A model generated the notes under the pieces. That model was not told where the DNA came from and made no database searches. It saw nothing but the letters and a program-made list of their open reading frames with translations. The position numbers were made by a program, and so were the translations under genes. DNA of 64,000 nt. Source: Kribbella sp. VKM Ac-2569. GTDB lineage: Bacteria > Actinomycetota > Actinomycetes > Propionibacteriales > Kribbellaceae. Below, in pieces: positions 1 through 64,000 of the stretch. The DNA is taken from contig NZ_SGXJ01000002.1 of NCBI RefSeq assembly GCF_004216905.1, positions 248,001-312,000 on the forward strand, written 5' to 3'. How positions within the stretch are numbered: position 1 is the stretch's first letter; each line of letters opens with the position of its first letter.

Positions 1-102
1 GTCCGCAACCGCGTCCTGGGCATGATCGACGAGGACTGGACCACCTCAACCGGCCAGGTGCGCCTGAAGGCGCAGTACCTCCTGGCAACGGCGGTGCGCT
101 GA
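1..102 (+). CDS. C-terminal fragment of an unidentified protein (partial)
   Basis: The first 33 codons of the window are open in frame 1 and end at TGA 100-102. The visible tail is basic and helix-like (ends QYLLATAVR). It runs off the left edge, so no domain can be named. About 140 nt separate it from the subtilase start, so the two are probably transcribed separately. Codon composition matches the rest of the window. Confidence 0.45.
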   Translation, partial: VRNRVLGMIDEDWTTSTGQVRLKAQYLLATAVR

Positions 103-245
103 CTGGCAGGTTTTCGCCAGCGGCTAGTTGAAGCCAAAACCGTGTGGTCGGAGCGGTGGATTGGCAGGCTCTTCGGCGTCCGAGCTCGGGGGCGGGCGGC
201 CGGGGCTACAGCCACGGCCAGGACAACATGCCGTGGAGGCATCAC

Positions 246-3236
246 GTGAACCATCCGAACCTGCGTCGGCGCGTCGCACTGCTTGCAGGCGCCGCGCTGA
301 TCACCACCGCCTTGGTGGCTCCACCAGGCTCCGCTGCACCAGGAATAGATGCGCCGTCCAGCAGCCGTTTCACCTTCGCACCCGGGCGGTACGTCGTAAC
401 GCTGGCCGACAAGCCGCTCGCGACGTACCAGGGTGGCGTGACTGGGCTCAAGGCCACCAAGCCGGCAGCTGGTCGCAAGGTCGAGGTCAACAGCACCAGC
501 GGGAAGGCGTACCGCGCCTACCTGACCGGCAAGCACGCACAGGTCGCTGCGAAGGTCGGAGCCCACGTCGACCACGACTACTCGACCACACTGAACGGCT
601 TCGCCGCTTCGCTCACCTCGAAGCAGGTCAACGAGCTCACCAAGACCCCTGGTGTGATGGCCGTCGTACCCGACCAACTGCACGTCCTCCTGGACGACCG
701 CAACCCGACCGACTTCCTGAAGCTGTCCGGCCAGACCGGCGTGTGGAACAAGCTCGGCGGTACGGCGACCGCGGGCCAGGGTGTCGTCGTAGGTGTGGTC
801 GACACCGGCATCTGGCCCGAGAGCGCATCGCTGTCCGGTCCCAAGCTCGGCACCGAGCCGCCGACGGATGCGGACCCCTACCGTCCGTACCTGTCCGGCT
901 CGACGACTGTGATGCAGAAGGCCGACGGCAGCACGTTCACCGGCAGCTGCGAGGCCGGTCAGGACTTCACCGCCGACCTGTGCAACACCAAGCTGATCAG
1001 TGCGAAGTACTTCGGCGACGGGTGGCTCAGCCTGGTCCCGCCGGACCGGCGTGCCGACTACGAGTCGCCGCGCGACGGCGAGGGCCACGGGACGCACACC
1101 GCGACCACCGCGGCCGGCCGAGCTGACGTGGACGTCGTACTGGGTGGCCGTGACCTCGGTACCGTCACTGGCGTCGCACCGGCCGCCAAGATCGCCGTCT
1201 ACAAGGCGCTCTGGTCCGGCAAGGCGACCCAAGACTCAGGTGGTCTCACGTCCGACATCGTCGCTGCTATCGACCAGGCAGTCGCAGACGGCGTCGATGT
1301 CATCAACTACTCGGTCGGCTCGATCTTCGAGTCCCCAGCCACGGACCCGATCCAGCTGGCGTTCCTGTCCGCTGCGTCAGCAGGTGTCTTCGTCTCCGCA
1401 GCCGGTGGCAACTCCGGCCCGGACGCGTCGACGCTCGACAACACCTCTCCCTGGGTGACCACGGTCGGCGCCACCACGGTCGCGCCGTGGTCCGGGACTG
1501 TTGTGCTGGGCAACGGCCAGAAGTACTCCGGTGTGAGCACGACGGTGACGTCGCCGACGGGCAGCAAGCCGCTCGTCAACGGAGCTGCAGTCAAGAAGGA
1601 GGGCGTGAGCGACGCAGACGCGCTCATCTGCCTGGCGAACACCCTCGACCCGGGCAAGACGGCCGGCAAGATCGTCGCGTGCGACCGCGGTATCAGTGCC
1701 CGTGTCGACAAGTCCGCCGAGGTACAGCGCGCCGGTGGCGTCGGAATGGTGCTGCTGAACCTCTTCGACCAGGACGTGGTCGGCGACTCCCACGTCGTAC
1801 CGACTGTGCACCTGAACGCCCCGGGCTCGCTGTCGGTGAAGTCCTACGCGTCGCAGGCAGATGCAACGGCTGAACTCGTACCGGGCAACCAGACCAGCTC
1901 CACTACGCCGTACCCGCAGATGGCCGACTTCTCGTCGCGTGGCCCGTCCCTGTCGAGCAACGGCAACCTGTTGAAGCCTGACCTCGCTGCACCAGGTGTG
2001 AACGTGCTGGCCGCTGTCGCGCCGCCTACCAACGGCGGACAGAACTACGCGTTCCTGTCGGGTACGTCGATGGCTGCACCGCACGTGGCGGGTCTGGCAG
2101 CGCTCTACCTGTCGAAGCACCCGGACTGGTCGCCGATGGCAGTCAAGTCAGCGCTGATGACCACTGCCGGCAACGTGCTGACCTCTACTGGAGCGGTCAA
2201 CACCAACCCGTTCGACGCCGGCGCCGGTGAGGTGCAGCCGTCGAAGATGCTGGACCCGGGCCTCGTCTACGACTCGAGTGACACGGACTGGCTGGGCTAC
2301 TTGGAGGGCACTGGCGTCAAGACCGGTACCGGCGTACCCGCCATCAACCCGAGTGACTACAACGCTCCGTCGATCGCCGTCGGCCAGTTGCTGGGCACGC
2401 AGACGATCACCCGGCGAGTGACCGCTGTGACTCCGGGCCTGTACCGGGCGACGGCTTCGGTGCCAGGCATGAAGGCCGTGGTCACGCCGTCGATCCTGTC
2501 CTTTAGCAAGGCCGGTCAGACCAAGACGTTCACAGTGAAGCTCACTCTGGACACGGCTGACTCCGGTACCACCACCAACGGCTGGCTGACGTGGCAGGGC
2601 GCCGACAAGACGGTCCGCAGCCCGATTGTCGTCGTACCGACGTCTGTGCTCGCTCCGACCGCGGTAACCGGCACCGGCGCTTCCGGCTCCACGTCGTTCA
2701 CCGCAACCGTCGGCAAGGCCGGCGTACCGATCCGGTCGTACGGCGTCGTGTCCGCTCCTCTGGTGCCCGGTGCAGTACCGGCGGGTGCTGCGGACGCGGA
2801 CCTGCCCGCGTACCCGGTGACGGTGACTGCCCAGACCAAGGCGGTGCAGTGGAACATCAAGACCGTCGACCCGGCCGGCAGCATCTGGCTGGTGCTCTAC
2901 AAGGTCGTGAACGGTCAGATGCAGTTCCTGTCGTTCGTCGGTGACGGCTCGAACCAGGCGTCAGCCAGCCTGGCTGGACCGACTCCTGGCGTCTGGGGCG
3001 TACTCGCGATCACCCTGTCGAACCCGCCGGGCGCGAGCACAACGGAATACACGATGCAGACGAATGTCGTGACCTCCTCGACCGGCAGCTCGCTCAAGGT
3101 CACGCCGTCGGTGGCACCCGCCGCGTTCAAGCCGTTCCCGGTGACGGCCTCGTGGTCCGGGCTGGCGACCGGTCAGCGCTCGACCGGCTTCGTCGAGTTC
3201 CCGAACCGGGCCGGGACGGTGGTAACGATCAACTAG
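246..3236 (+). CDS. Secreted subtilisin-like serine peptidase (S8 family) with PA and Fn3-like regions
   Basis: Large secreted subtilase of 996 aa. The catalytic triad is visible as Asp186 in VVDTGIW, His281 in GHGTHT and Ser608 in SGTSMAAPHVAG. The N-terminus has a twin-Arg-containing basic region, a hydrophobic core and an Ala-rich cleavage region. An I9-type propeptide (about residues 45-150) precedes the catalytic domain, a PA-type insert lies at about 430-545, and a beta-rich Fn3-like tail fills the last 300 residues. I chose GTG 246 because GGAGG lies 6 nt upstream (235-239) and translation then begins at the signal peptide; the open frame extends further upstream without this support. 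It should be exported and self-processed to degrade extracellular protein. Its TAG stop interlocks with the stop of the convergent regulator. Confidence 0.93.
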   Translation: MNHPNLRRRVALLAGAALITTALVAPPGSAAPGIDAPSSSRFTFAPGRYVVTLADKPLATYQGGVTGLKATKPAAGRKVEVNSTSGKAYRAYLTGKHAQVAAKVGAHVDHDYSTTLNGFAASLTSKQVNELTKTPGVMAVVPDQLHVLLDDRNPTDFLKLSGQTGVWNKLGGTATAGQGVVVGVVDTGIWPESASLSGPKLGTEPPTDADPYRPYLSGSTTVMQKADGSTFTGSCEAGQDFTADLCNTKLISAKYFGDGWLSLVPPDRRADYESPRDGEGHGTHTATTAAGRADVDVVLGGRDLGTVTGVAPAAKIAVYKALWSGKATQDSGGLTSDIVAAIDQAVADGVDVINYSVGSIFESPATDPIQLAFLSAASAGVFVSAAGGNSGPDASTLDNTSPWVTTVGATTVAPWSGTVVLGNGQKYSGVSTTVTSPTGSKPLVNGAAVKKEGVSDADALICLANTLDPGKTAGKIVACDRGISARVDKSAEVQRAGGVGMVLLNLFDQDVVGDSHVVPTVHLNAPGSLSVKSYASQADATAELVPGNQTSSTTPYPQMADFSSRGPSLSSNGNLLKPDLAAPGVNVLAAVAPPTNGGQNYAFLSGTSMAAPHVAGLAALYLSKHPDWSPMAVKSALMTTAGNVLTSTGAVNTNPFDAGAGEVQPSKMLDPGLVYDSSDTDWLGYLEGTGVKTGTGVPAINPSDYNAPSIAVGQLLGTQTITRRVTAVTPGLYRATASVPGMKAVVTPSILSFSKAGQTKTFTVKLTLDTADSGTTTNGWLTWQGADKTVRSPIVVVPTSVLAPTAVTGTGASGSTSFTATVGKAGVPIRSYGVVSAPLVPGAVPAGAADADLPAYPVTVTAQTKAVQWNIKTVDPAGSIWLVLYKVVNGQMQFLSFVGDGSNQASASLAGPTPGVWGVLAITLSNPPGASTTEYTMQTNVVTSSTGSSLKVTPSVAPAAFKPFPVTASWSGLATGQRSTGFVEFPNRAGTVVTIN

Positions 3237-3997
3237 ATCCAGCGGCGGCGGGCGGCCTGAACGCCCGCCTGGAACCGGGTCTGCGCGCCGAGGGCATCCA
3301 TCAGCGCGCGGACCCGGCGCTGGGTCGTCCGGGGACTGATCCGCAGCCGTCGGCTGATCATGTCGTCCGTGGCTCCACCGGCCAGCAGCATCAGGATGTC
3401 GCGGTCCGGCGCCCGCAACTCCGCCACGTCGCCGTTGGCCTCCAGTTCCGGCATCGGTACGGCCAGTCCCCACAACATCTCGAACATCGCGATCAGCCCG
3501 TCGAGCAGACCGGACGACCTGATCAGCAGGTTGGACTCGGCGGGCGCCCGCTTCGTCAGCGCAACCAGCGCCGTGCTGTCGTCTCCGAGCACCATCTTCA
3601 TCGGCATCTGCGGCAGCACCCGGCTCACCTCACCCGCCGCCCGCAGCTCCGGCAGCACCGCCATGACCTCCGCGGACTCGAACACCTCGAACCCGTAGAT
3701 CGCCCGGTACACCAGCCCGTCGGCCAGCCGGTCCAGCTCGAGCTTCTGCTGCGACGCGGGCGGCGTCGAGTACGGCGGCCGATCCAGCGCCCGGACCTGC
3801 ACCTTGCAACTGCGCTGCATCTCCTCGTACGTCCGCAGCAGCGTCGGCCCGTCCTCGATCAGCTCGACCTGGTTGCCCTCCAGAACCGGCTTCCCCCGAG
3901 CCTCCCGCAACTCGTCCGCCACCACTCGCAGCCGAGCCACCTGAGCATCCAGTTCGTCCAGCGGATCCACCACCGCACCGTCCGCCACCAGCATCAC
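3233..3997 (-). CDS. LuxR-type HTH regulator with TrmB-like N-terminal region
   Basis: 254 aa. The last ~60 residues form a LuxR/GerE-like helix-turn-helix (LMLLAGGATDDMISRRLRIS, then RTTQRRVRALMDALG). The N-terminal 190 residues resemble the coiled-coil/effector region of actinobacterial TrmB-LuxR hybrids. Start is GTG 3997 or the adjacent ATG 3994, both behind GAGGGG. The stop codon lies in CTAG 3233-3236, which also supplies the subtilase stop on the other strand, so the two genes end on the same four bases. Related regulators often sit beside secreted peptidase genes. Control of the subtilase is an inference from position only. Confidence 0.8.
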   Translation of the reverse strand: MMLVADGAVVDPLDELDAQVARLRVVADELREARGKPVLEGNQVELIEDGPTLLRTYEEMQRSCKVQVRALDRPPYSTPPASQQKLELDRLADGLVYRAIYGFEVFESAEVMAVLPELRAAGEVSRVLPQMPMKMVLGDDSTALVALTKRAPAESNLLIRSSGLLDGLIAMFEMLWGLAVPMPELEANGDVAELRAPDRDILMLLAGGATDDMISRRLRISPRTTQRRVRALMDALGAQTRFQAGVQAARRRWI

Positions 3998-4073
3998 CCC
4001 TCACCAACCCGACCCAAACCCCCTCACACTAAACCGCGTCAAGTAATTCCTGACACCGATGTCTCACGCACAG

Positions 4074-4421
4074 CTAGGGACCGCAGTCGAGGCAGGGCCA
4101 CGGGCGGCCGCAGCGTGAGCAGAGGCCGTCAGGAGCCGGCGCCGGCAGCCAGACCGTCTTCTCCTGCGTCTCGGGAGGTGGTGCGGCCGGCCGGACCGGC
4201 GGCGGGTCGAGCCAGTGCAGCCGGGTGTCGCCGTCGGCGGCGTGAACCGCCAGCAGCGACTCGATACCGTCCCAGGTCGAGGTGCTCGACCAGCGGCCGA
4301 GCCACCTGAGCGCGACGGCACCATCGGACCACTCCGCGCCTTCCGCGAGCATCCGGGAACCAGGGGCGGTGATGGGCCGGACCAGACGGAAGAGGCGAGC
4401 CTGTCGCTTCAGCGTGTTCAC
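4074..4421 (-). CDS. Conserved hypothetical protein with Cys-rich C-terminus
   Basis: About 115 aa if translation starts at GTG 4421. The frame stays open to 4559, but that extension reads through a perfect inverted repeat and looks non-coding. The core is a small mixed alpha/beta domain rich in Trp and Arg. The tail carries CSRCGRPWPC and LDCGP, a possible metal-binding knuckle. I do not recognise the family. No convincing ribosome-binding site is visible, so the start is uncertain. It is divergent from the XRE regulator downstream and may share its control region. Confidence 0.5.
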   Translation of the reverse strand: MNTLKRQARLFRLVRPITAPGSRMLAEGAEWSDGAVALRWLGRWSSTSTWDGIESLLAVHAADGDTRLHWLDPPPVRPAAPPPETQEKTVWLPAPAPDGLCSRCGRPWPCLDCGP

Positions 4422-4460
4422 CTGCTCAGGGTGGCCCAGAACGCAGTGCGCACAACAGGT

Positions 4461-4496
4461 GTGGGCTGTGGGCTGTGGGAACAGCCCACAGCCCAC
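4461..4496. repeat. Perfect 15-bp inverted repeat, 6-nt loop, in a divergent intergenic region
   Basis: GTGGGCTGTGGGCTG (4461-4475) is followed by TGGGAA and the exact reverse complement at 4482-4496. The left arm repeats TGTGGGC. There is no T-tract directly after it on either strand, so a simple terminator is less likely. A regulator site or a structured 5' leader for one of the two divergent genes fits better. Confidence 0.85.
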
Positions 4497-4587
4497 ATGC
4501 CCTTGTTTTCCACGGTTTTTGTCGGCGAGGGCTTGTAGCTTGGCCGGCACGCACCACATGAGCTCGAAGCGCGAACGGGGTGGTCCT

Positions 4588-5721
4588 GTGACCGAGACAT
4601 CGATTGGGACAGCGTTTGGTCCGTTGCTGCGGCAGTGCAGGCAGGCGGTCGGGCTGAGCCTGCGCCAGCTCGCAGCACGGGTCGGGTACGACCACAGCTA
4701 TCTGTCGCAGGTGGAGCGCGGGCAGCGGCCCGGCTCTGCGGACTTGGCCCGGCTCTGCGACCGGGAGCTCGGCACTGACGGGCAACTGGCTGCCACCTTC
4801 GAGCGAAGGCCCGCCCGTGCAGGTCAGCTCCGGCCGGAGGCCGACCCGCTGGAGACAGCGTGGCGAGGGCTGGTCGCGACACTCGATGCCGGCGGACCGC
4901 TGCCTGACGACTTCCGCAGTGTTCCACCGGCCCCGCTGCTACCGGAGCTGGTGAGGCAGCTGCACGGCGCTGACGGAGTGGAAGCAGCCGAGCTGAGCAT
5001 GCTGATCGCCGAGACCCTCGCCAGGCTGGGTGAGCGAAGCACTGCAAGACGCTGGTGGTGGGCCGCACGCGCGGCCGCGGACGGCGTCGGCGAGGGCCCG
5101 CTGCCGGCGCTGGTGCGGGCCAGGGAAGCAATCACCGGTTTGGCCGAGCGACGTCCGTTGGCAGAGCTGCTGGAGCTCGCGAACGCATCGGTCGCGCTGG
5201 ACCTGCAGGTGCCGGGCGCAGCAGGCTGCGTGCCGCGGACAGCGCAGGCACTCGTCCTTGCCGAGCTCGGCCGCACTCAGGACGCGCACCGTGCATTGCA
5301 GGAGCTGATCGGTATCGGCGACGAGCTCCTGCGCTCCACCCCACAGGCACAGCCGTATCAGTTGCACTGGGCCGAGGGACGGGTCTGCACCCTGCTGGGG
5401 TACGGCGTGGCGGGCTGCGTCCTGCTAGAGCGTGCCAGGGAGCTCTGCCCGGAGAGCTGGATCGGAGAGCGCGCACGACTCGACCTGTCCCTGGCCGAGT
5501 GCCTGGTGGTCGCGGGCGAGGTCGCAGCCGGCGTGGCCACGGCACTCCGGGTCCTGGTCGAGCTGCCGGACGAGTGGCACGACTCCTTGGTGTACGACGC
5601 TGCCGATCGGGTGCTGCACGTCGTACAGGGAGAGCCCGGTGCAGCCGAGCTACGGCAGCTGCTGGCGCGGTCGGCGTACCGGAGTGGTCGGAGTGTGGGC
5701 GGCGGGTCGAGCTGGAGGTGA
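4588..5721 (+). CDS. XRE-family HTH regulator with TPR-like C-terminal domain
   Basis: 377 aa from GTG 4588. Residues ~10-65 are a Cro/C1-type HTH (LRQLAARVGYDHSYLSQVE). The remaining 300 residues are an Ala/Leu/Glu-rich helical array typical of TPR-containing regulators of this type, which may bind a peptide or protein ligand. ATG 4558 is an upstream alternative, and a -10-like TAGCTT at 4536-4541 would suit either. The gene ends 13 nt before the aminotransferase start, so they may be co-transcribed. The regulatory target cannot be read from the sequence. Confidence 0.8.
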   Translation: MTETSIGTAFGPLLRQCRQAVGLSLRQLAARVGYDHSYLSQVERGQRPGSADLARLCDRELGTDGQLAATFERRPARAGQLRPEADPLETAWRGLVATLDAGGPLPDDFRSVPPAPLLPELVRQLHGADGVEAAELSMLIAETLARLGERSTARRWWWAARAAADGVGEGPLPALVRAREAITGLAERRPLAELLELANASVALDLQVPGAAGCVPRTAQALVLAELGRTQDAHRALQELIGIGDELLRSTPQAQPYQLHWAEGRVCTLLGYGVAGCVLLERARELCPESWIGERARLDLSLAECLVVAGEVAAGVATALRVLVELPDEWHDSLVYDAADRVLHVVQGEPGAAELRQLLARSAYRSGRSVGGGSSWR

Positions 5722-5734
5722 GAGCAGGGGTAGC

Positions 5735-6880
5735 GTGCGGCGAGTGACAGGTGAACAGCGGGCAACGGTAGTGACAGACGCGTGGGACTTCGCGGTCGAG
5801 CTGCGCAGCGATCCGGCCAGCACGGAGGCCCGGGCGGCCGTCCTTGCGGATCCGGCGTTCGGACAGTCGTTCACAGACCACATGGTCGTTGCGAACTGGT
5901 CGGTGGACCGCGGCTGGCACGACTCGAAGGTCACGGCGTACGCGCCGCTCTCACTCAGCCCGGCGGCAGCTGTCTTCCACTACTCGCAGGAGATCTTCGA
6001 AGGCCTGAAGGCGTACCGGCACGCCGACGGGTCGGTGTGGGCCTTCCGGCCGGACCGGAACGCTGCCCGCTTCACTGCCAGTGCGGAGCGACTCGCGCTG
6101 CCGCAGGTCCCGGAGGACGAGTTCGTCGCGGCCCTGCGCGCGCTGGTGACCGTTGACGAAGCCTGGGTGCCGTCAGCCGAGGACGGCGAGACCAGCCTGT
6201 ACCTGAGGCCGTACATGATCGCCACCGAGGCCGCACTGAGCGTCCGGCCCGCGCATGAGGTGCTGTTCGGCGTCATCGCCTCCCCCGCCGGCCCGTACTT
6301 CGACACCGGCCCTAAGCCGGTGTCCATCTGGCTGACGACCTCGACCATCCGGGCGACGCCGGGCGGGACCGGCGCAGCCAAGTGCGGCGGCAACTACGCG
6401 TCCAGCCTCGCCGGCCTGGCCGAGGCGGTCGCGAACGGCTGCGAGCAGGTCGCGTTCGTCGATGCGGTCGAGCACAAGTGGCTCGAGGAAATCGGCAGCA
6501 TGAACATGTTCTTCGTGTTTGCCGACGGTCGGATCGCGACGCCCGAGCTGAACGGCTCGATCCTCGAAGGCGTCACGCGCGCGTCCGTGCTCGAGCTTGC
6601 CGCCGACCTCGGCTACCCGGTCGAAGAGCGCCGCATCTCGGCCGACGAATGGCGCGACGGCGTCCGCTCCGGCGAGATCACCGAGGTCTTCGCCTCCGGC
6701 ACCGCCGCCGTCATCACCCCGATCGGCCGCCTCGCCTGGCCCGACGGCGACCTCACCATCGGCGACCACTCCGTCAAGCACGGCGTCGGCCCGGTCACCA
6801 CCAAGATCCGCAGCACCCTCCTCGACCTCCAGTACGGCCGCACCCCCGACACCCGCGGCTGGCTCACCCGCCTGGCCTGA
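5735..6880 (+). CDS. ilvE: Branched-chain amino acid aminotransferase
   Basis: 381-aa fold-type IV PLP aminotransferase that makes or degrades Leu, Ile and Val with 2-oxoglutarate/glutamate. Visible landmarks are FHYSQEIFEGLKAYR, the PLP lysine in AAKCGGNYASSLAG (Lys216), EEIGSMNMFFV, LNGSILEGVTR and VFASGTAAVITPIG, all in the order of group II BCATs. Length is normal for an actinobacterial IlvE. GTG 5735 has AGGGG 4 nt upstream; GTG 5744 and GTG 5771 are in-frame alternatives. Cytosolic. Confidence 0.95.
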   Translation: MRRVTGEQRATVVTDAWDFAVELRSDPASTEARAAVLADPAFGQSFTDHMVVANWSVDRGWHDSKVTAYAPLSLSPAAAVFHYSQEIFEGLKAYRHADGSVWAFRPDRNAARFTASAERLALPQVPEDEFVAALRALVTVDEAWVPSAEDGETSLYLRPYMIATEAALSVRPAHEVLFGVIASPAGPYFDTGPKPVSIWLTTSTIRATPGGTGAAKCGGNYASSLAGLAEAVANGCEQVAFVDAVEHKWLEEIGSMNMFFVFADGRIATPELNGSILEGVTRASVLELAADLGYPVEERRISADEWRDGVRSGEITEVFASGTAAVITPIGRLAWPDGDLTIGDHSVKHGVGPVTTKIRSTLLDLQYGRTPDTRGWLTRLA

Positions 6881-6903
6881 TGCCGTTTGTCCCCAGCGCC
6901 GGT

Positions 6904-6909
6904 TAGGTT
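6904..6909 (+). promoter_or_regulatory. -10 element TAGGTT of a leaderless promoter
   Basis: TAGGTT lies 6 nt before ATG 6916 and no Shine-Dalgarno sequence is present. Transcription should therefore start at or next to the start codon. Confidence 0.6.
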
Positions 6910-6915
6910 GGCGTC

Positions 6916-7881
6916 ATGGCCCAGTCCAAGTCGAAGTCTCCGGCGATCGAGCTGGAGGTGGGTGAGCGGACCGTTCGGATCTCCAATCCGGATCGGGTGT
7001 ACTTTCCCGCGCGCGGGGAGACCAAGCTGGATCTGGTGAAGTACTACCTGTCCGTCGGGGACGGGATCGTCAACGCGCTGCGGGAGCGGCCGTGCATGTT
7101 GCACCGGTTCCCCGAGGGTGTCGCGGGCGAGAAGGTGCATCAGAAGCGGCTGCCGCACGGAGCGCCGCCGTGGATGGAGACGGTCCGGGTCAAGTTCCCG
7201 CGGTACAACCGGACCGCCGACGAGCTGTGCGTCACCGAGATCGCCCACGTCGCCTGGGCGGTGCAGATGTCGACGGTCGAGTTCCACCCGTGGAACTCCC
7301 GTCGCGCCGACACCGAGACACCGGACGAGTGGCGCATCGACCTCGACCCGATGCCCGACTGCCCGTTCGATCGGGTACGGCGGGTCGCGCACACCGTTCA
7401 CGATGTACTCGACGAGCTCGGCGCGGTCGGCTACCCGAAGACCTCCGGCGGCTCGGGCATCCACATCTACGTCCGCGTGGAGCCGGCGTACGGCTTCTCC
7501 GACGTACGGCGGGCCGCACTCGCGTTCGCGCGTGAGGTGGAGCGGCGGGCTCCGGACGACGTGACAACCACGTGGTGGCGCAAGGATCGCGACCCACGAC
7601 TGGTCTTCGTGGACTTCAATCAGAATGCCCGCGACCACACGATCGCGGCCGCGTACTCCGTCCGCGGCAACCCCGAAGGCACCGTGTCGACCCCGATCCA
7701 CTGGGACGAGATCGACGACGTGAACCCAAAGGACTTCACGATCGCCACCGTGCCGCAACGCTTCGCCGAGCTAGGCGACCTCCACGCCACGATCGACGAG
7801 AACGTCTACTCACTCGACACCCTGATGGAGTGGGCCGAACGCGACGAACGCGAAGGCGCCGAAGCCCCACCCGAGGACTGA
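6916..7881 (+). CDS. Stand-alone LigD-type DNA polymerase domain (archaeo-eukaryotic primase fold)
   Basis: 321 aa, matching only the polymerase domain of LigD; no ligase or phosphoesterase domain is fused. The metal-binding pair is Asp142/Asp144 in RIDLDPMP. The nucleotide-binding KTSGGSGIHIYV and the third acidic motif LVFVDFNQN follow in the normal order. Such enzymes add ribo- or deoxynucleotides during NHEJ-type or excision repair. No ku or ligase gene lies beside it, so a partner elsewhere in the genome is expected. The start is supported by the leaderless promoter. Confidence 0.9.
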   Translation: MAQSKSKSPAIELEVGERTVRISNPDRVYFPARGETKLDLVKYYLSVGDGIVNALRERPCMLHRFPEGVAGEKVHQKRLPHGAPPWMETVRVKFPRYNRTADELCVTEIAHVAWAVQMSTVEFHPWNSRRADTETPDEWRIDLDPMPDCPFDRVRRVAHTVHDVLDELGAVGYPKTSGGSGIHIYVRVEPAYGFSDVRRAALAFAREVERRAPDDVTTTWWRKDRDPRLVFVDFNQNARDHTIAAAYSVRGNPEGTVSTPIHWDEIDDVNPKDFTIATVPQRFAELGDLHATIDENVYSLDTLMEWAERDEREGAEAPPED

Positions 7882-7991
7882 GCGCGGACCTGCGCCACTC
7901 ATCAACTGCTCCTCCCGAGCCTCGGCGAGGCATGCCCCAGCGTGACCGCAGCCACCTGACCCGGCTTGGTGAGTGGCTCAGGTCCGCATCT

Positions 7992-8068
7992 CCAGGCCAT
8001 CACAATTGCATCGGGCGGCCCGCTCCACGCCGCACGAGGGTCTCGACGGCTCGATTGTGATGGCCTGG
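7992..8068. repeat. 15-bp perfect inverted repeat flanking a 47-nt spacer
   Basis: CCAGGCCATCACAAT (7992-8006) recurs as its exact complement at 8054-8068. It sits in the gap between the convergent polymerase and TetR genes, ending 10 nt before the TetR stop. It could be a large hairpin acting as terminator for both genes, or the ends of a very small mobile remnant. The gap from 7882 to 7991 holds nothing else that I can recognise. Confidence 0.8.
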
Positions 8069-8078
8069 GCGTCGGCCT

Positions 8079-8681
8079 CTACCCCGCCAGCCCGTGGTGC
8101 AGGAGGTTGGTGAGGGTGTCGATGGCGTTCTCGTCGGAGATTGTCTGGCCGTTGGACGGGTTGACGACGAGCCAGGTGTAGGCGAAGCCCTCCATCAGCG
8201 CGTTCATCGCGGAGATCGTTACCAGCGGATCGGCAGGCGGGTTCGGCAGGTATGCGAAGTGCTCGACCATGTGCTGGTCGTCGTCGGCCATGATCTGCTG
8301 CAGCCGCCGCCCCAGCTCCGGGTCCACCATCGCGGCCTGTTTCACCGCGATCATCTCCGGCAGATGCGCATGGTAGAACCGCCAGAACACCGCCACATGC
8401 CAACGGATCGCTGACCGTTGACTGAAGTCGGCATCGTGCCCGGCGTCGTCGACGACCGCCTCGTCCGCTGCCGCGAGCATGTCGCGAAGCAGCGCCTCGA
8501 GCAGCTCTTCCTTGCTCGCGAAGTGGTTGTAGAACGACCCCGTCGCTCGGCCCGCGGCCGCGGTGATGTCGGTGATCTTCGTGTTCAGGTACCCGCGCTC
8601 GGCGAAGACGTCGCGCGCGGCCTGCTTCAGCGCCACCTCGGTCCCGGCCGCCCGCTGCCGGCGGCTCACCGTGTCTGTCAC
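8079..8681 (-). CDS. TetR-family repressor, probable regulator of the adjacent FAD monooxygenase
   Basis: 200 aa. The N-terminal HTH is clear (ITDITAAAGRATGSFYNHFA, residues ~35-55) and the C-terminal helical ligand domain follows. Start GTG 8681 is preceded by AAGGAGG. It is divergent from the monooxygenase gene, with two near-palindromic TGAAT-N4-ATTCA boxes in between. Self-repression and control of the oxygenase, relieved by an aromatic or drug-like ligand, is the standard arrangement for this family and is inferred here. Confidence 0.88.
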   Translation of the reverse strand: MTDTVSRRQRAAGTEVALKQAARDVFAERGYLNTKITDITAAAGRATGSFYNHFASKEELLEALLRDMLAAADEAVVDDAGHDADFSQRSAIRWHVAVFWRFYHAHLPEMIAVKQAAMVDPELGRRLQQIMADDDQHMVEHFAYLPNPPADPLVTISAMNALMEGFAYTWLVVNPSNGQTISDENAIDTLTNLLHHGLAG

Positions 8682-8692
8682 GAAGTACCTCC

Positions 8693-8720
8693 TTGACAGC
8701 GAACCCTAGTCGCGTACAAA
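8693..8720 (+). promoter_or_regulatory. Promoter of the FAD monooxygenase gene
   Basis: TTGACA (8693-8698) and TACAAA (8715-8720) are spaced by 16 nt. This places the transcription start around 8727, inside the first operator box. Confidence 0.55.
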
Positions 8721-8721
8721 C

Positions 8722-8750
8722 TGAATCCGAATTCAGTGAATCATAATTCA
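8722..8750. promoter_or_regulatory. Tandem TetR operator boxes TGAAT-N4-ATTCA
   Basis: Two 14-mers, TGAATCCGAATTCA (8722-8735) and TGAATCATAATTCA (8737-8750), share both half-sites and lie 15 bp apart centre to centre. They sit downstream of the monooxygenase -10 and upstream of its ribosome-binding site, a classic position for repression. Confidence 0.7.
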
Positions 8751-8765
8751 TCCAAGGAGACCACC

Positions 8766-10112
8766 GTGAACGTCCTGATCGCAGGTGCCGGACCGACCGG
8801 CTTGACCCTCGCTATCGAGCTGGCCCGGCGCGGCATCGCGGTCCGGGTGATCGACAAGGCGACCGAGTTCTTCAACGGATCGCGCGGCGACGGCCTGCAG
8901 CCGCGGACCCTGGAGGTGTTCGAGGACCTCGAGGTCCTGGACGAGGTCCTCCGGCAGAGCCGCACGATGCCGCCGATCAAGGTCCACGTCGGCGGCCGGT
9001 TCGTCGACGAGCGGCGGATGGCCGAGCCGGTCGAACCGACGCCGGACGTCCCATACCCGAACGGAGCGATGCTCAGCCAGTCCCGCACCGAGCAACTCCT
9101 TCGCGACAAGCTCTCGCAGTACGGCGTGAGCGTCGAACTCCGCACCGCGATCACCGGATTCACGCAGACCGCGGATGTGGTGACCGCGGAACTGTCCACC
9201 GGTGAGACGCTGACCGCCGACTACCTGGTCGGAGCGGACGGCGGCAAGAGTTTCGTCCGCAAGCACCTCGGGATCGCCTTCGAAGGGACGACCGACGACT
9301 CGATCCGGATGCTCCTCGGCGACGTCGCGGCCGATGGGCTCGACCACGAGTTCGGCCACTGGTTCGGCGCCGCGGACAACCCGATGTCCGGGATCGTCCT
9401 GACCCCGCTGTCCGGAGGCGACCAGTTCCAGTTCGGCGCGCCGCTCGACGGCGACGACGCCGACACCTCGCTCGAAGGTCTGCAGGAACTGGTCGACAAG
9501 TTCGCCGGCACGGGTACGGCGAAGCTTCGCGACCTCACCTGGTCGACAGTGTGGCGCCCGAACGTGCGGCTCGCCGCGAAGTTCCGCGTCGGTCGCGTTT
9601 TCATCGCGGGCGATGCCGCCCACGTGCACCCGCCGACCGGAGGTCAGGGTCTGAACACCGGCATCCAGGACGCGTACAACCTCGGCTGGAAGCTGGCCGA
9701 CGGACGTGAAGAGGTGCTGGCGACGTACGAGACCGAACGCCGGACGAACGCCGAGCGGGTACTCGGTATCAGTCAGGACCTGATGCAGAGGCACGTCGAC
9801 GGCGACGAGTCGGCAATGGAGCGCGGCGAGAACACCCGCCAGCTGGACATCTCGTACCGCGACCGGTCGGACACCCGCCCTCTGGTCTCCGGCGACCGTG
9901 CGCCCGATGCACCGGTGACAGATGCCGAGGGCAACAAGACGCGCCTGTTCGAGCTGTTCCGCGGCCCGCACGAAACCCTGCTGCAGTTCGCCCCGACGAC
10001 CCCGTCGACCCACCCGCACGCGGTCGACATCACCTCACCCGAGGCGTTCGCGATCTACCACGCCCAGCCGGGCGACGAGATCCTGATCCGCCCGGACGGC
10101 TACCTCGCTTAG
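8766..10112 (+). CDS. FAD-dependent aromatic monooxygenase (PheA/TfdB/RdmE type)
   Basis: 448 aa from GTG 8766, which has AAGGAGA 6 nt upstream. The GxGxxG dinucleotide motif (IAGAGPTGLTLAIELARRG), the DG motif (LVGADGGKSFVRKHLGI) and the GD motif (VFIAGDAAHVHPPTGGQGLN) define a class A flavoprotein hydroxylase using NAD(P)H and O2. It is somewhat shorter than full-length homologues of ~500 aa, with a reduced thioredoxin-like C-terminus. Induction via the divergent TetR suggests a role in modifying an antibiotic or phenolic compound. The substrate is unknown. Confidence 0.9.
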   Translation: MNVLIAGAGPTGLTLAIELARRGIAVRVIDKATEFFNGSRGDGLQPRTLEVFEDLEVLDEVLRQSRTMPPIKVHVGGRFVDERRMAEPVEPTPDVPYPNGAMLSQSRTEQLLRDKLSQYGVSVELRTAITGFTQTADVVTAELSTGETLTADYLVGADGGKSFVRKHLGIAFEGTTDDSIRMLLGDVAADGLDHEFGHWFGAADNPMSGIVLTPLSGGDQFQFGAPLDGDDADTSLEGLQELVDKFAGTGTAKLRDLTWSTVWRPNVRLAAKFRVGRVFIAGDAAHVHPPTGGQGLNTGIQDAYNLGWKLADGREEVLATYETERRTNAERVLGISQDLMQRHVDGDESAMERGENTRQLDISYRDRSDTRPLVSGDRAPDAPVTDAEGNKTRLFELFRGPHETLLQFAPTTPSTHPHAVDITSPEAFAIYHAQPGDEILIRPDGYLA

Positions 10113-10115
10113 GAT
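10110..10115 (+). promoter_or_regulatory. -10 element TAGGAT overlapping the upstream stop codon (leaderless promoter)
   Basis: The monooxygenase stop TAG forms the first three bases of TAGGAT, 6 nt before GTG 10122. No ribosome-binding site is present. The downstream kinase may thus have its own leaderless transcript inside an apparent operon. Confidence 0.5.
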
Positions 10116-10121
10116 CCTCGA

Positions 10122-10757
10122 GTGCAGACCCTGGATTCAGCCGCCGCCTACGAGCGTGCAGTCGCGCTGGCGACACAAGGGCGGCGGCAGATCCTGGGGA
10201 TCACCGGGGCGCCGGCGGCGGGCAAGTCGACGTACGCCGAGCAACTCGCCGCGAAGCTGACCGCCGACGGACATCAGGTCGCGCTCGTGCCGATGGACGG
10301 CTACCACCTCGCACAGTTGGTGCTGGAGGCCGAAGGACTCGCGGACGTGAAAGGTGCGCCGCACACCTTCGACGGCTACGGCTTCGTCGCGCTCCTCAAG
10401 CGGTTGAAGGAATCACCCGACGAGCAGATCTGGGCGCCGCGCTTCGACCGCAGCATCGAGGACTCGATCGCCGCGAGCATCGGAATCGCCCCCGAGGTCA
10501 CGCTGGTACTGACCGAGGGCAACTACCTGCTGCTCGACGAGACGCCTTGGTCGACCGTCCGCAGCCTGCTCGATCAGTGCTGGTACGTCGAGGTGCCCGA
10601 AGAGCTCCGTCACGCGCGCCTCGAAGCCAGGCACCGGGCGTTCGGTAGATCACCCGAGGAAGCACACGAACGCACGTACGGATCCGACGAACGCAACGCC
10701 CACCTGATCGCGGCGACAGCACCGGCGGCCGACGCGATCATCCAACCCGGTCAATGA
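10122..10757 (+). CDS. P-loop nucleoside/nucleotide kinase-like protein (PRK/uridine kinase superfamily)
   Basis: 211 aa. Walker A is GAPAAGKST near residue 30, followed by the VPMDGYHL acidic motif and, later, LTEGNYLLLDE and WYVEVP. These are the hallmarks of the phosphoribulokinase/uridine kinase/pantothenate kinase superfamily. The substrate cannot be assigned; sugar or pantothenate-type kinases are possible. It follows the monooxygenase by 9 nt and overlaps the 3' end of the convergent TetR gene by 20 nt. Confidence 0.8.
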   Translation: MQTLDSAAAYERAVALATQGRRQILGITGAPAAGKSTYAEQLAAKLTADGHQVALVPMDGYHLAQLVLEAEGLADVKGAPHTFDGYGFVALLKRLKESPDEQIWAPRFDRSIEDSIAASIGIAPEVTLVLTEGNYLLLDETPWSTVRSLLDQCWYVEVPEELRHARLEARHRAFGRSPEEAHERTYGSDERNAHLIAATAPAADAIIQPGQ

Positions 10758-11475
10758 ACGCAGCGACCCCGTCCAGGTAGAGCTGCAGGCCGAAGTCGAA
10801 GTCGGCCTCGTTGTCCTCCTCGAAGCTCCCCACCTCGTCGAACACCCCGGCCTCGACCGTGCGCGCCACCGCCGGGTAGACCCGCGGATCCGCGACCTGG
10901 CGGAGCGTCGAGCCGAACCGCTGGAAGGCATCCGGGTTCTCCGCGTAGCCGGCCGCCAGGTCGAACGCCATCCGGATCTCTCCCTGCACGTACGTGATGA
11001 GGCCCATCACCACGCCGACCTTCGCCTCCTCGGGCAGGCCGGTGTCCTTCAGCGCGCCGAGCGCGGAATCGAACCAGGCGAGGTTGTTCGGACCGGCCGG
11101 CGGACCGGAGATCGGCACCTTGGAGTACCACGGGTGCCGACGGATCGCGGTCAGCACGCCGTCCGCCCAGAACGTCAGCCCGGTCCGCCAGTCGACACCC
11201 TCGGGCATCGGCTCCGGACGCTCGATCGCGGCGTCGGACATGATCACCAGCAGGTCGTCTTTGCTCTTCAGGTGCCGGTACAGCGCCATCGTCGAGTTGC
11301 CGAGCCGCTCGGCGACCCGAGCCATCGAAACGGCGGCGAGGCCTTCGGCATCGGCGATCGCGATCGCCGCCGCGACGATGTCGTCGAGCGTCAGCGACGG
11401 TTTCGGCCCACGCCGCGGCTTCTCCCGCAACCGCCACATCAGCGCGACGTCGGCCGGCAGCTCGTTGTTCTCCAC
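10738..11475 (-). CDS. TetR/AcrR-family repressor of the adjacent ABC drug exporter
   Basis: 245 aa. The HTH is at about residues 30-75 (VAERLGNSTMALYRHLKSKD), followed by a TetR_C_1-like ligand domain. GTG 11475 has no ribosome-binding site; TAAACT lies 6 nt upstream, so the mRNA is probably leaderless. The gene is divergent from the DrrA-type ATPase, and paired operators sit in between. Derepression by an exported drug is the usual logic for this arrangement. Confidence 0.88.
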   Translation of the reverse strand: MENNELPADVALMWRLREKPRRGPKPSLTLDDIVAAAIAIADAEGLAAVSMARVAERLGNSTMALYRHLKSKDDLLVIMSDAAIERPEPMPEGVDWRTGLTFWADGVLTAIRRHPWYSKVPISGPPAGPNNLAWFDSALGALKDTGLPEEAKVGVVMGLITYVQGEIRMAFDLAAGYAENPDAFQRFGSTLRQVADPRVYPAVARTVEAGVFDEVGSFEEDNEADFDFGLQLYLDGVAAFIDRVG

Positions 11476-11481
11476 CGGCTC

Positions 11482-11487
11482 AGTTTA
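11482..11487 (-). promoter_or_regulatory. -10 element TAAACT of the leaderless TetR gene
   Basis: On the minus strand TAAACT is followed by 6 nt and then the GTG start at 11475. The operator at 11507-11521 covers the -35 position, consistent with autoregulation. Confidence 0.55.
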
Positions 11488-11506
11488 GGGCTTGCCGACC
11501 CATATT

Positions 11507-11542
11507 GCGTACCTGCTACGCTATTTAGCGTATTCGATACGC
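11507..11542. promoter_or_regulatory. Two TetR operators, GCGTA-N5-TACGC, 21 bp centre to centre
   Basis: GCGTA at 11507 pairs with TACGC at 11517, and GCGTA at 11528 with TACGC at 11538. Both sites have 5-nt spacers and are offset by exactly two helical turns. TACGCTA-TT-TAGCGTA also forms across the two sites. They lie between the divergent TetR and exporter genes. Confidence 0.75.
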
Positions 11543-11557
11543 AGTAAGGAGGGGACG

Positions 11558-12457
11558 ATGATCGTCGAGGCGACCGGCTTGAGGAAGTCGTACGGCGCGA
11601 CCGACGTACTGAACGGGGTCGACCTGAGCGTCGCGGAGGGATCGGTGCTCGCGTTGCTGGGCCCGAACGGCGCCGGCAAGACCACCACGGTGCGGATCCT
11701 GACCACGCTGACCCGCCCGGATTCCGGTACGGCGACCATCGCGGGGTACGACGTACTCCGCGAACCGGCCCGGGTCCGTGGCGTGATCAGCCTGACCGGG
11801 CAGTACGCCGCGGTCGACGAGAACCAGACCGGGCGGGAGAACCTGGTGATGGTCGGCCGGCTGATGCACCTCGGCCGGCGTACTGCACAACGGCGTACGA
11901 CGGAGCTGCTGGAACAGTTCGGGCTCACCGACGCGATGGACCGGCGCGTGAGGACGTACTCCGGGGGCATGCGGCGGAAGCTCGACCTGGCGATGAGTCT
12001 GATCGCGCGCCCGCAGGTGATCTTCCTGGACGAGCCGACGACCGGCCTCGATCCGGCCAGCCGGTTCGCGATGTGGGACGCGATCGCGGAGCTGGTCCGC
12101 GACGGTACGACGATCCTGCTCACCACGCAGTACCTGGAGGAAGCGGACCGGCTCGCCGACCGGATCGTGCTGCTCGACGAGGGGCGCATCGTTGCCAGTG
12201 GTACTGCGGACGCCCTGAAGACCCAGATCGGTGGTGAGCGGATCGAGCTGCGGTTCTCCGACGAGGTGCAGCTACTGAAAGCTGCCGGCGTACTGAGCGG
12301 TGTGGTCGACCAGCTGGTGCTGAACGTGCCGTCGGACGGTACGGCGGCACACCTGCACCAGGTCCTCGACGTACTGCGTGACAACGGGCTGACGCCGGAG
12401 CGGGTGTCGTCGCACCGTCCCACGCTCGATGACGTGTTCCTCGCACTGACCGCTTGA
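11558..12457 (+). CDS. DrrA-type ABC transporter ATP-binding protein
   Basis: 299 aa from ATG 11558, which has AAGGAGG 5-6 nt upstream. Walker A GPNGAGKTTT, signature YSGGMRRKLDLAM, Walker B VIFLDEPTTGLDP and a DrrA-like C-terminal extension are all present. It powers the permease encoded 10 nt downstream. The family exports daunorubicin-like drugs or lipids. Control by the divergent TetR is supported by the operators. Confidence 0.92.
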   Translation: MIVEATGLRKSYGATDVLNGVDLSVAEGSVLALLGPNGAGKTTTVRILTTLTRPDSGTATIAGYDVLREPARVRGVISLTGQYAAVDENQTGRENLVMVGRLMHLGRRTAQRRTTELLEQFGLTDAMDRRVRTYSGGMRRKLDLAMSLIARPQVIFLDEPTTGLDPASRFAMWDAIAELVRDGTTILLTTQYLEEADRLADRIVLLDEGRIVASGTADALKTQIGGERIELRFSDEVQLLKAAGVLSGVVDQLVLNVPSDGTAAHLHQVLDVLRDNGLTPERVSSHRPTLDDVFLALTA

Positions 12458-12467
12458 GAGGTTGCTG

Positions 12468-13241
12468 ATGTCACACCAGGGAGTCCTCGCCGCCTGCTCG
12501 GACGCGGTGACCATGATCGACCGCAGTGTGCGGCTGGCGCGGCGCAACGTCGACACGTTGTTCGTGTCGCTCCTGCTGCCGTTGCTGATGATGGCGTTGT
12601 TCGTCTACGTGTTCGGCGGCGCGATCAATACGGGGACGGAGTACGTGAACTACGTCGTACCGGGGATCCTGTTGCTCACCACCGGGTACGGCGCCTCGTC
12701 GACGGCGATGGTGGTCGCCGACGACATGCACGGCGGGATGATCGACCGCCTACGCTCGCTGCCCATCCACAGCTTCGCCGTACTGACCGGACACGTGGTC
12801 GCAAGCGTCGCGCGCAACGCGACGTCGACGGCGATCGTCATCCTGGCCTCACTCGCCATGGGGTTCCGTCCCGAGGGAGGGGTGTTGGACTGGCTGGCGG
12901 CGATCAGTCTGCTCTTGCTGTACGTCGTGGCGCTGTCCTGGCTCGCGGCGGGACTCGGTGTGATCGCCAAGTCGGTGGAGTCGGCCAGCACGCTCAGCTT
13001 CTTCATGCTGTTCCTGCCGTACCTGAGCAGCGCGTTCGTGCAGCCGGAGTCGATGCCGTCGTGGTTGCGGCCGATCAGCGAGCACCAACCGATCACGCCG
13101 GTGATCGAGACCGTCCGCAGCCTGCTGATCGGAACGCCGATGCAGAACAACGGCCGGGTCGCACTTGCGTGGTGTTGTGGTCTACTCCTGTTCTCTGTCC
13201 TACTGGCGACTTCGCTGTATCGGAGACGCTCGAACCGCTGA
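12468..13241 (+). CDS. DrrB-type ABC-2 permease
   Basis: 257 aa with about six membrane segments (LFVSLLLPLLMMALFVYVFG, VVPGILLLTTGYG and later helices) and the ABC-2 loop FLPYLSSAFVQPESMPSWLR. ATG 12468 lies 10 nt after the ATPase stop, with GAGAGG upstream. It should form the membrane channel for the DrrA-type ATPase. A strong hairpin terminator follows about 115 nt later. Confidence 0.9.
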   Translation: MSHQGVLAACSDAVTMIDRSVRLARRNVDTLFVSLLLPLLMMALFVYVFGGAINTGTEYVNYVVPGILLLTTGYGASSTAMVVADDMHGGMIDRLRSLPIHSFAVLTGHVVASVARNATSTAIVILASLAMGFRPEGGVLDWLAAISLLLLYVVALSWLAAGLGVIAKSVESASTLSFFMLFLPYLSSAFVQPESMPSWLRPISEHQPITPVIETVRSLLIGTPMQNNGRVALAWCCGLLLFSVLLATSLYRRRSNR

Positions 13242-13356
13242 ACGCGCTTCTGATGCCGCTCGGCGAAAACTGCTGAGCGTGACCCCTTCGTCGGGTTAAC
13301 GTCAAGGTCCCCCCCAACGTGTGGTGGTCCCACTCCCCCCGGGACCCACACGGACG

Positions 13357-13383
13357 AGCGCCCCGATCATCGATCGGGGCGCT
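13357..13383 (+). terminator. Intrinsic terminator after the ABC exporter operon
   Basis: AGCGCCCCGAT (13357-13367), loop CATCG, exact complement 13373-13383, then a T-rich run. The preceding ~75 nt also contain a weaker GTGTGG/CCACAC-type hairpin. Confidence 0.85.
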
Positions 13384-13474
13384 TTGTTTTCCCGATTTTT
13401 CTTTTCGAGGACGTGTCGAATCCGGCCCCTCTGGTCCGACGTATCAGTAAGAGCGACCAAAGGAGAGGGTCAGA

Positions 13475-13672
13475 ATGAACATCACCACCGACATCCGGAA
13501 CATGATCGTCACCATGCTGGCCGAGGGGAGCCCGGTCTGGTACGTGGCAGGCATGGTCAACATGCGCAGCCACGACGTGTACGTGATCGGCTGCGAAGCC
13601 GGTTACCCCGACAAGGCCAAACTGCGCCGAGCCGTCTGGGCCGCGCGCAACCGCGTACCCCAAGCCGCCTGA
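13475..13672 (+). CDS. Small orphan protein, possible HTH-like
   Basis: 65 aa with an excellent AAAGGAG ribosome-binding site before ATG 13475. It is isolated between two intrinsic terminators, so it is a monocistronic unit. The sequence (MLAEGSPVWYVAGMVNMRSH, then YVIGCEAGYPDKAKLRRA) is compatible with a short helix-turn-helix of the resolvase-tail type, but I do not recognise a family. The own promoter and terminator argue that it is real. Confidence 0.65.
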   Translation: MNITTDIRNMIVTMLAEGSPVWYVAGMVNMRSHDVYVIGCEAGYPDKAKLRRAVWAARNRVPQAA

Positions 13673-13696
13673 CCCACCCGGTTCCAGGCCGCTCCA

Positions 13697-13736
13697 GCCG
13701 CCGCCTTGCCCCGTCATCGGGGCAGACGGCGGCTTT
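13697..13736 (+). terminator. Intrinsic terminator after the small orphan gene
   Basis: GCCGCCG.. pairs with ..CGGCGGC across an inner TGCCCCG/CGGGGCA stem with loop TCAT, followed by TTTC. Confidence 0.75.
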
Positions 13737-13757
13737 CGCTTGCTTAAGGTACTTCTT

Positions 13758-14732
13758 GTGGACGACGTCAGCGTTGTGGACTATCACACGGCCGGAGAGC
13801 CCTTCCGGATCGTGACCTCGGTCGAGATCCCCGGAGCATCCGTGGCCGACCGCCGGGTCGTGGCGCAGTCGTCCGAGGCGATCGACGCCGTACGGCGGTT
13901 GCTGGTGAACGAGCCGCGTGGTCATGCGGACATGTACGGCGGGTTCGTCGTACCGGGCGATGACGACGGCGCCGACTTCGGCGTGGTGTTCTGGCACAAG
14001 GACGGGTACTCGACCGCGTGCGGGCACGGGACGATCGCACTTGCGACGTGGGCAGTCGAGACCGGTCTGGTCCAGGTGGCTGCTGATGGCGAGACCGACG
14101 TCGTCATCGACGTACCTTCGGGGCGGGTGGCCGCGCGGGTCAGTTGCGCTGGTGGTTCGGTGTTGAGCGTTGCCTTCCGCAACGTTCCGTCGTACGTGCT
14201 GAGCCGTGGCGTACAGGTGCCGACGTCACGCGGGGAGGTGCTGGCGGACATCAGCTATGGCGGCGCGTTCTACGCGTCGGTCCTCGCCTCGTCGGTCGGT
14301 TTGTCGGTGACGCCGGCGTGCTACGCGGACCTGATCGCGATCGGTCGCGAGATCAAGTGGGCCTTGGACGCGGTCGCCGTACATCCGACTGATCCGCGAC
14401 TGAGCGGTCTCTACGGCACGATCCTGTACGACGACCTCGGGACCGCGCACCAGCGAAACCTTGCGGTGTTCGCCGACGGGGAGGCCGACCGCTCCCCTTG
14501 CGGCTCCGGTACGTCGGCACGCCTGGCTCTCCTGCACGACGAAGGTCGTCTGCGCACGGGAGAAGTGCTGCGCCACGACTCGATCGTCGGTACGACGTTC
14601 CTCGGTCGTGTCGTCGAGGAGACCCCGGACGGCGTCATCACCGAAGTCACCGGGACTGCCTACCGCACCGGAACCGCGACGTTCAGCCTGGACCCACGCG
14701 ACGCCCTGGGTACCGGGTTCACCCTTCGCTGA
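13758..14732 (+). CDS. Proline racemase / hydroxyproline epimerase family protein
   Basis: 324 aa. Both catalytic thiols are visible, the first Cys in STACGHGTIA and the second in DRSPCGSGTSARLA. The two-Cys arrangement points to a racemase/epimerase (proline or 4-hydroxyproline) rather than the Cys/Thr dehydratase branch. GTG 13758 has AAGG 8 nt upstream; TTG 13740 abuts the preceding terminator and is less likely. No other hydroxyproline genes are adjacent, so the physiological substrate stays open. Confidence 0.88.
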   Translation: MDDVSVVDYHTAGEPFRIVTSVEIPGASVADRRVVAQSSEAIDAVRRLLVNEPRGHADMYGGFVVPGDDDGADFGVVFWHKDGYSTACGHGTIALATWAVETGLVQVAADGETDVVIDVPSGRVAARVSCAGGSVLSVAFRNVPSYVLSRGVQVPTSRGEVLADISYGGAFYASVLASSVGLSVTPACYADLIAIGREIKWALDAVAVHPTDPRLSGLYGTILYDDLGTAHQRNLAVFADGEADRSPCGSGTSARLALLHDEGRLRTGEVLRHDSIVGTTFLGRVVEETPDGVITEVTGTAYRTGTATFSLDPRDALGTGFTLR

Positions 14733-14767
14733 TCTCAGATTGCGACCGCCACCGCTGCGGTGGCCGC

Positions 14768-14773
14768 TAGGTT
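14768..14773 (+). promoter_or_regulatory. -10 element TAGGTT of a leaderless promoter
   Basis: TAGGTT lies 7 nt before ATG 14781 with no ribosome-binding site. Confidence 0.55.
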
Positions 14774-14780
14774 TGTCCTC

Positions 14781-15104
14781 ATGATCTTCATCACCGCGAA
14801 GTTCCGCGTGAAGCCCGAGCACGCCGACGACTGGCCGACCATCACCGCCGACTTCACCACCGCAACCCGCGCCGAACCCGGCTGCCTGTGGTTCGACTGG
14901 TCCCGCTCCGTCGACGATGCGAACGAGTACGTGCTCGTAGAAGCCTTCGCCGACGACGACGCCGCCACCCACCACGTCACCTCCGACCACTTCAAGGCCG
15001 CCCAACAACACCTCCCACCCCACCTGGTCGAAACGCCCCGCATCGTCAACTTCAAACTCCCCCAAGACAACTGGTCCGAACTCGGCGAACTAGCCGTCAA
15101 TTGA
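14781..15104 (+). CDS. ABM-domain (antibiotic biosynthesis monooxygenase-like) protein
   Basis: 107 aa with the dimeric alpha/beta barrel pattern of the ABM/YgiN family: FITAKFRVKPEHADDW, EPGCLWFDWSRSVDD, YVLVEAFADDDAATHHVTSD. Members include quinol monooxygenases and stress-response proteins. The function here is unspecified. The gene is leaderless and its TGA overlaps the TTG start of the next gene (TTGA), so the two are translationally coupled. Confidence 0.85.
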   Translation: MIFITAKFRVKPEHADDWPTITADFTTATRAEPGCLWFDWSRSVDDANEYVLVEAFADDDAATHHVTSDHFKAAQQHLPPHLVETPRIVNFKLPQDNWSELGELAVN

Positions 15105-15847
15105 CCCGCCTGACAGTCGCCTCCCTCAACACCCGGGGAGTCCCGCTCTTCAGCTCCAACCTGCGCTCCCGTTACATCGCGATCGCCGAGGCGTTCGAGA
15201 CGTCCGACGCAGACGTGGTCAACCTGCAGGAGGTGCTCACCTACTACCACCTGCAGCTGCTGCGCCGGTCCATGCCGTCGTACCGCGCCAGCTTCCGCCC
15301 CTCGGCGGCCGGCCCAGCCGGCGGCCTGGTGACGTTCTCTCGCCACCCGGTCACGGCCGCCACCTACAGACGTTTCCCGAGCCCCTCTGTCAGTGCATTG
15401 CCACGCATTACCCGCCTCACCGCATCACTCAAGGGCGTACTGACCACCACCCTCCCGGGCCTCGCAATCCTCAACGCCCACCTGTCCGCCAACCACGACG
15501 GCGACTGGTCCCTCACCAGCCGCTACCACCGGCTCCACCAGGCCCAGCTGACGACGCTGGCGCAGTACGTCGGAACTGTTGAAGAGCCGGCCGTCCTCAC
15601 CGGCGACTTCAACATCGCCCGCGACAGCTCCCTGTACCGCGACTTCCTCGGCAACTCCCGCCTGGCCGACGCATTCGGCGACGACTGCCCACCGACGTTC
15701 CACCAGGCCTATCTCCCTCCGGACAGGTCCCCGCACTGCATCGACTTCGTCCTACTCTCCGGCCCGACGTTGACGGTCGAATCCACGCACCTCGAGGACA
15801 GCTACCCCAGTGACCACCTCGGCCTAATCGTTCGTCTGCTGGTCTAA
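15101..15847 (+). CDS. Endonuclease/exonuclease/phosphatase (EEP) family protein
   Basis: 248 aa from TTG 15101. EEP motifs occur in order: VASLNTRG near the start, VVNLQEVL with the metal-binding Glu, LNAHLSANHDGDW, GDFNIARD and the terminal SDHLGLIV. It hydrolyses phosphodiester or phosphomonoester bonds with Mg2+; whether the target is nucleic acid, a phospholipid or a small phosphate is unknown. It has no signal peptide. The TTGA overlap makes its translation depend on the ABM gene. Confidence 0.85.
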   Translation: MTRLTVASLNTRGVPLFSSNLRSRYIAIAEAFETSDADVVNLQEVLTYYHLQLLRRSMPSYRASFRPSAAGPAGGLVTFSRHPVTAATYRRFPSPSVSALPRITRLTASLKGVLTTTLPGLAILNAHLSANHDGDWSLTSRYHRLHQAQLTTLAQYVGTVEEPAVLTGDFNIARDSSLYRDFLGNSRLADAFGDDCPPTFHQAYLPPDRSPHCIDFVLLSGPTLTVESTHLEDSYPSDHLGLIVRLLV

Positions 15848-16013
15848 GAGGCACGGCAAAGACTCGGGGACGTCCTCGCCGGCCGCTGAGACTGCCTTCT
15901 CTGGTTCGCACCGTCTCAGGATGAGACCGGCACCGTCGGCCTGCGGTGTGAGCATTCGAGGTGTGCCGGTGCGCACGCTTGGTACCGACTGGCCAACGAG
16001 ATGGGGAGTACCG

Positions 16014-17066
16014 ATGAAGGCGCTCGTTTACCACGGACCTGGCAAGAAGGCTTGGGAAGACGTCCCGAATCCAGCGATCAAGGACCCGACCGACGCGATC
16101 GTGAAGGTCGAGGTCACCACCATCTGCGGCACCGACCTGCACATCCTCAAAGGCGACGTACCTGCCGTCACCGACGGCCGGATCCTCGGCCACGAAGGCG
16201 TCGGTGTAGTCACCGAGGTCGGCTCCGACTGCAAGAGCGTGAAGGTCGGAGACCGGGTCATCATCTCCTGCATCAGCAAGTGCGGGACGTGTGACTACTG
16301 CAAGGCCGGCCTGCCCTCGCACTGCAAGACCCTCGGCGGCATCGGCTGGATCTTCGGGCACCTCATCGACGGAACCCAGGCGGAGTACGTGCGCGTCCCG
16401 TACGCCGACAACGGCCTGATCCCGCTCCCCGAAGGAGTCTCCGCCGAACAGGGCACCATGCTGAGCGACATCCTCCCCACCGGCTACGAGATCGGCGTAC
16501 TCAACGGCGCCGTCAAGAACGGGGACGTCGTCGCCGTCATCGGTGCCGGACCCGTCGGACTCGCCGCGATCATGACCGCCCGCACAGCCGGCGCCGCGAA
16601 GATCATCGCCGTTGACGGCAACAAGTTCCGGCTCGACCAGTCCCGCGATTTCGGGGCGACCGAGACGATCGAGGCCGGCGAGAACGTCGTACAGGCCCTG
16701 CGAGAACTCAGTCACGACGGCCTGGGCGTCGACGTCGCCATCGAAGCGGTGGGCCTCCCCGCAACCTTCGGCACCGCCCTCGAGTCCGTCCGGCCCGGCG
16801 GCCACGTCGCCAACATCGGCGTACACGGCGAGAGTGTCGAGTTCCCGATCGAGCGGCACTGGATCAACAACCTCACCATCACCACCGGTCTGGTCAACGC
16901 CATCACCGCACCAGAACTCCTCGAAGACATCAAGGAGGGCGCCATCGCCCCCGAGAAGTTCGTGACACACCAGTTCCCCTTCGGACAGTTCGAAGAGGCC
17001 TACGACACCTTCGCCAACGCCGCCGAACAAGAAGCCCTCAAGGTAGTCATCACAAACCTCCAGTAG
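16014..17066 (+). CDS. Zinc-dependent medium-chain alcohol dehydrogenase
   Basis: 350 aa. The catalytic zinc ligands lie in TTICGTDLHI and GHEGVGVV, the structural zinc site is CISKCGTCDYCKAGLPSHC, and the Rossmann motif is IGAGPVGLAA. It oxidises or reduces alcohols/aldehydes with NAD(P). It most resembles the isopropanol/secondary alcohol and threonine-dehydrogenase-like branch. ATG 16014 has GGGGAG upstream. The ABC gene follows after 21 nt, so co-transcription is possible. Confidence 0.9.
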   Translation: MKALVYHGPGKKAWEDVPNPAIKDPTDAIVKVEVTTICGTDLHILKGDVPAVTDGRILGHEGVGVVTEVGSDCKSVKVGDRVIISCISKCGTCDYCKAGLPSHCKTLGGIGWIFGHLIDGTQAEYVRVPYADNGLIPLPEGVSAEQGTMLSDILPTGYEIGVLNGAVKNGDVVAVIGAGPVGLAAIMTARTAGAAKIIAVDGNKFRLDQSRDFGATETIEAGENVVQALRELSHDGLGVDVAIEAVGLPATFGTALESVRPGGHVANIGVHGESVEFPIERHWINNLTITTGLVNAITAPELLEDIKEGAIAPEKFVTHQFPFGQFEEAYDTFANAAEQEALKVVITNLQ

Positions 17067-17087
17067 AGGTCCGACGCCGGAGAGGGT

Positions 17088-18947
17088 TTGACACGGCGGG
17101 TAGCAGCTGCCACCTTGTTGCGGTGCGGGAAGGGTAACTATTCAGAGCAGTGGCTGTTCCGCTCGCCGCGGGTGCTCGCGGTCGTCGAGCTGGCTCGGGC
17201 GTTTCCAGCCTGGTTTGCCTTGCTGCTCGGGTGCATCGTCCTCACCGCCATCTGGCCGGCGATCTTCGCAGCACTGGTCGCACACCTGATCACAATCCTC
17301 CCGGTTGCGGCCCGGTCATCTGCCGCAGTCCTTTCGACCCTCGCCGGGATCGCTCTTGTACTGGCGGCGCAAGAGGTGACGCGCGCCGCCTACGAGGTGG
17401 TGCGCTGGTCGCTGTACCGGCGGTACGAGGAACACTTGATCGGTCGCGTGATCCGCGCCGCTCTCGGCGCAAGCACCTTGGATATCTTCGAGCGACCCAA
17501 CCTGGCCGCCAAGACTGACCGTGCCGTGCGCATCGCGGGTCTCGAGCCCGGGGACCTGGTCGACGGCTTGAGCATGAAGTGGCCCCTGCAAGCCCAGGGT
17601 GTCGCGGCCGCTGTGCTGGTGGCCACCGTCTCCGCTCCGGCCGCCGCAATCCTGTTCCTGGTCTGGATCCTGGTCGGCAACAGGCTGCAGGCGAGCATGC
17701 GCCGCTCAGACCAGTTCACCTGGGAAGACGCCGTACATGCCGCGAGCTACACGCACCGGATCGGCTTGCGCCAGGAGTGGGCCAAAGAGGTTCGTATCTT
17801 TGGCCTCAGCGACTGGTTGTCGGATCGCTACGGGCGCCAAACGGCTCGCATACTCGCGGAGTTGGCCAAGTCCCGCAAGGTCGGACAACGCCCGCTGGCC
17901 GTGCTCCTCGCCCTCGTCGTCGTGGCCAACGCGTCCGTTGTCGCGCTGGCGACACGGTCAGACCTCAGCGTCGGCGCTGTCGTCTTGCTGCTCCAAGGCA
18001 TGCTCGGCATGAGCCTTCTCGCCGATCAGGCCGGTGACGATCTCATCGAGTACGGCGCCAGTCGTGTCCCGGTCGTTCTTGAGCTGGAACACCTCGTTTC
18101 CCACCACGCCACCACACACTCCGGCACTGCCAGTGCGTCAGGACGTCCGACGGAATCGATCGTGTTCGAGGAGGTGACCTTCGGATATCCCGGATCCGGC
18201 AAAGTCATCTTCGATCGGCTGAGCCTCGAGATCCGGGCGGGTACGTCGCTTGGCATCGTCGGCCTGAACGGCGCAGGCAAGACCACGTTGATCAAGCTGC
18301 TCACCGGGCTCGAAGTACCGCAGAGTGGCCGCATCCTCATCGACGGAACCGATCTTCGCGAGATCGATCAGGAATCGTGGCGAAAGTCCGTGGCGGCGAT
18401 CTTCCAGGACTTCATTCACTACGGGATGTCCGCGCGGGACAACATCGGTCTCGGAGCAGTTGAGCAGTTGAGCCAGCCAGTTATCGACCAGGAGATCGAG
18501 CGCTCCGCCGTACGAGCCGGCGCGGACGCCATCCTCGGCAGGCTCCCGCATGGCCTTGATACGACGCTCTCTCCGCGGCTCGAGAGTGGAGTCGACCTGT
18601 CGGGTGGACAGTGGCAGCGGATAGCCCTCGCCAGATCACTCATGGCGGTTCAAGGCGGCGCGCGCGTTCTCGTTCTCGACGAACCAACCGCGCAACTCGA
18701 CGTACGCGCCGAGGCAGACATCTACAACAGGTTCCTCGATCTCACGTCCGGCTTGACCAGCGTCCTGATCAGCCATCGGTTCTCCACGATCCGTCGCTCC
18801 AGCCGGATCATCGTGCTCGACGGCGGACAGGTCACCGAAGACGGCAGTCATGAACAGCTCCTCGCGGCCGAGGGAATCTACGCCCGCATGTTCCGCAAGC
18901 AAGCGATGCGGTTCAGCGCCAACGCCGAGGAGGACATCGATGGCTGA
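17088..18947 (+). CDS. ABC exporter half-transporter 1 (TMD-NBD)
   Basis: 619 aa from TTG 17088, which has GGAG 5 nt upstream. The N-terminal ~330 residues hold several membrane helices. The C-terminal NBD has Walker A GLNGAGKTTLI, signature DLSGGQWQRIALARSL, Walker B VLVLDEPTAQLD and switch His in ISHRFSTI. It overlaps the second half-transporter by 8 nt and the two probably form a heterodimer. No precursor peptide or lanthipeptide enzyme is visible next to it, so the cargo is unknown. Codons are less GC3-biased than in the flanking genes, a weak hint of transfer. Confidence 0.85.
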   Translation: MTRRVAAATLLRCGKGNYSEQWLFRSPRVLAVVELARAFPAWFALLLGCIVLTAIWPAIFAALVAHLITILPVAARSSAAVLSTLAGIALVLAAQEVTRAAYEVVRWSLYRRYEEHLIGRVIRAALGASTLDIFERPNLAAKTDRAVRIAGLEPGDLVDGLSMKWPLQAQGVAAAVLVATVSAPAAAILFLVWILVGNRLQASMRRSDQFTWEDAVHAASYTHRIGLRQEWAKEVRIFGLSDWLSDRYGRQTARILAELAKSRKVGQRPLAVLLALVVVANASVVALATRSDLSVGAVVLLLQGMLGMSLLADQAGDDLIEYGASRVPVVLELEHLVSHHATTHSGTASASGRPTESIVFEEVTFGYPGSGKVIFDRLSLEIRAGTSLGIVGLNGAGKTTLIKLLTGLEVPQSGRILIDGTDLREIDQESWRKSVAAIFQDFIHYGMSARDNIGLGAVEQLSQPVIDQEIERSAVRAGADAILGRLPHGLDTTLSPRLESGVDLSGGQWQRIALARSLMAVQGGARVLVLDEPTAQLDVRAEADIYNRFLDLTSGLTSVLISHRFSTIRRSSRIIVLDGGQVTEDGSHEQLLAAEGIYARMFRKQAMRFSANAEEDIDG

Positions 18948-20727
18948 GAACGCCCGCTTGCGCGTCATCAGAACGATGCTGCGCCTAGCCTGGCAGGCGG
19001 ATCGCACAGCAGCAGTGCTTGCGTTCGTACTGGCCGGCCTGCTGGCGATCACGCAGTCCTCCTACGGTCTGTGGCTGAAGTTCATCGTTGACGGCATCCA
19101 CACCGGCAACCCATCTCGCCTAGGCGTCGGCGCTGTCGGAGGCGTCATCTCAATCGCCGCCACTCTCGCGATCGCCTACGGCGGACAACGTGCCCAGTCT
19201 CGGCTTCGCGATCACACCCGGTACCTGATGAACGCGCAGATTCTCAACCTGGTCAGCGCCGCGCCAACACTGGAACTCCACGAGAGCCCCCAACATCTGA
19301 ACGAACTGTCTGCGTTCCAGCGAGAGGGCTATCAGCTCAGTCAGGTTCTGCCGAGGATGGTCGAACTCTGCGCCGTCGCCGTGCAGATCGTCACGACTGC
19401 GGTCCTCATGGTTCTTGTCGATCCGCTCCTCCTCGCTTTGCCGTTGTTCGCGGCGCCGTCGCTGCTCGTCAGCTTCAAGACAAGCCGCATCTTCCGCGAC
19501 AGTGGCCGGCGCGCAGCCGAACCCGCCCGGCTTGCTGAGCATCTCGTAGAGCTGACGGCCACCCCGGGTGGCGCGAAGGAGGTGCGCCTCTTCAGGTTGC
19601 AAGCGGAGATGCTGCGCAGGTTTCAGCAGGCGCACCACCAGATCCGACGCTTCAACGGACAAGCCCAACTTCAGGCCGCCGGCTGGAGTCTCGCCGGACG
19701 ACTGGTCTTCATCGCCGGATACGTAGCTTCCATCGCCTTTGTGGTGCGGCAAGTCACCATCGGCGAGGCAACCATCGGCGAAGCCGCGCTGATCGCGGTC
19801 CTCGCCGGTCAAGTGCTCGGGCTAGTCAGCGGCTCCAGTGAGGTCCTACAGCTCACGATCCGAAGTCTGGTAGCGGCCGACCGTTTCGTCCGCCTGCAAG
19901 ACCTCTTCGGCCACGCGACTCAACGGGGCCACCGCCCTGTGCCGCAGCGGCTTGAGCACGGCATCTCGCTGCGCAACGTTTCCTACCAGTACGACGGCGC
20001 AGCACGGCCTGCCCTCGCGAACATCGACGTGGACCTGCCCGCCGGCTTGACGATCGCCATCGTTGGCGAGAACGGCGCCGGCAAGTCGACTCTGGTCAAA
20101 CTCCTTGCCGGCCTCTACAGCCCGACCAACGGCACCATCACCATCGACGGGGTGGATCTCGCCTCGGTCGACCTCACACGATGGCAAGACAGGGTCTCTG
20201 CCGCGTTCCAGGATCACGCCCGGTTCGAGCTGCTGGTGCGCGAGACCGTGGCGCTCGGAGACCTCGAAAACGCTGATACCGATCTGAAGGTTCTTGGCGC
20301 GCTCGAGCGCGCCGCCGCCACCGACGTACTGTCCGCCCTGCCCCGCGGGCTCGATACGCAACTCGGCTCGGGCCGGCCGGCCGGTGTGGACCTGTCCGGA
20401 GGCCAGTGGCAGAAGCTTGCGATCGCCAGAGCAATGATGCGCCCCGGTCCTGCCTTGCTACTTCTCGACGAACCCTCAGCAGCCCTGGACCCTGAAACCG
20501 AGCATCGCCTCTTCGAAGCCTGGACCCAGGTCGCACACGATCTTCGAGAACGTGTCGGCTCCATCACAGTCCTGGTCTCGCACAGATTCTCCACAGTGCG
20601 CATGGCCAACAGCATCATCGTGCTCCAGCACGGGACGATCGCAGAACACGGCTCACACGAAGACCTACTCCACAAGAACGGCCTGTACGCCGAACTCTTC
20701 AACCTCCAAGCCTCTGCCTACCGCTGA
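18940..20727 (+). CDS. ABC exporter half-transporter 2 (TMD-NBD)
   Basis: 595 aa. ATG 18940 lies inside the end of the previous gene, with GAGGAGG upstream. TM helices include AVLAFVLAGLLAITQSSYGL and the segment around LAGRLVFIAGYVASIAFVV. The NBD has Walker A GENGAGKSTLV, signature DLSGGQWQKLAIARAM, Walker B LLLLDEPSAALDP and H-loop VSHRFSTV. All catalytic residues look intact in both halves, unlike degenerate-site heterodimers. A perfect 13-bp terminator follows. Confidence 0.87.
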   Translation: MAENARLRVIRTMLRLAWQADRTAAVLAFVLAGLLAITQSSYGLWLKFIVDGIHTGNPSRLGVGAVGGVISIAATLAIAYGGQRAQSRLRDHTRYLMNAQILNLVSAAPTLELHESPQHLNELSAFQREGYQLSQVLPRMVELCAVAVQIVTTAVLMVLVDPLLLALPLFAAPSLLVSFKTSRIFRDSGRRAAEPARLAEHLVELTATPGGAKEVRLFRLQAEMLRRFQQAHHQIRRFNGQAQLQAAGWSLAGRLVFIAGYVASIAFVVRQVTIGEATIGEAALIAVLAGQVLGLVSGSSEVLQLTIRSLVAADRFVRLQDLFGHATQRGHRPVPQRLEHGISLRNVSYQYDGAARPALANIDVDLPAGLTIAIVGENGAGKSTLVKLLAGLYSPTNGTITIDGVDLASVDLTRWQDRVSAAFQDHARFELLVRETVALGDLENADTDLKVLGALERAAATDVLSALPRGLDTQLGSGRPAGVDLSGGQWQKLAIARAMMRPGPALLLLDEPSAALDPETEHRLFEAWTQVAHDLRERVGSITVLVSHRFSTVRMANSIIVLQHGTIAEHGSHEDLLHKNGLYAELFNLQASAYR

Positions 20728-20761
20728 GGCAACCAAACCCGCAGGCCAGGCACAACAAAAC

Positions 20762-20791
20762 GAAGGCCCGGACCTGTTGGTCCGGGCCTTC
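20762..20791. terminator. Intrinsic terminator (bidirectional) between ABC operon and tRNA
   Basis: GAAGGCCCGGACC (20762-20774), loop TGTT, exact complement 20779-20791, then CTTCC. It ends 6 nt before the tRNA 3' end, so it can serve both strands. Confidence 0.85.
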
Positions 20792-20796
20792 TTCCG

Positions 20797-20870
20797 TAGC
20801 GGGGGCAGGATTTGAACCTGCGACCTCTGGGTTATGAGCCCAGCGAGCTACCGAGCTGCTCCACCCCGCG
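20797..20870 (-). tRNA. Initiator tRNA-fMet (CAU)
   Basis: 74-nt cloverleaf on the minus strand. The anticodon loop is CUCAUAA. The three G:C pairs (GGG/CCC) next to the loop mark an initiator. The acceptor stem begins with an unpaired C1:U72, the actinobacterial form of the initiator mismatch. D arm GAGC/GCTC and T arm GCAGG-TTCAAAT-CCTGC are intact. CCA is not encoded. Confidence 0.95.
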
Positions 20871-20883
20871 TCGTTGTGTCTTT

Positions 20884-20912
20884 AGTTTAGAGGATCTGGG
20901 CCGAGCAACCAA
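20884..20912 (-). promoter_or_regulatory. Promoter of tRNA-fMet
   Basis: On the minus strand TTGGTT (20912-20907) and TAAACT (20889-20884) are spaced by 17 nt. The -10 lies 13 nt before the mature tRNA 5' end. Confidence 0.65.
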
Positions 20913-20973
20913 ATCGGTTCCCGGCGCGGCCCCGGACCAGCGAAAACCCGTGTCTGCCGGGGGCGCGGCGGCG

Positions 20974-20979
20974 TACCGT
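20974..20979 (+). promoter_or_regulatory. -10 element TACCGT of a leaderless promoter
   Basis: TACCGT lies 6 nt before ATG 20986 with no ribosome-binding site. Confidence 0.45.
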
Positions 20980-20985
20980 CCGAGT

Positions 20986-21951
20986 ATGTCCCGACACGTC
21001 ATTCGCCCGTTCGAGGAGGCGGATCTGCCGGCCGCGGCGGGCCTGCTCGCCGAGCGGCATCAGGTGCACCGCAAGCGTCACCCGCTGCTTCCCGCCGACT
21101 ACGAGGACGAGCAGCTCGCGCTGGTCGAGGTGACGGCTGCCTGGGAGACCGAGGGCGCGTCCGGCGCGGTGCTGGTCGAAGGCGGCGAGATCACCGGTTA
21201 TCTGCTGGCCGCTCCGAAGCAGTCCCCGGTCTGGGGTCCGAACATCTGGGTCGAGGCCGCCGGTCACGCCGTACGTGAGCCAGAACACATCCGCGACCTG
21301 TACGGCGCTGCCGCCGCGAAGTGGGTCGATGACGGCCGCATCGCGCACTACGTCCTGGTGCCTGACGACCCCGCGCTGATCGACGCCTGGTTCCGGCTGG
21401 CGTTCGGTTCGCAGCATGCGCACGCCGTGCGTCCTGTCCCTGACTCTCCTCCCCAGCCACCGGCGGACCTCGTCGTACGCCGTGCCGTGCGTGCGGACAT
21501 CCCTGTACTCGCGGAGCTCGACCTCGAACTGCCCCGGCATCAGGGGTTGTCGCCGGTGTTCTCGTCTGGGGACCTGCCGACTCTCGAGGAAGCGGTGGCG
21601 GACTGGGAGGAATCGATCGACGATCAGGACTACGCGACCTTCGTTGCCTCGTACAACGGGGAGGTCATCGGCTCGTCGGTCGGCTGTTCGCTGGACAAGT
21701 CGAGTGCGCACAGTGGGCTCGCGAAACCGGACAACGCGGGGTTCCTCGGGTTCGCGGCCGTCCTGCCGTCGGCTCGTGGACTCGGCGCCGGGCGCGCGCT
21801 GGGCGAGGCCGTGCTGCAGTGGTCGGCGGAGACCGGGTACACGTCGGTCGTGACCGACTGGCGGGTGACGAACCTGTTGTCGTCGCGGGCGTGGCCGCGG
21901 CTCGGGTTCCGGCAGACGTTCCACCGGTTGCATCGGCTGATCGGGCACTGA
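20986..21951 (+). CDS. Tandem GNAT-domain N-acetyltransferase
   Basis: 321 aa. The N-terminal half starts with a GNAT-like strand-helix (RPFEEADLPAAAGLLAERH) but is diverged. The C-terminal half has a recognisable acetyl-CoA site around LPSARGLGAGRALGEAVL and the closing ARPWPRLGF-type motif (WPRLGFRQTF). It should transfer an acetyl group from acetyl-CoA to an unknown amine. ATG 20986 is chosen from the leaderless -10; the frame extends upstream only through the tRNA. Confidence 0.82.
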   Translation: MSRHVIRPFEEADLPAAAGLLAERHQVHRKRHPLLPADYEDEQLALVEVTAAWETEGASGAVLVEGGEITGYLLAAPKQSPVWGPNIWVEAAGHAVREPEHIRDLYGAAAAKWVDDGRIAHYVLVPDDPALIDAWFRLAFGSQHAHAVRPVPDSPPQPPADLVVRRAVRADIPVLAELDLELPRHQGLSPVFSSGDLPTLEEAVADWEESIDDQDYATFVASYNGEVIGSSVGCSLDKSSAHSGLAKPDNAGFLGFAAVLPSARGLGAGRALGEAVLQWSAETGYTSVVTDWRVTNLLSSRAWPRLGFRQTFHRLHRLIGH

Positions 21952-22069
21952 TCGCGAGGTTGTCCACAGATCCGAACTCGTCGGTTCACGCGAGGGACGA
22001 TCACTGCACCTTCTTGGTCACGAAGGGCGTCCCGCAGCAGGCGGGCGCCGCCGTTTCCAGGAGGCAGCC

Positions 22070-22654
22070 ATGTCGCGTTCATCGCTTCGTCCCCGAGCCG
22101 TGCCGTCCGTCCGCCGTATCGTGACCGGAGGCGCGGTCGTCCTGGCCGCGCTCGGGCTCTCGACGACAGTCCCTGCCTCAGCAACAGAGTTCACACCGTC
22201 GTCGACGTACTCCGCGGATCATCCATCGACCGAGCAAAGGGCTGGCACCTTGGACGGCTTCGTGATCGAGAACCTTCCCGACGGCCTCGGCACGCCGAGC
22301 GACTTCGAGTACGAGTGGGAGGACGTGTCCTTCCACAGCCGGGTCTGGGAGACCGGGCCCGATCCGGAGGGTGCGTTCAAGGTCGACCTGACCGTGAAGA
22401 CCCTCCGCGGCGAGAAGCTCACCGATCTCGAAGCCGTGAAGGACTTCCTGGTCGAGTACGAGGAGAAGGAGCCAGGCGACTGGCAGCTCGAACCGGTCAA
22501 GGTCGGCGGGTACGACGCTCTGTTCGCCGGCAACGAGGTGTTCTACTTCATCGAACCTGGCGTCGCGGCCGAGGTGACGATCGACCACGAGCGGTTCACC
22601 GACGAGGACGTGCTCGATACGGCGGCCGGGTTCCACCCGGAGCCGACGACCTGA
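22070..22654 (+). CDS. Secreted protein of unknown function
   Basis: 194 aa with a ribosome-binding site AGGAGG before ATG 22070. The Sec signal peptide (RRIVTGGAVVLAALGLSTTVPASA) is cleaved near residue 39. The mature part is acidic and rich in Trp, Glu and Asp, with short beta-strand-like repeats and no Cys. No family is recognised. It is likely released or wall-associated. It ends at a long hairpin shared with the convergent UPF0182 operon. The gap upstream (21952-22069) holds one perfect TTGTCCACA box at 21960-21968. Confidence 0.75.
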   Translation: MSRSSLRPRAVPSVRRIVTGGAVVLAALGLSTTVPASATEFTPSSTYSADHPSTEQRAGTLDGFVIENLPDGLGTPSDFEYEWEDVSFHSRVWETGPDPEGAFKVDLTVKTLRGEKLTDLEAVKDFLVEYEEKEPGDWQLEPVKVGGYDALFAGNEVFYFIEPGVAAEVTIDHERFTDEDVLDTAAGFHPEPTT

Positions 22655-22696
22655 TGCCGTAGGCAACCACCCCGGCGCGCCAACGGGCAAACGAAC

Positions 22697-22734
22697 GGGG
22701 CGGCGACGCCGACTGGTGTCGGTGTCGCCGCCCC
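22697..22734. terminator. 17-bp hairpin, bidirectional terminator
   Basis: GGGGCGGCGACGCCGAC pairs with its complement around a TGGT loop, with one G:T pair. It lies between two convergent transcription units and has no strong T-tract. Confidence 0.75.
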
Positions 22735-22750
22735 GGGGCCACCGTGCGGC

Positions 22751-25732
22751 TCAGCCTGTTGGTGAGGGCGTCGGTGTTGTTGCCTCCGGTGGGTTCGACG
22801 GATTCGGGGACGGCGTCGCCGATGGCGACGGAGTTGGAGTCGCTGCCGCGCCAGCCGCGGCCCTGTCGAGCGCAGCCTTCATCTGGTTGAGGTTGGTCTG
22901 GTAGCCGGCCAGGTCGCCGTTCTTGAGGGCTGCTTGTGCCCGGGTCCACGCGGCCTGCGCGTCGGCGATGGCCTGCTTGACCGTCTGGTTCGGCTCCTGC
23001 GTAGTCGGCGGTTTCTGGGTTCCTGGAGGCAGCTCACCGGTGTCGACGCTGGTCTTGAAGACCTTGGTGAGGGCTTCCTGCAACGTCGAGCCGTAGGCGA
23101 CACCGTCGCCGAAGGAGACCAGGACGTATCGCAGGACGGGATAACTACCCTGCCCGCTGGTCCGCACCGAGTACACCGGCTGCACGTAGAGGAGACCGCC
23201 GCCGAGCGGCAGCGTCAGCAGGTTACCGTACTGCGCTCTTGCTCCGCTGTTCGGTTGGTTGATCGGCAGCAACGCCTGTCTGATGCCTTCATCCGTCTGG
23301 AACTTGTTGTAGACCTGCCCCGGACCAGGTATCTGCAGGTTCCCCGGCAATCGCAGGACCCGGAACTTGCCGTAGTCCGGCGAGGTGGCCTCGGCATCGA
23401 CAGCCACGAACGCAGTCAGGTTCTCCCGTTCACCGTTCGGCACGTACACCGACGTCAGCGAGAACTTCGGCTCGGACTGATCGGGCATCCGCAACGAGAG
23501 ATAGAAGGGAGGCTGGCTGATATGCGTCGCCGAGTCACCACCGGAGGAGACCGCGGTCGGGTCGTCCGGCACTCGCCACAGGTCGCTGTTCTGGTACCAG
23601 GTGCCGGCGTCCTGGACGTGGTACTTCGCGAGCAGGTCGCGCTGCACCTTGAACATGTCTTCCGGGTAGCGCAGATGCGACATCAGGTCCGGCGAAATGT
23701 CCGAGCGCGGCTTGACCGTGCCCGGGAACGCCTTCATCCAGGTCTTCAGCACCGGGTCCTTGTCGTCCCAGGCGTACAGCTCGACCGAGCCGTCGTAGGC
23801 GTTGACGACAGCCTTGACCGAGTTGCGGATGTAGTTGATCTTCTCGCTCGGTTGCTGAGCGATCGTCCCGCGGCCGGTCGTGGTGTCCCGGGTGCTGACG
23901 TCGAGGTCGACCTTCTCGGAATACGGGTAGTTGTCCGAGGTGGTGTAGCCGTCGACGATCCAGACCACCTGGCCGTCGACGATCGCCGGGTACGGGTCAC
24001 CGTCCGGCGTCAGCCACGGGGCCGCCTTCTCGACCCGCTCGCGCGGAGTGCGGTCGTAGAGGATCTTCGAGGCGGAGTTCACGCGGCTGGACAGCAGGAT
24101 GTTCGCATCCCGGAATTTTGTTGCGTAGAGCAACCGGTTGGCGAACGAGCCGACCGGGACGCCGCCCTTGCCCTCGTAGGTGTTCAGCGTCGGGTCACCG
24201 CCCTTCTGTCCTTCGGGCGTGTCGAGCTCGACCTTCTGGCCGCCCTCGGGGGCACCGACGATCGAGTAGTCCGGCGACTGCTCGCCGAAGTAGATCCGCG
24301 GTTCGTAGTCACCGAGATCGCCGGTCGGCGGCAGGTCCTTCTCGGTGAACACCGGAGTACCGCCCTGCGACTGGTTCCCGTTGGCGGCGACGACCCCGTA
24401 GCCATGGGTGTAGACGGTGTGGTCGTTGTTCCAGTTGCGCTGACCGGCCGGCAACCGGTCGACCTGGACTTCGCGGACCGCGATGACCGTGTCGTTGACC
24501 TTGCCCTTGATCTTGTACCGGTCGACGTCGAGATCCGTCGGGAACGAGTAGAAGCCACGGACCTGCTGGAGCTGCTCGAAGGTCGGTCCGATCACCGTCG
24601 GGTCGATCAGCCGGATACCCGGCAGAACTTCGGCATCCGCCGTCAGGTCCTCCGGCTTCGCCGTACTCTTCGCCTTGTATTCGGTGACGGCGGTGTCCTC
24701 GAGTCCGTACGCCTGGCGCGTGGCCTCGATGTTCTTGGTGATGTACGGCGCCTCCTTCACCGGCTCGCTCGGTCGCACCCGCAACTGCTGCAGCGCGGCC
24801 GGCCAGAGCGCACCGAGGAGGATCGCCGACAGGATCAGCACGACCGTGCCCACGCCGGGAAGCAGCCAGGTCCGTCGGACCACATTGGCGAAGAACAAGA
24901 TCGCACACAGAACCGCGATGACGGCCAGGATCTCCTTGCTCGGCAGGACGGCGTGGTCGCCGGTGTAGGAGACACCGGTGAAGAGCTTGGCGTCCGAGGT
25001 CGTGAGGCCGAACCGGTCCAGCCAGTAGCTGAAGGCCTTGAGGAGGACAAGCAGACCGAGCAACACCGAGAACTGCACCTGCGCCGCGCCGGAGGCCTTC
25101 TGGCCCTTGGCGGACGGACGGAAGCCGCCGTACAGGTAGTGCGTGATGATCGCGGCGACCAGCGACAGCAGGACGATCGAGTAGCCGAAGCCGAGCAGCA
25201 CACGCAGCCACGGGTAGTCGAAGACGAAGAACGCGATGTCCTTGTTGAAGTGCTTGTCGGTGACACCGAACGGCGTCCGGTTCCGCCAGGCCAGGAAGAC
25301 CTTCCACTCCCCCGACGCTGCCGAGCCGCCGAAGACCAGCATCAGGGTCGCGACGACGCCGATCGCGACCTTCCCGTGCTGTTGCAGCAGATCGCCGTAC
25401 CGCTCGAAACCGGGGCTGGGCGACGGGGCGAGCGCTACCCGGGGACGGGCGCGGAAGGCGACGATGACGTTCGCGACGACCGCGGCCGCCATCAGCAGAC
25501 CGACGATCACGAACAGCAGCACGCGGGTGCCGAGCACAGTGCTGAACACCGAACCGAGGTCGACCGATCGGTACCAGAGACGCTGGGTCCAGACGTCGGT
25601 GAAGACGCTGAAGAGGATCAGCAGGACGATCAGCGTGGCGATCGTCGGCAGCAGAGCGCGCGGGCGTCCGCCTGTTCGCCGGGTCCTGCGGGCCGGCGGC
25701 TCTTCCGGCATGTCATAGACGCCGTCGCTCAT
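22751..25732 (-). CDS. UPF0182-family large membrane protein
   Basis: 993 aa. Seven predicted membrane helices occupy the first ~330 residues (ATLIVLLILFSVF, VLLFVIVGLLMAAAVVANVI and others). A large extracytoplasmic domain follows and the tail is low-complexity Pro/Ser/Thr. This matches the UPF0182 family in length and order. The biochemical role is unknown; the M. tuberculosis homologue is Rv3193c. ATG 25732 has GAGGAG upstream and overlaps the upstream gene's stop (ATGA). The open frame extends a further 33 codons upstream without a ribosome-binding site. Confidence 0.92.
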   Translation of the reverse strand: MSDGVYDMPEEPPARRTRRTGGRPRALLPTIATLIVLLILFSVFTDVWTQRLWYRSVDLGSVFSTVLGTRVLLFVIVGLLMAAAVVANVIVAFRARPRVALAPSPSPGFERYGDLLQQHGKVAIGVVATLMLVFGGSAASGEWKVFLAWRNRTPFGVTDKHFNKDIAFFVFDYPWLRVLLGFGYSIVLLSLVAAIITHYLYGGFRPSAKGQKASGAAQVQFSVLLGLLVLLKAFSYWLDRFGLTTSDAKLFTGVSYTGDHAVLPSKEILAVIAVLCAILFFANVVRRTWLLPGVGTVVLILSAILLGALWPAALQQLRVRPSEPVKEAPYITKNIEATRQAYGLEDTAVTEYKAKSTAKPEDLTADAEVLPGIRLIDPTVIGPTFEQLQQVRGFYSFPTDLDVDRYKIKGKVNDTVIAVREVQVDRLPAGQRNWNNDHTVYTHGYGVVAANGNQSQGGTPVFTEKDLPPTGDLGDYEPRIYFGEQSPDYSIVGAPEGGQKVELDTPEGQKGGDPTLNTYEGKGGVPVGSFANRLLYATKFRDANILLSSRVNSASKILYDRTPRERVEKAAPWLTPDGDPYPAIVDGQVVWIVDGYTTSDNYPYSEKVDLDVSTRDTTTGRGTIAQQPSEKINYIRNSVKAVVNAYDGSVELYAWDDKDPVLKTWMKAFPGTVKPRSDISPDLMSHLRYPEDMFKVQRDLLAKYHVQDAGTWYQNSDLWRVPDDPTAVSSGGDSATHISQPPFYLSLRMPDQSEPKFSLTSVYVPNGERENLTAFVAVDAEATSPDYGKFRVLRLPGNLQIPGPGQVYNKFQTDEGIRQALLPINQPNSGARAQYGNLLTLPLGGGLLYVQPVYSVRTSGQGSYPVLRYVLVSFGDGVAYGSTLQEALTKVFKTSVDTGELPPGTQKPPTTQEPNQTVKQAIADAQAAWTRAQAALKNGDLAGYQTNLNQMKAALDRAAAGAAATPTPSPSATPSPNPSNPPEATTPTPSPTG

Positions 25733-26346
25733 GGTCGCTTCTCCTCGTCGTCGCTCATGCCGTCGACCCCAGGACCCTCGCCCGACCGGATGCCGGCCGA
25801 AGGTTCGAATGTCAAAGACAGTACTTCGCACAGCGTGGGGACCAAGTCGACACCGGTGAGCACTGCGCTGTCCTGGTCGTGGGCGCGCAACCGGACGGCT
25901 CCGAACCGGGTTCCTTCCCGGAGCACTGCCGCGACCATCCGGACCTCGTGGCGGCGCGGATCGCTACCGGCCAGCCGGGCCAGTTCGGCGTCCGACTCGA
26001 CGCTGGACAGGCCGGACTCGGCGGCCGGCGGCAGCACGATCCGCTCGATCGCCAGTGCGCATCCCGCGACGCCGTCCGGCCATTCGATCCGGCCCAGCGT
26101 GTCGGCGAGGCGGTCGTCCTCGACACCGCCGGGAAGTTCGCCCTGGGCAACCGGGGTCAGCGGCTGCGATGCGTCCTCGGCGCCGAGTTCGGCGGCGAGA
26201 TTCGGTTCGGCGCGGAGCAGGTCCGCCGTCGGAACCAGCGCGAACAACTGCGCGGGCTGGTCCCAGCCCGCGCTGCTCACGTGCTTCTCGATCTCGACCA
26301 CGGCGCGGCTGAGCGCGTCCGGTGGCAGCGTGCCTACGGAATCCAT
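25729..26346 (-). CDS. PPA1309-type conserved actinobacterial protein
   Basis: 205 aa from ATG 26346. It is an acidic cytosolic protein (DALSRAVVEIEKHVSSAGWD, RIEWPDGVAGCALAIERIVL, RRHEVRMVAAVLREGTRFGA). It matches what I recall as the PPA1309 family found beside UPF0182 and YlbL genes across actinobacteria. Its activity is not known. It is coupled to UPF0182 by an ATGA overlap and lies 43 nt after the PDZ protease. Confidence 0.75.
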   Translation of the reverse strand: MDSVGTLPPDALSRAVVEIEKHVSSAGWDQPAQLFALVPTADLLRAEPNLAAELGAEDASQPLTPVAQGELPGGVEDDRLADTLGRIEWPDGVAGCALAIERIVLPPAAESGLSSVESDAELARLAGSDPRRHEVRMVAAVLREGTRFGAVRLRAHDQDSAVLTGVDLVPTLCEVLSLTFEPSAGIRSGEGPGVDGMSDDEEKRP

Positions 26347-26389
26347 GCCGGCAGATCTCCCCTTGGGCTCACCAGTACGTATCTGTCGC

Positions 26390-27427
26390 TCATTGACTGC
26401 ACGACGGGACATCTCCCTTACCGTCGGCGATCGCCTGCAGGCCGCTGATGGCGTCGGTCAGCGTGCTGATCTTCACCAGCTGGATGCCCTTCACGCCCGC
26501 GTGCAGTGCAGCCGCGCAGTTCGGCGCCGGGACCAGGAACACCGTCGCGCCGTCGTTCCTGGCGCCGGCGATCTTCTGCTGGATACCGCCGATCGCGCCG
26601 ACCTGGCCAAGCGCGTCGATCGTCCCGGTTCCCGCGACGTGCTTCCCGTTCAGCAGCGCGCCCGGGGTCAGCTTGTCGTAGATGGCCAGCGCGAACGCGG
26701 TGCCCGCACTGGGCCCACCGATGTCCTGCCCGAGGTTGACCGTCACCTTCACCTGCGAGTCGACGCCGATCGTGATCCCGACCATCGGCCGGGTCTCCTC
26801 ACCGGGCGTCGCGGCGGTCTTCAGTTGGACGGTCTGCTCGGCGGTGCCGCGGCGGATCAGGAACACGACGTTCTCGCCGACCTTGTGCTTTCGGACGAAC
26901 TCGCCGACCTGCGGGACCTGCGTCACCGTCTGACCGTCGACGGCGAGCACGATGTCGCCCGGCTTCAGCTTGCCCTGCGCCGGCGACTTGTCCGCGACCG
27001 TCGACACCTTCGTGTGGAACGGAACCTTCGCCGCCTGCAGCGCGGCCGCGACCGCGCTGTCCTGCGAGCCGGTCATCTCCGCGGTGTTCTGCTGCTCGAC
27101 CTCGTCGGCGCTCTGGTCCGGCGGATAGATGATTTCGCGCGGGAACAGGTCGTGGTGCGGGTCGAGCCAGTTCCGCATCGCCTGCGGCAGGGTCAGCTGC
27201 CGGTCCGGCGAGGTCACGGACACGGTGGTCAGGTCGAGCTGGCCCGTGGTCGGGAACGTCTCGTGGCCGGTGATCTCGACGACCGGCTTGTTCTTCGCCG
27301 ATCCCAGGGTGTCCTTGACCGGCCCGGGGCTGAACGAGACGAACGGCACCGGGAACGCGGTGACAAGCCCCAGCGAAACGACAAGCACAACGATCGAGGT
27401 GACCAATGTGGCGGTACGACGTGTCAC
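26390..27427 (-). CDS. YlbL/Lon-like secreted or membrane-anchored PDZ serine protease
   Basis: 345 aa. One N-terminal membrane anchor (LVTSIVVLVVSLGLVTAF) is followed by a PDZ domain (KLKPGDIVLAVDGQTVTQV, ~150-210) and a Lon-type S16 proteolytic domain. The catalytic Ser is in GGPSAGTAFAL and the Lys in GAIGGIQQKIAGA. It should act outside the membrane on misfolded or regulatory substrates. GTG 27427 overlaps the stop of the small membrane protein (GTGA). The M. tuberculosis counterpart is Rv3194c. Confidence 0.9.
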   Translation of the reverse strand: MTRRTATLVTSIVVLVVSLGLVTAFPVPFVSFSPGPVKDTLGSAKNKPVVEITGHETFPTTGQLDLTTVSVTSPDRQLTLPQAMRNWLDPHHDLFPREIIYPPDQSADEVEQQNTAEMTGSQDSAVAAALQAAKVPFHTKVSTVADKSPAQGKLKPGDIVLAVDGQTVTQVPQVGEFVRKHKVGENVVFLIRRGTAEQTVQLKTAATPGEETRPMVGITIGVDSQVKVTVNLGQDIGGPSAGTAFALAIYDKLTPGALLNGKHVAGTGTIDALGQVGAIGGIQQKIAGARNDGATVFLVPAPNCAAALHAGVKGIQLVKISTLTDAISGLQAIADGKGDVPSCSQ

Positions 27428-27696
27428 GAACCCTGCCCTGCGATCTTGGAGCCGGAGCTACGGATCTCGGAAGAGACCGGCTGATGGTTACGACGACCCA
27501 GGCCGCGGCGACGTTCCGGAGTGGCCCGTGGGCCTGGCGCGGCGAGCGCGGCGCTGAAGCGGCGGAAGTCCTCGACCGAGGCGAAGGCTCCGCCGGACCG
27601 GCGGCGCTCACGGCTGCGCCACCCGCGCCATGCCGCCCAGCACATTGCCAGCAGCGTGGCGACCAGCGGGAACGCCAGCCACGCCAAAACCTTCAT
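27424..27696 (-). CDS. Small single-pass membrane protein
   Basis: 90 aa. The N-terminal helix (LAWLAFPLVATLLAMCWAAW) is followed by a highly basic, Arg-rich cytosolic tail. ATG 27696 has AAGGTGG upstream. It is coupled to the PDZ protease by a GTGA overlap. I do not recognise a family. Position suggests a partner or anchor for the protease, which is inference. Confidence 0.65.
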   Translation of the reverse strand: MKVLAWLAFPLVATLLAMCWAAWRGWRSRERRRSGGAFASVEDFRRFSAALAAPGPRATPERRRGLGRRNHQPVSSEIRSSGSKIAGQGS

Positions 27697-27726
27697 CCGG
27701 CCACCTTCATGCGCCCAGCGTACGTG

Positions 27727-28152
27727 TCAGTGAGCGCCGACCCACTCGCTGCCACCGTCGGTGAAGCGCTGGTTTTTCCAAATCGGAACCTCGGCCTTGA
27801 GGTCGTCGATCAGCTGCCGACAGGCGATGAACGCCACTTCGCGGTGCGATGCCGCCACCGCCACGATCACCGCGGCGTCGCCGATCACCAGATCCCCGGT
27901 CCGGTGCACGGCGGCCAGCGCGGTCACGCCGGGATCGTCACAAATACGCTGCGCAACCTTTCGCAGGTGCTCCAGCGCGTCCGGGTGCGCCTCGTAGCTC
28001 AGGCGGTCGACCGGCTTCTCCTGGTCGTGGTTGCGCACAGTGCCGATAAAAAGCGCAGTTCCGCCCGCCGTCGGGTCCGCGACAGCGGCCAGCACCTCGT
28101 CGCTGGACAACGCACTGTCGCGAATGTCCAGCAGTCTGATCGCGTCGCTCAT
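27727..28152 (-). CDS. moaE: Molybdopterin synthase catalytic subunit
   Basis: 141 aa MoaE, which converts precursor Z (cPMP) to molybdopterin together with MoaD. Family motifs are visible: FIGTVRNHDQ, LSYEAHPDALE, VHRTGDLVIGDAAVIVAV, HREVAFIACRQLIDDLKAEV and the catalytic Lys in PIWKNQRF. GAGGAA precedes ATG 28152. It heads the leftward operon and serves cofactor supply for enzymes such as the FdhF-type protein at 36.9 kb. Confidence 0.93.
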   Translation of the reverse strand: MSDAIRLLDIRDSALSSDEVLAAVADPTAGGTALFIGTVRNHDQEKPVDRLSYEAHPDALEHLRKVAQRICDDPGVTALAAVHRTGDLVIGDAAVIVAVAASHREVAFIACRQLIDDLKAEVPIWKNQRFTDGGSEWVGAH

Positions 28153-28458
28153 CCGTTCCTCATTCCGGCCAGGTCCCCACGCTCACACCACACCATTCCA
28201 TCCCCCGCATCGCAATTCTCCCTCCCACTGTCTATTTCCAGGACATCCCCTCCCGTTCCGCCTCCCGGCGTACGGCGCTGCGGTGCGTGGTGCGGCGTAC
28301 ACGGGAGAGACTGTTGCCTTCCTCACCTACCTGCCGGACCGGGGTTCAGGCTCTGCCTGCGGCGAACAGGGACGGTTGTGCGTTCACCGGGCGAGGAACT
28401 GATGGACCGAACCAGTACGTTGGAGTTGTACGCCCCACCCGCACAGGAAGGCCCTCCG
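28153..28458. other. Divergent intergenic region between moaE and the Zincin_2 gene
   Basis: About 300 nt, pyrimidine-rich on the plus strand near moaE. It must hold the moaE and Zincin_2 promoters. I see no repeat or small gene. The Zincin_2 frame is open back through here, but without start signals. Confidence 0.4.
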
Positions 28459-29769
28459 ATGAGCGACGAACCGGACAACCCGGACAACCCGTTCAAGGGA
28501 ACGCCGTTCGAGGCCATGTTCCAGCAGTTCTCCGGTGCGGCCGGCGCGGGCGGCACCCCGGACCTGAACGCGATCTTCGCCCAGGTCCAGCAGATGCTGA
28601 GCGGGTCGACCGACGGCAAGCCCGTGAACTGGGACCTGGCCAAGGACATTGCCCGCAAGACCGTCTCCACCGCCGGCGACCGGTCGATGACGTCCACCGA
28701 CAGCGATCGGGTCGCGGACGCGGTCCGCCTCGCCGAGCACTGGCTGGACGACGCGACCACCCTGCCCGAGGTGTCCGCGACCTCCGCGGCCTGGAGCCGT
28801 GCCGAGTGGGTCGAGAACACGCTCCCGGTCTGGCAGACGATCGTCGATCCGGTCGCGGAGCACGTCGCGGGCGCGATGGGCAACGCGCTGCCGGCCGAGG
28901 CACAGCAGTTCGCCGGTCCGATGGCGGGGATGCTGCGGCAGTTGGGCGGTTCCGTCTTCGGTGCGCAGGTCGGCCAGGGTCTCGGCGAGCTCGCCGGCGA
29001 GGTCGTCAGCTCGTCCGACATCGGGCTTCCGCTGGGGCCGACCGGCCAGGCGATCCTGCTGCCGGACAACGTGGCGAAGTTCGCCGATGGCCTCGGGTTG
29101 ACCGACGAGGACGTCAGGTTGTACCTCGCGCTGCGTGAAGTCGCGCACCAGCGGCTGTACGCCGGAGTGCCGTGGCTGCGCCAGCATCTGCTGGCCGCGG
29201 TCGCCGACTACGCGGCCGGGATCGAGGTCGACACCGGCAAGATCGAGCGGGCGATGGCCGACATCGACCCGCAGAACCCGGAAGCTATGCAGGAAGCGCT
29301 CGCCGGCGGCTTGTTCGAGCCTGAGGACTCGGCGCAGCAGAAGGCGGCGCTCGTCCGGCTCGAGACCACGCTGGCCTTGGTCGAGGGCTGGGTCGACGAC
29401 GTCGTACGGCAGGCGACCAAGGAGCGGATGCCCGCTGCGGTACAGCTGGCCGAGACGGTACGGCGTCGCCGCGCCGCCGGTGGTCCGGCCGAGCAGACGT
29501 TCGCGACCCTCGTCGGTCTCCAGTTGCGGCCGCGCCGCCTGCGTGACGCCGCGAACCTGTGGGCGGCCGTCCGCGACGCGCGCGGTGTCGACGGCCGGGA
29601 CAACCTCTGGTCCCACCCGGATCTGATGCCGAGCACCAGCGACCTGGACGACCCGATCGGCTTCGCTCAGCACGCCGGCGAACTCTCGGACATCGACATC
29701 AGCGACTTCCTCAACGAAGAGACGTCCGAGAAGCCCCAGGACGACGACGGCGACAACCCCACCAAGTAG
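28459..29769 (+). CDS. Zinc-dependent metalloprotease-like protein (Zincin_2 / DUF2342)
   Basis: 436 aa. It has the Zincin_2 layout: acidic N-terminus, SRAEWVENTLPVWQTIVDPV, a Gly-rich segment with GQGLGELAGEVVSSSDIGLP, then LALREVAHQRLYAGVPWL. That last motif stands where zincins have HExxH, here with E-x-A-H. An acidic tail ends the protein. Whether it is an active peptidase is uncertain because of this altered motif. ATG 28459 has GGAAGG 7 nt upstream; ATG 28402 is an alternative. The M. tuberculosis counterpart is probably Rv3195. Confidence 0.85.
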   Translation: MSDEPDNPDNPFKGTPFEAMFQQFSGAAGAGGTPDLNAIFAQVQQMLSGSTDGKPVNWDLAKDIARKTVSTAGDRSMTSTDSDRVADAVRLAEHWLDDATTLPEVSATSAAWSRAEWVENTLPVWQTIVDPVAEHVAGAMGNALPAEAQQFAGPMAGMLRQLGGSVFGAQVGQGLGELAGEVVSSSDIGLPLGPTGQAILLPDNVAKFADGLGLTDEDVRLYLALREVAHQRLYAGVPWLRQHLLAAVADYAAGIEVDTGKIERAMADIDPQNPEAMQEALAGGLFEPEDSAQQKAALVRLETTLALVEGWVDDVVRQATKERMPAAVQLAETVRRRRAAGGPAEQTFATLVGLQLRPRRLRDAANLWAAVRDARGVDGRDNLWSHPDLMPSTSDLDDPIGFAQHAGELSDIDISDFLNEETSEKPQDDDGDNPTK

Positions 29770-29823
29770 CGGTCGCCGGACCCCGCCTGAGAATGTTCGG
29801 GCGGGGATGGGGAGACTTGCGGA

Positions 29824-30366
29824 ATGCTTCATGGGGATGCGGTTGAGGTCTTGAAGCGGTGGCGTGCGCCCGATGCGGAGCAGGAGGAGCTGCGGGCGCA
29901 CTACCTGCGGCACCTGGCGATGCATCCGGACGGAATGTGGCGCAGCTGCCGACCGGAGCATGTAACGGCCAGCGCGCTGGTGGTCGACGGCACGGGTCAG
30001 AACACGCTGCTGACCCTGCACAAGACAGTCGGCCGATGGCTCCAACTCGGCGGCCACTGCGAGCCCGGCGACACCACGCTCAGCGGCGCGGCCCTACGGG
30101 AAGCAACTGAGGAGTCCGGGCTCCCGGGTCTGACTGTGAGCCACGAACCGCTCCAGCTCTCCCGCCACCTCCTGCGCGCCGGCGGTTGCGCGGGCGCGTA
30201 CCACCTCGATGTGCAGTTCCTGGTTACCGCGACAACGACGGAGTACGTCGTCAGCGACGAGTCGGACGACCTGGCATGGTTCCCACTGAACGAACTCCCG
30301 GCCGACACCGACACCAGCGTCCAAGCCCTCGCAACCCGAGCCCACCACCAAATCCCCCAGCGCTGA
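29824..30366 (+). CDS. NUDIX hydrolase
   Basis: 180 aa. The Nudix core is WLQLGGHCEPGD followed by REATEESGL. The first Glu of the canonical Gx5Ex7REUXEEXGU motif is replaced by Thr, as in an actinobacterial subgroup I recall. The REATEE metal site is intact. It probably hydrolyses a nucleoside diphosphate derivative; the substrate is unknown. ATG 29824 has GGGGAG upstream. A hairpin at 30399 ends the unit. Confidence 0.85.
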   Translation: MLHGDAVEVLKRWRAPDAEQEELRAHYLRHLAMHPDGMWRSCRPEHVTASALVVDGTGQNTLLTLHKTVGRWLQLGGHCEPGDTTLSGAALREATEESGLPGLTVSHEPLQLSRHLLRAGGCAGAYHLDVQFLVTATTTEYVVSDESDDLAWFPLNELPADTDTSVQALATRAHHQIPQR

Positions 30367-30398
30367 CCCACCCCGCTGAGCCGAGGGAACACAGGCGT

Positions 30399-30426
30399 GT
30401 GGGCCGACTCAAATCAGCCGGCCCAC
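30399..30426 (+). terminator. Hairpin after the NUDIX gene
   Basis: GTGGGCCG (30399-30406) pairs with CGGCCCAC (30419-30426) around a 12-nt loop. No T-run follows. Confidence 0.5.
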
Positions 30427-30480
30427 CTCCCCACAGCAGGGCACTCCCCACCTCAGCCCCGCAACAACCACCCTCGTACA

Positions 30481-30828
30481 TCCCCGTCGTACTGTCCCCG
30501 TGCTGTGATCACCTGCTGGTACAGCGGTTCCAGGTGCCCCCGTGTCTTTCCCTGGTTGTGCTGCGGTCCCCGTTGCGGAGCGTCGTGTGGCGCTCCGTGT
30601 GGTGCGTCCCCGTGATCCCCGTTGATACAGCGTTCCCCGTGTCCCCGTGATACAGCGTCCCCGTGGTGCTGCCGATGTGCGCAGTCCCCCGACTGCGGCA
30701 CGCCGTTGTGGTGCGATCCCCGTTGTATGGCAGGCCCGAGCCGCATCCCCCCGGTGCGGTCGGGTTGTCGTCGGGTGCCGCCCCTGAACGGCATCGGCGA
30801 TCAGTTGGGGCTTCCCCATGTTCCCCGT
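30481..30828 (+). repeat. Non-coding block with ten TCCCCGT repeats
   Basis: TCCCCGT occurs at 30481, 30495, 30567, 30607, 30616, 30634, 30642, 30658, 30717 and 30822, all on the plus strand, plus near-copies at 30537 and 30684. GATACAGCG also recurs beside it at 30624 and 30649. Frames in the block have no ribosome-binding sites and no protein-like composition. It fills the ~500 nt between the NUDIX gene and the convergent DUF2064-like gene. The role is unknown. Confidence 0.8.
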
Positions 30829-30865
30829 TGCATGGTGAACGAGCGGGTGGGGAGAAGGTGACGGG

Positions 30866-31489
30866 TCAGGAGTGACGAAGTATGGATCTTGTGGCGTCCC
30901 AGCCTTCGAGGCCGGGATCCAGTCGCGCTAGGTCAGCGTTCGATCGCAGACGGTGCCATCCGGGCCCGATCGCGACCGCGTGGCGGCGGGGTTTGCGGGC
31001 CTCGAGGAGGTCGAGTGGGGTGTCGAAGGTCGGGGCGAGTTCGACGAGCCAGTCGGCGACGGGGAGCTTCACACCGACGGCCGCCAGTGAGCCGTCCTCG
31101 GCGGGCGTGACGGCGACGTCGGCGTTGCTCAGCGCACGGAACAGTTTGCCGATGAGCAGCCCGGGAAGGTCGGGTACGTCGTGCGACACCGCGACCACCG
31201 CTGCGGCGGGGCCGGCGAGTTCCACCGCATGCAGGACGGGCCGATCGGGATCGACGGCGTACGTCGGGGTGCCGGGCCAGGTCAGTGCTCGCATCTCGGC
31301 CACAGCGTTCTCGTCGCCGGCGACCGCGACCGCGACATCGACGCGGTCGAGCGCGGCGATCACTTCGTACGTGTCCTCGGCCATCGCCAACCGCCACGCC
31401 TCCGAGTCCCTCCCCGGCGGAGCCCAGGTCCCAGCGTCCGGCACAACAACCACCACAACCCGACGGTCGGAGTTGTTCGAGGTGGTCAT
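30866..31489 (-). CDS. DUF2064/CofC-like GT-A-fold protein
   Basis: 207 aa. The segment [20 protein letters not shown], then [21 protein letters not shown], resembles the substrate-binding core of DUF2064 and CofC/MobA-like nucleotidyltransferases. The N-terminal strand [11 protein letters not shown] lacks the basic nucleotide loop of true CofC, so catalysis is uncertain. ATG 31489 overlaps the HxlR gene's stop (ATGA), so it is co-translated with that regulator. Confidence 0.65.
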
Positions 31490-31893
31490 GCTGGGGTGCT
31501 CGCGGTGTCGTAGGTGGTGCGGGCGGCGGCTACCTCGGGCATGTGAGATTCGGCCCAGGACTTGATGGCGGAGATGAGTGGCATCAGGGTGCGACCCAGT
31601 GGCGTGAGGTCGTAGTCGACGCGGACGGGGACGGACGGGGTGACCGAGCGGGTCAGGAGGCCGTCGCGTTCGAGGGAGCGGAGAGTCTGGGTCAGCATCT
31701 TCTGGCTGACGCCGGCGATGCGGCGGGACAGATCCGAGTAGCGCTGCGGGCCGTCCGCGAGCGCGGTCAGTACCAGTGTCACCCACTTGTCGCTGATGCG
31801 GTCGAGGAGTTGCCGCGCAGGACAGGTCGCCAGGAACGCGTCGTACTCGCGCGCTGCCTCTTCGCGGAGCTGGGCTGCGGTGCGGGTTGGCAT
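31486..31893 (-). CDS. HxlR-family transcriptional regulator
   Basis: 135 aa winged-HTH protein ([21 protein letters not shown], then [20 protein letters not shown] and [14 protein letters not shown]), all hallmark HxlR segments. GAGGAG precedes ATG 31893. It is divergent from the quinone-oxidoreductase-type gene, with a palindrome in between. HxlR proteins often sense quinones, aldehydes or other electrophiles. Control of the neighbour is inferred. Confidence 0.9.
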
Positions 31894-31913
31894 GGCTCTC
31901 CTCGACGTACGGA

Positions 31914-31931
31914 ACGCACTCCGAAGTGCGT
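31914..31931. promoter_or_regulatory. Palindrome ACGCACT-N4-AGTGCGT, probable HxlR operator
   Basis: Perfect 7-bp arms, 20 nt upstream of the HxlR start and before the divergent oxidoreductase. A second palindrome, GAGAG-TAG-CTCTC, lies at 31943-31955. Confidence 0.6.
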
Positions 31932-31997
31932 ACTTCCCAATAGAGAGTAGCTCTCCGAGAGTGGTGCAGATTCCAGACACCACGAGGAGAGAACGAT

Positions 31998-32921
31998 ATG
32001 CGCGCACTGGTAGCCCGCCGTCTCGACGGGCCGGAGGCGATCGAGCTGATCGAGACCGACGTACCTGAGCCGGCGGCGGGGCAGGTCCGCATCAAGGTGG
32101 CAGCCGCCGCGGTCAACCCGGTGGATGTGGCGGTGAGTACCGGCGTGCTGGTCGAGTTCGGCCTGACGGCGCCGCGGGAGCAGTTCGGTCTCGGCTGGGA
32201 CGTGGCGGGCACCGTTGACGCGGTCGGGCCCGGCACCCAGGCACGGACCAAAGACGCCGTGATTGGGGTCGCGGACCTCCTCGCCCAGACGCTCAAGACG
32301 CACGCGGAGTACGTCGTACTGGACGCCGACGCAGTCGTGCGCGCGCCGGAAGGCCTGGACCTGACCAGAGCGTCCACCTTCGGGCTCAACGGGCTGACTG
32401 CTCTGCAGGCCGTCAAGGCACTGCCAGGAGAGACCGTGCTCGTGACCGGGGCTGCTGGCGGTGTCGGCGGGTACGCCGTGGAGCTCGCCAAGCACGCCGG
32501 TCAGACGGTGATCGCCAGCGCAGCGGCACGTGACGAGGAGCTGGTACGACGGCTCGGCGCGGACCACTTCATCGACCGGAACGAGGACCTGGCCGCAGCG
32601 GTACGACGGATCACGCCGGCCGGTGTGGATGGCGTCGTGGACGCCGCTGTGGTGGGAATCGCTGCCCAGGAGGCAGTGCGCAACGGCGGCCGTCACGTCC
32701 ACCTGCAGGGAGGTCCACGCCCACCGCAGCTCCGTGGCATCACTGTGGAGCAGCTGTTCGTCCACACCAACCGCGACGACCTGGAAGAGCTCAAGAGACT
32801 GGTCGAAGCCGGCGTTATCTCAACGCGAGTTGCCGAGACCTACCACCTGGACGAAGCCGCGAACGCCTACAAGCGCCTTGCCGCGGGAGGGGTCCGTGGC
32901 CGCCTCGTTCTGGTGCCGTAA
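31998..32921 (+). CDS. NADP-dependent quinone oxidoreductase-like protein (MDR, zinc-free)
   Basis: 307 aa. GroES-like N-terminus ([15 protein letters not shown]-type segment), then the NADPH-binding [21 protein letters not shown] and a closing [12 protein letters not shown]-like end. It lacks the zinc-binding Cys residues of the 16 kb alcohol dehydrogenase and fits the zeta-crystallin/quinone reductase branch. Probable role: reduction of quinones or enones detected by the divergent HxlR regulator. The downstream gene is convergent. Confidence 0.87.
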
Positions 32922-32925
32922 AAGA

Positions 32926-34692
32926 TCAGCCGACGGCGGAGTGGAGCCGGAGAGCCACCTGGACGTCCAGGGCGCGGTCTGGGGACTGCCAGCCGTCGCC
33001 TAGCAAGGCGGTGATGCGGTCGAGGCGCTGTTGCACCGTGTTGGGGTGGATGTGGAGTGAGGTGGCGGCCCGGGTCGGGCTCTGGCCGGCGGCGAAGTAC
33101 GCCTGCAGTGTGCCAATCAGGTCGGTGCCTCGCTGGGTGTCGTAGTCGAGGACCTTGCCGAGCACATGGTGCACGTGGGTGCGTACGTCGACCTCCGAGG
33201 CACCGACCAGGCCTGCCACGCCCAGGTCGTCAGGCGTCGCGGATTCGCTGGTGCGACCCAGGCGGAGCATGGTGGTGACCAGGCGAGACGCCTGTCGGTG
33301 TGCCTCGACCAAGGGCTCTCCCCAGGTCGCGGGGCCGGTGACAGCGACTGTCACGCCGGTGCGCTTAGCCAGCTCGGACAGGTCGCGTGCGGTAGCGGCA
33401 GCGCTGGTACGTGCAAACAGCAACACCAGGTCCCCGCCGTACGGACCAGACAGCACCATTCTGTCTTCCAGTGGTGCGGACAGCCGAGCACGTACGGCGG
33501 TGTGGTCGCCACGGCACACTGCGACGACCAGGCGATCGTGCCGATGGTTGGGAGCGAGCAACCGAAGTCGATCGGTCAGAGCGCGCGGATCGGCGCTGCC
33601 ACTCAGTACGTCGGCCAACAGGTCTGCCTGTGCTCGTTGGGATTGCTCAGCGGCCTGTCGACGGAACAGAAGGACCAGTGCCGTGACAACGGCTGCTCGC
33701 TCGACGATGCGCTGGTCAGCACCGGACAGGTCGTCAGCACCGCCAATGACCAGTGCGCCGAGCCGTTCGCGCTTCGCGGTCGCGGCTACGACCCAGCAGT
33801 CACCGATGCGAGTCAATCGACCGGACTCGGACTCCTGCCACGGCACCGGCGTACCAGGGACGCTTCCGGCCACTGCCAGCTCGTTGCCGCTGGCATCGAC
33901 CAGTACGACCCACATGTCGAGCAGCTCGGCCAATGCCGCAGCGATGGCGTCCACATCCCCACCGGACAACACGATCTCTGCAAAGCGGTCATGCGCAGCG
34001 GCTGCATGCTCGACGCCGGCGTGTGCAGCAGACAGCTGGTCTAACGCCGCAGCGGTCTCCGCCGCCGCACGTACTTGGACCAGGGTCACCGCAGCCAGTG
34101 TGGCCAGTGAACCGAGCAGGGACACCTCATCACGACTGAACGGACGTCGTGTCCGGTTGGACGCGAACAACACACCGACGAACGCTCCGTCGACCACCAA
34201 CGGCGTACCGCAGATCGCTACCAGCCCTTCCTCGCCGACCGCGTCGTCGATCGGAGTGGTGTGTCGAAATCGCCGGTCCGACGGGTAGTCCGCGGTCCAG
34301 TACGGCTTGTACGTCTCCGCGACCAGCCCGCCGAGTCCTGCACCGAGCGGGAGCCGCAACTGCTGGAACGCGGCAGAGACGGAGCCGTCGGTGGCCCGCA
34401 TGTACGTGTCGCCACGTGTCTCGTCGTACAGAGTCAGGTAAGCGACGTCCGTGCCTACGAGTGTGCGGGCGCGGTGGACGATGGTCTGCAGTACGCCGCC
34501 AGGATCGCGGGCGGATGCCAGCTCGCGCGCCACGTCGACCAGTGCGGACAGCTCGGCCTCACGCTTCTTGCTGGCGTCCATGCCCGCCCGGATCCGCAGG
34601 GCGAGGTCGCGTGCCACCGCGTCCTCGCCCGCCGCCCGGGCCAGCTCGCTCCCGGGCGCATCCTCGGCCAGCAGCCGCAGAAGCTCTTCCAT
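32926..34692 (-). CDS. GAF-domain PucR/CdaR-type transcriptional activator
   Basis: 588 aa. A GAF sensor domain (residues ~45-215, e.g. LVGTDVAYLTLYDET and LGAGLGGLVAETYKPYW) is followed by a GGDEF-like/CdaR middle region and a C-terminal PucR HTH (AAGQSPTRAATSLHIHPNTV, then QQRLDRI). It ends the operon after the SDR dehydrogenase and transporter, with a 4-nt gap from the transporter stop. It probably activates that operon on sensing the imported hydroxy acid (inference). Confidence 0.88.
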   Translation of the reverse strand: MEELLRLLAEDAPGSELARAAGEDAVARDLALRIRAGMDASKKREAELSALVDVARELASARDPGGVLQTIVHRARTLVGTDVAYLTLYDETRGDTYMRATDGSVSAAFQQLRLPLGAGLGGLVAETYKPYWTADYPSDRRFRHTTPIDDAVGEEGLVAICGTPLVVDGAFVGVLFASNRTRRPFSRDEVSLLGSLATLAAVTLVQVRAAAETAAALDQLSAAHAGVEHAAAAHDRFAEIVLSGGDVDAIAAALAELLDMWVVLVDASGNELAVAGSVPGTPVPWQESESGRLTRIGDCWVVAATAKRERLGALVIGGADDLSGADQRIVERAAVVTALVLLFRRQAAEQSQRAQADLLADVLSGSADPRALTDRLRLLAPNHRHDRLVVAVCRGDHTAVRARLSAPLEDRMVLSGPYGGDLVLLFARTSAAATARDLSELAKRTGVTVAVTGPATWGEPLVEAHRQASRLVTTMLRLGRTSESATPDDLGVAGLVGASEVDVRTHVHHVLGKVLDYDTQRGTDLIGTLQAYFAAGQSPTRAATSLHIHPNTVQQRLDRITALLGDGWQSPDRALDVQVALRLHSAVG

Positions 34693-34696
34693 GGTT

Positions 34697-36004
34697 CTAC
34701 AGCGTAGTGAGGTCCCGACGACGTGTTTCGGAGTACGACGTCACCGCGACGATAGAGATGACCGCGCAGGCCGCGACGTACACAGCGATCGCGTAGCCGG
34801 AGTCGTACGCCTTCAGCAGCGCCACCGCGATGAACGGCGCCAAACCGCCCGCGATGATCGATGCGAGCTGATAGCCGACCGAGACGCCGGAGTACCGCAC
34901 CCGCGTCCCGAACAGCTCGGTGAAGAACGACGCCTGCGGTCCGTACATCGCACCGTGCAGCACCAGACCGACCGTCACAGCCAGCGTCGCGAGGGCGAAG
35001 TTGCGAGTATCCACCAGTGCGATGAACAGGAACGCCCAGATGCCGACACCGACCGCGCCGATGAGGTACACGGGCTTCCGGCCGATGCGATCCGACAGCG
35101 CGCCCCAGAGCGGAATGGCGAAGAAGTGCACGGCCGCGGCGATCAGTACGGCGTTCAGCGCGAACGACTTGCCCATGCCGAGGTGTTCCTTCGCGTACGT
35201 CGCGATCACGATGGTGAAGATGTAGTAGCTGACGTTCTCCGCCATCCGTGCACCCATCGCGGTCAGCACCTCACGTGGGTACCGCGTGATCACCTCGAGG
35301 ATCGGCAGCCTCTCCGCCGGCTCGTCCTGCGCCTTAGCACGCGCCTCCTGGAACACAGGTGACTCCTCGACGCGCAGCCGCACCCACAGCCCCACCAGCA
35401 CGAGTACTGCAGACAAGAGGAACGGAATGCGCCAACCCCACGAGTCGAAGGCCGCATCCGTCTGGAACGCAGCCAGACCTGCCAGTACGCCGTTTGCGAT
35501 CAGCTGGCCCGCCGGCGCGCCAGCCTGCGGCCAGGACGCCCAGAAACCACGCCGTGCCGGATCACCATGCTCCGACACGATCAGCACCGCACCTCCCCAT
35601 TCACCACCCAGCGCGAACCCCTGGATGAGTCGCAGCACTGTCAGCAGGATGGGAGCGAGCGCACCGACCTGTGCGTACGTCGGCAGCAGACCGATCGCAA
35701 ACGTGGCAACACCCATCATGAGCAGCGACAGCACCAGCAACTGCTTGCGGCCCAGCCGGTCACCGAAGTGCCCGAACACCACGCCACCGATCGGACGTGC
35801 GAAGAAGCCGACTGCGAACGTCGCGAAGCTCAGCAGCGTTCCGGTGAGCTCCTCACCTTTCGGGAAGAACAGGTCGCCGAACACCACCGATGCGGCGACC
35901 CCGTACAGGAAGAAGTCGTACCACTCGACCGTCGTACCGACGAGACTCGCGCCGACCACCCGGACGATCGACGAACGGGTGCGCACTGGTTCTGTTGCTG
36001 TCAT
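34697..36004 (-). CDS. MFS transporter, metabolite:H+ symporter (MHS) family
   Basis: 435 aa, 12 membrane helices. The MFS loop motif GHFGDRLGRKQLLVLSLLMMG and the MHS-type opening (VGTTVEWYDFFLYG) are clear, with LSDRIGRKPVYLIG in the second half. MHS proteins import carboxylates such as shikimate, alpha-ketoglutarate or citrate with protons. Next to a hydroxybutyrate-type dehydrogenase, a short hydroxy acid is a reasonable cargo. GAGGAG precedes ATG 36004; the dehydrogenase stop is 15 nt upstream. Confidence 0.9.
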   Translation of the reverse strand: MTATEPVRTRSSIVRVVGASLVGTTVEWYDFFLYGVAASVVFGDLFFPKGEELTGTLLSFATFAVGFFARPIGGVVFGHFGDRLGRKQLLVLSLLMMGVATFAIGLLPTYAQVGALAPILLTVLRLIQGFALGGEWGGAVLIVSEHGDPARRGFWASWPQAGAPAGQLIANGVLAGLAAFQTDAAFDSWGWRIPFLLSAVLVLVGLWVRLRVEESPVFQEARAKAQDEPAERLPILEVITRYPREVLTAMGARMAENVSYYIFTIVIATYAKEHLGMGKSFALNAVLIAAAVHFFAIPLWGALSDRIGRKPVYLIGAVGVGIWAFLFIALVDTRNFALATLAVTVGLVLHGAMYGPQASFFTELFGTRVRYSGVSVGYQLASIIAGGLAPFIAVALLKAYDSGYAIAVYVAACAVISIVAVTSYSETRRRDLTTL

Positions 36005-36019
36005 GGGCGGACTCCTCAG

Positions 36020-36748
36020 TTAGTGGGCGGTCCAGCCGCCGTCGAGTACGAACGAGCTCCCCGTGATGGAGGCGGACGCGGGGCCGCACAGCATGGCCAC
36101 CAGCTCCGCCACTTCGGCCGGCTCGATCAGCCGCTTCACCGCGACCGGCTCGAGCAGGACCTTGTCCAGCACCTCTGACTCGGACAGGCCGTGTGTCGCG
36201 GCCTGGTCGGCCAGCTGCGCAGTGACCAGCGGCGTCCGGACGTACGCCGGGTTCACGCAGTTGCTGGTCACCCCGTGCGCAGCACCTTCCAGAGCGACGA
36301 CCTTGCTGAGTCCTTCCAGTCCGTGCTTCGCAGAGACGTACGCCGCCTTGAACGGGCTGGCGCGGAGCCCGTGGACCGAGCTGATGTTCACCACCCGGCC
36401 CCAGCCGGCGCCGTACATGTGTGGAAGCGTCTGCCGGATCAGCCGGAACGGCGCCTCCAGCATCAGCCGCAGGATGTAGCTGAACCGCTCCGGCGGGAAC
36501 TGCTCGACCGGTGCGACCTGCTGGACCCCGGCGTTGTTCACCAGGATGTCCACGTCCGTCGGGAGGTCGGACAGCCGCTCGAGGTCGGACAGGTCGGCCA
36601 CGACCGTCTCAACACCGTCCAGCGTGTCCAGACCGGCTTGGTCGAAGTCGACGGCCACCACGTGGACGCCGTCCGCTGCCAGGCGCTGGGCGCACGCGGC
36701 GCCGATACCGGACGCGGCGCCGGTGACGAGGGCTCGACGGGTCTCCAT
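36020..36748 (-). CDS. 3-hydroxybutyrate dehydrogenase-like SDR
   Basis: 242 aa classical SDR. Visible motifs are the TGAASGIGAACAQRLA cofactor motif, NNAGVQQVAPVEQFPPE, Ser in NISSVHG, catalytic YVSAKHG, and the VNPAYVRTPLV loop. These last two are typical of D-3-hydroxybutyrate dehydrogenases, which oxidise hydroxybutyrate to acetoacetate with NAD. It leads the three-gene operon. ATG 36748 has no ribosome-binding site; TACAGT at 36762-36757 (minus) is 8 nt upstream, suggesting a leaderless start. Confidence 0.85.
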   Translation of the reverse strand: METRRALVTGAASGIGAACAQRLAADGVHVVAVDFDQAGLDTLDGVETVVADLSDLERLSDLPTDVDILVNNAGVQQVAPVEQFPPERFSYILRLMLEAPFRLIRQTLPHMYGAGWGRVVNISSVHGLRASPFKAAYVSAKHGLEGLSKVVALEGAAHGVTSNCVNPAYVRTPLVTAQLADQAATHGLSESEVLDKVLLEPVAVKRLIEPAEVAELVAMLCGPASASITGSSFVLDGGWTAH

Positions 36749-36882
36749 GGCCGATGACTGTAGAAATCCTGCCCCCGGCACACTATGGGATGCGGCCACA
36801 CAACCCGACGCGGAGGCATGGCCCGACGAGCCACTGATCCACAACTGCGGCTATCAAAGCAGCGCGTCACGATAGCTGGACC

Positions 36883-36888
36883 TATTGT
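36883..36888 (+). promoter_or_regulatory. -10 element TATTGT of a leaderless promoter
   Basis: TATTGT is 6 nt before ATG 36895 with no ribosome-binding site. Confidence 0.6.
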
Positions 36889-36894
36889 TGAAAC

Positions 36895-39150
36895 ATGGTC
36901 GATATCGAACAGCCGAAGCAGAAGGCCGCCGGCGTGCCCGCCGTGCTGTCGTCGTTCAAGTTCGGTCTCCGCGAGATGGGGCCGGTGCGTACCGGCCGCG
37001 CCTTCCTGAAGATGAACCAGGATCGCGGGTTCGACTGCCCCTCCTGCGCGTGGCCGGACCCGGAGCACAAGCACGCCGCCGAGTTCTGTGAGAACGGCGC
37101 GAAGGCGGTGGCCTGGGAGGCGACCCGCAAGCGGGTGCCGCGGGCGTTCTTCGCCGAGAACTCGGTCGCGGACATCGACCGGATCTCCGAGTTCGATCTC
37201 GGCAAGCTCGGCCGGATCACCGAGCCGATGCTGCTGCGGGCCGGCGCCACGCACTACGAACCGATCGGCTGGGACGAGGCGTTCCAGGTCGTCGCCCGGC
37301 ACCTGAAGGCCCTCGTCGACCCCAACGACGCCGTCTTCTACACTTCCGGCCGGACCAGCAACGAGGCCGCGTTCCTCTACCAGCTGTTCGTCCGCGCCTA
37401 CGGCACCAACAACCTCCCCGACTGCTCGAACATGTGCCACGAGTCGTCCGGTACGGCGCTGCTCCGGGTGGTCGGCAGCGGCAAGGGCGCGGTCACGCTG
37501 AAGATGCTCGAGGAGTCCGAGCTGATCGTGGTCGTCGGGCAGAACCCGGGCACGAACGCGCCGCGGATGCTCAGCCACCTCGAGGTCGCCAAGCGCAACG
37601 GCGCCTCGATCGTCGCGGTGAACCCGCTGCCCGAGCCCGGCCTGATGCGGTTCATGAACCCGCAGAAGCCGCGCGGCCTGGTGGGCAAGGGCACGCAGCT
37701 CGCCGACCAGCACCTGCGGATCCGGATCGGCGGCGACCAGGCCCTGTTCCTTGCCCTCGGCCACCTTCTGCTCGAGGCCGAGGCCGCGAACCCGGGCGCC
37801 GTGCTGGACAAGTCGTTCGTCGAGTCACACACCAGCGGGTTCGAGCTGTACGCCAAACACAACGCCGAGCTCGATTGGCCCGCAGTCGAGCAGGCCACCG
37901 GGCTGCGGCGGGCCGAGATCGAGGAGCTGGCGCAGCGTTTCATCCGATCCAAGGCGACCGTGGTGTGCTGGGCGATGGGGCTGACACAGCACCGCGAGGC
38001 GGTCGCGACGATCACCGAGATCGTCAACGTGCTTCTCCTGCAGGGCAACATCGGCAAGCCGGGCGCGGGCCCGTGCCCGGTGCGCGGGCACTCGAACGTC
38101 CAGGGCGACCGCAGCATGGGGATCTGGGAGAGGATGCCGGACGCCTTCCTGGACCGGCTCGATCACGAGTTCGCGTTCACCTCTCCGCGCGCGCACGGTA
38201 TCGACGCCGCGGAGACCGTGAAGCGGCTGCGCGACGGCGACGTACGGGTGTTCTTCGCGATGGGTGGCAACTTCGCGTCCGCGACTCCGGACACCGAGGT
38301 CGTGCATCGCGGGCTGCGCCAGTGCGACCTGACCGTGCACGTGTCCACCAAGCTGAACCGGTCGCACACCATCACGGGCCGCGAGGCGCTGATCCTGCCG
38401 ACGCTCGGCCGGACCGATCACGACCACACCGCAGCGGGTCCGCAATCGGTGTCGGTCGAGGACTCGCAGGGCGCCGTACACCTGTCGAAGGGCAACCTCA
38501 TCCCGCCGGCGCCGGAGCTGAAGTCCGAGATCGGGATCGTGTGCGGGCTGGCGCAGGCCGTCGTACCGGACGTCGGGCAGATTCCGTGGGCCGACTTCGC
38601 CGACGACTACAGCCTGATCCGGCAGCGGATCGGGCGGGTCGCGGACGGTTACGAGAACTACGAGGAGCGGCTGCGGGACGGTGACGGCGGCTTCCTGCTG
38701 GCGCACGCGGCGCGGGACAAGCGGGAGTTCAAGACGTCCGACGCGCGAGCGCAGTTCACGGCCAACGAGCTGACCTGGTTGCCGACGGAGACTGGCCGGC
38801 TGCTGCTGCAGACGATGCGCAGCCACGACCAGTTCAACACCACGATCTACGGCCTCGAGGACCGGTACCGCGGCATCCACGGGACCCGCGAGGTCGTCTT
38901 CGTGCACCCGGACGACCTGGCCGAGCTCGGCCTGCAGGACGGCGGGTACGTCGACATTGTGAGCGAGTTCCAGGGCGTCGAAAGGCGGGCCTCGCGCTTC
39001 CGGCTCGTCTCATACCCGACGGCCCGCGGCTGCGTGGCGGCGTACTACCCCGAGACCAACGTCCTGATGTCGGCCGACGACCTCGCAAAGGGCAGCAACA
39101 CCCCAGTAGCCAAGGGCCTCACAGTCAGGCTGGAGCCAGTCGCTTCCTGA
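36895..39150 (+). CDS. FdhF/YdeP-type molybdopterin oxidoreductase
   Basis: 751 aa. The N-terminus has DCPSCAWPDPEHKHAAEFCENG, the cluster-binding Cys set of the YdeP branch. The molybdopterin body includes YTSGRTSNEAAF, MCHESSGTAL, VVGQNPGTNAPRM, GLTQHREAVATI and PCPVRGHSNVQGDRSMGI, and a molybdopterin-dinucleotide-binding C-terminal domain closes it. It probably acts as an oxidoreductase on formate or a small carbonyl, but YdeP-type proteins lack firm substrates. No FdhE or electron-carrier subunit is adjacent. moaE at 28 kb can supply cofactor. The gene overlaps the convergent MFS gene by 26 nt. Confidence 0.9.
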   Translation: MVDIEQPKQKAAGVPAVLSSFKFGLREMGPVRTGRAFLKMNQDRGFDCPSCAWPDPEHKHAAEFCENGAKAVAWEATRKRVPRAFFAENSVADIDRISEFDLGKLGRITEPMLLRAGATHYEPIGWDEAFQVVARHLKALVDPNDAVFYTSGRTSNEAAFLYQLFVRAYGTNNLPDCSNMCHESSGTALLRVVGSGKGAVTLKMLEESELIVVVGQNPGTNAPRMLSHLEVAKRNGASIVAVNPLPEPGLMRFMNPQKPRGLVGKGTQLADQHLRIRIGGDQALFLALGHLLLEAEAANPGAVLDKSFVESHTSGFELYAKHNAELDWPAVEQATGLRRAEIEELAQRFIRSKATVVCWAMGLTQHREAVATITEIVNVLLLQGNIGKPGAGPCPVRGHSNVQGDRSMGIWERMPDAFLDRLDHEFAFTSPRAHGIDAAETVKRLRDGDVRVFFAMGGNFASATPDTEVVHRGLRQCDLTVHVSTKLNRSHTITGREALILPTLGRTDHDHTAAGPQSVSVEDSQGAVHLSKGNLIPPAPELKSEIGIVCGLAQAVVPDVGQIPWADFADDYSLIRQRIGRVADGYENYEERLRDGDGGFLLAHAARDKREFKTSDARAQFTANELTWLPTETGRLLLQTMRSHDQFNTTIYGLEDRYRGIHGTREVVFVHPDDLAELGLQDGGYVDIVSEFQGVERRASRFRLVSYPTARGCVAAYYPETNVLMSADDLAKGSNTPVAKGLTVRLEPVAS

Positions 39151-40288
39151 ACCACGGCTGGAGTGCAGCGAGCACGAGGGCAGCTCCGGCGGTCGTGAGC
39201 CAGAGGCCCGCTGGGCCTGCGGTCTTGAGGAGTTGGGTGACGGTGATCGGCGCGATCGTGGTCGCGATGCCCCAGCTCAGGCCGAAGACCGCGAGGTAGC
39301 GGCCGCGGGCCTCGTCGGGCGCGAGGCCGGAGGCCTGGGTGAGGTAGCGGGTCAGCAGGAACAGTTCGCCGAGGCTCCACAGGACCGACGCGAGCAGGAA
39401 CACGCTGAGGTTGTGGGCGACCGCGGCGACCACCAGACCGGCAGCGACGAGTAGGTAGCCGATCGCGATCGCCCGGAAGTCGTCGAGATGCTGCACGCGG
39501 AGCACGCGTTGAGCGACGATCAGGGTGATCGCGGACACCGCGAGGATGATGCCGGTGCCCGACTTCGGGAGTCCTTGTTCGAGCAGCGTGAGCGGTACGC
39601 CGATGATCAGCTGCATGTAGATCGTGGCGAAGACCGTGCCGCCCGCGAGGAGCAGTAGGAGTCGCTTATCTCGCCAGACTGCTGCGGGGCGATCGGTCGG
39701 GCGTTCCCGGCGTACGTCGGCCGGCAGCGCAACCGCGACCAGTGCGGCGCAGGACAGACAGGTGATCGCGTCGGCGACGAAGAGCCAGCGGAGGTCCCAG
39801 TGGCTGATCGCGGCCGCGAGCAGACCCGCCAGGACGCCGGCCGCCGCAAGGGCCGCGCTGTACAAGCCGTAGGCAGCGGGGCGATCCTCGGGTTCCGTGA
39901 CGTCGGCGATCATCGCCTGGCTGGGCGGCTCGTAGATCTCGAACGCGAGGCCGAGCAGGATCGTCGCGAGTACGGCGGACCAGAGGTCGCGGCTGAGCGC
40001 GATCCACAACTGGGCGACCGCACACCCGGCCAGACCGAGAACGATCGTACGGCGGCGACCGAGACGATCGGCCAGCTGACCGCCGAGCAGCCGGGACGGG
40101 ATCGTCGCGGCACCGAACACCGCGAGGATCAGACCGACCTGGCTGAGCGAAGCCTTGAACTCGACCGCGAGCACCACACCCAGGAACGGAAGTGTGAACG
40201 CGCCAATCCGGTTCACCGCCCGGGCGATGACCAGGATCCAGACGGTTCGCGAGAGCCCGCGCGCCGTCCGTGCGGAAACAGCACTCAT
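39125..40288 (-). CDS. MFS transporter (drug efflux-type)
   Basis: 387 aa, about 11-12 helices. The A-motif GGQLADRLGRRRTIVLGLAG is clear. Segments such as IAPITVTQLLKTAGPAG suggest a DHA1-type exporter. ATG 40288 has GGAG 7 nt upstream. It is divergent from the CGNR-zinc-finger regulator. Efflux of a drug or metabolite is inferred from family only. Confidence 0.85.
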   Translation of the reverse strand: MSAVSARTARGLSRTVWILVIARAVNRIGAFTLPFLGVVLAVEFKASLSQVGLILAVFGAATIPSRLLGGQLADRLGRRRTIVLGLAGCAVAQLWIALSRDLWSAVLATILLGLAFEIYEPPSQAMIADVTEPEDRPAAYGLYSAALAAAGVLAGLLAAAISHWDLRWLFVADAITCLSCAALVAVALPADVRRERPTDRPAAVWRDKRLLLLLAGGTVFATIYMQLIIGVPLTLLEQGLPKSGTGIILAVSAITLIVAQRVLRVQHLDDFRAIAIGYLLVAAGLVVAAVAHNLSVFLLASVLWSLGELFLLTRYLTQASGLAPDEARGRYLAVFGLSWGIATTIAPITVTQLLKTAGPAGLWLTTAGAALVLAALQPWFRKRLAPA

Positions 40289-40356
40289 CCTGACACTCCA
40301 TGACTGTCTAATTGGCTATGATCGGTCACGCAGCCCTGAGCCTACGGAGGTATCGC

Positions 40357-40938
40357 GTGACTGGTCAAGTGTCTTTTGATAGTCATGCCCGCAATGTGCT
40401 GGCCGCGTCGGTCGAGTACGTGAACCGGCTGACCCCTGGGTACGCCGGTGGCGTCGAGCACACCGCGCCGTCCGACGAACCCGAGGCTGTCGCGGAGGCG
40501 CTGACCGCGATCGGCCATCCGCCGAAGTCGGTCCCGCTGGACGATGCCCGGCGACTCGTACGCCTGGCGGGGCGGATGCGGATCGTGTTCGAGGCTGCGA
40601 ACACCGGCGACCTCGACACCGCCGCAGCAGAGATCAACGCGTTGCTGGTCGATACCAACGCGCGTCCACAGCTCGACCGCGGCAAGGATCGCCCGTGGAG
40701 CCTGCACTTCCACGGCCCCGACGAGCAGCTCGCGAACGGCTGGGCCGCCGGATGCGCCGCCGGCCTGGCACTCGCCGTCGGCAGCGACCTGGCCGGCCGG
40801 CTAGGCGTCTGCGCAGCGCCGCAGTGCGACCGGGTCTTCGTCGACGTGTCGAAGAACGGTCAACGCCGCTTCTGCTCCCCCCAATGCCAAAGCCGCGTCA
40901 AGGCCGCGGCGCATCGAGCGCGCCAAGCTGCCACCTGA
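40357..40938 (+). CDS. CGNR zinc-finger protein (ABATE-type putative regulator)
   Basis: 193 aa. An N-terminal ABATE-like ligand domain (YVNRLTPGYAGGVEH, then LDDARRLVRLAGRMRIVFEA) is followed by the C-terminal zinc finger with CAAPQCDRVFVDVSKNGQRR and FCSPQCQSRVKAAAHR. Here the CGNR box reads CAAPQC. GTG 40357 has GGAGG 6 nt upstream. It is divergent from the MFS gene and probably regulates it (inference). Confidence 0.85.
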   Translation: MTGQVSFDSHARNVLAASVEYVNRLTPGYAGGVEHTAPSDEPEAVAEALTAIGHPPKSVPLDDARRLVRLAGRMRIVFEAANTGDLDTAAAEINALLVDTNARPQLDRGKDRPWSLHFHGPDEQLANGWAAGCAAGLALAVGSDLAGRLGVCAAPQCDRVFVDVSKNGQRRFCSPQCQSRVKAAAHRARQAAT

Positions 40939-41002
40939 CCCGAACTGGGGATAGGAAATGGTTACCCGGGACACCCCATTACCTGTCCCCGGTCCCCGGC
41001 GG

Positions 41003-41701
41003 CTATCCCGAGTCCGAGGCGAGTCCGCGGCGGGTGACGGTCGGGTTGGACGGGTCCTCGTTGTTCACGACCAGTTGCGCGCGTTCGGCGGGGCGGACCT
41101 GGTCGACGTACATCTGCTCTCCAGGGATGTACCTGGTGCGGTAGCGCTCCTCGGCGGCCGCCAGCGAGTCCATCCAGGCCGCATCACGGGCGGCACCGCG
41201 GCGGAGCACCGTCTCGAAGCTGACGTCGACGTAGATGCGCAGATCCCAATAACCATCCAGCTCCGGGCGCTGCAGAAACGCACCGTCAGCCACCAGGATC
41301 GCGTCCGGCGCGGCAGTTCGAACAGGTAAGTCGAGAGCGATCCGGGCGTTGGACTCACGAAGACCGGCCGTGTACCGCAGGTCCCCACCCGGACCAAGCG
41401 GACCCAAGAGCCGCTCGCAGATCGCGTCGTAGTCGTACATCTCGAAGTAGTAGCTCTCCGCCGAACCAATCGGATACCCCGTCCGCAACTCAGGCGCCCG
41501 CTTGAAGTAATCGAGCCCGGCCCGAACAACCTCCCGCCCACTCCGCCCCCGCAACACCTCCGCCAACTCATCAGCCAGCGACGTCTTCCCAGCCGCCGAA
41601 CACCCATCCACCCCCACCCGCAAGGGATGAGCCCGCCCGACCGCCAACACAACGTCGGCCAACTCCCCCAGAACCGCCGCCCGCTCTCCCATGGCAGTCA
41701 T
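41003..41701 (-). CDS. Uridine kinase-like P-loop protein
   Basis: 232 aa. Walker A is GVDGCSAAGKTSLADELA. An RAGLDYFKRAPELR acidic motif, ILVADGAFLQRPEL and a WDLRIYVDVSFET segment follow the order of uridine kinase-like proteins. The substrate is not certain. Start is ATG 41701 or ATG 41692; neither has an ideal ribosome-binding site. It is divergent from the zinc-ribbon cassette. Confidence 0.75.
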   Translation of the reverse strand: MTAMGERAAVLGELADVVLAVGRAHPLRVGVDGCSAAGKTSLADELAEVLRGRSGREVVRAGLDYFKRAPELRTGYPIGSAESYYFEMYDYDAICERLLGPLGPGGDLRYTAGLRESNARIALDLPVRTAAPDAILVADGAFLQRPELDGYWDLRIYVDVSFETVLRRGAARDAAWMDSLAAAEERYRTRYIPGEQMYVDQVRPAERAQLVVNNEDPSNPTVTRRGLASDSG

Positions 41702-41834
41702 TCTCCACAACTCCGCAGCGCGCCGGCGAAAGGTTTCCGCCGAGCGTTTGCGTCAAGTTTGTTGACCCTCCGCGATTACTGGACCCGGTCAGAGGATCGC
41801 CGTACCGTTCACTCACAGTAGGGGGGAAACACAA

Positions 41835-43352
41835 ATGCACAGATGTTCTTCTTGTGGTGCCGGAAATCTGACCGGCGCCACGTACTGCGGCACGTGCGGA
41901 CAGCAACTGCCGCCGATCGAAGCAGATACCGAACCGTCCGGGGACGCACCGCCGTCGGATGCCACTCGTTATCTGTGCGCGGCCGTTCAGTTGAACAGCC
42001 GGCTCGCCGACGAGGTCGTTCGCGACATTCTGGACGAAGAATTCAAGGCACCGCCGGCGTCTCCGGACGTCGATCTGGTCCCGGTGATCCTGCACGCGAT
42101 CGCGGCCAGGAAACGACATCTCGTCCGCGATGTCCTGCTGACGTTCCTGCTCATCAGCGCATTCTGGGGTGCCTACAGCGCACGGTACGTCGTCGTGCTG
42201 CTGGCGCTCGCACTGTGCTGGGTGGTGGTCGTCGGCGAGACCTTGGTGGCGACGTACGGCGTCGTGGCCCACGACCTGCGCCCGGAACGGTTCAAGCCGG
42301 ACGCCTTGTCATCGGACGATCCCGCAATCAGGGATCGGCTCAGGCAAGTCGCCACAGCCGCTCGGGGCAATGTCAGCGTCTACAGCGGCTACCGGCCGTT
42401 CGTCGGATGCGGAGTGCCCTTCGACGCCTGGTCCTTCGCGCTCGACATCGACCGGGCGGCGGAGGGGAAGGTGGCCGAGTCCTTCACCGCGCTGTCGATC
42501 CACGACTTCGTGAAACAGCGCTTGGGTGACCTGCGGACCGGCGAGGTGGCGCTGGCCGACCGCGTCTTCGTCGACGGTCGCGACATCCGCGAGGACCGCC
42601 GGTTCCTTCCGGATCGGTTCGCGGTGCCGAGGCCGAAGGTGGATCGCTCGATGGTGCGGAGCCTGACGGTCGAGCCCGAAGACCGGGCACGCCCGTACCT
42701 GACCGTCCAGATCAGTGGCTGGCGCGGGCAGTTGGTCGTCTCGACCTTCCTGCGGTTCGTCGTCACGCCGCACGAACTGGTCGTCGAGGTCACGCACTGC
42801 CTGCTCGGGCCGGTGCGGGACGAGTTCCAGGAGGTGGACAGCCTGTTGCCGGAGCCGACCGCGCGCCAGGCGATCCGGATCGGCGGGCGAGCTCTGCGGA
42901 GGACGCCGGGGCATCTGCTCCGGGCCCCGATCGCGATCGCGAAGCACCTTCTCGGACCGGTGACGACGGCCCATCACCGGGCCAGGCAACGGCGGGAGAT
43001 CGTCCGCTCGCTCCGGTTCGACTACGGCGCCGCCAGAAGCCCGCGCGAGACGGTCAGCGACGACCGGTACCAACGGTACTTCCAGAAGCTCGACAGCGCC
43101 TTGTACACCAAGGTGATCGAGAAGCGGATGCTCCAAGCGGTGGAGCAGTTCCTCGAATCCAAGGGGATCGACACCCTCGAGCTGACGCAACGACAGGCAA
43201 TGATGCAGAACAACGGCGTGTACGTCGCCCCGGGTGCGACCGTCACCGCCGGCAGCATCGCTGCCGGGACCGGAGCCCGCGCGAGGTCCGTGATTCGGAG
43301 GGCCGCCAACGTGGCCAGGCAAAGCGTCACCGATGCAGCCGGAAGGAACTGA
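41835..43352 (+). CDS. Zinc-ribbon membrane protein of unknown function (cassette protein A)
   Basis: 505 aa. A zinc ribbon (Cys4, 7, 18, 21; CxxC-x10-CxxC) is followed by a linker, a basic helix and two membrane segments at ~98-115 and 117-142. A ~300-residue cytosolic-looking domain of no recognised family follows. Residues 459-484 carry a Gly/Ala-rich motif (GVYVAPGATVTAGSIAAGTG) that is also at the N-terminus of the next protein. RBS is GGGGGG before ATG 41835. Gap to protein B is 5 nt. No function is assigned. Confidence 0.8.
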   Translation: MHRCSSCGAGNLTGATYCGTCGQQLPPIEADTEPSGDAPPSDATRYLCAAVQLNSRLADEVVRDILDEEFKAPPASPDVDLVPVILHAIAARKRHLVRDVLLTFLLISAFWGAYSARYVVVLLALALCWVVVVGETLVATYGVVAHDLRPERFKPDALSSDDPAIRDRLRQVATAARGNVSVYSGYRPFVGCGVPFDAWSFALDIDRAAEGKVAESFTALSIHDFVKQRLGDLRTGEVALADRVFVDGRDIREDRRFLPDRFAVPRPKVDRSMVRSLTVEPEDRARPYLTVQISGWRGQLVVSTFLRFVVTPHELVVEVTHCLLGPVRDEFQEVDSLLPEPTARQAIRIGGRALRRTPGHLLRAPIAIAKHLLGPVTTAHHRARQRREIVRSLRFDYGAARSPRETVSDDRYQRYFQKLDSALYTKVIEKRMLQAVEQFLESKGIDTLELTQRQAMMQNNGVYVAPGATVTAGSIAAGTGARARSVIRRAANVARQSVTDAAGRN

Positions 43353-43357
43353 CACCC

Positions 43358-43720
43358 ATGGAGAAGAACGACGGAATCCGGATCTCGGGCGGACACGTCT
43401 CGGTCGGCGCGATGGCAGCCGGCCAAGGCGCCACGGCCACGAACACGAACATCTCGGCAGTTTCGGCAGGTTCGCTCGCCGACGCGCGAGCCGGGATGGC
43501 GCAGCTCCTCGAACTGCTGCACACGCACTCGGAGCGGTTGGAGCGGCCGGACGAAGCCATCGCGGTGGCCGAGCTGGCCGATCGCGAACTGTCCAAGGAG
43601 GAACCCGACAAAACGTCGGTACTGCGGCTGCTGGAGCTGGTCGCATCCGGAGCCAAGTCGATCGCCTCGATCGGCGGCGCGGTGACGGCTGTCCAGCAGG
43701 CGGTCTCTGCGATCTTCTGA
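43358..43720 (+). CDS. Small Gly/Ala-motif protein with helical C-terminus (cassette protein B)
   Basis: 120 aa, no signal peptide. Residues 5-28 (GIRISGGHVSVGAMAAGQGA) match the C-terminal motif of protein A. The rest is helical: LADARAGMAQLLELLHTHSE, then EEPDKTSVLRLLELVASGAK and a hydrophobic tail that could be a membrane helix. Small actinobacterial proteins of this layout (DUF5955-like, as I recall) occur near conflict and signalling modules. It lies 5 nt after A and 21 nt before C. Confidence 0.7.
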   Translation: MEKNDGIRISGGHVSVGAMAAGQGATATNTNISAVSAGSLADARAGMAQLLELLHTHSERLERPDEAIAVAELADRELSKEEPDKTSVLRLLELVASGAKSIASIGGAVTAVQQAVSAIF

Positions 43721-43741
43721 GCGTCTGGGGGGACGAACTCG

Positions 43742-44551
43742 ATGTCTGTCTATTGCACGATCTGTGGCACTCGCCGGCCGGAGGGGGCCAAGTACTGCTC
43801 GCATTGCGAGGCCGCGTTCAAGGACGAGGCTGCCGACTCGCGGACCACTCAAGGCCCGCCCGGATACGGAACGGGCTGGTTCGTCGGAGCCACCGTGGTT
43901 CTCGCCGCGATCGTCACCGGCGTGATCCTCGGCGGCGACGCGCTGATCGCGCGCTCCGTGGCTGCCCCTGACCTGACCGCTTACAACCAGCGCATCACGC
44001 CTGACGGCAGGATCACGTACGGCCCGGTCGAGCCAGTGGAGACACCCGCTGAAGAATGGACACCGTCGCCGACGGAGGACGAGACCAGCGACATCCCGCC
44101 GGTGTCGACCGAGCCGGCTGAGTCGGTCGCGCCGTCGGTGCCCGCAGTGGGCAACGAACTGATCACCGTTACCCCGGAGGCGGCGCAAGACCCTGCCGCG
44201 GCCGACGTCGTACAGCTGCTGACCGCTTACTTCACAGCCATCAACAACCACGACTACGACGCCCATCAAGCACAGCTGACCCGCGCGGCGCGGGCAGCCA
44301 TGACCCGCAAGGAGTTCACATCCGGCTTTCGCTCCACCGTGGACTCCGAGATCACGCTGGCCGGGCTCAGCATTGCGCGCGACGGGCGGATGGTGGCTGA
44401 AGTGTCTTTCGTCAGCCGGCAGAACGCGGAGGACGGACCCGAACGCCAGACCTGCACCCGCTGGACCGTCGGCAAGTTCTTCGAGGGCCAGGGCACGAGC
44501 CTTCGGATCGGCAAGGCGCTTTCGGGCAGCGCCAGATACGAAGCCTGCTGA
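43742..44551 (+). CDS. Zinc-ribbon, single-pass membrane protein with NTF2-like ectodomain (cassette protein C)
   Basis: 269 aa. The zinc ribbon has Cys5, 8, 19, 22 with the same CxxC-x10-CxxC spacing as protein A. A membrane helix (~46-68, FVGATVVLAAIVTGVILGG) and a Pro/Thr/Glu-rich linker follow. The C-terminal domain (VVQLLTAYFTAINNHDYDA to the end) looks like an NTF2/SnoaL-like cone outside the membrane. A perfect terminator follows at 44559. It is probably co-transcribed with A and B. Confidence 0.75.
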   Translation: MSVYCTICGTRRPEGAKYCSHCEAAFKDEAADSRTTQGPPGYGTGWFVGATVVLAAIVTGVILGGDALIARSVAAPDLTAYNQRITPDGRITYGPVEPVETPAEEWTPSPTEDETSDIPPVSTEPAESVAPSVPAVGNELITVTPEAAQDPAAADVVQLLTAYFTAINNHDYDAHQAQLTRAARAAMTRKEFTSGFRSTVDSEITLAGLSIARDGRMVAEVSFVSRQNAEDGPERQTCTRWTVGKFFEGQGTSLRIGKALSGSARYEAC

Positions 44552-44558
44552 TTCCAGT

Positions 44559-44595
44559 ACGACGCCCCACCCGGACAGGCCGGGTGGGGCGTCGT
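44559..44595. terminator. 16-bp perfect hairpin terminator, bidirectional
   Basis: ACGACGCCCCACCCGG and its exact complement surround loop ACAGG, between the cassette and the convergent MmpL gene. Confidence 0.85.
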
Positions 44596-44607
44596 GCCAG
44601 CCAACTG

Positions 44608-46812
44608 TCAGCCGACCGGGGTTAGTTCGCGTTCTTCTTCCGGTGCCGGCGGGGTTGGGGTGGCGTGTTTGGCGGTGTTGCCGCGGAGCCACTTGGGGGC
44701 CCACCAGTTGGCGTCGCCCAGGAGGGTCATGATGCTGGGGAGTACGACGGCGCGGATGATCGTTGCGTCGATCAGGATTGCGACCGCGAGGCCGACGCCC
44801 AGCTGCTTCATGTCCAGCGTGCTCAGGGTTGCGAAGACCGCGAACACGCCGATCATCACCGCCGCCGCGCTGGTCACCACGCCGGCCGAGCCGGTGATGC
44901 CTTCGGCGACTGCCTGCTTCGTCGGTACGCCGCGCAGTACTGCCTCGCGGATCCGGCTGACCACGAACACGTGGTAGTCCATCGACAGCCCGAACAGCAC
45001 CACGAAGAGGAACAGCGGCAGCCAGCTGACCACGGCGCCGTTCGACCGGAAGTCCAGCAATCCTTCGGCCCAGGTGTTCTGGAAGACCGCGGTGACGACG
45101 CCGTACGCCGCACCCGCGCTCAGCAGGTTGAGCCCGATCGCCGTGATCGCGACCACCACCGATCGGAACGTCACCATCATCACGATCATGGTCAGCAGCA
45201 GCACGAACCCGATGACCAGCGGCAGCTTGTCCCGCGTGTGCGCCGCGTAGTCGACGTCCGCGGCCACGAACCCACCAACCGCGTACTCGACTCCCGGCAC
45301 CTTGCCGACCGTCTCCGGCATCAGTTCCTTGCGCAGCTTGGTCAGCGAGTCCCGTGCCTGGTCGCTACCGCCCTCGTACGGCGTGGCAACCTCGAGCGTC
45401 GCGACCGTACCGTCCTTGGAGAACCGCGGCTCCTCGAGACCGTCCGACGCGAACAGGCTGTCGCCCTTGGTCTTCTGCATCAGTTCGGCCAGCGCGGCCT
45501 TCACCGCAGGCTGCTGGTTCGCAGGCGCCCGTACGGCGACCTCGTGGCTGGTACCCGTACTCGGGAAGGCCGCGGTCAGCCGGTCATACGCCTTCATCAC
45601 CGCGGTGTCACGCGGCAGATCCTCGGTGCCCGGGAACTTCAGCGTCATCCCCAGCGCCGGCGATGCGACCGCGAGCAAAGCGGTGACGGAGACCAGCAGA
45701 GTGGCGGTCGGGTGCTTCAGGGCCGGCTTGAGCATCGTCGGCCAGAACCGCGGCTGCTTGTTGCCGGCCGTCAGCCGCCAGACGAGCGGGATCCGCGGCT
45801 TGTCCACCCAGCGCCCGAGCTTCGCCAGTACGGCCGGCAGAACGGTCAGCGAACCAACGACGGCCACCGCGACGACCAGGATCGAACCGACCGCGAAGGA
45901 CGAGAACACTGCGTCGCGGGCCAGGAACAGGCCGGCCATCGAGATGATGACCGCCGTACCCGAGACGACGACCGCGTGGCCCGAGGTCGCGGCGGCGATC
46001 TCGACCGCGTCGACGTGACCGCGGCCCTTGGCGCGTTCCTCACGTTCGCGGCGCAGGTAGAAGAGCGAGTAGTCGACGCCGACCGCCATACCGATCAGCA
46101 GGATCACGCTGTTGACCGCATCCACAGCCGGCACCAGCTGCGAAGCCGCAGCCGACAGGCCGATCGCGGCGGCCACCGCGGACAGCGCGAGCACCAGCGG
46201 GACGGACGCGGCGATGAGCGCACCGAAGGCGATCAAGAGGATCGCGAGCGTCACCGGCAGGCTGAACATCTCCGCCCGCTTGAAGTCCTTGCCCAGCGTC
46301 TCGTTGAGCGCCTTGCCGATCGACAGTCCACCGACCTCTTCGATCCGCAGGTCCGGGTACTGCTGCTGGACCTTGGCGGTTGTGTCGAGCAGCGGTTGAA
46401 CCCGTGCGTCGTCATCCGAACCCTCCGGTACGTCCTTCATCGTCACCCGGACGATCACCGCGTCGTTCTTCGGCGACGGCATCGGCTGACCGACCTCCGC
46501 GACCCCACCGAGGGCGCGCATCTGCTGGATCACCACCGCTGCGGCCTTGTTCGCCGCGGTGTGGTCGAGCTGTCCTGACGGAGCCGTGATCAGCACGCTC
46601 TCGACGTCCGGGTCGTCGAAGTTGCCGGACTTGACGATGTTGTCCGCCCGGGTCACCTCACCGATGTCACCCTCGTTCTTCGACTCCTTGGTCCCGGTCA
46701 CCTGCCCGAGCGCGAAACAGGCGATCACGACGACAATCCACATCGCGATCGCCCGCCACGGATGGGTCGCGCTCCAGCGCGCTGCCCGGACCGTGATCTG
46801 TCCCCTGGCCAT
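44608..46812 (-). CDS. MMPL/RND-type membrane transporter
   Basis: 734 aa. N-terminal membrane helix (IAMWIVVVIACFALGQ), large periplasmic loop, helix bundle with GMAVGVDYSLFYLRREREER, second loop, and second bundle with LFGLSMDYHVFVVSRIREAV. The two GxxxDY(S/H) motifs carry the conserved Asp/Tyr proton relay of MmpL proteins. These transporters export lipids, siderophores or drugs. ATG 46812 lies 27 nt downstream of the first possible start (46839). It is not linked to a lipid-synthesis gene here. Confidence 0.9.
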   Translation of the reverse strand: MARGQITVRAARWSATHPWRAIAMWIVVVIACFALGQVTGTKESKNEGDIGEVTRADNIVKSGNFDDPDVESVLITAPSGQLDHTAANKAAAVVIQQMRALGGVAEVGQPMPSPKNDAVIVRVTMKDVPEGSDDDARVQPLLDTTAKVQQQYPDLRIEEVGGLSIGKALNETLGKDFKRAEMFSLPVTLAILLIAFGALIAASVPLVLALSAVAAAIGLSAAASQLVPAVDAVNSVILLIGMAVGVDYSLFYLRREREERAKGRGHVDAVEIAAATSGHAVVVSGTAVIISMAGLFLARDAVFSSFAVGSILVVAVAVVGSLTVLPAVLAKLGRWVDKPRIPLVWRLTAGNKQPRFWPTMLKPALKHPTATLLVSVTALLAVASPALGMTLKFPGTEDLPRDTAVMKAYDRLTAAFPSTGTSHEVAVRAPANQQPAVKAALAELMQKTKGDSLFASDGLEEPRFSKDGTVATLEVATPYEGGSDQARDSLTKLRKELMPETVGKVPGVEYAVGGFVAADVDYAAHTRDKLPLVIGFVLLLTMIVMMVTFRSVVVAITAIGLNLLSAGAAYGVVTAVFQNTWAEGLLDFRSNGAVVSWLPLFLFVVLFGLSMDYHVFVVSRIREAVLRGVPTKQAVAEGITGSAGVVTSAAAVMIGVFAVFATLSTLDMKQLGVGLAVAILIDATIIRAVVLPSIMTLLGDANWWAPKWLRGNTAKHATPTPPAPEEERELTPVG

Positions 46813-47027
46813 ACGTTCCCTGCCCCTCTGCGCACCCACCGGCGCCCCACCCAGCGCTCCCTGGCGTTGCGCTGGCTACGGGTAGAAGCCTGGCTGCCGC
46901 ACCCCGGTCACGACCATGCAGGAAGCCCCCCAGGTCACCCTGAGGGAAACCCCACCCCACCCTTTTCCGTACGCCGTACGCACCCCGGGACATCGCCCCT
47001 CACCCGCCCGCGCCACCCCCCTCGACC

Positions 47028-47080
47028 TTGGGCCCGCATCAACCGTTTCCGGCGCGCTCAAACGGTTGGTGGGGGCCCAA
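47028..47080. terminator. Two-part hairpin between ygjP-like and mmpL genes
   Basis: TTGGGCCC (47028-47035) pairs with GGGCCCAA (47073-47080), and CAACCGTTT (47040-47048) with AAACGGTTG (47060-47068). It lies downstream of the leftward YgjP gene. The remaining intergenic region (46813-47027) shows no gene. Confidence 0.6.
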
Positions 47081-47125
47081 AGTTGCGCGGCAGACGTCGG
47101 CGCGGCGCGGGGCGGGTGGCGGAGG

Positions 47126-47662
47126 TTAGAAGTCTTCGAGGTCGAGGGAGGATGCGGCGGAGACGCCCTCTAGGTAGCCCTCGGCGCGTTCGGCTTTTGG
47201 GTAGCGGTGGACCAGGGCCCAGAAGGTGGCGTTGTGGGTCGGCTCGATCAGGTGGGCGAGTTCGTGGACCAGGACGTAGTCGACGACCCAGGCCGGCATC
47301 GACTGCAAACGGGTCGACAACCGGATCGATCTGTCCGCCGGAGTGCACGATCCCCACCGTCTGTTTTGGTTCGAAACCCACCTCACCGACGCAAGTTCGG
47401 GCACTTCCGGGAGGTGGCGACACGCGAGTTCGTGTGCTCTGGCCAACAATTTTTCGTCCGACACGCGCGATCGGCTGCGCTGCTTCTCGAGTCGCGCCAG
47501 CATGGTCTCGACCCAGCGCGCCTCCTCGGCGGCGGACAGCCGGTCGGGCATCAGCACGATCACCCGGTCGCCGTCCCGGTAGGCGCTGACCGTGCGCTTG
47601 CGGCGCTTGCTGCGGCGGATGTCCACGTGAGGCGGGATCGGGCGCAGCGGAGAGTCGGCCAT
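47126..47662 (-). CDS. YgjP-type (DUF45) metallopeptidase-like protein
   Basis: 178 aa. The zinc motif is HELAH (VLVHELAHLIEPTHNATFWA). SNQNRRWGSCTPADRSIRLST is the conserved DUF45 signature. It fits the WSS1/SprT-like YgjP family, which acts on unknown protein substrates. Length is short but complete. It faces the mmpL gene in the same direction with a hairpin in between. Confidence 0.9.
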   Translation of the reverse strand: MADSPLRPIPPHVDIRRSKRRKRTVSAYRDGDRVIVLMPDRLSAAEEARWVETMLARLEKQRSRSRVSDEKLLARAHELACRHLPEVPELASVRWVSNQNRRWGSCTPADRSIRLSTRLQSMPAWVVDYVLVHELAHLIEPTHNATFWALVHRYPKAERAEGYLEGVSAASSLDLEDF

Positions 47663-47767
47663 GGCTCAAAAATGTACCCCCCGAATCCGACAACTTTCTT
47701 CGGTCCACATCCTGTGCATCGACGTTTCCGCAGGTCAGACGCCAGATCTTGAACCTGCCGACCCAGG

Positions 47768-47855
47768 TTGTTCACACCCTGTTCCCCCGCCCGTCCACAG
47801 TGTCCGGCGGCGCGTCCCACAGGTTGCTCACAGAGTTATCCACAGGGGTGGACAA
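47768..47855. promoter_or_regulatory. Cluster of five DnaA-box-like 9-mers
   Basis: TTGTTCACA (47768), CCGTCCACA (47791), TTGCTCACA (47824), TTATCCACA (47836) and, on the minus strand, TTGTCCACC (47855-47847) lie within 88 nt. TTATCCACA is the classic E. coli R1-type box. A further near-box CGGTCCACA is at 47701. No dnaA or dnaN gene is nearby, so this is not the normal origin context. Confidence 0.6.
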
Positions 47856-47898
47856 CGCGGGCTTGCCACCGCCGCCGGTACCTCCTAGCGTCATCGGC

Positions 47899-47977
47899 AA
47901 CAGGCTCCCGGACCGCTACCGGGGCCGCTCGGAGGGGAAGCCGAGTGGTCGCGGAGGCGGATCACCGGGAGCCTGTT
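47899..47977 (+). ncRNA. Structured intergenic element, possible sRNA or 5' leader
   Basis: AACAGGCTCCCGG (47899-47911) and its exact complement (47965-47977) enclose an inner CTCGG/CCGAG hairpin. The element lies ~210 nt upstream of the DUF5679 gene. No known riboswitch consensus is visible. The stretch from 47978 to 48184 contains only the DUF5679 promoter region and its GGAGAG ribosome-binding site. Confidence 0.4.
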
Positions 47978-48184
47978 CCGCGTCGGCGAAAGTTTCGGTA
48001 AGGGCTTTCCTCGGGGGAATCACGCGGCACGCGGACCAGCAGGTGCGCTTGAGCCTGCGCCAGGAGGCCGTAGGGTGAATCCCGACTGGGCCGAACGGCC
48101 TACGGCAGGACGGTCTGCCGTTAGCATCCAACGACTGCCCGGGCGAGACCCCGGGCTGGAATTCAGAGCAAGGAGAGGGCCCTC

Positions 48185-48343
48185 ATGGCAGAGACCTGGA
48201 GCGGCGAGTTTTACTGCGTCAAGTGCAAGGCCAAGCGCACCGCCGACGGCGAGGTCAAGGTCAACGACAAGGGCACGCGCATGGCGAAGGCCAAGTGCCC
48301 CGAGTGCGGTACGAACCTGAACCGGATCCTCGGCAAGGCCTGA
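48185..48343 (+). CDS. DUF5679-type small zinc-ribbon protein
   Basis: 52 aa. Two CxxC pairs, FYCVKCKAKR and KCPECGTNLNRI, form a zinc ribbon; the rest is basic. AAGGAGAGGG precedes ATG 48185. The protein is too short for many gene finders but has a strong ribosome-binding site and an own terminator (48363-48405). Nucleic-acid or ribosome binding is plausible but unproven. Confidence 0.88.
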   Translation: MAETWSGEFYCVKCKAKRTADGEVKVNDKGTRMAKAKCPECGTNLNRILGKA

Positions 48344-48362
48344 CGCACCAGCACCACGTCGT

Positions 48363-48405
48363 AGAGGCGGTGTCCGGCACGTTGCGCGTGCCGGACACCG
48401 CCTCT
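48363..48405 (+). terminator. 19-bp perfect hairpin terminator
   Basis: AGAGGCGGTGTCCGGCACG and its complement flank loop TTGCG, directly after the DUF5679 gene. Confidence 0.85.
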
Positions 48406-48476
48406 CGTCGTACCCGGACCCGCGACACACAGCCCCCACCGCCGCCGGGGCTTGGGTGACCGGACAGAATGGGAAC

Positions 48477-49790
48477 GTGTCGGACCTTCCTCGTAAGGCG
48501 CTGAGCCGGACCGCGAGACTTGCCAGCCTGCCGCTCGGTGCCGCCGGGCGGGCGACGGTCGGCCTGGGCAAGCGCATCGGCGGCGCGCCCGCGGAGGCCG
48601 TGTACGCCGAGTTCCAACGCCGTACTGCGGACCAGTTGTTCGCCGTCCTGGGTGAGCTCAAGGGCGGCGCGATGAAGTTCGGGCAGATGCTCAGCATGAT
48701 GGAGTCCGCGATGCCGGAGGAGCTCGCGGCGCCGTACCGGGCGACCCTGACCAAGCTGCAGGACTCCGCCCCGCCGATGCCGGCCACGACCGTGGACACG
48801 ATCCTCAGCCGTGAGCTCGGCAAGCGCTGGCGGGACCGGTTCGAGGAGTTCGGCGACGTGCCCGCGGCTGCGGCGTCGATCGGCCAGGTGCACCGCGGAC
48901 GACTGAAGGACGGCCGTGAGGTCGCGGTCAAGCTGCAGTACCCGGGGGCCGCGGAGGCCCTGCGTGCCGATCTGCGTCAGCTCGGCCGGTTCGGCCGGAC
49001 GATCGGCTCCCTGATCCCCGGGCTGGACGTGAAGCCGCTCATCGCCGAGCTCCAGGAGCGGATCGGCGAGGAGCTCGACTACGACCGCGAGGCGCAGGCC
49101 CAGCAGCAGTACGCCGACGCGTTCAAGGATCATCCGGAGTTCGTGGTCCCGCGGGTCGTCAAGCACTCCCCCGCGGTGATCGTGTCCGAGTGGATCGAGG
49201 GCCGGCCGCTGTCGTCGTACATCACCGACGGCACCCGGGAGGAGCGGGACGCGATCGGGCTGAAGTACGTCCGGTTCATGTTCAGCGGGCCGAAGTACGC
49301 CGGTCTGCTGCACTCCGACCCGCACCCGGGCAACTTCCGGGTGATGCCGGACGGGCGGCTCGGCGTGGTCGACTTCGGCCTCTGCGCGCGGCTCCCGGAC
49401 GGCCTGCCGCCGGCGATCGGGCGGCTGCTGCGGATCTCGCTGAAGGGCGACGGCGTGGCGGTCCGGGACGGGCTCAAGGCCGAGGGCTTCATCAAGCCGC
49501 GGATGGAGATCGACCCGGATCAGCTGATGGACTACCTCGCGCCGTTCGCGGAGCCGGCCCGCGAGGAGAGCTTCCAGTTCAGCCGGGAGTGGATGCGCGC
49601 GCAGGCGAACCGGACCGGCGACTTCCGGTCCCCCAACGCGTCCCTCGCCCTCCGCCTCAACATGCCCCCGTCGTACCTGCTGATCCACCGCGTCTGGATC
49701 GGCGGCATGGCCGTCCTCTCGCAGCTCGAGGCCCAGGCCCCGTTCCGCTCGGTCCTGGAGGAGCTCCTGCCCGGGTTCAGCGACGACTGA
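48477..49790 (+). CDS. AarF/ABC1/UbiB-family kinase-like protein
   Basis: 437 aa from GTG 48477 (GTG 48456 is an alternative). ABC1 hallmarks are KxGQ (LKGGAMKFGQMLSMMESAMP), the Ala-rich nucleotide loop PAAAASIGQVHRG, Lys in VAVKLQYPG, HSDPHPGNFRV and VVDFGLCARL. UbiB-type proteins are atypical ATPases that support quinone or lipid biosynthesis. The M. tuberculosis homologue is Rv3197, next to whiB7. The gene overlaps the convergent MFS gene by 14 nt. Confidence 0.92.
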   Translation: MSDLPRKALSRTARLASLPLGAAGRATVGLGKRIGGAPAEAVYAEFQRRTADQLFAVLGELKGGAMKFGQMLSMMESAMPEELAAPYRATLTKLQDSAPPMPATTVDTILSRELGKRWRDRFEEFGDVPAAAASIGQVHRGRLKDGREVAVKLQYPGAAEALRADLRQLGRFGRTIGSLIPGLDVKPLIAELQERIGEELDYDREAQAQQQYADAFKDHPEFVVPRVVKHSPAVIVSEWIEGRPLSSYITDGTREERDAIGLKYVRFMFSGPKYAGLLHSDPHPGNFRVMPDGRLGVVDFGLCARLPDGLPPAIGRLLRISLKGDGVAVRDGLKAEGFIKPRMEIDPDQLMDYLAPFAEPAREESFQFSREWMRAQANRTGDFRSPNASLALRLNMPPSYLLIHRVWIGGMAVLSQLEAQAPFRSVLEELLPGFSDD

Positions 49791-51249
49791 GCACGGGCAG
49801 CGCGCGCAGGGTGACCGCCAGCAGGATTGCCATCGCGGTCAGGGCGACCGCGGTGATCCCGGCAGCCACGTGGAGTCCGGACGTGAAGGCGTCGCGGGCC
49901 TGATCGAGTACGTCGGCTGACGCGCCCTGACTGACCGCCTCACCCAGCGAGTTGCCGCTACGACCGTCCGTCCGGCTGCGGTAGACCGCCGTGACCACGC
50001 TGCCGAGGACGGCGATGCCGAGGGAGTACCCGAACTCGTTGCCGGTCTGGGTCAGCGCACCGGCCGAGCCGGCCTTCTCCGGCGGGACCGAGCCGATGAC
50101 CAGATTCGTCCCGAGAATGACCAGCGCGCCAGGCCCGAGGCACTGCACCGCGAAGGCGATTACCAGCACCGTGGTCGAGGTCGTCAGGCTGACCACGGCC
50201 ATACCGACCACAGCGCAGGCGACACCGGCCGGGATCAGGATGCCCGGGCGGATCCGCTGCGCCAGCCGCGGCGCGAGCTGGAAGCCGATCGTCGACGTGA
50301 TCATGCCCGGGACCAGCGCCAGACCGGCGTCGAGCGGGCTCATCCCCTTGACCAGCTGGAAGTACTGCGCGACGAAGACCATCACGCCGCCGGACAGCAT
50401 CGAGTACGCCGTCATGCTGCCGAGCGTCACGCTGAAGGTCCGCCGCGCGAACAGCCGCACGTCCACCAGCGGGTCGTCCAGCCGCCGCTGACGCCGTACG
50501 AAGATCCAGCCGAACGTGCCGCCGATCAGCAAGGCCCCGATGGACTGGACGCCGGCGCCGTGCGAGGCGAGGTGCTTCAGGCCGTGGATCGCCGGCAGGA
50601 TCGCGGCCAACGACAGTAGAACACTCGGTACGTCGATCCGCCCGGCCTTCTCGTTCCGGTACTCCGGGAGGATGAACGGCCCGACCGCCAGCAGAACCAC
50701 CATCGCCGGGACGCCGATCAGGAAGGCGGAGCCCCACCAGAAGTGGTTGAGCAGCACGCCGCCCGCGATCGGTCCGACGATTGCACCGACGGTGAAGCAG
50801 CCGCCCCAGACTCCGAGCGCGGTGGCCCGCTGCCGCTCGTTCGGGAACAGCGTCGAGATCAGCGACAAGGTGCACGGCGCGATCGCTGCTCCGGCGATGC
50901 CCAGCACCGCGCGGGCGCCGATCAGCATGCCGGGGTTGACCGAGTACGCCGCCACGATCGAGGCGACTCCGAACACGGCAGCGGCGATCAGCAGCAGCCG
51001 GCGGCGGCCGAGGCGGTCGCCCAGGCTGCCCATCGTGATCATCAGGCCGGCCACCATGAACCCGTACACGTCCAGGATCCACAGCTGCTGGCTGCTGGTG
51101 GCTCCGAGCGCGTCGGTGACCGCCGGCACGGCCAGCAGCATCACGAACAGGTCCAGGGACACGAGTAGCGAGGCGAGGCACAGCACGCTCAGCGCAATCC
51201 ACTGCCGCTTACCGGTGGCCACGGGGTCCGCCACGAGGCTGAGGGTCAT
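49777..51249 (-). CDS. MFS multidrug transporter (DHA2, 14 helices)
   Basis: 490 aa. The DHA2 layout is visible: LDLFVMLLAVPAVTDALG, motif A GSLGDRLGRRRLLL, motif C-like GIAGAAIAPCTLSLISTLFP, and extra helices up to ~14. It is a probable drug/proton antiporter. GGAAGG precedes ATG 51249. It lies divergent from the DUF899 gene, only 93 nt apart, so regulatory regions overlap. Confidence 0.9.
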   Translation of the reverse strand: MTLSLVADPVATGKRQWIALSVLCLASLLVSLDLFVMLLAVPAVTDALGATSSQQLWILDVYGFMVAGLMITMGSLGDRLGRRRLLLIAAAVFGVASIVAAYSVNPGMLIGARAVLGIAGAAIAPCTLSLISTLFPNERQRATALGVWGGCFTVGAIVGPIAGGVLLNHFWWGSAFLIGVPAMVVLLAVGPFILPEYRNEKAGRIDVPSVLLSLAAILPAIHGLKHLASHGAGVQSIGALLIGGTFGWIFVRRQRRLDDPLVDVRLFARRTFSVTLGSMTAYSMLSGGVMVFVAQYFQLVKGMSPLDAGLALVPGMITSTIGFQLAPRLAQRIRPGILIPAGVACAVVGMAVVSLTTSTTVLVIAFAVQCLGPGALVILGTNLVIGSVPPEKAGSAGALTQTGNEFGYSLGIAVLGSVVTAVYRSRTDGRSGNSLGEAVSQGASADVLDQARDAFTSGLHVAAGITAVALTAMAILLAVTLRALPVLSRR

Positions 51250-51342
51250 GATTCGGTCCTTCCGCAGGAGTCTTGTCACTCACTGCGTCGGACGGCACAT
51301 TGCAAGATCGACAGTGGGTACAGAACTTTCCAGGAGGTCGTG

Positions 51343-52134
51343 ATGACAACGATGGACAATCTGCCCGAGGTCGTGTCGCCGGAAGAGTGGCTCACGGCGC
51401 GTCTGGAGCTGCTGAGGCTGGAGAAGGAGGTGACGCGAGCGCGCGACCGCCTGAACGCGGAGCGCCGGCGGCTGCCGATGGTCCGGATGGACAAGCCCTA
51501 TGTGTTCGAAAGCCCAGACGGTGAGGTCGGGCTGCTGGACCTGTTCGACGGGCGGGACCAGCTGGTCATGCACCACTTCATGTTCGGCCCGGACTGGGAC
51601 GAGGGGTGTCCGAGTTGCTCGTCTGCCGCCGACGAGATCGGCAACCTCCGCCAGTTGTACGTGCGCAACACGTCACTGGTCGCCGTGTCGCGGGCGCCGT
51701 ACTCGAAGATCGCCGCGTTCAAGGAGCGGCTGGGGTGGACGTTTCCCTGGTACTCGTCGTACGGGAGCGACTTCAACTACGACTTCCACGCGACGCTGGA
51801 CGACCGGGTCGCGCCGGTGCTGTTGCATTTCCGCACGCAGGAGCAATTGGCGAACGAGAAGGGGACGCCGTGGTCGGACGGACCGTGGACCGCTGAGATG
51901 AACGGCGAGGAACTGCCTGGTATCAGCGCGTTCGTCCGGGTCGGCGACGACGTGTTCCACACGTACTCGACCTTCGGCCGGGGCATCGAGGACTTCCACA
52001 ACTGCTACCGGTACCTCGACCTCACCGTCCTCGGCCGGCAGGAGGTGTGGGAGGAGCCGAAGGGGCGCGCCGAGCCGCTCGGGCTGCACGTCGGCGGTCC
52101 CGCGATGCGCGTCCCGGACAGGTACGACGTATGA
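51343..52134 (+). CDS. DUF899 thioredoxin-like protein
   Basis: 263 aa. DUF899 body: EVVSPEEWLTARLELLRLEK, then YVFESPDGEVGLLDLFDG, LVMHHFMFGPDWDEGCPSCS and YSTFGRGIEDFHNCYRYLDL. The CPSC motif sits at the thioredoxin active-site position, suggesting a redox or peroxidase-like role, but no activity is known. GGAGG lies 5 nt before ATG 51343; GTG 51340 is in frame. Confidence 0.85.
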   Translation: MTTMDNLPEVVSPEEWLTARLELLRLEKEVTRARDRLNAERRRLPMVRMDKPYVFESPDGEVGLLDLFDGRDQLVMHHFMFGPDWDEGCPSCSSAADEIGNLRQLYVRNTSLVAVSRAPYSKIAAFKERLGWTFPWYSSYGSDFNYDFHATLDDRVAPVLLHFRTQEQLANEKGTPWSDGPWTAEMNGEELPGISAFVRVGDDVFHTYSTFGRGIEDFHNCYRYLDLTVLGRQEVWEEPKGRAEPLGLHVGGPAMRVPDRYDV

Positions 52135-52135
52135 C

Positions 52136-53110
52136 TCACCAGTAGACCGAGTCGAGCTTTCCCTCGATACTGCGGACGTTCTCCCGGGCACACCGGTCGC
52201 AGTACAGCAGCTTGCGGCCGTCCTCGATCGAGGTCATCCAGGTCAGCGGCACGTCCTCAGACGCCGCCTGCTGACCACACAACGCACAGGTAGCCCTAGT
52301 CACGCGCATCAGTGTTGCACCACTGGTCCCCAGGAAGCGCCGCACCTCCGTGTTGAACGCTTCAGGTGCCTCAAGGTTCGCTTCATGGCCCACTCCGCCG
52401 AGCACCACGAGTTCGGCAGTGGGGATTGCCGACCGCAGCGCCTCCCCGACCGTCCGGAGCGGGGAGCGCTGGTCGTGTTCACCCCAAAGCAGCAGCGTGG
52501 GGACCCCGATCGTGGGCAAGACCGCGTTCAGATCTGCCTCGGCGAACGCGGTCAGCATCGGCAGCATCCCGGTCGGACGGCTCTCCGCCATCATCGTCCG
52601 GACCAGTTCCAACGACCCGGCCGGCGCCGAGCCGGCGAAAAAGCCGGGTAGGTAGTCTTCCATCCACTCCGCCGGCGGTCGCTCGACCTCGGACCGGACC
52701 CGCCGTACCCGGGCCTCGACCTCCTCGGGCGGCAAGGATCCCTTCCAGCCGGCGTACGCCCCCACAAGGATCAGCGAGCGGACCAACTCGGGGTGGCGTT
52801 GCCACACAGCGAGAGCGAGGCCGCCGCCCCAGGACAGGCCGCACAGATGGGCTTCCCCGATGCCCAGTTCGGTCACCAGAGCGGCCAGGTCATCGGCGTA
52901 GTCGGACATCGTCATCTCACCGGCAGGATCATCGGAGCCTCCACAGCCGGGCGCGTCCCAGGCGATCACGTCGAAACGATCGGCCAGGCCGTCCAGCTGG
53001 GGGCGCCAGGCACGGCCGTCGCTCCACCCGCCGTGCAGCAACACCAGCGCGGGTCCGGCACCGGCGCGGTGGTAAGCCATCGTCCGGCCGCCGACGTCGA
53101 CCAGCTTCAT
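52136..53110 (-). CDS. Alpha/beta-hydrolase fused in frame to a zinc ribbon
   Basis: 324 aa. Residues 1-265 are an alpha/beta-hydrolase: LLHGGWSDGRAW oxyanion loop, catalytic Ser in CGLSWGGGLA, Asp in LLWGEHDQRSP, His in GGVGHEANLEAP. The usual end (FNTEVRRFLG) is followed without a stop by MRVTRATCALCGQQ and LLYCDRCAREN, a CxxC/CxxC ribbon that elsewhere looks like a separate ~57-aa protein (possible start ATG 52309). GGAGGGGG precedes ATG 53110. Substrate unknown. Confidence 0.8.
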   Translation of the reverse strand: MKLVDVGGRTMAYHRAGAGPALVLLHGGWSDGRAWRPQLDGLADRFDVIAWDAPGCGGSDDPAGEMTMSDYADDLAALVTELGIGEAHLCGLSWGGGLALAVWQRHPELVRSLILVGAYAGWKGSLPPEEVEARVRRVRSEVERPPAEWMEDYLPGFFAGSAPAGSLELVRTMMAESRPTGMLPMLTAFAEADLNAVLPTIGVPTLLLWGEHDQRSPLRTVGEALRSAIPTAELVVLGGVGHEANLEAPEAFNTEVRRFLGTSGATLMRVTRATCALCGQQAASEDVPLTWMTSIEDGRKLLYCDRCARENVRSIEGKLDSVYW

Positions 53111-53130
53111 CACCCGAGCCCCCTCCGGCC

Positions 53131-53136
53131 TATGCT
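53131..53136 (+). promoter_or_regulatory. -10 element TATGCT of a leaderless promoter
   Basis: TATGCT is 7 nt before ATG 53144. It also lies 21 nt from the divergent hydrolase start. Confidence 0.55.
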
Positions 53137-53143
53137 CACCAGC

Positions 53144-53671
53144 ATGCGCTGGGTGATCCACGGTGAGGAAGAGGCCTGGTCCAATCCGTGGCTGAGCGTA
53201 CGGCGGTTGGACGTCGAGCAGCCTGATGGTGAGCGGTTCGACTATCACGCGGTGCGGCTGAAGGACATCGCCGCCGCGGTCGTCACCCGGGACGAGTGCG
53301 TGCTGCTGATGTGGCGGCACCGGTTCCTCACCGACACTTGGGCGTGGGAGATCCCGATGGGGATCATCGAGGCCGGCGAGAGTCCGGAGGCTGCCGCGGC
53401 GCGGGAGCTCGAGGAGGAGACCGGGTGGCGGGCCGACGGGCTCACCGAGCTCATCCGCTCGGAGCCGGCGGCCGGGATCATGGACTCGCGGCATTTCGTG
53501 TACCGGGCGACGAGTGTGCAGTACGCCGGACCGCCGACCGAGCGGAACGAGTCGGACCGGATCGAGTGGATCCCGCTCGCCGACATCCCCGGAATGATCG
53601 CCCGGCACGAGATCGTCAGCGGCATCACGCTGGTCGGTCTGCAGCAGTTCCTGCTGTCCGAACGTGGCTGA
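53144..53671 (+). CDS. NUDIX hydrolase, ADP-ribose pyrophosphatase-like
   Basis: 175 aa. Nudix box is canonical: GIIEAGESPEAAAARELEEE then TGW. The following EPAAGIMDSRHFVYRAT is typical of ADP-ribose/NDP-sugar pyrophosphatases. ATG 53144 is leaderless; the frame upstream lacks start signals. Divergent from the hydrolase, and ends in a terminator immediately after the TGA. Confidence 0.9.
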   Translation: MRWVIHGEEEAWSNPWLSVRRLDVEQPDGERFDYHAVRLKDIAAAVVTRDECVLLMWRHRFLTDTWAWEIPMGIIEAGESPEAAAARELEEETGWRADGLTELIRSEPAAGIMDSRHFVYRATSVQYAGPPTERNESDRIEWIPLADIPGMIARHEIVSGITLVGLQQFLLSERG

Positions 53672-53672
53672 A

Positions 53673-53699
53673 GGGCGGCACCCCCTTTGGGTGCCGCCC
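53673..53699. terminator. 11-bp hairpin terminator after the NUDIX gene
   Basis: GGGCGGCACCC and exact complement around CCTTT, starting 2 nt after the stop. It also ends the convergent small gene downstream. Confidence 0.8.
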
Positions 53700-53737
53700 C
53701 TCAGTGATTCAGCTGGTCAGGCTGTGATTCTGGTGGA

Positions 53738-53923
53738 TCAGACGAGGCGGGCGAGTGCGAGGCGCGCGCGTGCGCTGGCCCTCTCAGCTCGCCGGCCGGC
53801 CCGCTCGGCCTGCTTCTGCGCCTTCTCGATCTGGTGAGCGAGGCGGAAGCGCCGGTTCTGCTCTGCGTCCTTCAGCAAGCTACGACAATGAGCACGGGCG
53901 AGATCTTCATGAAGTAAATGCAT
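53738..53923 (-). CDS. Small basic helical protein
   Basis: 61 aa from ATG 53923, with AGGAG 7 nt upstream; GTG 53956 is in frame. A long Lys/Arg/Glu/Ala-rich helix (AEQNRRFRLAHQIEKAQKQA...) suggests a coiled coil or nucleic-acid binding. No family is recognised. It lies just downstream of whiB7 on the same strand (64 nt) and may be co-transcribed. Confidence 0.65.
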   Translation of the reverse strand: MHLLHEDLARAHCRSLLKDAEQNRRFRLAHQIEKAQKQAERAGRRAERASARARLALARLV

Positions 53924-53987
53924 TTCGGTGCTCCTGGTGAAAGTCTGAGTGGTCACGTTGGACTCGTTTCGGATGGGTTGAAGGTCG

Positions 53988-54275
53988 TCAGGCGGCGGTT
54001 ACGGTGTCACTCTTGCGGGGACGCCCACGGGGCCGCTTGCGCGGAACCACCACACCTTGGACGAACAGCTGGCCACCCCACACTCCCCACGGCTCGGAAC
54101 GCTCGAGCGCTCCGGCCAGGCACTCGGCCTGTAGTGGGCAGGTCGTGCAGAGAGACTTCGCGTACTCGACGTCCGCCGGCGATTCGGCGAAGAAGAGTTC
54201 TGGCGCGTAGGACCGACAGGGCAGGTCCTGCGACGTTGCGACCTCGGTGAAGACATCGAGGAAGCTCACGCTCAT
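53988..54275 (-). CDS. whiB7: WhiB7 multidrug-resistance transcription factor
   Basis: 95 aa. The [4Fe-4S] ligand set is Cys in DLPCRSY, CTTC and AEC. It is followed by the G(V/I)WGG turn (EPWGVWGGQLFVQG) and the C-terminal AT-hook RPRGRPRK, which is specific to WhiB7. It binds SigA region 4 and activates resistance genes at promoters with AT-rich sequence by the -35. GGGAGG precedes ATG 54275. A leader ORF and terminator lie upstream, and uvrD2 is the next gene, as in mycobacteria. Confidence 0.95.
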   Translation of the reverse strand: MSVSFLDVFTEVATSQDLPCRSYAPELFFAESPADVEYAKSLCTTCPLQAECLAGALERSEPWGVWGGQLFVQGVVVPRKRPRGRPRKSDTVTAA

Positions 54276-54360
54276 TCCGGTCACCTCCCAGTGACTTTGG
54301 TTCTGATCTCTTGTCGTCGGTGACGGCTGCCGGATGACGGCCGCCAAATCTTGGGGACAA

Positions 54361-54398
54361 ACAAAAGGGCCGCGGGACCCTTGGTGGGTTCCGCGGCC
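54361..54398 (-). terminator. Attenuator terminator in the whiB7 leader
   Basis: On the minus strand GGCCGCGGAACCC pairs with GGGTCCCGCGGCC around ACCAA, then CTTTTGTTTGT follows. It lies 25 nt after the leader ORF stop and ~85 nt before whiB7, so it can stop transcription before whiB7. Confidence 0.85.
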
Positions 54399-54422
54399 TG
54401 GAGGTGCCGGCTCTGACGTCTG

Positions 54423-54620
54423 TCAGACCGGTGGACTCCATGCTCGAGAACCCGAACCGCCGTACTTCACATCGCCGACAGCTCCGCCCGTGATCGGGGC
54501 AGCGCCAGAGGCCATGAGCACAACGGTCGCGACGTGCAGGCGCGGCGAGGCACCCTGAATCGGGGCGCACGGCAGCGCGGCTGCGTCGCTGAACGGCTTC
54601 TTGACCGTGTTGGTGATCAT
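54423..54620 (-). CDS. whiB7 leader peptide (uORF)
   Basis: 65 codons from ATG 54620, preceded by GAGGAGG. It ends at TGA 54423, inside a hairpin TCTGAC/GTCAGA (54412-54427) that would compete with folding further on. The attenuator starts 25 nt later. The arrangement is that of translation-dependent attenuation, in which slow or stalled ribosomes on the leader change folding and allow whiB7 transcription. The peptide itself shows no known domain. Confidence 0.65.
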   Translation of the reverse strand: MITNTVKKPFSDAAALPCAPIQGASPRLHVATVVLMASGAAPITGGAVGDVKYGGSGSRAWSPPV

Positions 54621-54655
54621 TTCCAGGGCACCTCCTCTCGTTGTGGCGAAGCGGG

Positions 54656-54690
54656 CGGTTAGCTCGATCGCTATGGTGGTTTGAAGTTTT
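54656..54690 (-). promoter_or_regulatory. whiB7: Candidate whiB7 promoter
   Basis: On the minus strand AAAAC adjoins TTCAAA (-35-like, 54685-54680), and an 18-nt spacer leads to TAACCG. AT-rich sequence beside the -35 is the mark of WhiB7-activated promoters, so autoregulation is possible. The stretch from 54691 to 54982 shows no gene; TATTTAT at 54749-54755 is the only other AT-rich patch. Confidence 0.35.
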
Positions 54691-54982
54691 CGGCCAGGCT
54701 TCGACCGCAGAAAGAACAGTACGCCGTCCGCGCCGGAGCCCGCAAACTATTTATCGCCAGTTCGCGAAGTTGGCCGGAAGTTGCCGCTCCGGCGGCAAGA
54801 TCTCACTGCCGGCGCAGGCTTCGTACATACTTCCGGCACGCTCCGGGACGCCATCCGCACGCTCCGGGATCGTTGCCTCTGTCACCTAACTGCCACGTCT
54901 GCCAGGAGCAGAACGCGGCACGTCCTCCAGGATGCGCCGCGGATCTCGTGCCTGGCAACAGGTTTGCCCGAAAGGGCAGCCG

Positions 54983-57109
54983 TCAGCGCGTGCAGAGGTT
55001 GAGGATGTGCTCGCCGTACTTGGTCAGCTTGGTGTGACCGATGCCCGGGATCTGCCGGAGCGCCTGGGCGTCGCCGGGCTTGGTCTCGGCGATCGCGGTG
55101 AGGGTCGCGTCGGTGAGGATCACGAACGCCGGCATTTTCTCGGACTCCGCCTGCTCGGTGCGCCACTCGATCAATGCGTCGTACAGCTTCTGGTCGATCG
55201 AGGACGGGCAGTCCTCGCAGCGGCCGAGCTTACGGGCGCCCGGTTCGGTCAGGCCGCGGCCGCAGACCCGGCACTTGGGGATCGGCCGGCCGGACTTCTC
55301 GGAGCGTTCGGAGCGGGACGGGCGCTCCCAGCCGACGGCCGACGACGGGGTCCACTCGGAACGCGCCGTACGGACACCGATCGGGTCCAGGAAGCGGGTC
55401 GGCCCCCGCGTACCGCGGCCGCCCGGTGAGCGGGAGGTGGACCAGCTGATGAACAGCTGCTGCTTGGCCCGCGTCACGCCGACATAGAACAGCCGCCGCT
55501 CCTCCTCCACCTGCGCCGGCGTCTGGGCGTAGGTGATCGGCAGCGTCCCCTCGTGCGCCCCGACGATGAAGACAGACTCCCACTCCAGGCCCTTGGCCGC
55601 GTGCAGCGTCGCCAGCGTGACGCCCTCCGCGAGCGGCGCATGCTGGATCGTCGCCCGACGGTCCAGCTCTGCCATCAGCTCAGGCAGCCGCGCGTCGGGA
55701 TTCGCCGCGGCGAAGTCGGACGTCATCGTCACCAGCGCGCTCAGCGACTCCCAGCGGTCCCGCACCGCACCGGTCCCGGTCGGCGGGTCCTGCGTCCAGC
55801 CAGCCCCGCCCAGCACCCCGGTCACCGTGGTCACCAGGTCGTCCCCGGCTTGCCCGGCCTTGGCCTGTCCGCGCAGCAGTACGGCGGCCTGCCGGATCTC
55901 CGCACGCTCGAAGAACCGCTCCGCGCCCTTCAGCACGGTCGGGATCTTCCGCTCGGCCAGCGCCTGCTCGAAGTTCTCCGACTGCGCGTTGGTCCGGAAC
56001 AGTACGGCGATGTCCCGCAGCGCCACGCCCTCGTCCTTGAGCCGTACGACGGCCCGCGCCACCGCGTCCGCCTCCGCGACCTCGTCGGAGTACTCGCGGT
56101 AGACCGGAACCGGACCGGCCTCCTTCTGCGACCGCAGCGTGACCCGCCCCGGCAGCCCGGTCGGACCGGCCGCGTCCAGGATCTTGTTCGCCACGTCGAC
56201 GATCTGCGGCGTCGACCGGTAGTCGCGGACCAGCTTGATCACGGTCGCCGACGGGTGCCGGGACGCGAAACGCACCAGGTTCTCCGGGTCGGCGCCTGCC
56301 CACGAGTAGATCGTCTGCGCCGGGTCGCCGACCACACAGACGTCCTCGCGGCCGCCGAGCCACAGGTCGAGCAGGCTCTGCTGCAGCGGCGAGACGTCCT
56401 GGTACTCGTCCACGACGAACGTGCGGTACTGCCGCCGGATCTCCGCCGCCACCCGCTCGTCCTCCGCGAGCAGCGCGACCGTGCAGAGCAGCACGTCCTC
56501 CAGGTCGATCCGCCCGCGCTCCAGCTTCACATCCTCGTACGCCGCGAAGATCCGGGCGATCGTCGCCGGGTCGAAGGCCGCCAGCGCCCGCGCCGACTTG
56601 GGCGCCAGCCGCGCGTAGTCGTCCGGCCGGACGTTGCTCACCTTGGCCCACTCGACCTCACCTGCCAGGTCGCGCAGCGCGGGCGTGTCCACCCGGACCC
56701 GGCAGCGGGACGCAGCCTCGGTCAGCAGCGGGAACTTGCGGTCCGCGATCGGCGGCAGCTCCCCGCCGTACACCTTCGGCCAGAAGAACCGGGCCTGCCG
56801 GAGGGCGGCGGAGTGGAAGGTGCGGGCCTGAACGCCCTGGACGCCGAGCTGCGCGAGCCGGCCGCGCATCTCCCCCGCGGCCCGCTGGGTGAACGTCACC
56901 GCGAGCACGCGGACCGGGTCGAACGTCCCGGTGCGCACGCCGTACGCGATCCGGTGGGTGATTGCCCGCGTCTTCCCGGTCCCCGCCCCGGCCATCACCG
57001 CGACGGCGCCGTGCAACGTGGTCGCGACTGCCCGCTGCTCCGGGTCGAGAGCCTCCAAGAGGTCGTCGGCGGATGCAGATCGTGTGAAGTCGCTCACGGG
57101 CTGGGACAT
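54983..57109 (-). CDS. uvrD2: ATP-dependent DNA helicase UvrD2
   Basis: 708 aa SF1A helicase. Walker A is AGAGTGKTRAITHRI, motif II VVDEYQDVSPLQQSLLDL, motif VI VGVTRAKQQL. Between the motor and the C-terminal HRDC-like domain lies the tetracysteine CRVCGRGL...CEDC that marks UvrD2. It unwinds DNA 3'-5' in repair. The gene is on the minus strand upstream of whiB7, as in M. tuberculosis (Rv3198c). Confidence 0.95.
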   Translation of the reverse strand: MSQPVSDFTRSASADDLLEALDPEQRAVATTLHGAVAVMAGAGTGKTRAITHRIAYGVRTGTFDPVRVLAVTFTQRAAGEMRGRLAQLGVQGVQARTFHSAALRQARFFWPKVYGGELPPIADRKFPLLTEAASRCRVRVDTPALRDLAGEVEWAKVSNVRPDDYARLAPKSARALAAFDPATIARIFAAYEDVKLERGRIDLEDVLLCTVALLAEDERVAAEIRRQYRTFVVDEYQDVSPLQQSLLDLWLGGREDVCVVGDPAQTIYSWAGADPENLVRFASRHPSATVIKLVRDYRSTPQIVDVANKILDAAGPTGLPGRVTLRSQKEAGPVPVYREYSDEVAEADAVARAVVRLKDEGVALRDIAVLFRTNAQSENFEQALAERKIPTVLKGAERFFERAEIRQAAVLLRGQAKAGQAGDDLVTTVTGVLGGAGWTQDPPTGTGAVRDRWESLSALVTMTSDFAAANPDARLPELMAELDRRATIQHAPLAEGVTLATLHAAKGLEWESVFIVGAHEGTLPITYAQTPAQVEEERRLFYVGVTRAKQQLFISWSTSRSPGGRGTRGPTRFLDPIGVRTARSEWTPSSAVGWERPSRSERSEKSGRPIPKCRVCGRGLTEPGARKLGRCEDCPSSIDQKLYDALIEWRTEQAESEKMPAFVILTDATLTAIAETKPGDAQALRQIPGIGHTKLTKYGEHILNLCTR

Positions 57110-57209
57110 GCGGGAACAGCACCACCTGCATCATGGTTCGGATACGTCGAAGGCAACCCTAGACGGGCGGCCCGACAGAAACCCCTCCCACTCCCTCAGG
57201 AGTCTGCCG

Positions 57210-57449
57210 ATGTCCAAGTTCACGATGTACTCGACCCCGTGGTGCGGCTACTGCCACCGCCTCAAGGGCCAGCTCAAGCGGGCCGGTATCGAGTTCACCG
57301 AGATCGACATCGAGCAGGTCCCGGAGGCCGCCAAGATCGTCGAGAAGGTCAACAACGGCAACCAGACGGTGCCGACCGTGGTCTTCCCCGACGGCACCGC
57401 GATGACGAACCCGTCGCTCGCCCAGGTCGCGGAGAAGCTCGTCGCGTAA
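57210..57449 (+). CDS. Mycoredoxin (glutaredoxin-like)
   Basis: 79 aa. Active site is CGYC (TPWCGYCHRLKG), and TVPTVVFPDG is the cis-Pro loop. Mycoredoxin reduces mycothiol-protein mixed disulfides. AGGAG precedes ATG 57210. It is divergent from uvrD2, as Rv3198A is from Rv3198c. A CTCAGG/CCTGAG hairpin follows at 57456-57475. Confidence 0.92.
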   Translation: MSKFTMYSTPWCGYCHRLKGQLKRAGIEFTEIDIEQVPEAAKIVEKVNNGNQTVPTVVFPDGTAMTNPSLAQVAEKLVA

Positions 57450-57486
57450 CACCGGCTCAGGTCATATCGCCTGAGTTATGGACTTT

Positions 57487-57500
57487 ACGGTCATGACCGT
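57487..57500. promoter_or_regulatory. 14-bp perfect palindrome ACGGTCATGACCGT before the beta-propeller gene
   Basis: It lies directly before TATACC (57501-57506), overlapping the promoter, so it is a good repressor-type operator. Only one copy is seen here. Confidence 0.6.
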
Positions 57501-57538
57501 TATACCTTGCGGTGAACTACGCCGCAGGGAGTCCGCCC

Positions 57539-59896
57539 ATGTTCTCGCGCCGTCAATTCCGCCATGCCGTCATCACGTTCGCCGCAGCGCTCGGTCTGCT
57601 GGCGACGGGTGGTCTGCACGCCACCGCCGCCCCGCCAGGCGACCTGCCTGACCCGTTCCCGTCGGAGAACTGGCCGCTCGGCACGCCGACGCGGCCGATC
57701 GCGCCGTCGGCCGACGTCGTCAAGGACCTCGGCTCACCGGTTAGCTCACTCACGATCATGGAAGGCGCGATCGGCCATACCCCGGACGGCCGCGACGTCG
57801 TGTACGCCGTACCAGCAGGCGAAAACGCACGTTTGAACGTCGTCGATCTGCACAGCCGGCAGCTGATCAGAACCGTGCCGCTGCCCGGAGCTGCCGGCGG
57901 CTGGGCGATCGTCGTGACGCCGAACGGTGACGTGTACCTCGGCACCTACGCGAACGCGCACCTGTACCGCTACAGCCCGGCCACGGGTGAGGTGACCGAC
58001 CTGGGGCAGCCCATCCCCGGCGAGTCCCAGATCTACGGCCTCACCTCCGACCAGGCCGGCAATGTGTACGCCGGGACGTACCCGACCGCCCACGCGTTCA
58101 AGTACGACGCGACGACGGGAGAGGTCACCGACTACGGCTCACTCGACCCGGTGCAGCAGTACGCGCGGTCCACGGTCTACGACCCCGACCACAACAAGCT
58201 GTTCGTGGGCGTCTCCACTCCGAACGCCAGGCTGCTCCGCATCGACGTGGACACCAAGGCGGTCGAGGACATCACTCCCCCGGGTACGACGGCGAAGGAC
58301 TTCATCGACCTGGACTACGCCGGCGGCAAGGTGTTCGCGAACGCCAGCAGCCGCCTGGTAGTGGTCGACGCAGTGACCGGCGAGCAGGTCAAGTACACCG
58401 ACAGCACCACAGGCCAGCTGGTGATGGACTACCCGATCGCTGCGCGCGGTGTCTCCGCAGCCGGGCCAGGTGGCGTCTACTTCACCAACAACACCCTGTC
58501 CCTCACGCACTACGACCTGGACACCAACACGGTCGGTCCGGTCTCACCGCCGCGCACACTGACCCGTGGCGCGTCCATCGGCTACGGCTGGGTGACTGAG
58601 AACGGCGTACCGGTGCTGTACGGCCTGGCCGGTAACTACTCCGGTGGAACGTTCCGCTACAACCCGGCGGACGGGACGCTCGCGCAGTGGAGCTCACCGT
58701 TCCAGTACGTGCCGTCGCCGCTCATGCACACACTGGCCGATCCCAGCACCGGCAAGGTGTTCGTCAACGTCTACCTGAACGGCGCGACGTCTATCTACGA
58801 CCCAGCGACCGGCAAGTCCACGGTCACCACCCGGCAGGGACAGGTAGAGGGCTGGGCCTGGGACGGCACGGGCAAGATGTACGTCGGCATCTACCCGTAC
58901 GGCCGCCTCTCGCTCTGGGACCCGACCGCACCGGAGAGCCCGACCAACCCGAAGGAACTGTTCAGCCTCGTCGACAGCGACCACCAGAACAGGCCCGTCG
59001 CAGTGGTCCCCGCCGGCAACCGCGTGTACGTCGGCACCACACCGGCGTACGGCGAGTACGGCGGCGCGCTGACCGTGTACGAGGTACCGACCGGAAGCCA
59101 CACGGTCTACCGCAACCTGGTGACCGACCAGACGATCTCCTCCATCGTGCAGTCCGGTGCTGACGTCTGGGTCGGCTCAAGCATCGAGGGCGGTCAGGGC
59201 ACCGACCCGAGGGCCAGCGAGGCGCACCTGGTCAAGGTGAACCCGGCCACGGGGCAGGTGCTCACCGACATCGTTCCGGTGTCCGGTGCGGCCAGCATCA
59301 ACGAACTGACCACCGGACCGGACGGCAACATCTGGGGTCTGGCCGACGGCATCGTGTTCGCCGTCAACCCGTCAACCGGTGAGGTGCAGCGCCTGCTGCC
59401 CGTGTTCAGCGGAGCCACCGGCTCACAGGACGGCGCACTGTCCTGGCGCGACGGCTACCTGTACGGCGTGACCGGTGGCCGCCTGTTCGTTCTGGACATC
59501 CTGAGCGGCAACACGACCGTACTGCGCGACCACGGCCTCAACCGGCTCACCCAGACGCCGGACGGCACCTACTACACGCTGCTGCGTCCGGACGGCTACA
59601 TCAACCCGACCAACCTGGCCTCGTACACGCCACCGGTCGACCCGTGTCCGCAGTCCGACGTGCGGTCGACGGTCTGGACCGGGAACATCGACAGCCACGT
59701 CCAGAACCGCTTCCTGACCTACGGCTGCACGTTGACCGACGTACTACCGGACGCGGAAGCGGACTGGCCGAGCCACACCGCCTACGTGAGTGCAGTGCAG
59801 CAGAAGGTCAGGCAGCTCGAGTCCGACGGCTCCGTCGAGCGCTGGGAAGGTGTACTGATCCGGATCGCCGCTGCCCAGTCCGACGTGGGCCGGTGA
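57539..59896 (+). CDS. Secreted beta-propeller protein
   Basis: 785 aa from ATG 57539, with AGGGAG upstream; GTG 57512 is in frame. The signal peptide (RRQFRHAVITFAAALGLLAT) is cleaved after HATAA. The body has many blade-like repeats of ~45 residues (e.g. GDVYLGTYANAHLYRYSPAT, GKVFVNVYLNGATSIYDPAT, GNIWGLADGIVFAVNPSTG), so a 2x 6-7-bladed propeller is likely. The C-terminal 90 residues are a separate domain with two Cys. Carbohydrate, PQQ or lyase function is possible; none is proven. Confidence 0.75.
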   Translation: MFSRRQFRHAVITFAAALGLLATGGLHATAAPPGDLPDPFPSENWPLGTPTRPIAPSADVVKDLGSPVSSLTIMEGAIGHTPDGRDVVYAVPAGENARLNVVDLHSRQLIRTVPLPGAAGGWAIVVTPNGDVYLGTYANAHLYRYSPATGEVTDLGQPIPGESQIYGLTSDQAGNVYAGTYPTAHAFKYDATTGEVTDYGSLDPVQQYARSTVYDPDHNKLFVGVSTPNARLLRIDVDTKAVEDITPPGTTAKDFIDLDYAGGKVFANASSRLVVVDAVTGEQVKYTDSTTGQLVMDYPIAARGVSAAGPGGVYFTNNTLSLTHYDLDTNTVGPVSPPRTLTRGASIGYGWVTENGVPVLYGLAGNYSGGTFRYNPADGTLAQWSSPFQYVPSPLMHTLADPSTGKVFVNVYLNGATSIYDPATGKSTVTTRQGQVEGWAWDGTGKMYVGIYPYGRLSLWDPTAPESPTNPKELFSLVDSDHQNRPVAVVPAGNRVYVGTTPAYGEYGGALTVYEVPTGSHTVYRNLVTDQTISSIVQSGADVWVGSSIEGGQGTDPRASEAHLVKVNPATGQVLTDIVPVSGAASINELTTGPDGNIWGLADGIVFAVNPSTGEVQRLLPVFSGATGSQDGALSWRDGYLYGVTGGRLFVLDILSGNTTVLRDHGLNRLTQTPDGTYYTLLRPDGYINPTNLASYTPPVDPCPQSDVRSTVWTGNIDSHVQNRFLTYGCTLTDVLPDAEADWPSHTAYVSAVQQKVRQLESDGSVERWEGVLIRIAAAQSDVGR

Positions 59897-60832
59897 TCAC
59901 CAGCTCCCGGTGAGGCTCTCGCCGTACCAGCCTTCGATCAGGCGGCGGGAGATCGAGATCGCCCCCGGGAGGGCCATCGTGCCGGCTTCGACCAGCGCGC
60001 GGAGGTCCTCCCGGGTGAACCACTTCGCCTCGGCGATCTCGTCCTGGTCCACGTCGATGTCGAAGTTCGTCGCCTTCGCGTAGAACCCCAGCATCAGGCT
60101 CGCGGGCAGCGGCCACGGCTGGCTGCCCGCGTACTCGACCTCCGGCCCGACGATCACACCGGTCTCCTCGAGGACCTCCCGCCGTACGGCGGCCTCCAGC
60201 GACTCACCGGGCTCCACGAAGCCGGCCAGCGTGGAGTACCGGCCGGCGGGCCAGGCCTCGTTGCGGCCGAGCAGTGCGCGGTCCTGGTCGTCGGTGACCA
60301 GCACGATGATGGCCGGGTCGCTGCGCGGGAAGTGGGACAGCCCGCACGCCGGGCAGCGCCGTACGTGTCCGGCCTCCACCACCTCGGTGTGCTCGCCGCA
60401 GTTCGCGCAGTGCGTGTGGACGCGGTGCCAGTTGGACAGCCCGATCAAGTGCACGGCAAGGCCGGCCTCGCGGTCGTTCAGCAGCGCACCGAGCTCGCGT
60501 AGTCCGCCGTACGACTCGTCGCCCTCATCGCCGACCAGTACGCCGAACACCGCGCGGCCCTCCGCGGTCATCCCGGCCCCGGACTCGCGGTCGATGCCGA
60601 GGAAGACCCGGATGCCTTCCGGCGCCTCGGACGGCGGCACGAACCGCAGTGCGGAGCGGTCGTCGACCACCTGGATCTTGTCACCGGCCACGACGGCCAC
60701 CTGCGTTTCGGGCGCGGCCCAGGCCTTCTCCAGCCAGTCGTCGTCACGGCGGCGGTCGGCGGCGCGGTCCAGTACGGACCGGGACAGGGCTAGCGAACCA
60801 GGTGCGATGGAGTAGGCCACATGCCTCAACAT
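59897..60832 (-). CDS. nudC: NAD(+)/NADH diphosphatase NudC
   Basis: 311 aa. Zinc ribbon CANCGEHTEVVEAG then CPACG; Nudix box GFVEPGESLEAAVRREVLEE; NudC signature SQPWPLPASLMLGF. It hydrolyses NAD(H) and removes NAD caps from RNA. ATG 60832 or GTG 60820 starts it. Its stop codon abuts the propeller stop in TGATCA. It is divergent from deoD. Confidence 0.92.
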   Translation of the reverse strand: MLRHVAYSIAPGSLALSRSVLDRAADRRRDDDWLEKAWAAPETQVAVVAGDKIQVVDDRSALRFVPPSEAPEGIRVFLGIDRESGAGMTAEGRAVFGVLVGDEGDESYGGLRELGALLNDREAGLAVHLIGLSNWHRVHTHCANCGEHTEVVEAGHVRRCPACGLSHFPRSDPAIIVLVTDDQDRALLGRNEAWPAGRYSTLAGFVEPGESLEAAVRREVLEETGVIVGPEVEYAGSQPWPLPASLMLGFYAKATNFDIDVDQDEIAEAKWFTREDLRALVEAGTMALPGAISISRRLIEGWYGESLTGSW

Positions 60833-60859
60833 ATCCCGCGCCCGTGAGAGCATCCCCGC

Positions 60860-61573
60860 ATGAGTATTCACATCGCCGCCGAGAAGGGGCAGATCGCACC
60901 CCGGGTGCTGTTTCCGGGCGACCCGCTGCGGGCCAAGTGGATCGCGGAGACCTACCTGTCCGACGTGATCTGCTACACCGAGATCCGCAACATGTTCGGG
61001 TTCACCGGCACCTACAAAGGTGAGCGCATCTCCGTGCAGGGCTCCGGTATGGGCCAGGCGTCCGCCTCCATCTACGCGAACGAGCTGTTCGAGGAGTACG
61101 ACGTACAGACCCTGATCCGGGTCGGCACCTGTGGCGCGCTCACCGAGGCGGTCCGGGTCCGCGACGTGATCGTGGCGATGTCCGCGAGCACCGACTCGCA
61201 GATGAACCGGCTGCGCTTCCACGGCATCGACTACGCGCCGACCGCGGACTACAAGCTGCTCCGCGCGGCAGTGGACTCCGCCGAGGCGGCCGGGCTGAAC
61301 GTGCACGTCGGCCAGGTGTTCTCCGGCGACCTGTTCTACAACGACCGCCCGGACCTGGTCTCGCGGACCGCGGAGTACGGCGTGCTCGGCATCGAGATGG
61401 AGGCCGCTGCGCTCTACACGCTGGCAGCGAAGTTCGGCCGCCGCGCGCTCGGCATCATGACCGTGTCGGACCACCTGATCACGCATGAGGTGACGTCCGC
61501 CGAGGAGCGTCAGACGACGTTCTCCGAGATGATCACGATCGCCCTCGACGCGGCGATCGAGGTGCCGGTCTGA
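60860..61573 (+). CDS. deoD: Purine-nucleoside phosphorylase, DeoD type
   Basis: 237 aa. Hexameric PNP/uridine phosphorylase family: [24 protein letters not shown]-type [16 protein letters not shown] and [20 protein letters not shown]. It splits purine (deoxy)ribonucleosides to base and (deoxy)ribose-1-phosphate for salvage. It overlaps the next gene by 4 nt (CTGA). Confidence 0.93.
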
Positions 61574-62148
61574 ACCGCCGGTACGGCGCTGCCGTCCTGG
61601 CGTGCGCCGCACTCGTCGTAGGGACTACGTCCTGCTCCGGCGACAAGAGCGACAAGCCGGAGTCGGACGGGAGCCCGAGCACGACTACGAGCACCTCTAG
61701 CACGCCGGCCGCCAGCAACAGCTCGGCAGGACCTGAGGAGACGCTGCCGGATCTCACGACCGCACAGGTCGTGGCTGCGTTCACCGGTAAGCAGTACAAG
61801 TGCAGCACCGACGAGGCGTACGACACCTGCAGCAGCGGCCTGCGGTCGATCCAGGTGCTGATCGGCACACACCCACGCCCGCCGGTGATCTCGCTGCAGG
61901 CGGCCGGGCCGGCGACCGAGTCGACGACGAGGCTGGTCGAGTTCGCACCGGAGGCGCTGGAGCTGGCGCACGTGAACCCACGGGGTCAGATCGTCGACTG
62001 GCTGAAGCAGCAGTCAGGCAAGGCGTCCGCGCAGACGACGTTCGGCGACTGGAACGTCGAGCTCTCGACCGAGTCCGACTCCGAAGCACCGGGCGCGATC
62101 CTCACGCTCACCGACAAGCTCTGCAAAGCGAACTGCGGGGCCGAGTAG
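61570..62148 (+). CDS. Putative lipoprotein, apparent CTG start
   Basis: 192 aa. Translated from CTG 61570 it begins with a textbook lipoprotein signal ([21 protein letters not shown]), where Cys22 or nearby would be lipidated, then a Ser/Thr/Pro linker. No ATG, GTG or TTG lies in frame upstream of the signal. GAGGTG (61559-61564) is 5 nt before CTG, and CTGA overlaps the deoD stop. The next in-frame start (GTG 61771) would delete the signal. The ectodomain has four Cys (two likely disulfides) and no recognised family. Confidence 0.75.
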
Positions 62149-62154
62149 TACTGG

Positions 62155-62790
62155 CTACGCCGCGACCAGCTTGGGCAGGACTTGCAGGAGCCGGCCGGTC
62201 AGCAGGTCCGGGGCCTTTTCCGGGTTCGCGGCGTAGCCCACCACGGCCTGCTCGAACAGGCCGTCGACGAGCGCGTATGCCGTCGGCGCGTCCACGGCCG
62301 GTGTGGTGCCGGTGAGATCGGCGTACCGGGACAGGATCCGCCAGATCATCTCTTCGAGCAGCTGGTCGATCGCCTCGACGTCCGGGCGCAGCTGCTCCTC
62401 GAACATGCTCTGCGCCCGCAGGTCGTACCAGAGCTTGTGCATCGGGGTCTCCTCGACCAGCGTCTGGGTCATCTTGCCCAGGAAGCCGGTCGCGAGCTCG
62501 TCCGCGGACGTCGCGGTCTCGATCACTTCGTCGTACCGCCGGGCGCACTTGGTCTTGTAGTAGCGCACGCAGTAGCTGATCAGGTCGATCTTGTCGCGGA
62601 AGTAGTAGTGCACGACGCCGTGCGTGAACTCGGAGTTGTTCGCGATCTCACGCAGGCTGGTGCGCGCGTACCCGAGCTCTCCGAGCGTCTTCAGCGCCGA
62701 CTCCGCCAGCGCGACCCGGCGGCGTTCGATCTTGTCGATCCCGGAGACACGGGCAGGCCGCTCCTCAGCAGCGGACGCCACGGCAATCAC
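62155..62790 (-). CDS. TetR-family regulator of the adjacent SDR operon
   Basis: 211 aa. HTH at ~35-70 (YARTSLREIANNSEFTHGVV, then HYYFRDKIDL). C-terminal TetR_C-type ligand domain. GTG 62790 has GGAG 5 nt upstream. It is divergent from the SDR gene; tandem palindromes lie in between, consistent with repression of both genes. Confidence 0.9.
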   Translation of the reverse strand: MIAVASAAEERPARVSGIDKIERRRVALAESALKTLGELGYARTSLREIANNSEFTHGVVHYYFRDKIDLISYCVRYYKTKCARRYDEVIETATSADELATGFLGKMTQTLVEETPMHKLWYDLRAQSMFEEQLRPDVEAIDQLLEEMIWRILSRYADLTGTTPAVDAPTAYALVDGLFEQAVVGYAANPEKAPDLLTGRLLQVLPKLVAA

Positions 62791-62884
62791 CCACTCTCCA
62801 GCTCGGCCCTGGTCGAGCCTGGCGGACTCGATGCGTCAGAGTACCCCGCCCCGGGCCAGGCGCGTCCCGGAGCGGGGAGATTTC

Positions 62885-62920
62885 TTGACAAGTGTCAAAC
62901 AAAGTCTTGACGACTGTCAA
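62885..62920. promoter_or_regulatory. Tandem TetR operators of the TTGAC type, 22 bp apart
   Basis: TTGACAAGTGTCAA (62885-62898) and TTGACGACTGTCAA (62907-62920) share TTGAC/GTCAA arms, with centres 22 bp apart, about two turns. They lie in the TetR-SDR gap. Confidence 0.75.
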
Positions 62921-62968
62921 AAGCCTGGCCAGAGTGTGAAACACCCGAGCGAGCAGAAGGAGCTTCAG

Positions 62969-63775
62969 ATGGGTTCACTCGATCTCTCCGGCCGCAAGGC
63001 CCTGGTCACCGGCGGCGCGCAGGGACTCGGCGAGGGGATGGCGAAAGCCCTCGCGGCAGCCGGCGCCAAGGTCGTGATCAGCGATATCCAGAAGGACCTG
63101 GGCGAAGCGGTCGCCGACGCGCTCGACCAGGAGTACGGCGCGGGCAACGGGTTCGTCGCCCACGACATCACCGACGACGGCGACTGGGAGAACGCGGTGG
63201 TTGCCGCCAACGACATCCTCGGCGGCCTGGACATCCTGGTGAACAACGCGGGAGTGGAGATCACCAGCCTGCTCACCGAGGTCACCGCGGACCAGATCCG
63301 CAAGATGCTCGAGGTCAACGTCCTCGGCACCACGCTCGGTATCAAGTGGGGCCTGAGGACGATGCGTCCCGAAGGCCTGGCCGGCCAGGGCGGCGCGATC
63401 ATCAACGTCGCGTCGGTCGCCGCCACCATCGCGTTCCCCGGCATCGCCGTGTACTCCGCGACCAAGTCCGCCGTCGACCGGCTCACCCGGGTCGCCGCGA
63501 TGGAGTCCGGCAAGCTCGGGTACGGCGTCCGCGTCAACTGCATCTACCCGGGCCTGGTCCCGACCGCGATGGGCGCCGGTCTGGCGAACGACGTGGCCCA
63601 GCTCGGACTGTTCGAGTCGCCGGACGCCGCGGTCGCCGCGGTGATCGGACTGACACCGGCCGGCCGGCTCGGCGAGGTCGCGGACATGGCCGACGCGGTC
63701 GTGTTCCTCGCGTCCGACGAGTCCCGGTTCATCACCGGCATCGGCCTGCCGGTCGACGGCGGAATGGGGATGTGA
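62969..63775 (+). CDS. Short-chain dehydrogenase/reductase
   Basis: 268 aa. TGGAQGLGEGMAKALA cofactor motif, NNAGVEIT, Ser in VASVAATIAFPG, catalytic YSATKSA, and the closing ASDESRFITGIGLPVDGG. AAGGAG precedes ATG 62969. It resembles 3-alpha/20-beta-hydroxysteroid-type dehydrogenases. Its stop overlaps the next gene start by 1 nt (TGATG), so they form an operon under the TetR. Confidence 0.9.
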   Translation: MGSLDLSGRKALVTGGAQGLGEGMAKALAAAGAKVVISDIQKDLGEAVADALDQEYGAGNGFVAHDITDDGDWENAVVAANDILGGLDILVNNAGVEITSLLTEVTADQIRKMLEVNVLGTTLGIKWGLRTMRPEGLAGQGGAIINVASVAATIAFPGIAVYSATKSAVDRLTRVAAMESGKLGYGVRVNCIYPGLVPTAMGAGLANDVAQLGLFESPDAAVAAVIGLTPAGRLGEVADMADAVVFLASDESRFITGIGLPVDGGMGM

Positions 63776-64000
63776 TGGCGAAGCCTGTTGTTGTCTACGG
63801 TGCCTCCGGCTACACCGGCCGGCTGGTCTGCGAGTACCTGCGCCAGTACCACGTCCCCTTTGTCGCGGCGGGACGTGACGAGGCGAAGCTCAAGGCTTCT
63901 ATGGACGCACATGTCCCTGGCATCGAGACAGCGGACTACGAGGTCGCAGCAGTCGACCACGACGTCGCTGCACTCACCGATCTGTTCAAAGGCGCTTCCG
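63775..64000 (+). CDS. Saccharopine dehydrogenase-like / trans-acting enoyl reductase-type protein (partial)
   Basis: First 75 codons, then cut by the window edge. The N-terminal Rossmann fold KPVVVYGASGYTGRLVCEYL is typical of the saccharopine-dehydrogenase NADP-binding domain. Co-transcribed with the SDR; both probably act on the same lipid- or steroid-like substrate (inference). Confidence 0.75.
   Translation, partial: MAKPVVVYGASGYTGRLVCEYLRQYHVPFVAAGRDEAKLKASMDAHVPGIETADYEVAAVDHDVAALTDLFKGAS

What the first reader, a model, noticed from the sequence alone, without database searches (positions are those of the whole stretch)
41835..44595. Three-gene membrane/zinc-ribbon cassette joined by shared modules
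Proteins A and C carry the same N-terminal ribbon spacing (CxxC-x10-CxxC) followed by membrane helices. A's C-terminus and B's N-terminus share a ~25-residue motif (x-G-[VI]-x-[VI]...G-[AS]-[IM]-A-A-G-x-G-A). A and C are anchored in the membrane, B is probably soluble, and C adds an outside NTF2-like domain. Gaps of 5 and 21 nt and a shared terminator make this one unit. Such Gly/Ala motifs are associated, as I recall, with EAD/DUF5955-type small proteins near conflict or signalling modules. I recognise no described system with this combination, and the shared motif suggests A-B contact.
Basis: partly seen in the sequence, partly recalled or inferred. Interest (0 to 1): 0.72.

Follow-up and report, generated by a model that had tools for sequence, protein, structure and literature searches.

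The report
Motif-matched membrane protein and effector pair
Two neighbouring bacterial genes make a membrane protein and a partner that carry matching copies of one short sequence, and related gene pairs in other bacteria attach the matching copy to suspected cell-death enzymes, which points to an unreported kind of receptor-to-effector wiring.

Summary
In a Kribbella genome, A (membrane, 505 aa), B (120 aa) and C (membrane, 269 aa) lie 5 and 21 nt apart; A's C-terminus and B's N-terminus share a ~25-residue Gly/Ala/Asn motif. In the window alone the match is modest (4 of 5000 shuffles reach it). The family makes it strong: I extracted 157 unique A-B pairs; in 42 clusters below 50% A-core identity tail and head of one locus match (mean score 76.4 versus 30.8 for non-cognate; 0 of 10,000 permutations; cognate best or tied in 34 of 42), while controls are flat or nearly so. 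Motifs differ greatly between loci, but in step. In 22 motif-bearing genomes searched with three motif profiles, no third strong copy appeared. B's remainder is swapped: a helical DUF5955-like domain (as here), a TIR domain, a PNP_UDP nucleosidase or EAD1. A matches no named family. Best reading: a membrane receptor that recruits and activates a neighbouring effector through a private homotypic motif, probably by amyloid-like templating, as in HET-S/NWD2 and bacterial BASS pairs but without an NLR and with polarity reversed. C is an accessory. Amyloid formation, trigger and the activity of the window's B are untested.

The parts
41835..43352 (+). gene A: membrane protein (505 aa), presumed receptor/scaffold; the region between the membrane helices and the tail is conserved and defines a family without Pfam name
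   Evidence: homologues
41844..41897 (+). zinc-ribbon-like CxxC-x10-CxxC of A (residues 4-21)
   Evidence: sequence; Pfam Zn_Ribbon_1 20.5 bits, below cut-off 25; conserved in Kribbella
42120..42245 (+). two predicted membrane helices of A (hydropathy peaks at residues 96 and 119)
43209..43283 (+). C-terminal motif of A (residues 459-483), presumed effector-recruiting tail
43358..43720 (+). gene B: motif + four-helix DUF5955-like protein (120 aa), presumed effector or adaptor
   Evidence: homologues
43367..43438 (+). N-terminal motif of B (residues 4-27), matches A's tail
   Evidence: residues 11-31 have pLDDT < 50 in the monomer model
43475..43714 (+). four predicted helices of B (residues 40-119), the last one mildly hydrophobic
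   Evidence: (block pLDDT 82-94 over residues 41-120)
43742..44551 (+). gene C: ribbon + one predicted membrane helix + presumed extracytoplasmic domain (269 aa), accessory
43754..43807 (+). zinc-ribbon-like CxxC-x10-CxxC of C (residues 5-22)
43895..43951 (+). predicted membrane helix of C
44557..44597 (+). 18-bp perfect hairpin after C, between convergent genes; possible T-less terminator
   Evidence: z -6.94; not listed by the terminator scan

Best explanation
A and B are a receptor-effector pair wired by a private homotypic motif. A sits in the membrane; its C-terminal ~25-35-residue Gly/Asn-rich motif is the output. B carries the matching motif at its N-terminus, followed by an output domain. 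On a trigger sensed by A itself or, in Kribbella and the Streptomyces-like loci, by the accessory membrane protein C, A clusters, its tails adopt a beta-rich, probably cross-beta fold, and this recruits and templates B's motif, bringing B's output domains together at the membrane. In sister systems that domain is a TIR domain, a PNP_UDP nucleosidase or EAD1, so the likely outcome is nucleotide/NAD depletion, cell death or dormancy in defence. In the window B's output is a DUF5955-like four-helix domain whose last helix is mildly hydrophobic, which may act on the membrane or recruit a further partner. Shown here by sequence: the motif pair, its co-variation, the lack of a third strong copy in the genomes searched, the swapping of output domains, predicted membrane helices in A. 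Inferred: physical contact, amyloid-like fold, trigger, direction of signalling and the cell-death outcome.
For: Co-variation: 42 clusters, cognate mean 76.4 versus 30.8, 0 of 10,000 permutations reach it, cognate best or tied best in 34 of 42 rows (one tie, L217); controls with other parts of A, other parts of B or shuffled heads are flat or nearly so. Among relatives with similar A cores but divergent tails, the own head beats the relative's head in 718 of 758 ordered comparisons; partial Mantel r 0.157 given core and body distances, 0 of 2000 permutations, n 121; with 24 clusters r 0.20, 17 of 2000. A profile made of Kribbella B proteins alone also hit A's tail in G007 (E 0.007). No third partner: motif profiles find two places per genome, A tail and B head, in 9 of 9 and 5 of 5 genomes and two strong ones in 8 of 8 A-bearing Kribbella, with no hit better than E 0.06 in 8 of 8 without A. 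One tail searched alone (L222) found only itself and its own B head in its genome (E 1.4e-6). Output swapping in 43 B representatives (E<=0.01): DUF5955 11, PNP_UDP_1 6, CAP12-PCTIR_TIR 3, EAD1 3 (scores). Motif composition: Asn about 7.5-fold and Gly 2.4-fold enriched, Leu, Trp, Cys, Glu, Arg depleted, in keeping with published amyloid signalling peptides quoted in PMC8086366 (passages). B's motif is disordered in the monomer model while its helices are confident. Gap <=0 in 94 of 157 pairs, <=30 nt in 135 of 157.
Against: No amyloid predictor, co-fold or experiment was available; the fold of the motif is unknown. The A model failed (pLDDT 32.1), so the receptor role is unproven. Eight of 42 cognate pairs are not the best in their row, and with all 156 pairs, near-identical relatives included, the cognate is best in only 60; for the window's own tail two of 41 foreign heads (L064, L106) score above its own, so specificity is by motif type at best. 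Codon identity at shared residues is raised (396 of 649 = 0.61 versus 0.50 expected), so part of the within-locus likeness may come from copying of DNA between the neighbouring stretches. In 17 of 183 A reading frames (duplicates included) no B was found by my criteria, and L206 has a motif-less neighbour. The window's B is below every family cut-off and has no fold match; 28 of 157 B proteins fall in no class. BLASTP and a single-sequence genome search do not see the window's own pair. The window's neighbours that I looked at are not known defence genes (partly judged by eye); I ran no survey of neighbourhoods.
Confidence: 0.66

Rival explanations
1. Static assembly: the two motifs form a constitutive mixed beta-solenoid or small beta bundle that simply tethers B to the membrane protein, without prion-like templating or a switch.
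For: Gly-rich alternating pattern with A-x-G-x-x-A-x-A turns in the Kribbella type; co-variation fits any homotypic contact equally.
Against: TIR and PNP_UDP outputs would be harmful if always assembled (inference); the Asn/Gly-rich, charge-poor composition is that of amyloid signalling motifs.
Confidence: 0.22
2. B is a negative regulator: its motif caps A's tail and keeps A silent; A is the active membrane component (for example a pore).
For: B in the window has no recognisable enzymatic domain; A is the larger conserved membrane protein.
Against: In other loci B carries TIR, PNP_UDP or EAD1, known output or effector-recruiting domains, so B is better read as the output side.
Confidence: 0.07
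3. The likeness is a by-product of short duplications or gene conversion between neighbouring stretches and has no function.
For: Codon identity at identical residues 0.61 against 0.50 expected; the two stretches lie a median 53 nt apart (40 pairs).
Against: Mean protein identity is only 52%, 39% of shared residues use different codons; the position (end of A, start of B) and the pairing persist across most of 42 clusters with different B domains; no other strong copy in 22 motif-bearing genomes.
Confidence: 0.05

Closest known systems
Bacterial amyloid signalling sequences (BASS1-10) in Bell/NLR gene pairs
   Same: Short motif shared by the adjacent termini of two proteins from neighbouring genes in filamentous actinobacteria; many sequence types; TIR and CHAT domains as less frequent partners (review PMC7889193, passages; PMC8086366, passages).
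   Different: Here the receptor-side protein is a membrane protein without a detected NLR domain; no strong third motif copy was found in the genomes searched; polarity is reversed (receptor C-terminus, effector N-terminus); effectors seen are DUF5955-like, TIR, PNP_UDP, EAD1. Whether any motif equals a BASS family could not be tested.
HET-S/NWD2, HELLP/PNT1 and PUASM pairs of fungi
   Same: Adjacent receptor and effector genes with matching amyloid motif; PNP_UDP effectors with the PUASM motif (PMC9815663, passages; PMC7885112, passages).
   Different: Fungal receptors are NLRs; effectors carry the motif at the C-terminus.
Effector-associated domains (EADs) of prokaryotic conflict systems
   Same: One copy on a core component, the cognate copy on an effector, often from the neighbouring gene, neighbouring copies most alike (PMC7159879, passages); EAD1 itself occurs in some B proteins.
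   Different: EADs are small domains, mostly helical; here it is a ~25-35-residue Gly/Asn-rich motif and the core component is an unnamed membrane family.
[quoted passage not shown]
   Same: Two adjacent genes prevalent in actinobacteria, membrane component and variable partner (PMC7159879, section 33 read).
   Different: EACC1 is a single-helix component paired with a caspase or cyclase protein; no shared terminal motif is described in that section.

Membership tests
BASS amyloid signalling (Bell/NLR) | matching short motifs at neighbouring termini of two adjacent genes | tested here: met
BASS amyloid signalling (Bell/NLR) | one partner is an NLR with the motif at its N-terminus | tested here: not met
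   13 A proteins gave no NACHT/NB-ARC hit in Pfam at E<=0.1, 43 B proteins none at E<=0.01; no strong third motif copy in 22 motif-bearing genomes
BASS amyloid signalling (Bell/NLR) | effector carries the motif at its C-terminus | tested here: not met
   motif starts a median 7.5 residues into B (40 pairs)
BASS amyloid signalling (Bell/NLR) | effector has a Bell domain | not testable with these tools
   no Bell profile at hand; B's helices have no fold match
BASS amyloid signalling (Bell/NLR) | motif forms amyloid / prion | not testable with these tools
   composition only
BASS amyloid signalling (Bell/NLR) | motif matches one of the ten BASS profiles | not tested
   profiles not held; the 2020 paper is not in the library
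DUF5955 (PF19380) | Pfam score above the gathering cut-off | tested here: not met
   window B 16.5 bits against 27.1; 11 of 43 B representatives reach E<=0.01, best 2.9e-11
Effector-associated domain (EAD) | Pfam EAD profile matches | tested here: not met
   window B has no EAD hit at E<=1; B of L104 (55.4 bits) and L160 (46.7 bits) carry EAD1 after the motif
Zinc-ribbon proteins (PF13240) | CxxC-x10-CxxC and Pfam cut-off | tested here: inconclusive
   spacing met in A and C, Pfam 20.5 and 19.1 bits against 25; Zn_Ribbon_1 hit in 3 of 13 diverse A proteins
TRADD-N systems | TRADD-N or associated membrane domain (Pfam models recalled) | tested here: not met
   no such hit among the Pfam families listed for 13 A (E<=0.1) and 43 B proteins (E<=0.01)
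NTF2-like domain in C | profile match to an NTF2-like family | tested here: inconclusive
   only DUF4829 at E 0.18; no convincing PDB sequence relative (best E 0.58)

The most novel reading that the evidence does not exclude
A large unreported class of amyloid-type signalling in Actinobacteria in which the receptor is not an NLR but a membrane protein: its C-terminal tail templates the N-terminus of a private effector next door, with the motif re-invented in matched pairs many times and the effector domain exchanged between TIR, nucleosidase, EAD1 and helical forms.
Probability: 0.45. Interest if true: 0.92.

Novelty: new variant of a known kind. Interest (0 to 1): 0.8.

Why it matters
If true, amyloid-like receptor-effector wiring is not tied to NLRs: it also connects membrane proteins to death enzymes in bacteria. 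The review PMC7889193 (passages) notes that motif searches so far are biased to the NLR/executor layout and would welcome wider ones. The many matched motif pairs here (42 clusters) are a natural lock-and-key library for asking what sets the specificity of homotypic assembly, and they give a function hypothesis for an unnamed membrane family whose core was hit in all 121 genomes searched of one genus (hits that include motif-less paralogues).

Tried and rejected
Family names for A: none convincing in Pfam apart from the ribbon (13 proteins), none in NCBIfam or PADLOC (43 C-terminal parts each, E<=0.01), no convincing PDB sequence relative (best E 0.22). Structure of A from two sequences was useless (pLDDT 32.1), so no fold search was made with it. 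Fold search with the B model gave nothing below E 1.7. PDB profile searches gave mostly coiled coils and designed helical proteins for B (best E 0.0043) and nothing for C (best E 0.58). Four weak extra B hits (L058-L061) lie in frames that do not read as relatives of B (judged by eye) and were dropped. The hit in Sphingomonas (L003) covers 69 residues only and was dropped. My first motif pattern matched none of the genes listed in 16 loci because the motif differs between loci; it was replaced by alignment of tails with heads.

Rows left out of counts: A frames whose hit did not reach residue 380 of the frame or that run off the contig, duplicates (166 to 157 pairs), one pair without a full core from the all-pairs count (156), two low-scoring pairs (L206, L152) from the composition count. 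B was chosen by coding score and position, not by motif; the cut-offs (start -60 to +160 nt, 80-420 aa) are mine. In one search the tool scored 150 of 166-215 first-look candidates per genome, so weak extra copies could be missed there; all candidates were scored.

Literature: searches (DUF5955: 0 papers) listed no paper whose title or abstract start reports a non-NLR membrane protein with such a motif pair; only open-licence PMC papers are held, and the original BASS paper of 2020 is not held, so absence from print is not shown.
Full report
What is there. The window lies in contig 2 of an 8.4-Mb genome. Its genus is Kribbella: genome G010 of the same genus has a contig of the length and gene position of the Kribbella jiaozuonensis record behind L002. 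Genes A, B and C sit at 41835-43352, 43358-43720 and 43742-44551 on the + strand with gaps of 5 and 21 nt. A has a CxxC-x10-CxxC ribbon, two hydropathy peaks, a long conserved region and a C-terminal motif; B has the motif at its N-terminus and four predicted helices (residues 40-119; block pLDDT 82-94 over 41-120), with residues 11-31 of the motif region below 50 in the monomer; C has a ribbon, one membrane helix and a presumed outer domain. A perfect 18-bp hairpin follows C, without a T run.

Strength in the window itself. A tail and B head align at score 57; 4 of 5000 shuffled heads reach this. BLASTP gives nothing, and searching the genome with B's first 40 residues returned B and one hit at E 0.8, not A's tail.

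Distribution. A is in 8 of 38 Kribbella genomes, with a tail remnant in a ninth; A-B-C occur in that order in the eight, with A frameshifted in G002 and B in G010. In five of the seven relatives at least part of the window's neighbour genes lie near the cassette; in G007 and G006 no flank match was found. A profile of Kribbella A hit 48 of 396 genomes of the phylum at E<=0.001 (many hits cover only the ribbon end). These counts include A-core homologues without motif, as in the two that I read, L073 and L079, which lie beside a HIT-like gene.

Co-variation of the motif. Of 183 A reading frames with an intact end (duplicates included), 166 had a downstream gene by position and coding score; 157 pairs were unique, in 42 clusters at under 50% A-core identity. 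Tail-versus-head scores average 76.4 for cognate and 30.8 for non-cognate pairs; 0 of 10,000 permutations reach this, and the cognate head is the best (once tied) of 42 for 34 tails. With all 156 pairs, near-identical relatives included, the means are 72.6 and 32.2 and the cognate is best for 60. The controls are A residues -150 to -75 against B heads (23.2 versus 23.2), A tails against B ends (25.0 versus 23.3, 99 of 10,000 permutations), A core against B ends (24.5 versus 24.3) and shuffled heads (25.7 versus 25.5). The eight exceptions are L018, L108, L109, L141, L152, L156, L161 and L206; the Kribbella representative L018 is among them, and the window's own tail scores higher with two of 41 foreign heads (L064 and L106). 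Hence matching is by motif type. Among 121 non-redundant small-B pairs, tail and head distances stay correlated after allowing for core and body distances (r 0.157, 0 of 2000), and when A cores are close but tails differ, the own head wins in 718 of 758 comparisons. A profile of Kribbella B proteins alone hit A's tail in G007 at E 0.007. Examples: NVQNQPGALGSQQS / NVQNQPGAFNSSQT (L074); NNFGGNQSVGNTNTTQTFG / NNFGGNQSTGNTDTTQTFG (L222); NSGIVNMGGTNDFTNTAVGDQA / NSGIVNMGGTNSFTNTAVGDQA (L168).

Privacy of the pair. Motif profiles searched in six frames gave exactly two places per genome at E<=0.1, A tail and B head, in 9 of 9 genomes (type STFAIG) and 5 of 5 (PNP type). In Kribbella two strong places were found in 8 of 8 genomes with A (G002 has a third hit at E 0.09), and no hit better than E 0.06 in 8 of 8 without A (there 150 of 166-215 first-look candidates per genome were scored). 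The profiles were built from these sequences or their relatives, so the two hits are expected; the absence of a third is the result. Only three motif types were tested in this way. A check with the single L222 tail found itself and its own B head (E 1.4e-6) in its genome, and A tails in the three other genomes searched.

What B is. Among 43 B representatives Pfam finds (E<=0.01) DUF5955 in 11, PNP_UDP_1 in 6, CAP12-PCTIR_TIR in 3 and EAD1 in 3; scores above cut-off are shown for TIR (93.1, 90.4 bits), PNP (63.7, 84.6) and EAD1 (55.4, 46.7), while the third EAD1 hit, L210, is below it. PADLOC finds PN-superfamily effectors in 6 and TIR effectors in 1, and several candidate-defence families. Grouping all 157 B proteins by similarity to representatives (E<=1e-3) gives 108 helical, 9 PNP, 7 TIR, 5 EAD1 (at four loci) and 28 unassigned. 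The window's B is in the helical group but below the DUF5955 cut-off (16.5 of 27.1 bits).

What A and C are. A has one or more hydropathy peaks in all 42 representatives, read in stop-to-stop frames, and no family name. A next gene with a membrane helix within 150 nt follows 67 of 108 helical-B pairs, 2 of 9 PNP, 4 of 28 unassigned and none of 7 TIR or 5 EAD1 pairs. In the Streptomyces-like loci the outer part of C is a different sequence from that of Kribbella: Kribbella C matches only seven Kribbella loci among 96 next genes, the L084 and L068 outer parts match 57 and 50 of the 96.

Mechanism. The matched motif pair, its change in step and the exchange of output domains are what a receptor-effector system with a homotypic recruiting motif would show. 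The motif's Asn/Gly-rich, charge-poor make-up (Asn 0.099 versus 0.013, Gly 0.190 versus 0.078; 40 pairs) resembles amyloid signalling peptides printed in PMC8086366 (passages), and PNP_UDP effectors with such motifs are known in fungi (PUASM, PMC9815663, passages). I therefore think amyloid-like templating most likely, with static tethering as the main rival. The two motif-coding stretches are a median 53 nt apart (range -1 to 170, 40 pairs), so one recombination could replace both at once; codon identity at shared residues is 0.61 against 0.50 expected, which leaves room for such copying but suggests that most pairs are not recent duplicates (inference).

Comparison. It works like BASS (Bell/NLR) and HET-S/NWD2 pairs but is not a member: no NLR hit in 13 A or 43 B proteins, reversed polarity, and no strong third motif copy in the 22 motif-bearing genomes searched. 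It obeys the EAD principle of PMC7159879 (passages) with a motif instead of a domain. EACC1 is different (section read). Eight literature searches listed nothing that describes it; the held library is partial. Papers were seen as passages found by search (PMC12261475; PMC7889193; PMC8195603; PMC7159879; PMC8086366; PMC9815663; PMC7885112) and as whole sections in PMC7159879 (section 33) and PMC12261475 (section 12). The labels Streptomyces-like, MMPL-like, HIT-like and TRADD-N Pfam models are recalled or inferred, not from a call.

Noticed in passing
window 44557-44597: Perfect 18-bp hairpin with 5-nt loop between convergent C and an MMPL-like gene, without T run.
   Followed up: partly
   Followed up: no
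B genes of L147, L144, L190, L109: Longer B proteins carry a second motif-like stretch after the first (judged by eye), recalling the repeated motifs of HET-s (recalled).
   Followed up: no
L206:3245-4306: A motif-bearing A gene is followed by a 354-aa membrane protein without the motif.
   Followed up: no
L168, L170, L174, downstream of B: Three PNP-type loci share a similar third gene (229 aa in L168, 184 aa in L174).
   Followed up: no
L021:9775-9961: Only a remnant of A's tail was found in Kribbella genome G036; A is frameshifted in G002 and B in G010, so the cassette seems to be decaying in places.
   Followed up: partly
window 40312-40938: CGNR zinc-finger regulator (zf-CGNR and ABATE) upstream of the cassette; also near it in four other Kribbella loci (L014, L016, L017, L019).
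   Followed up: no
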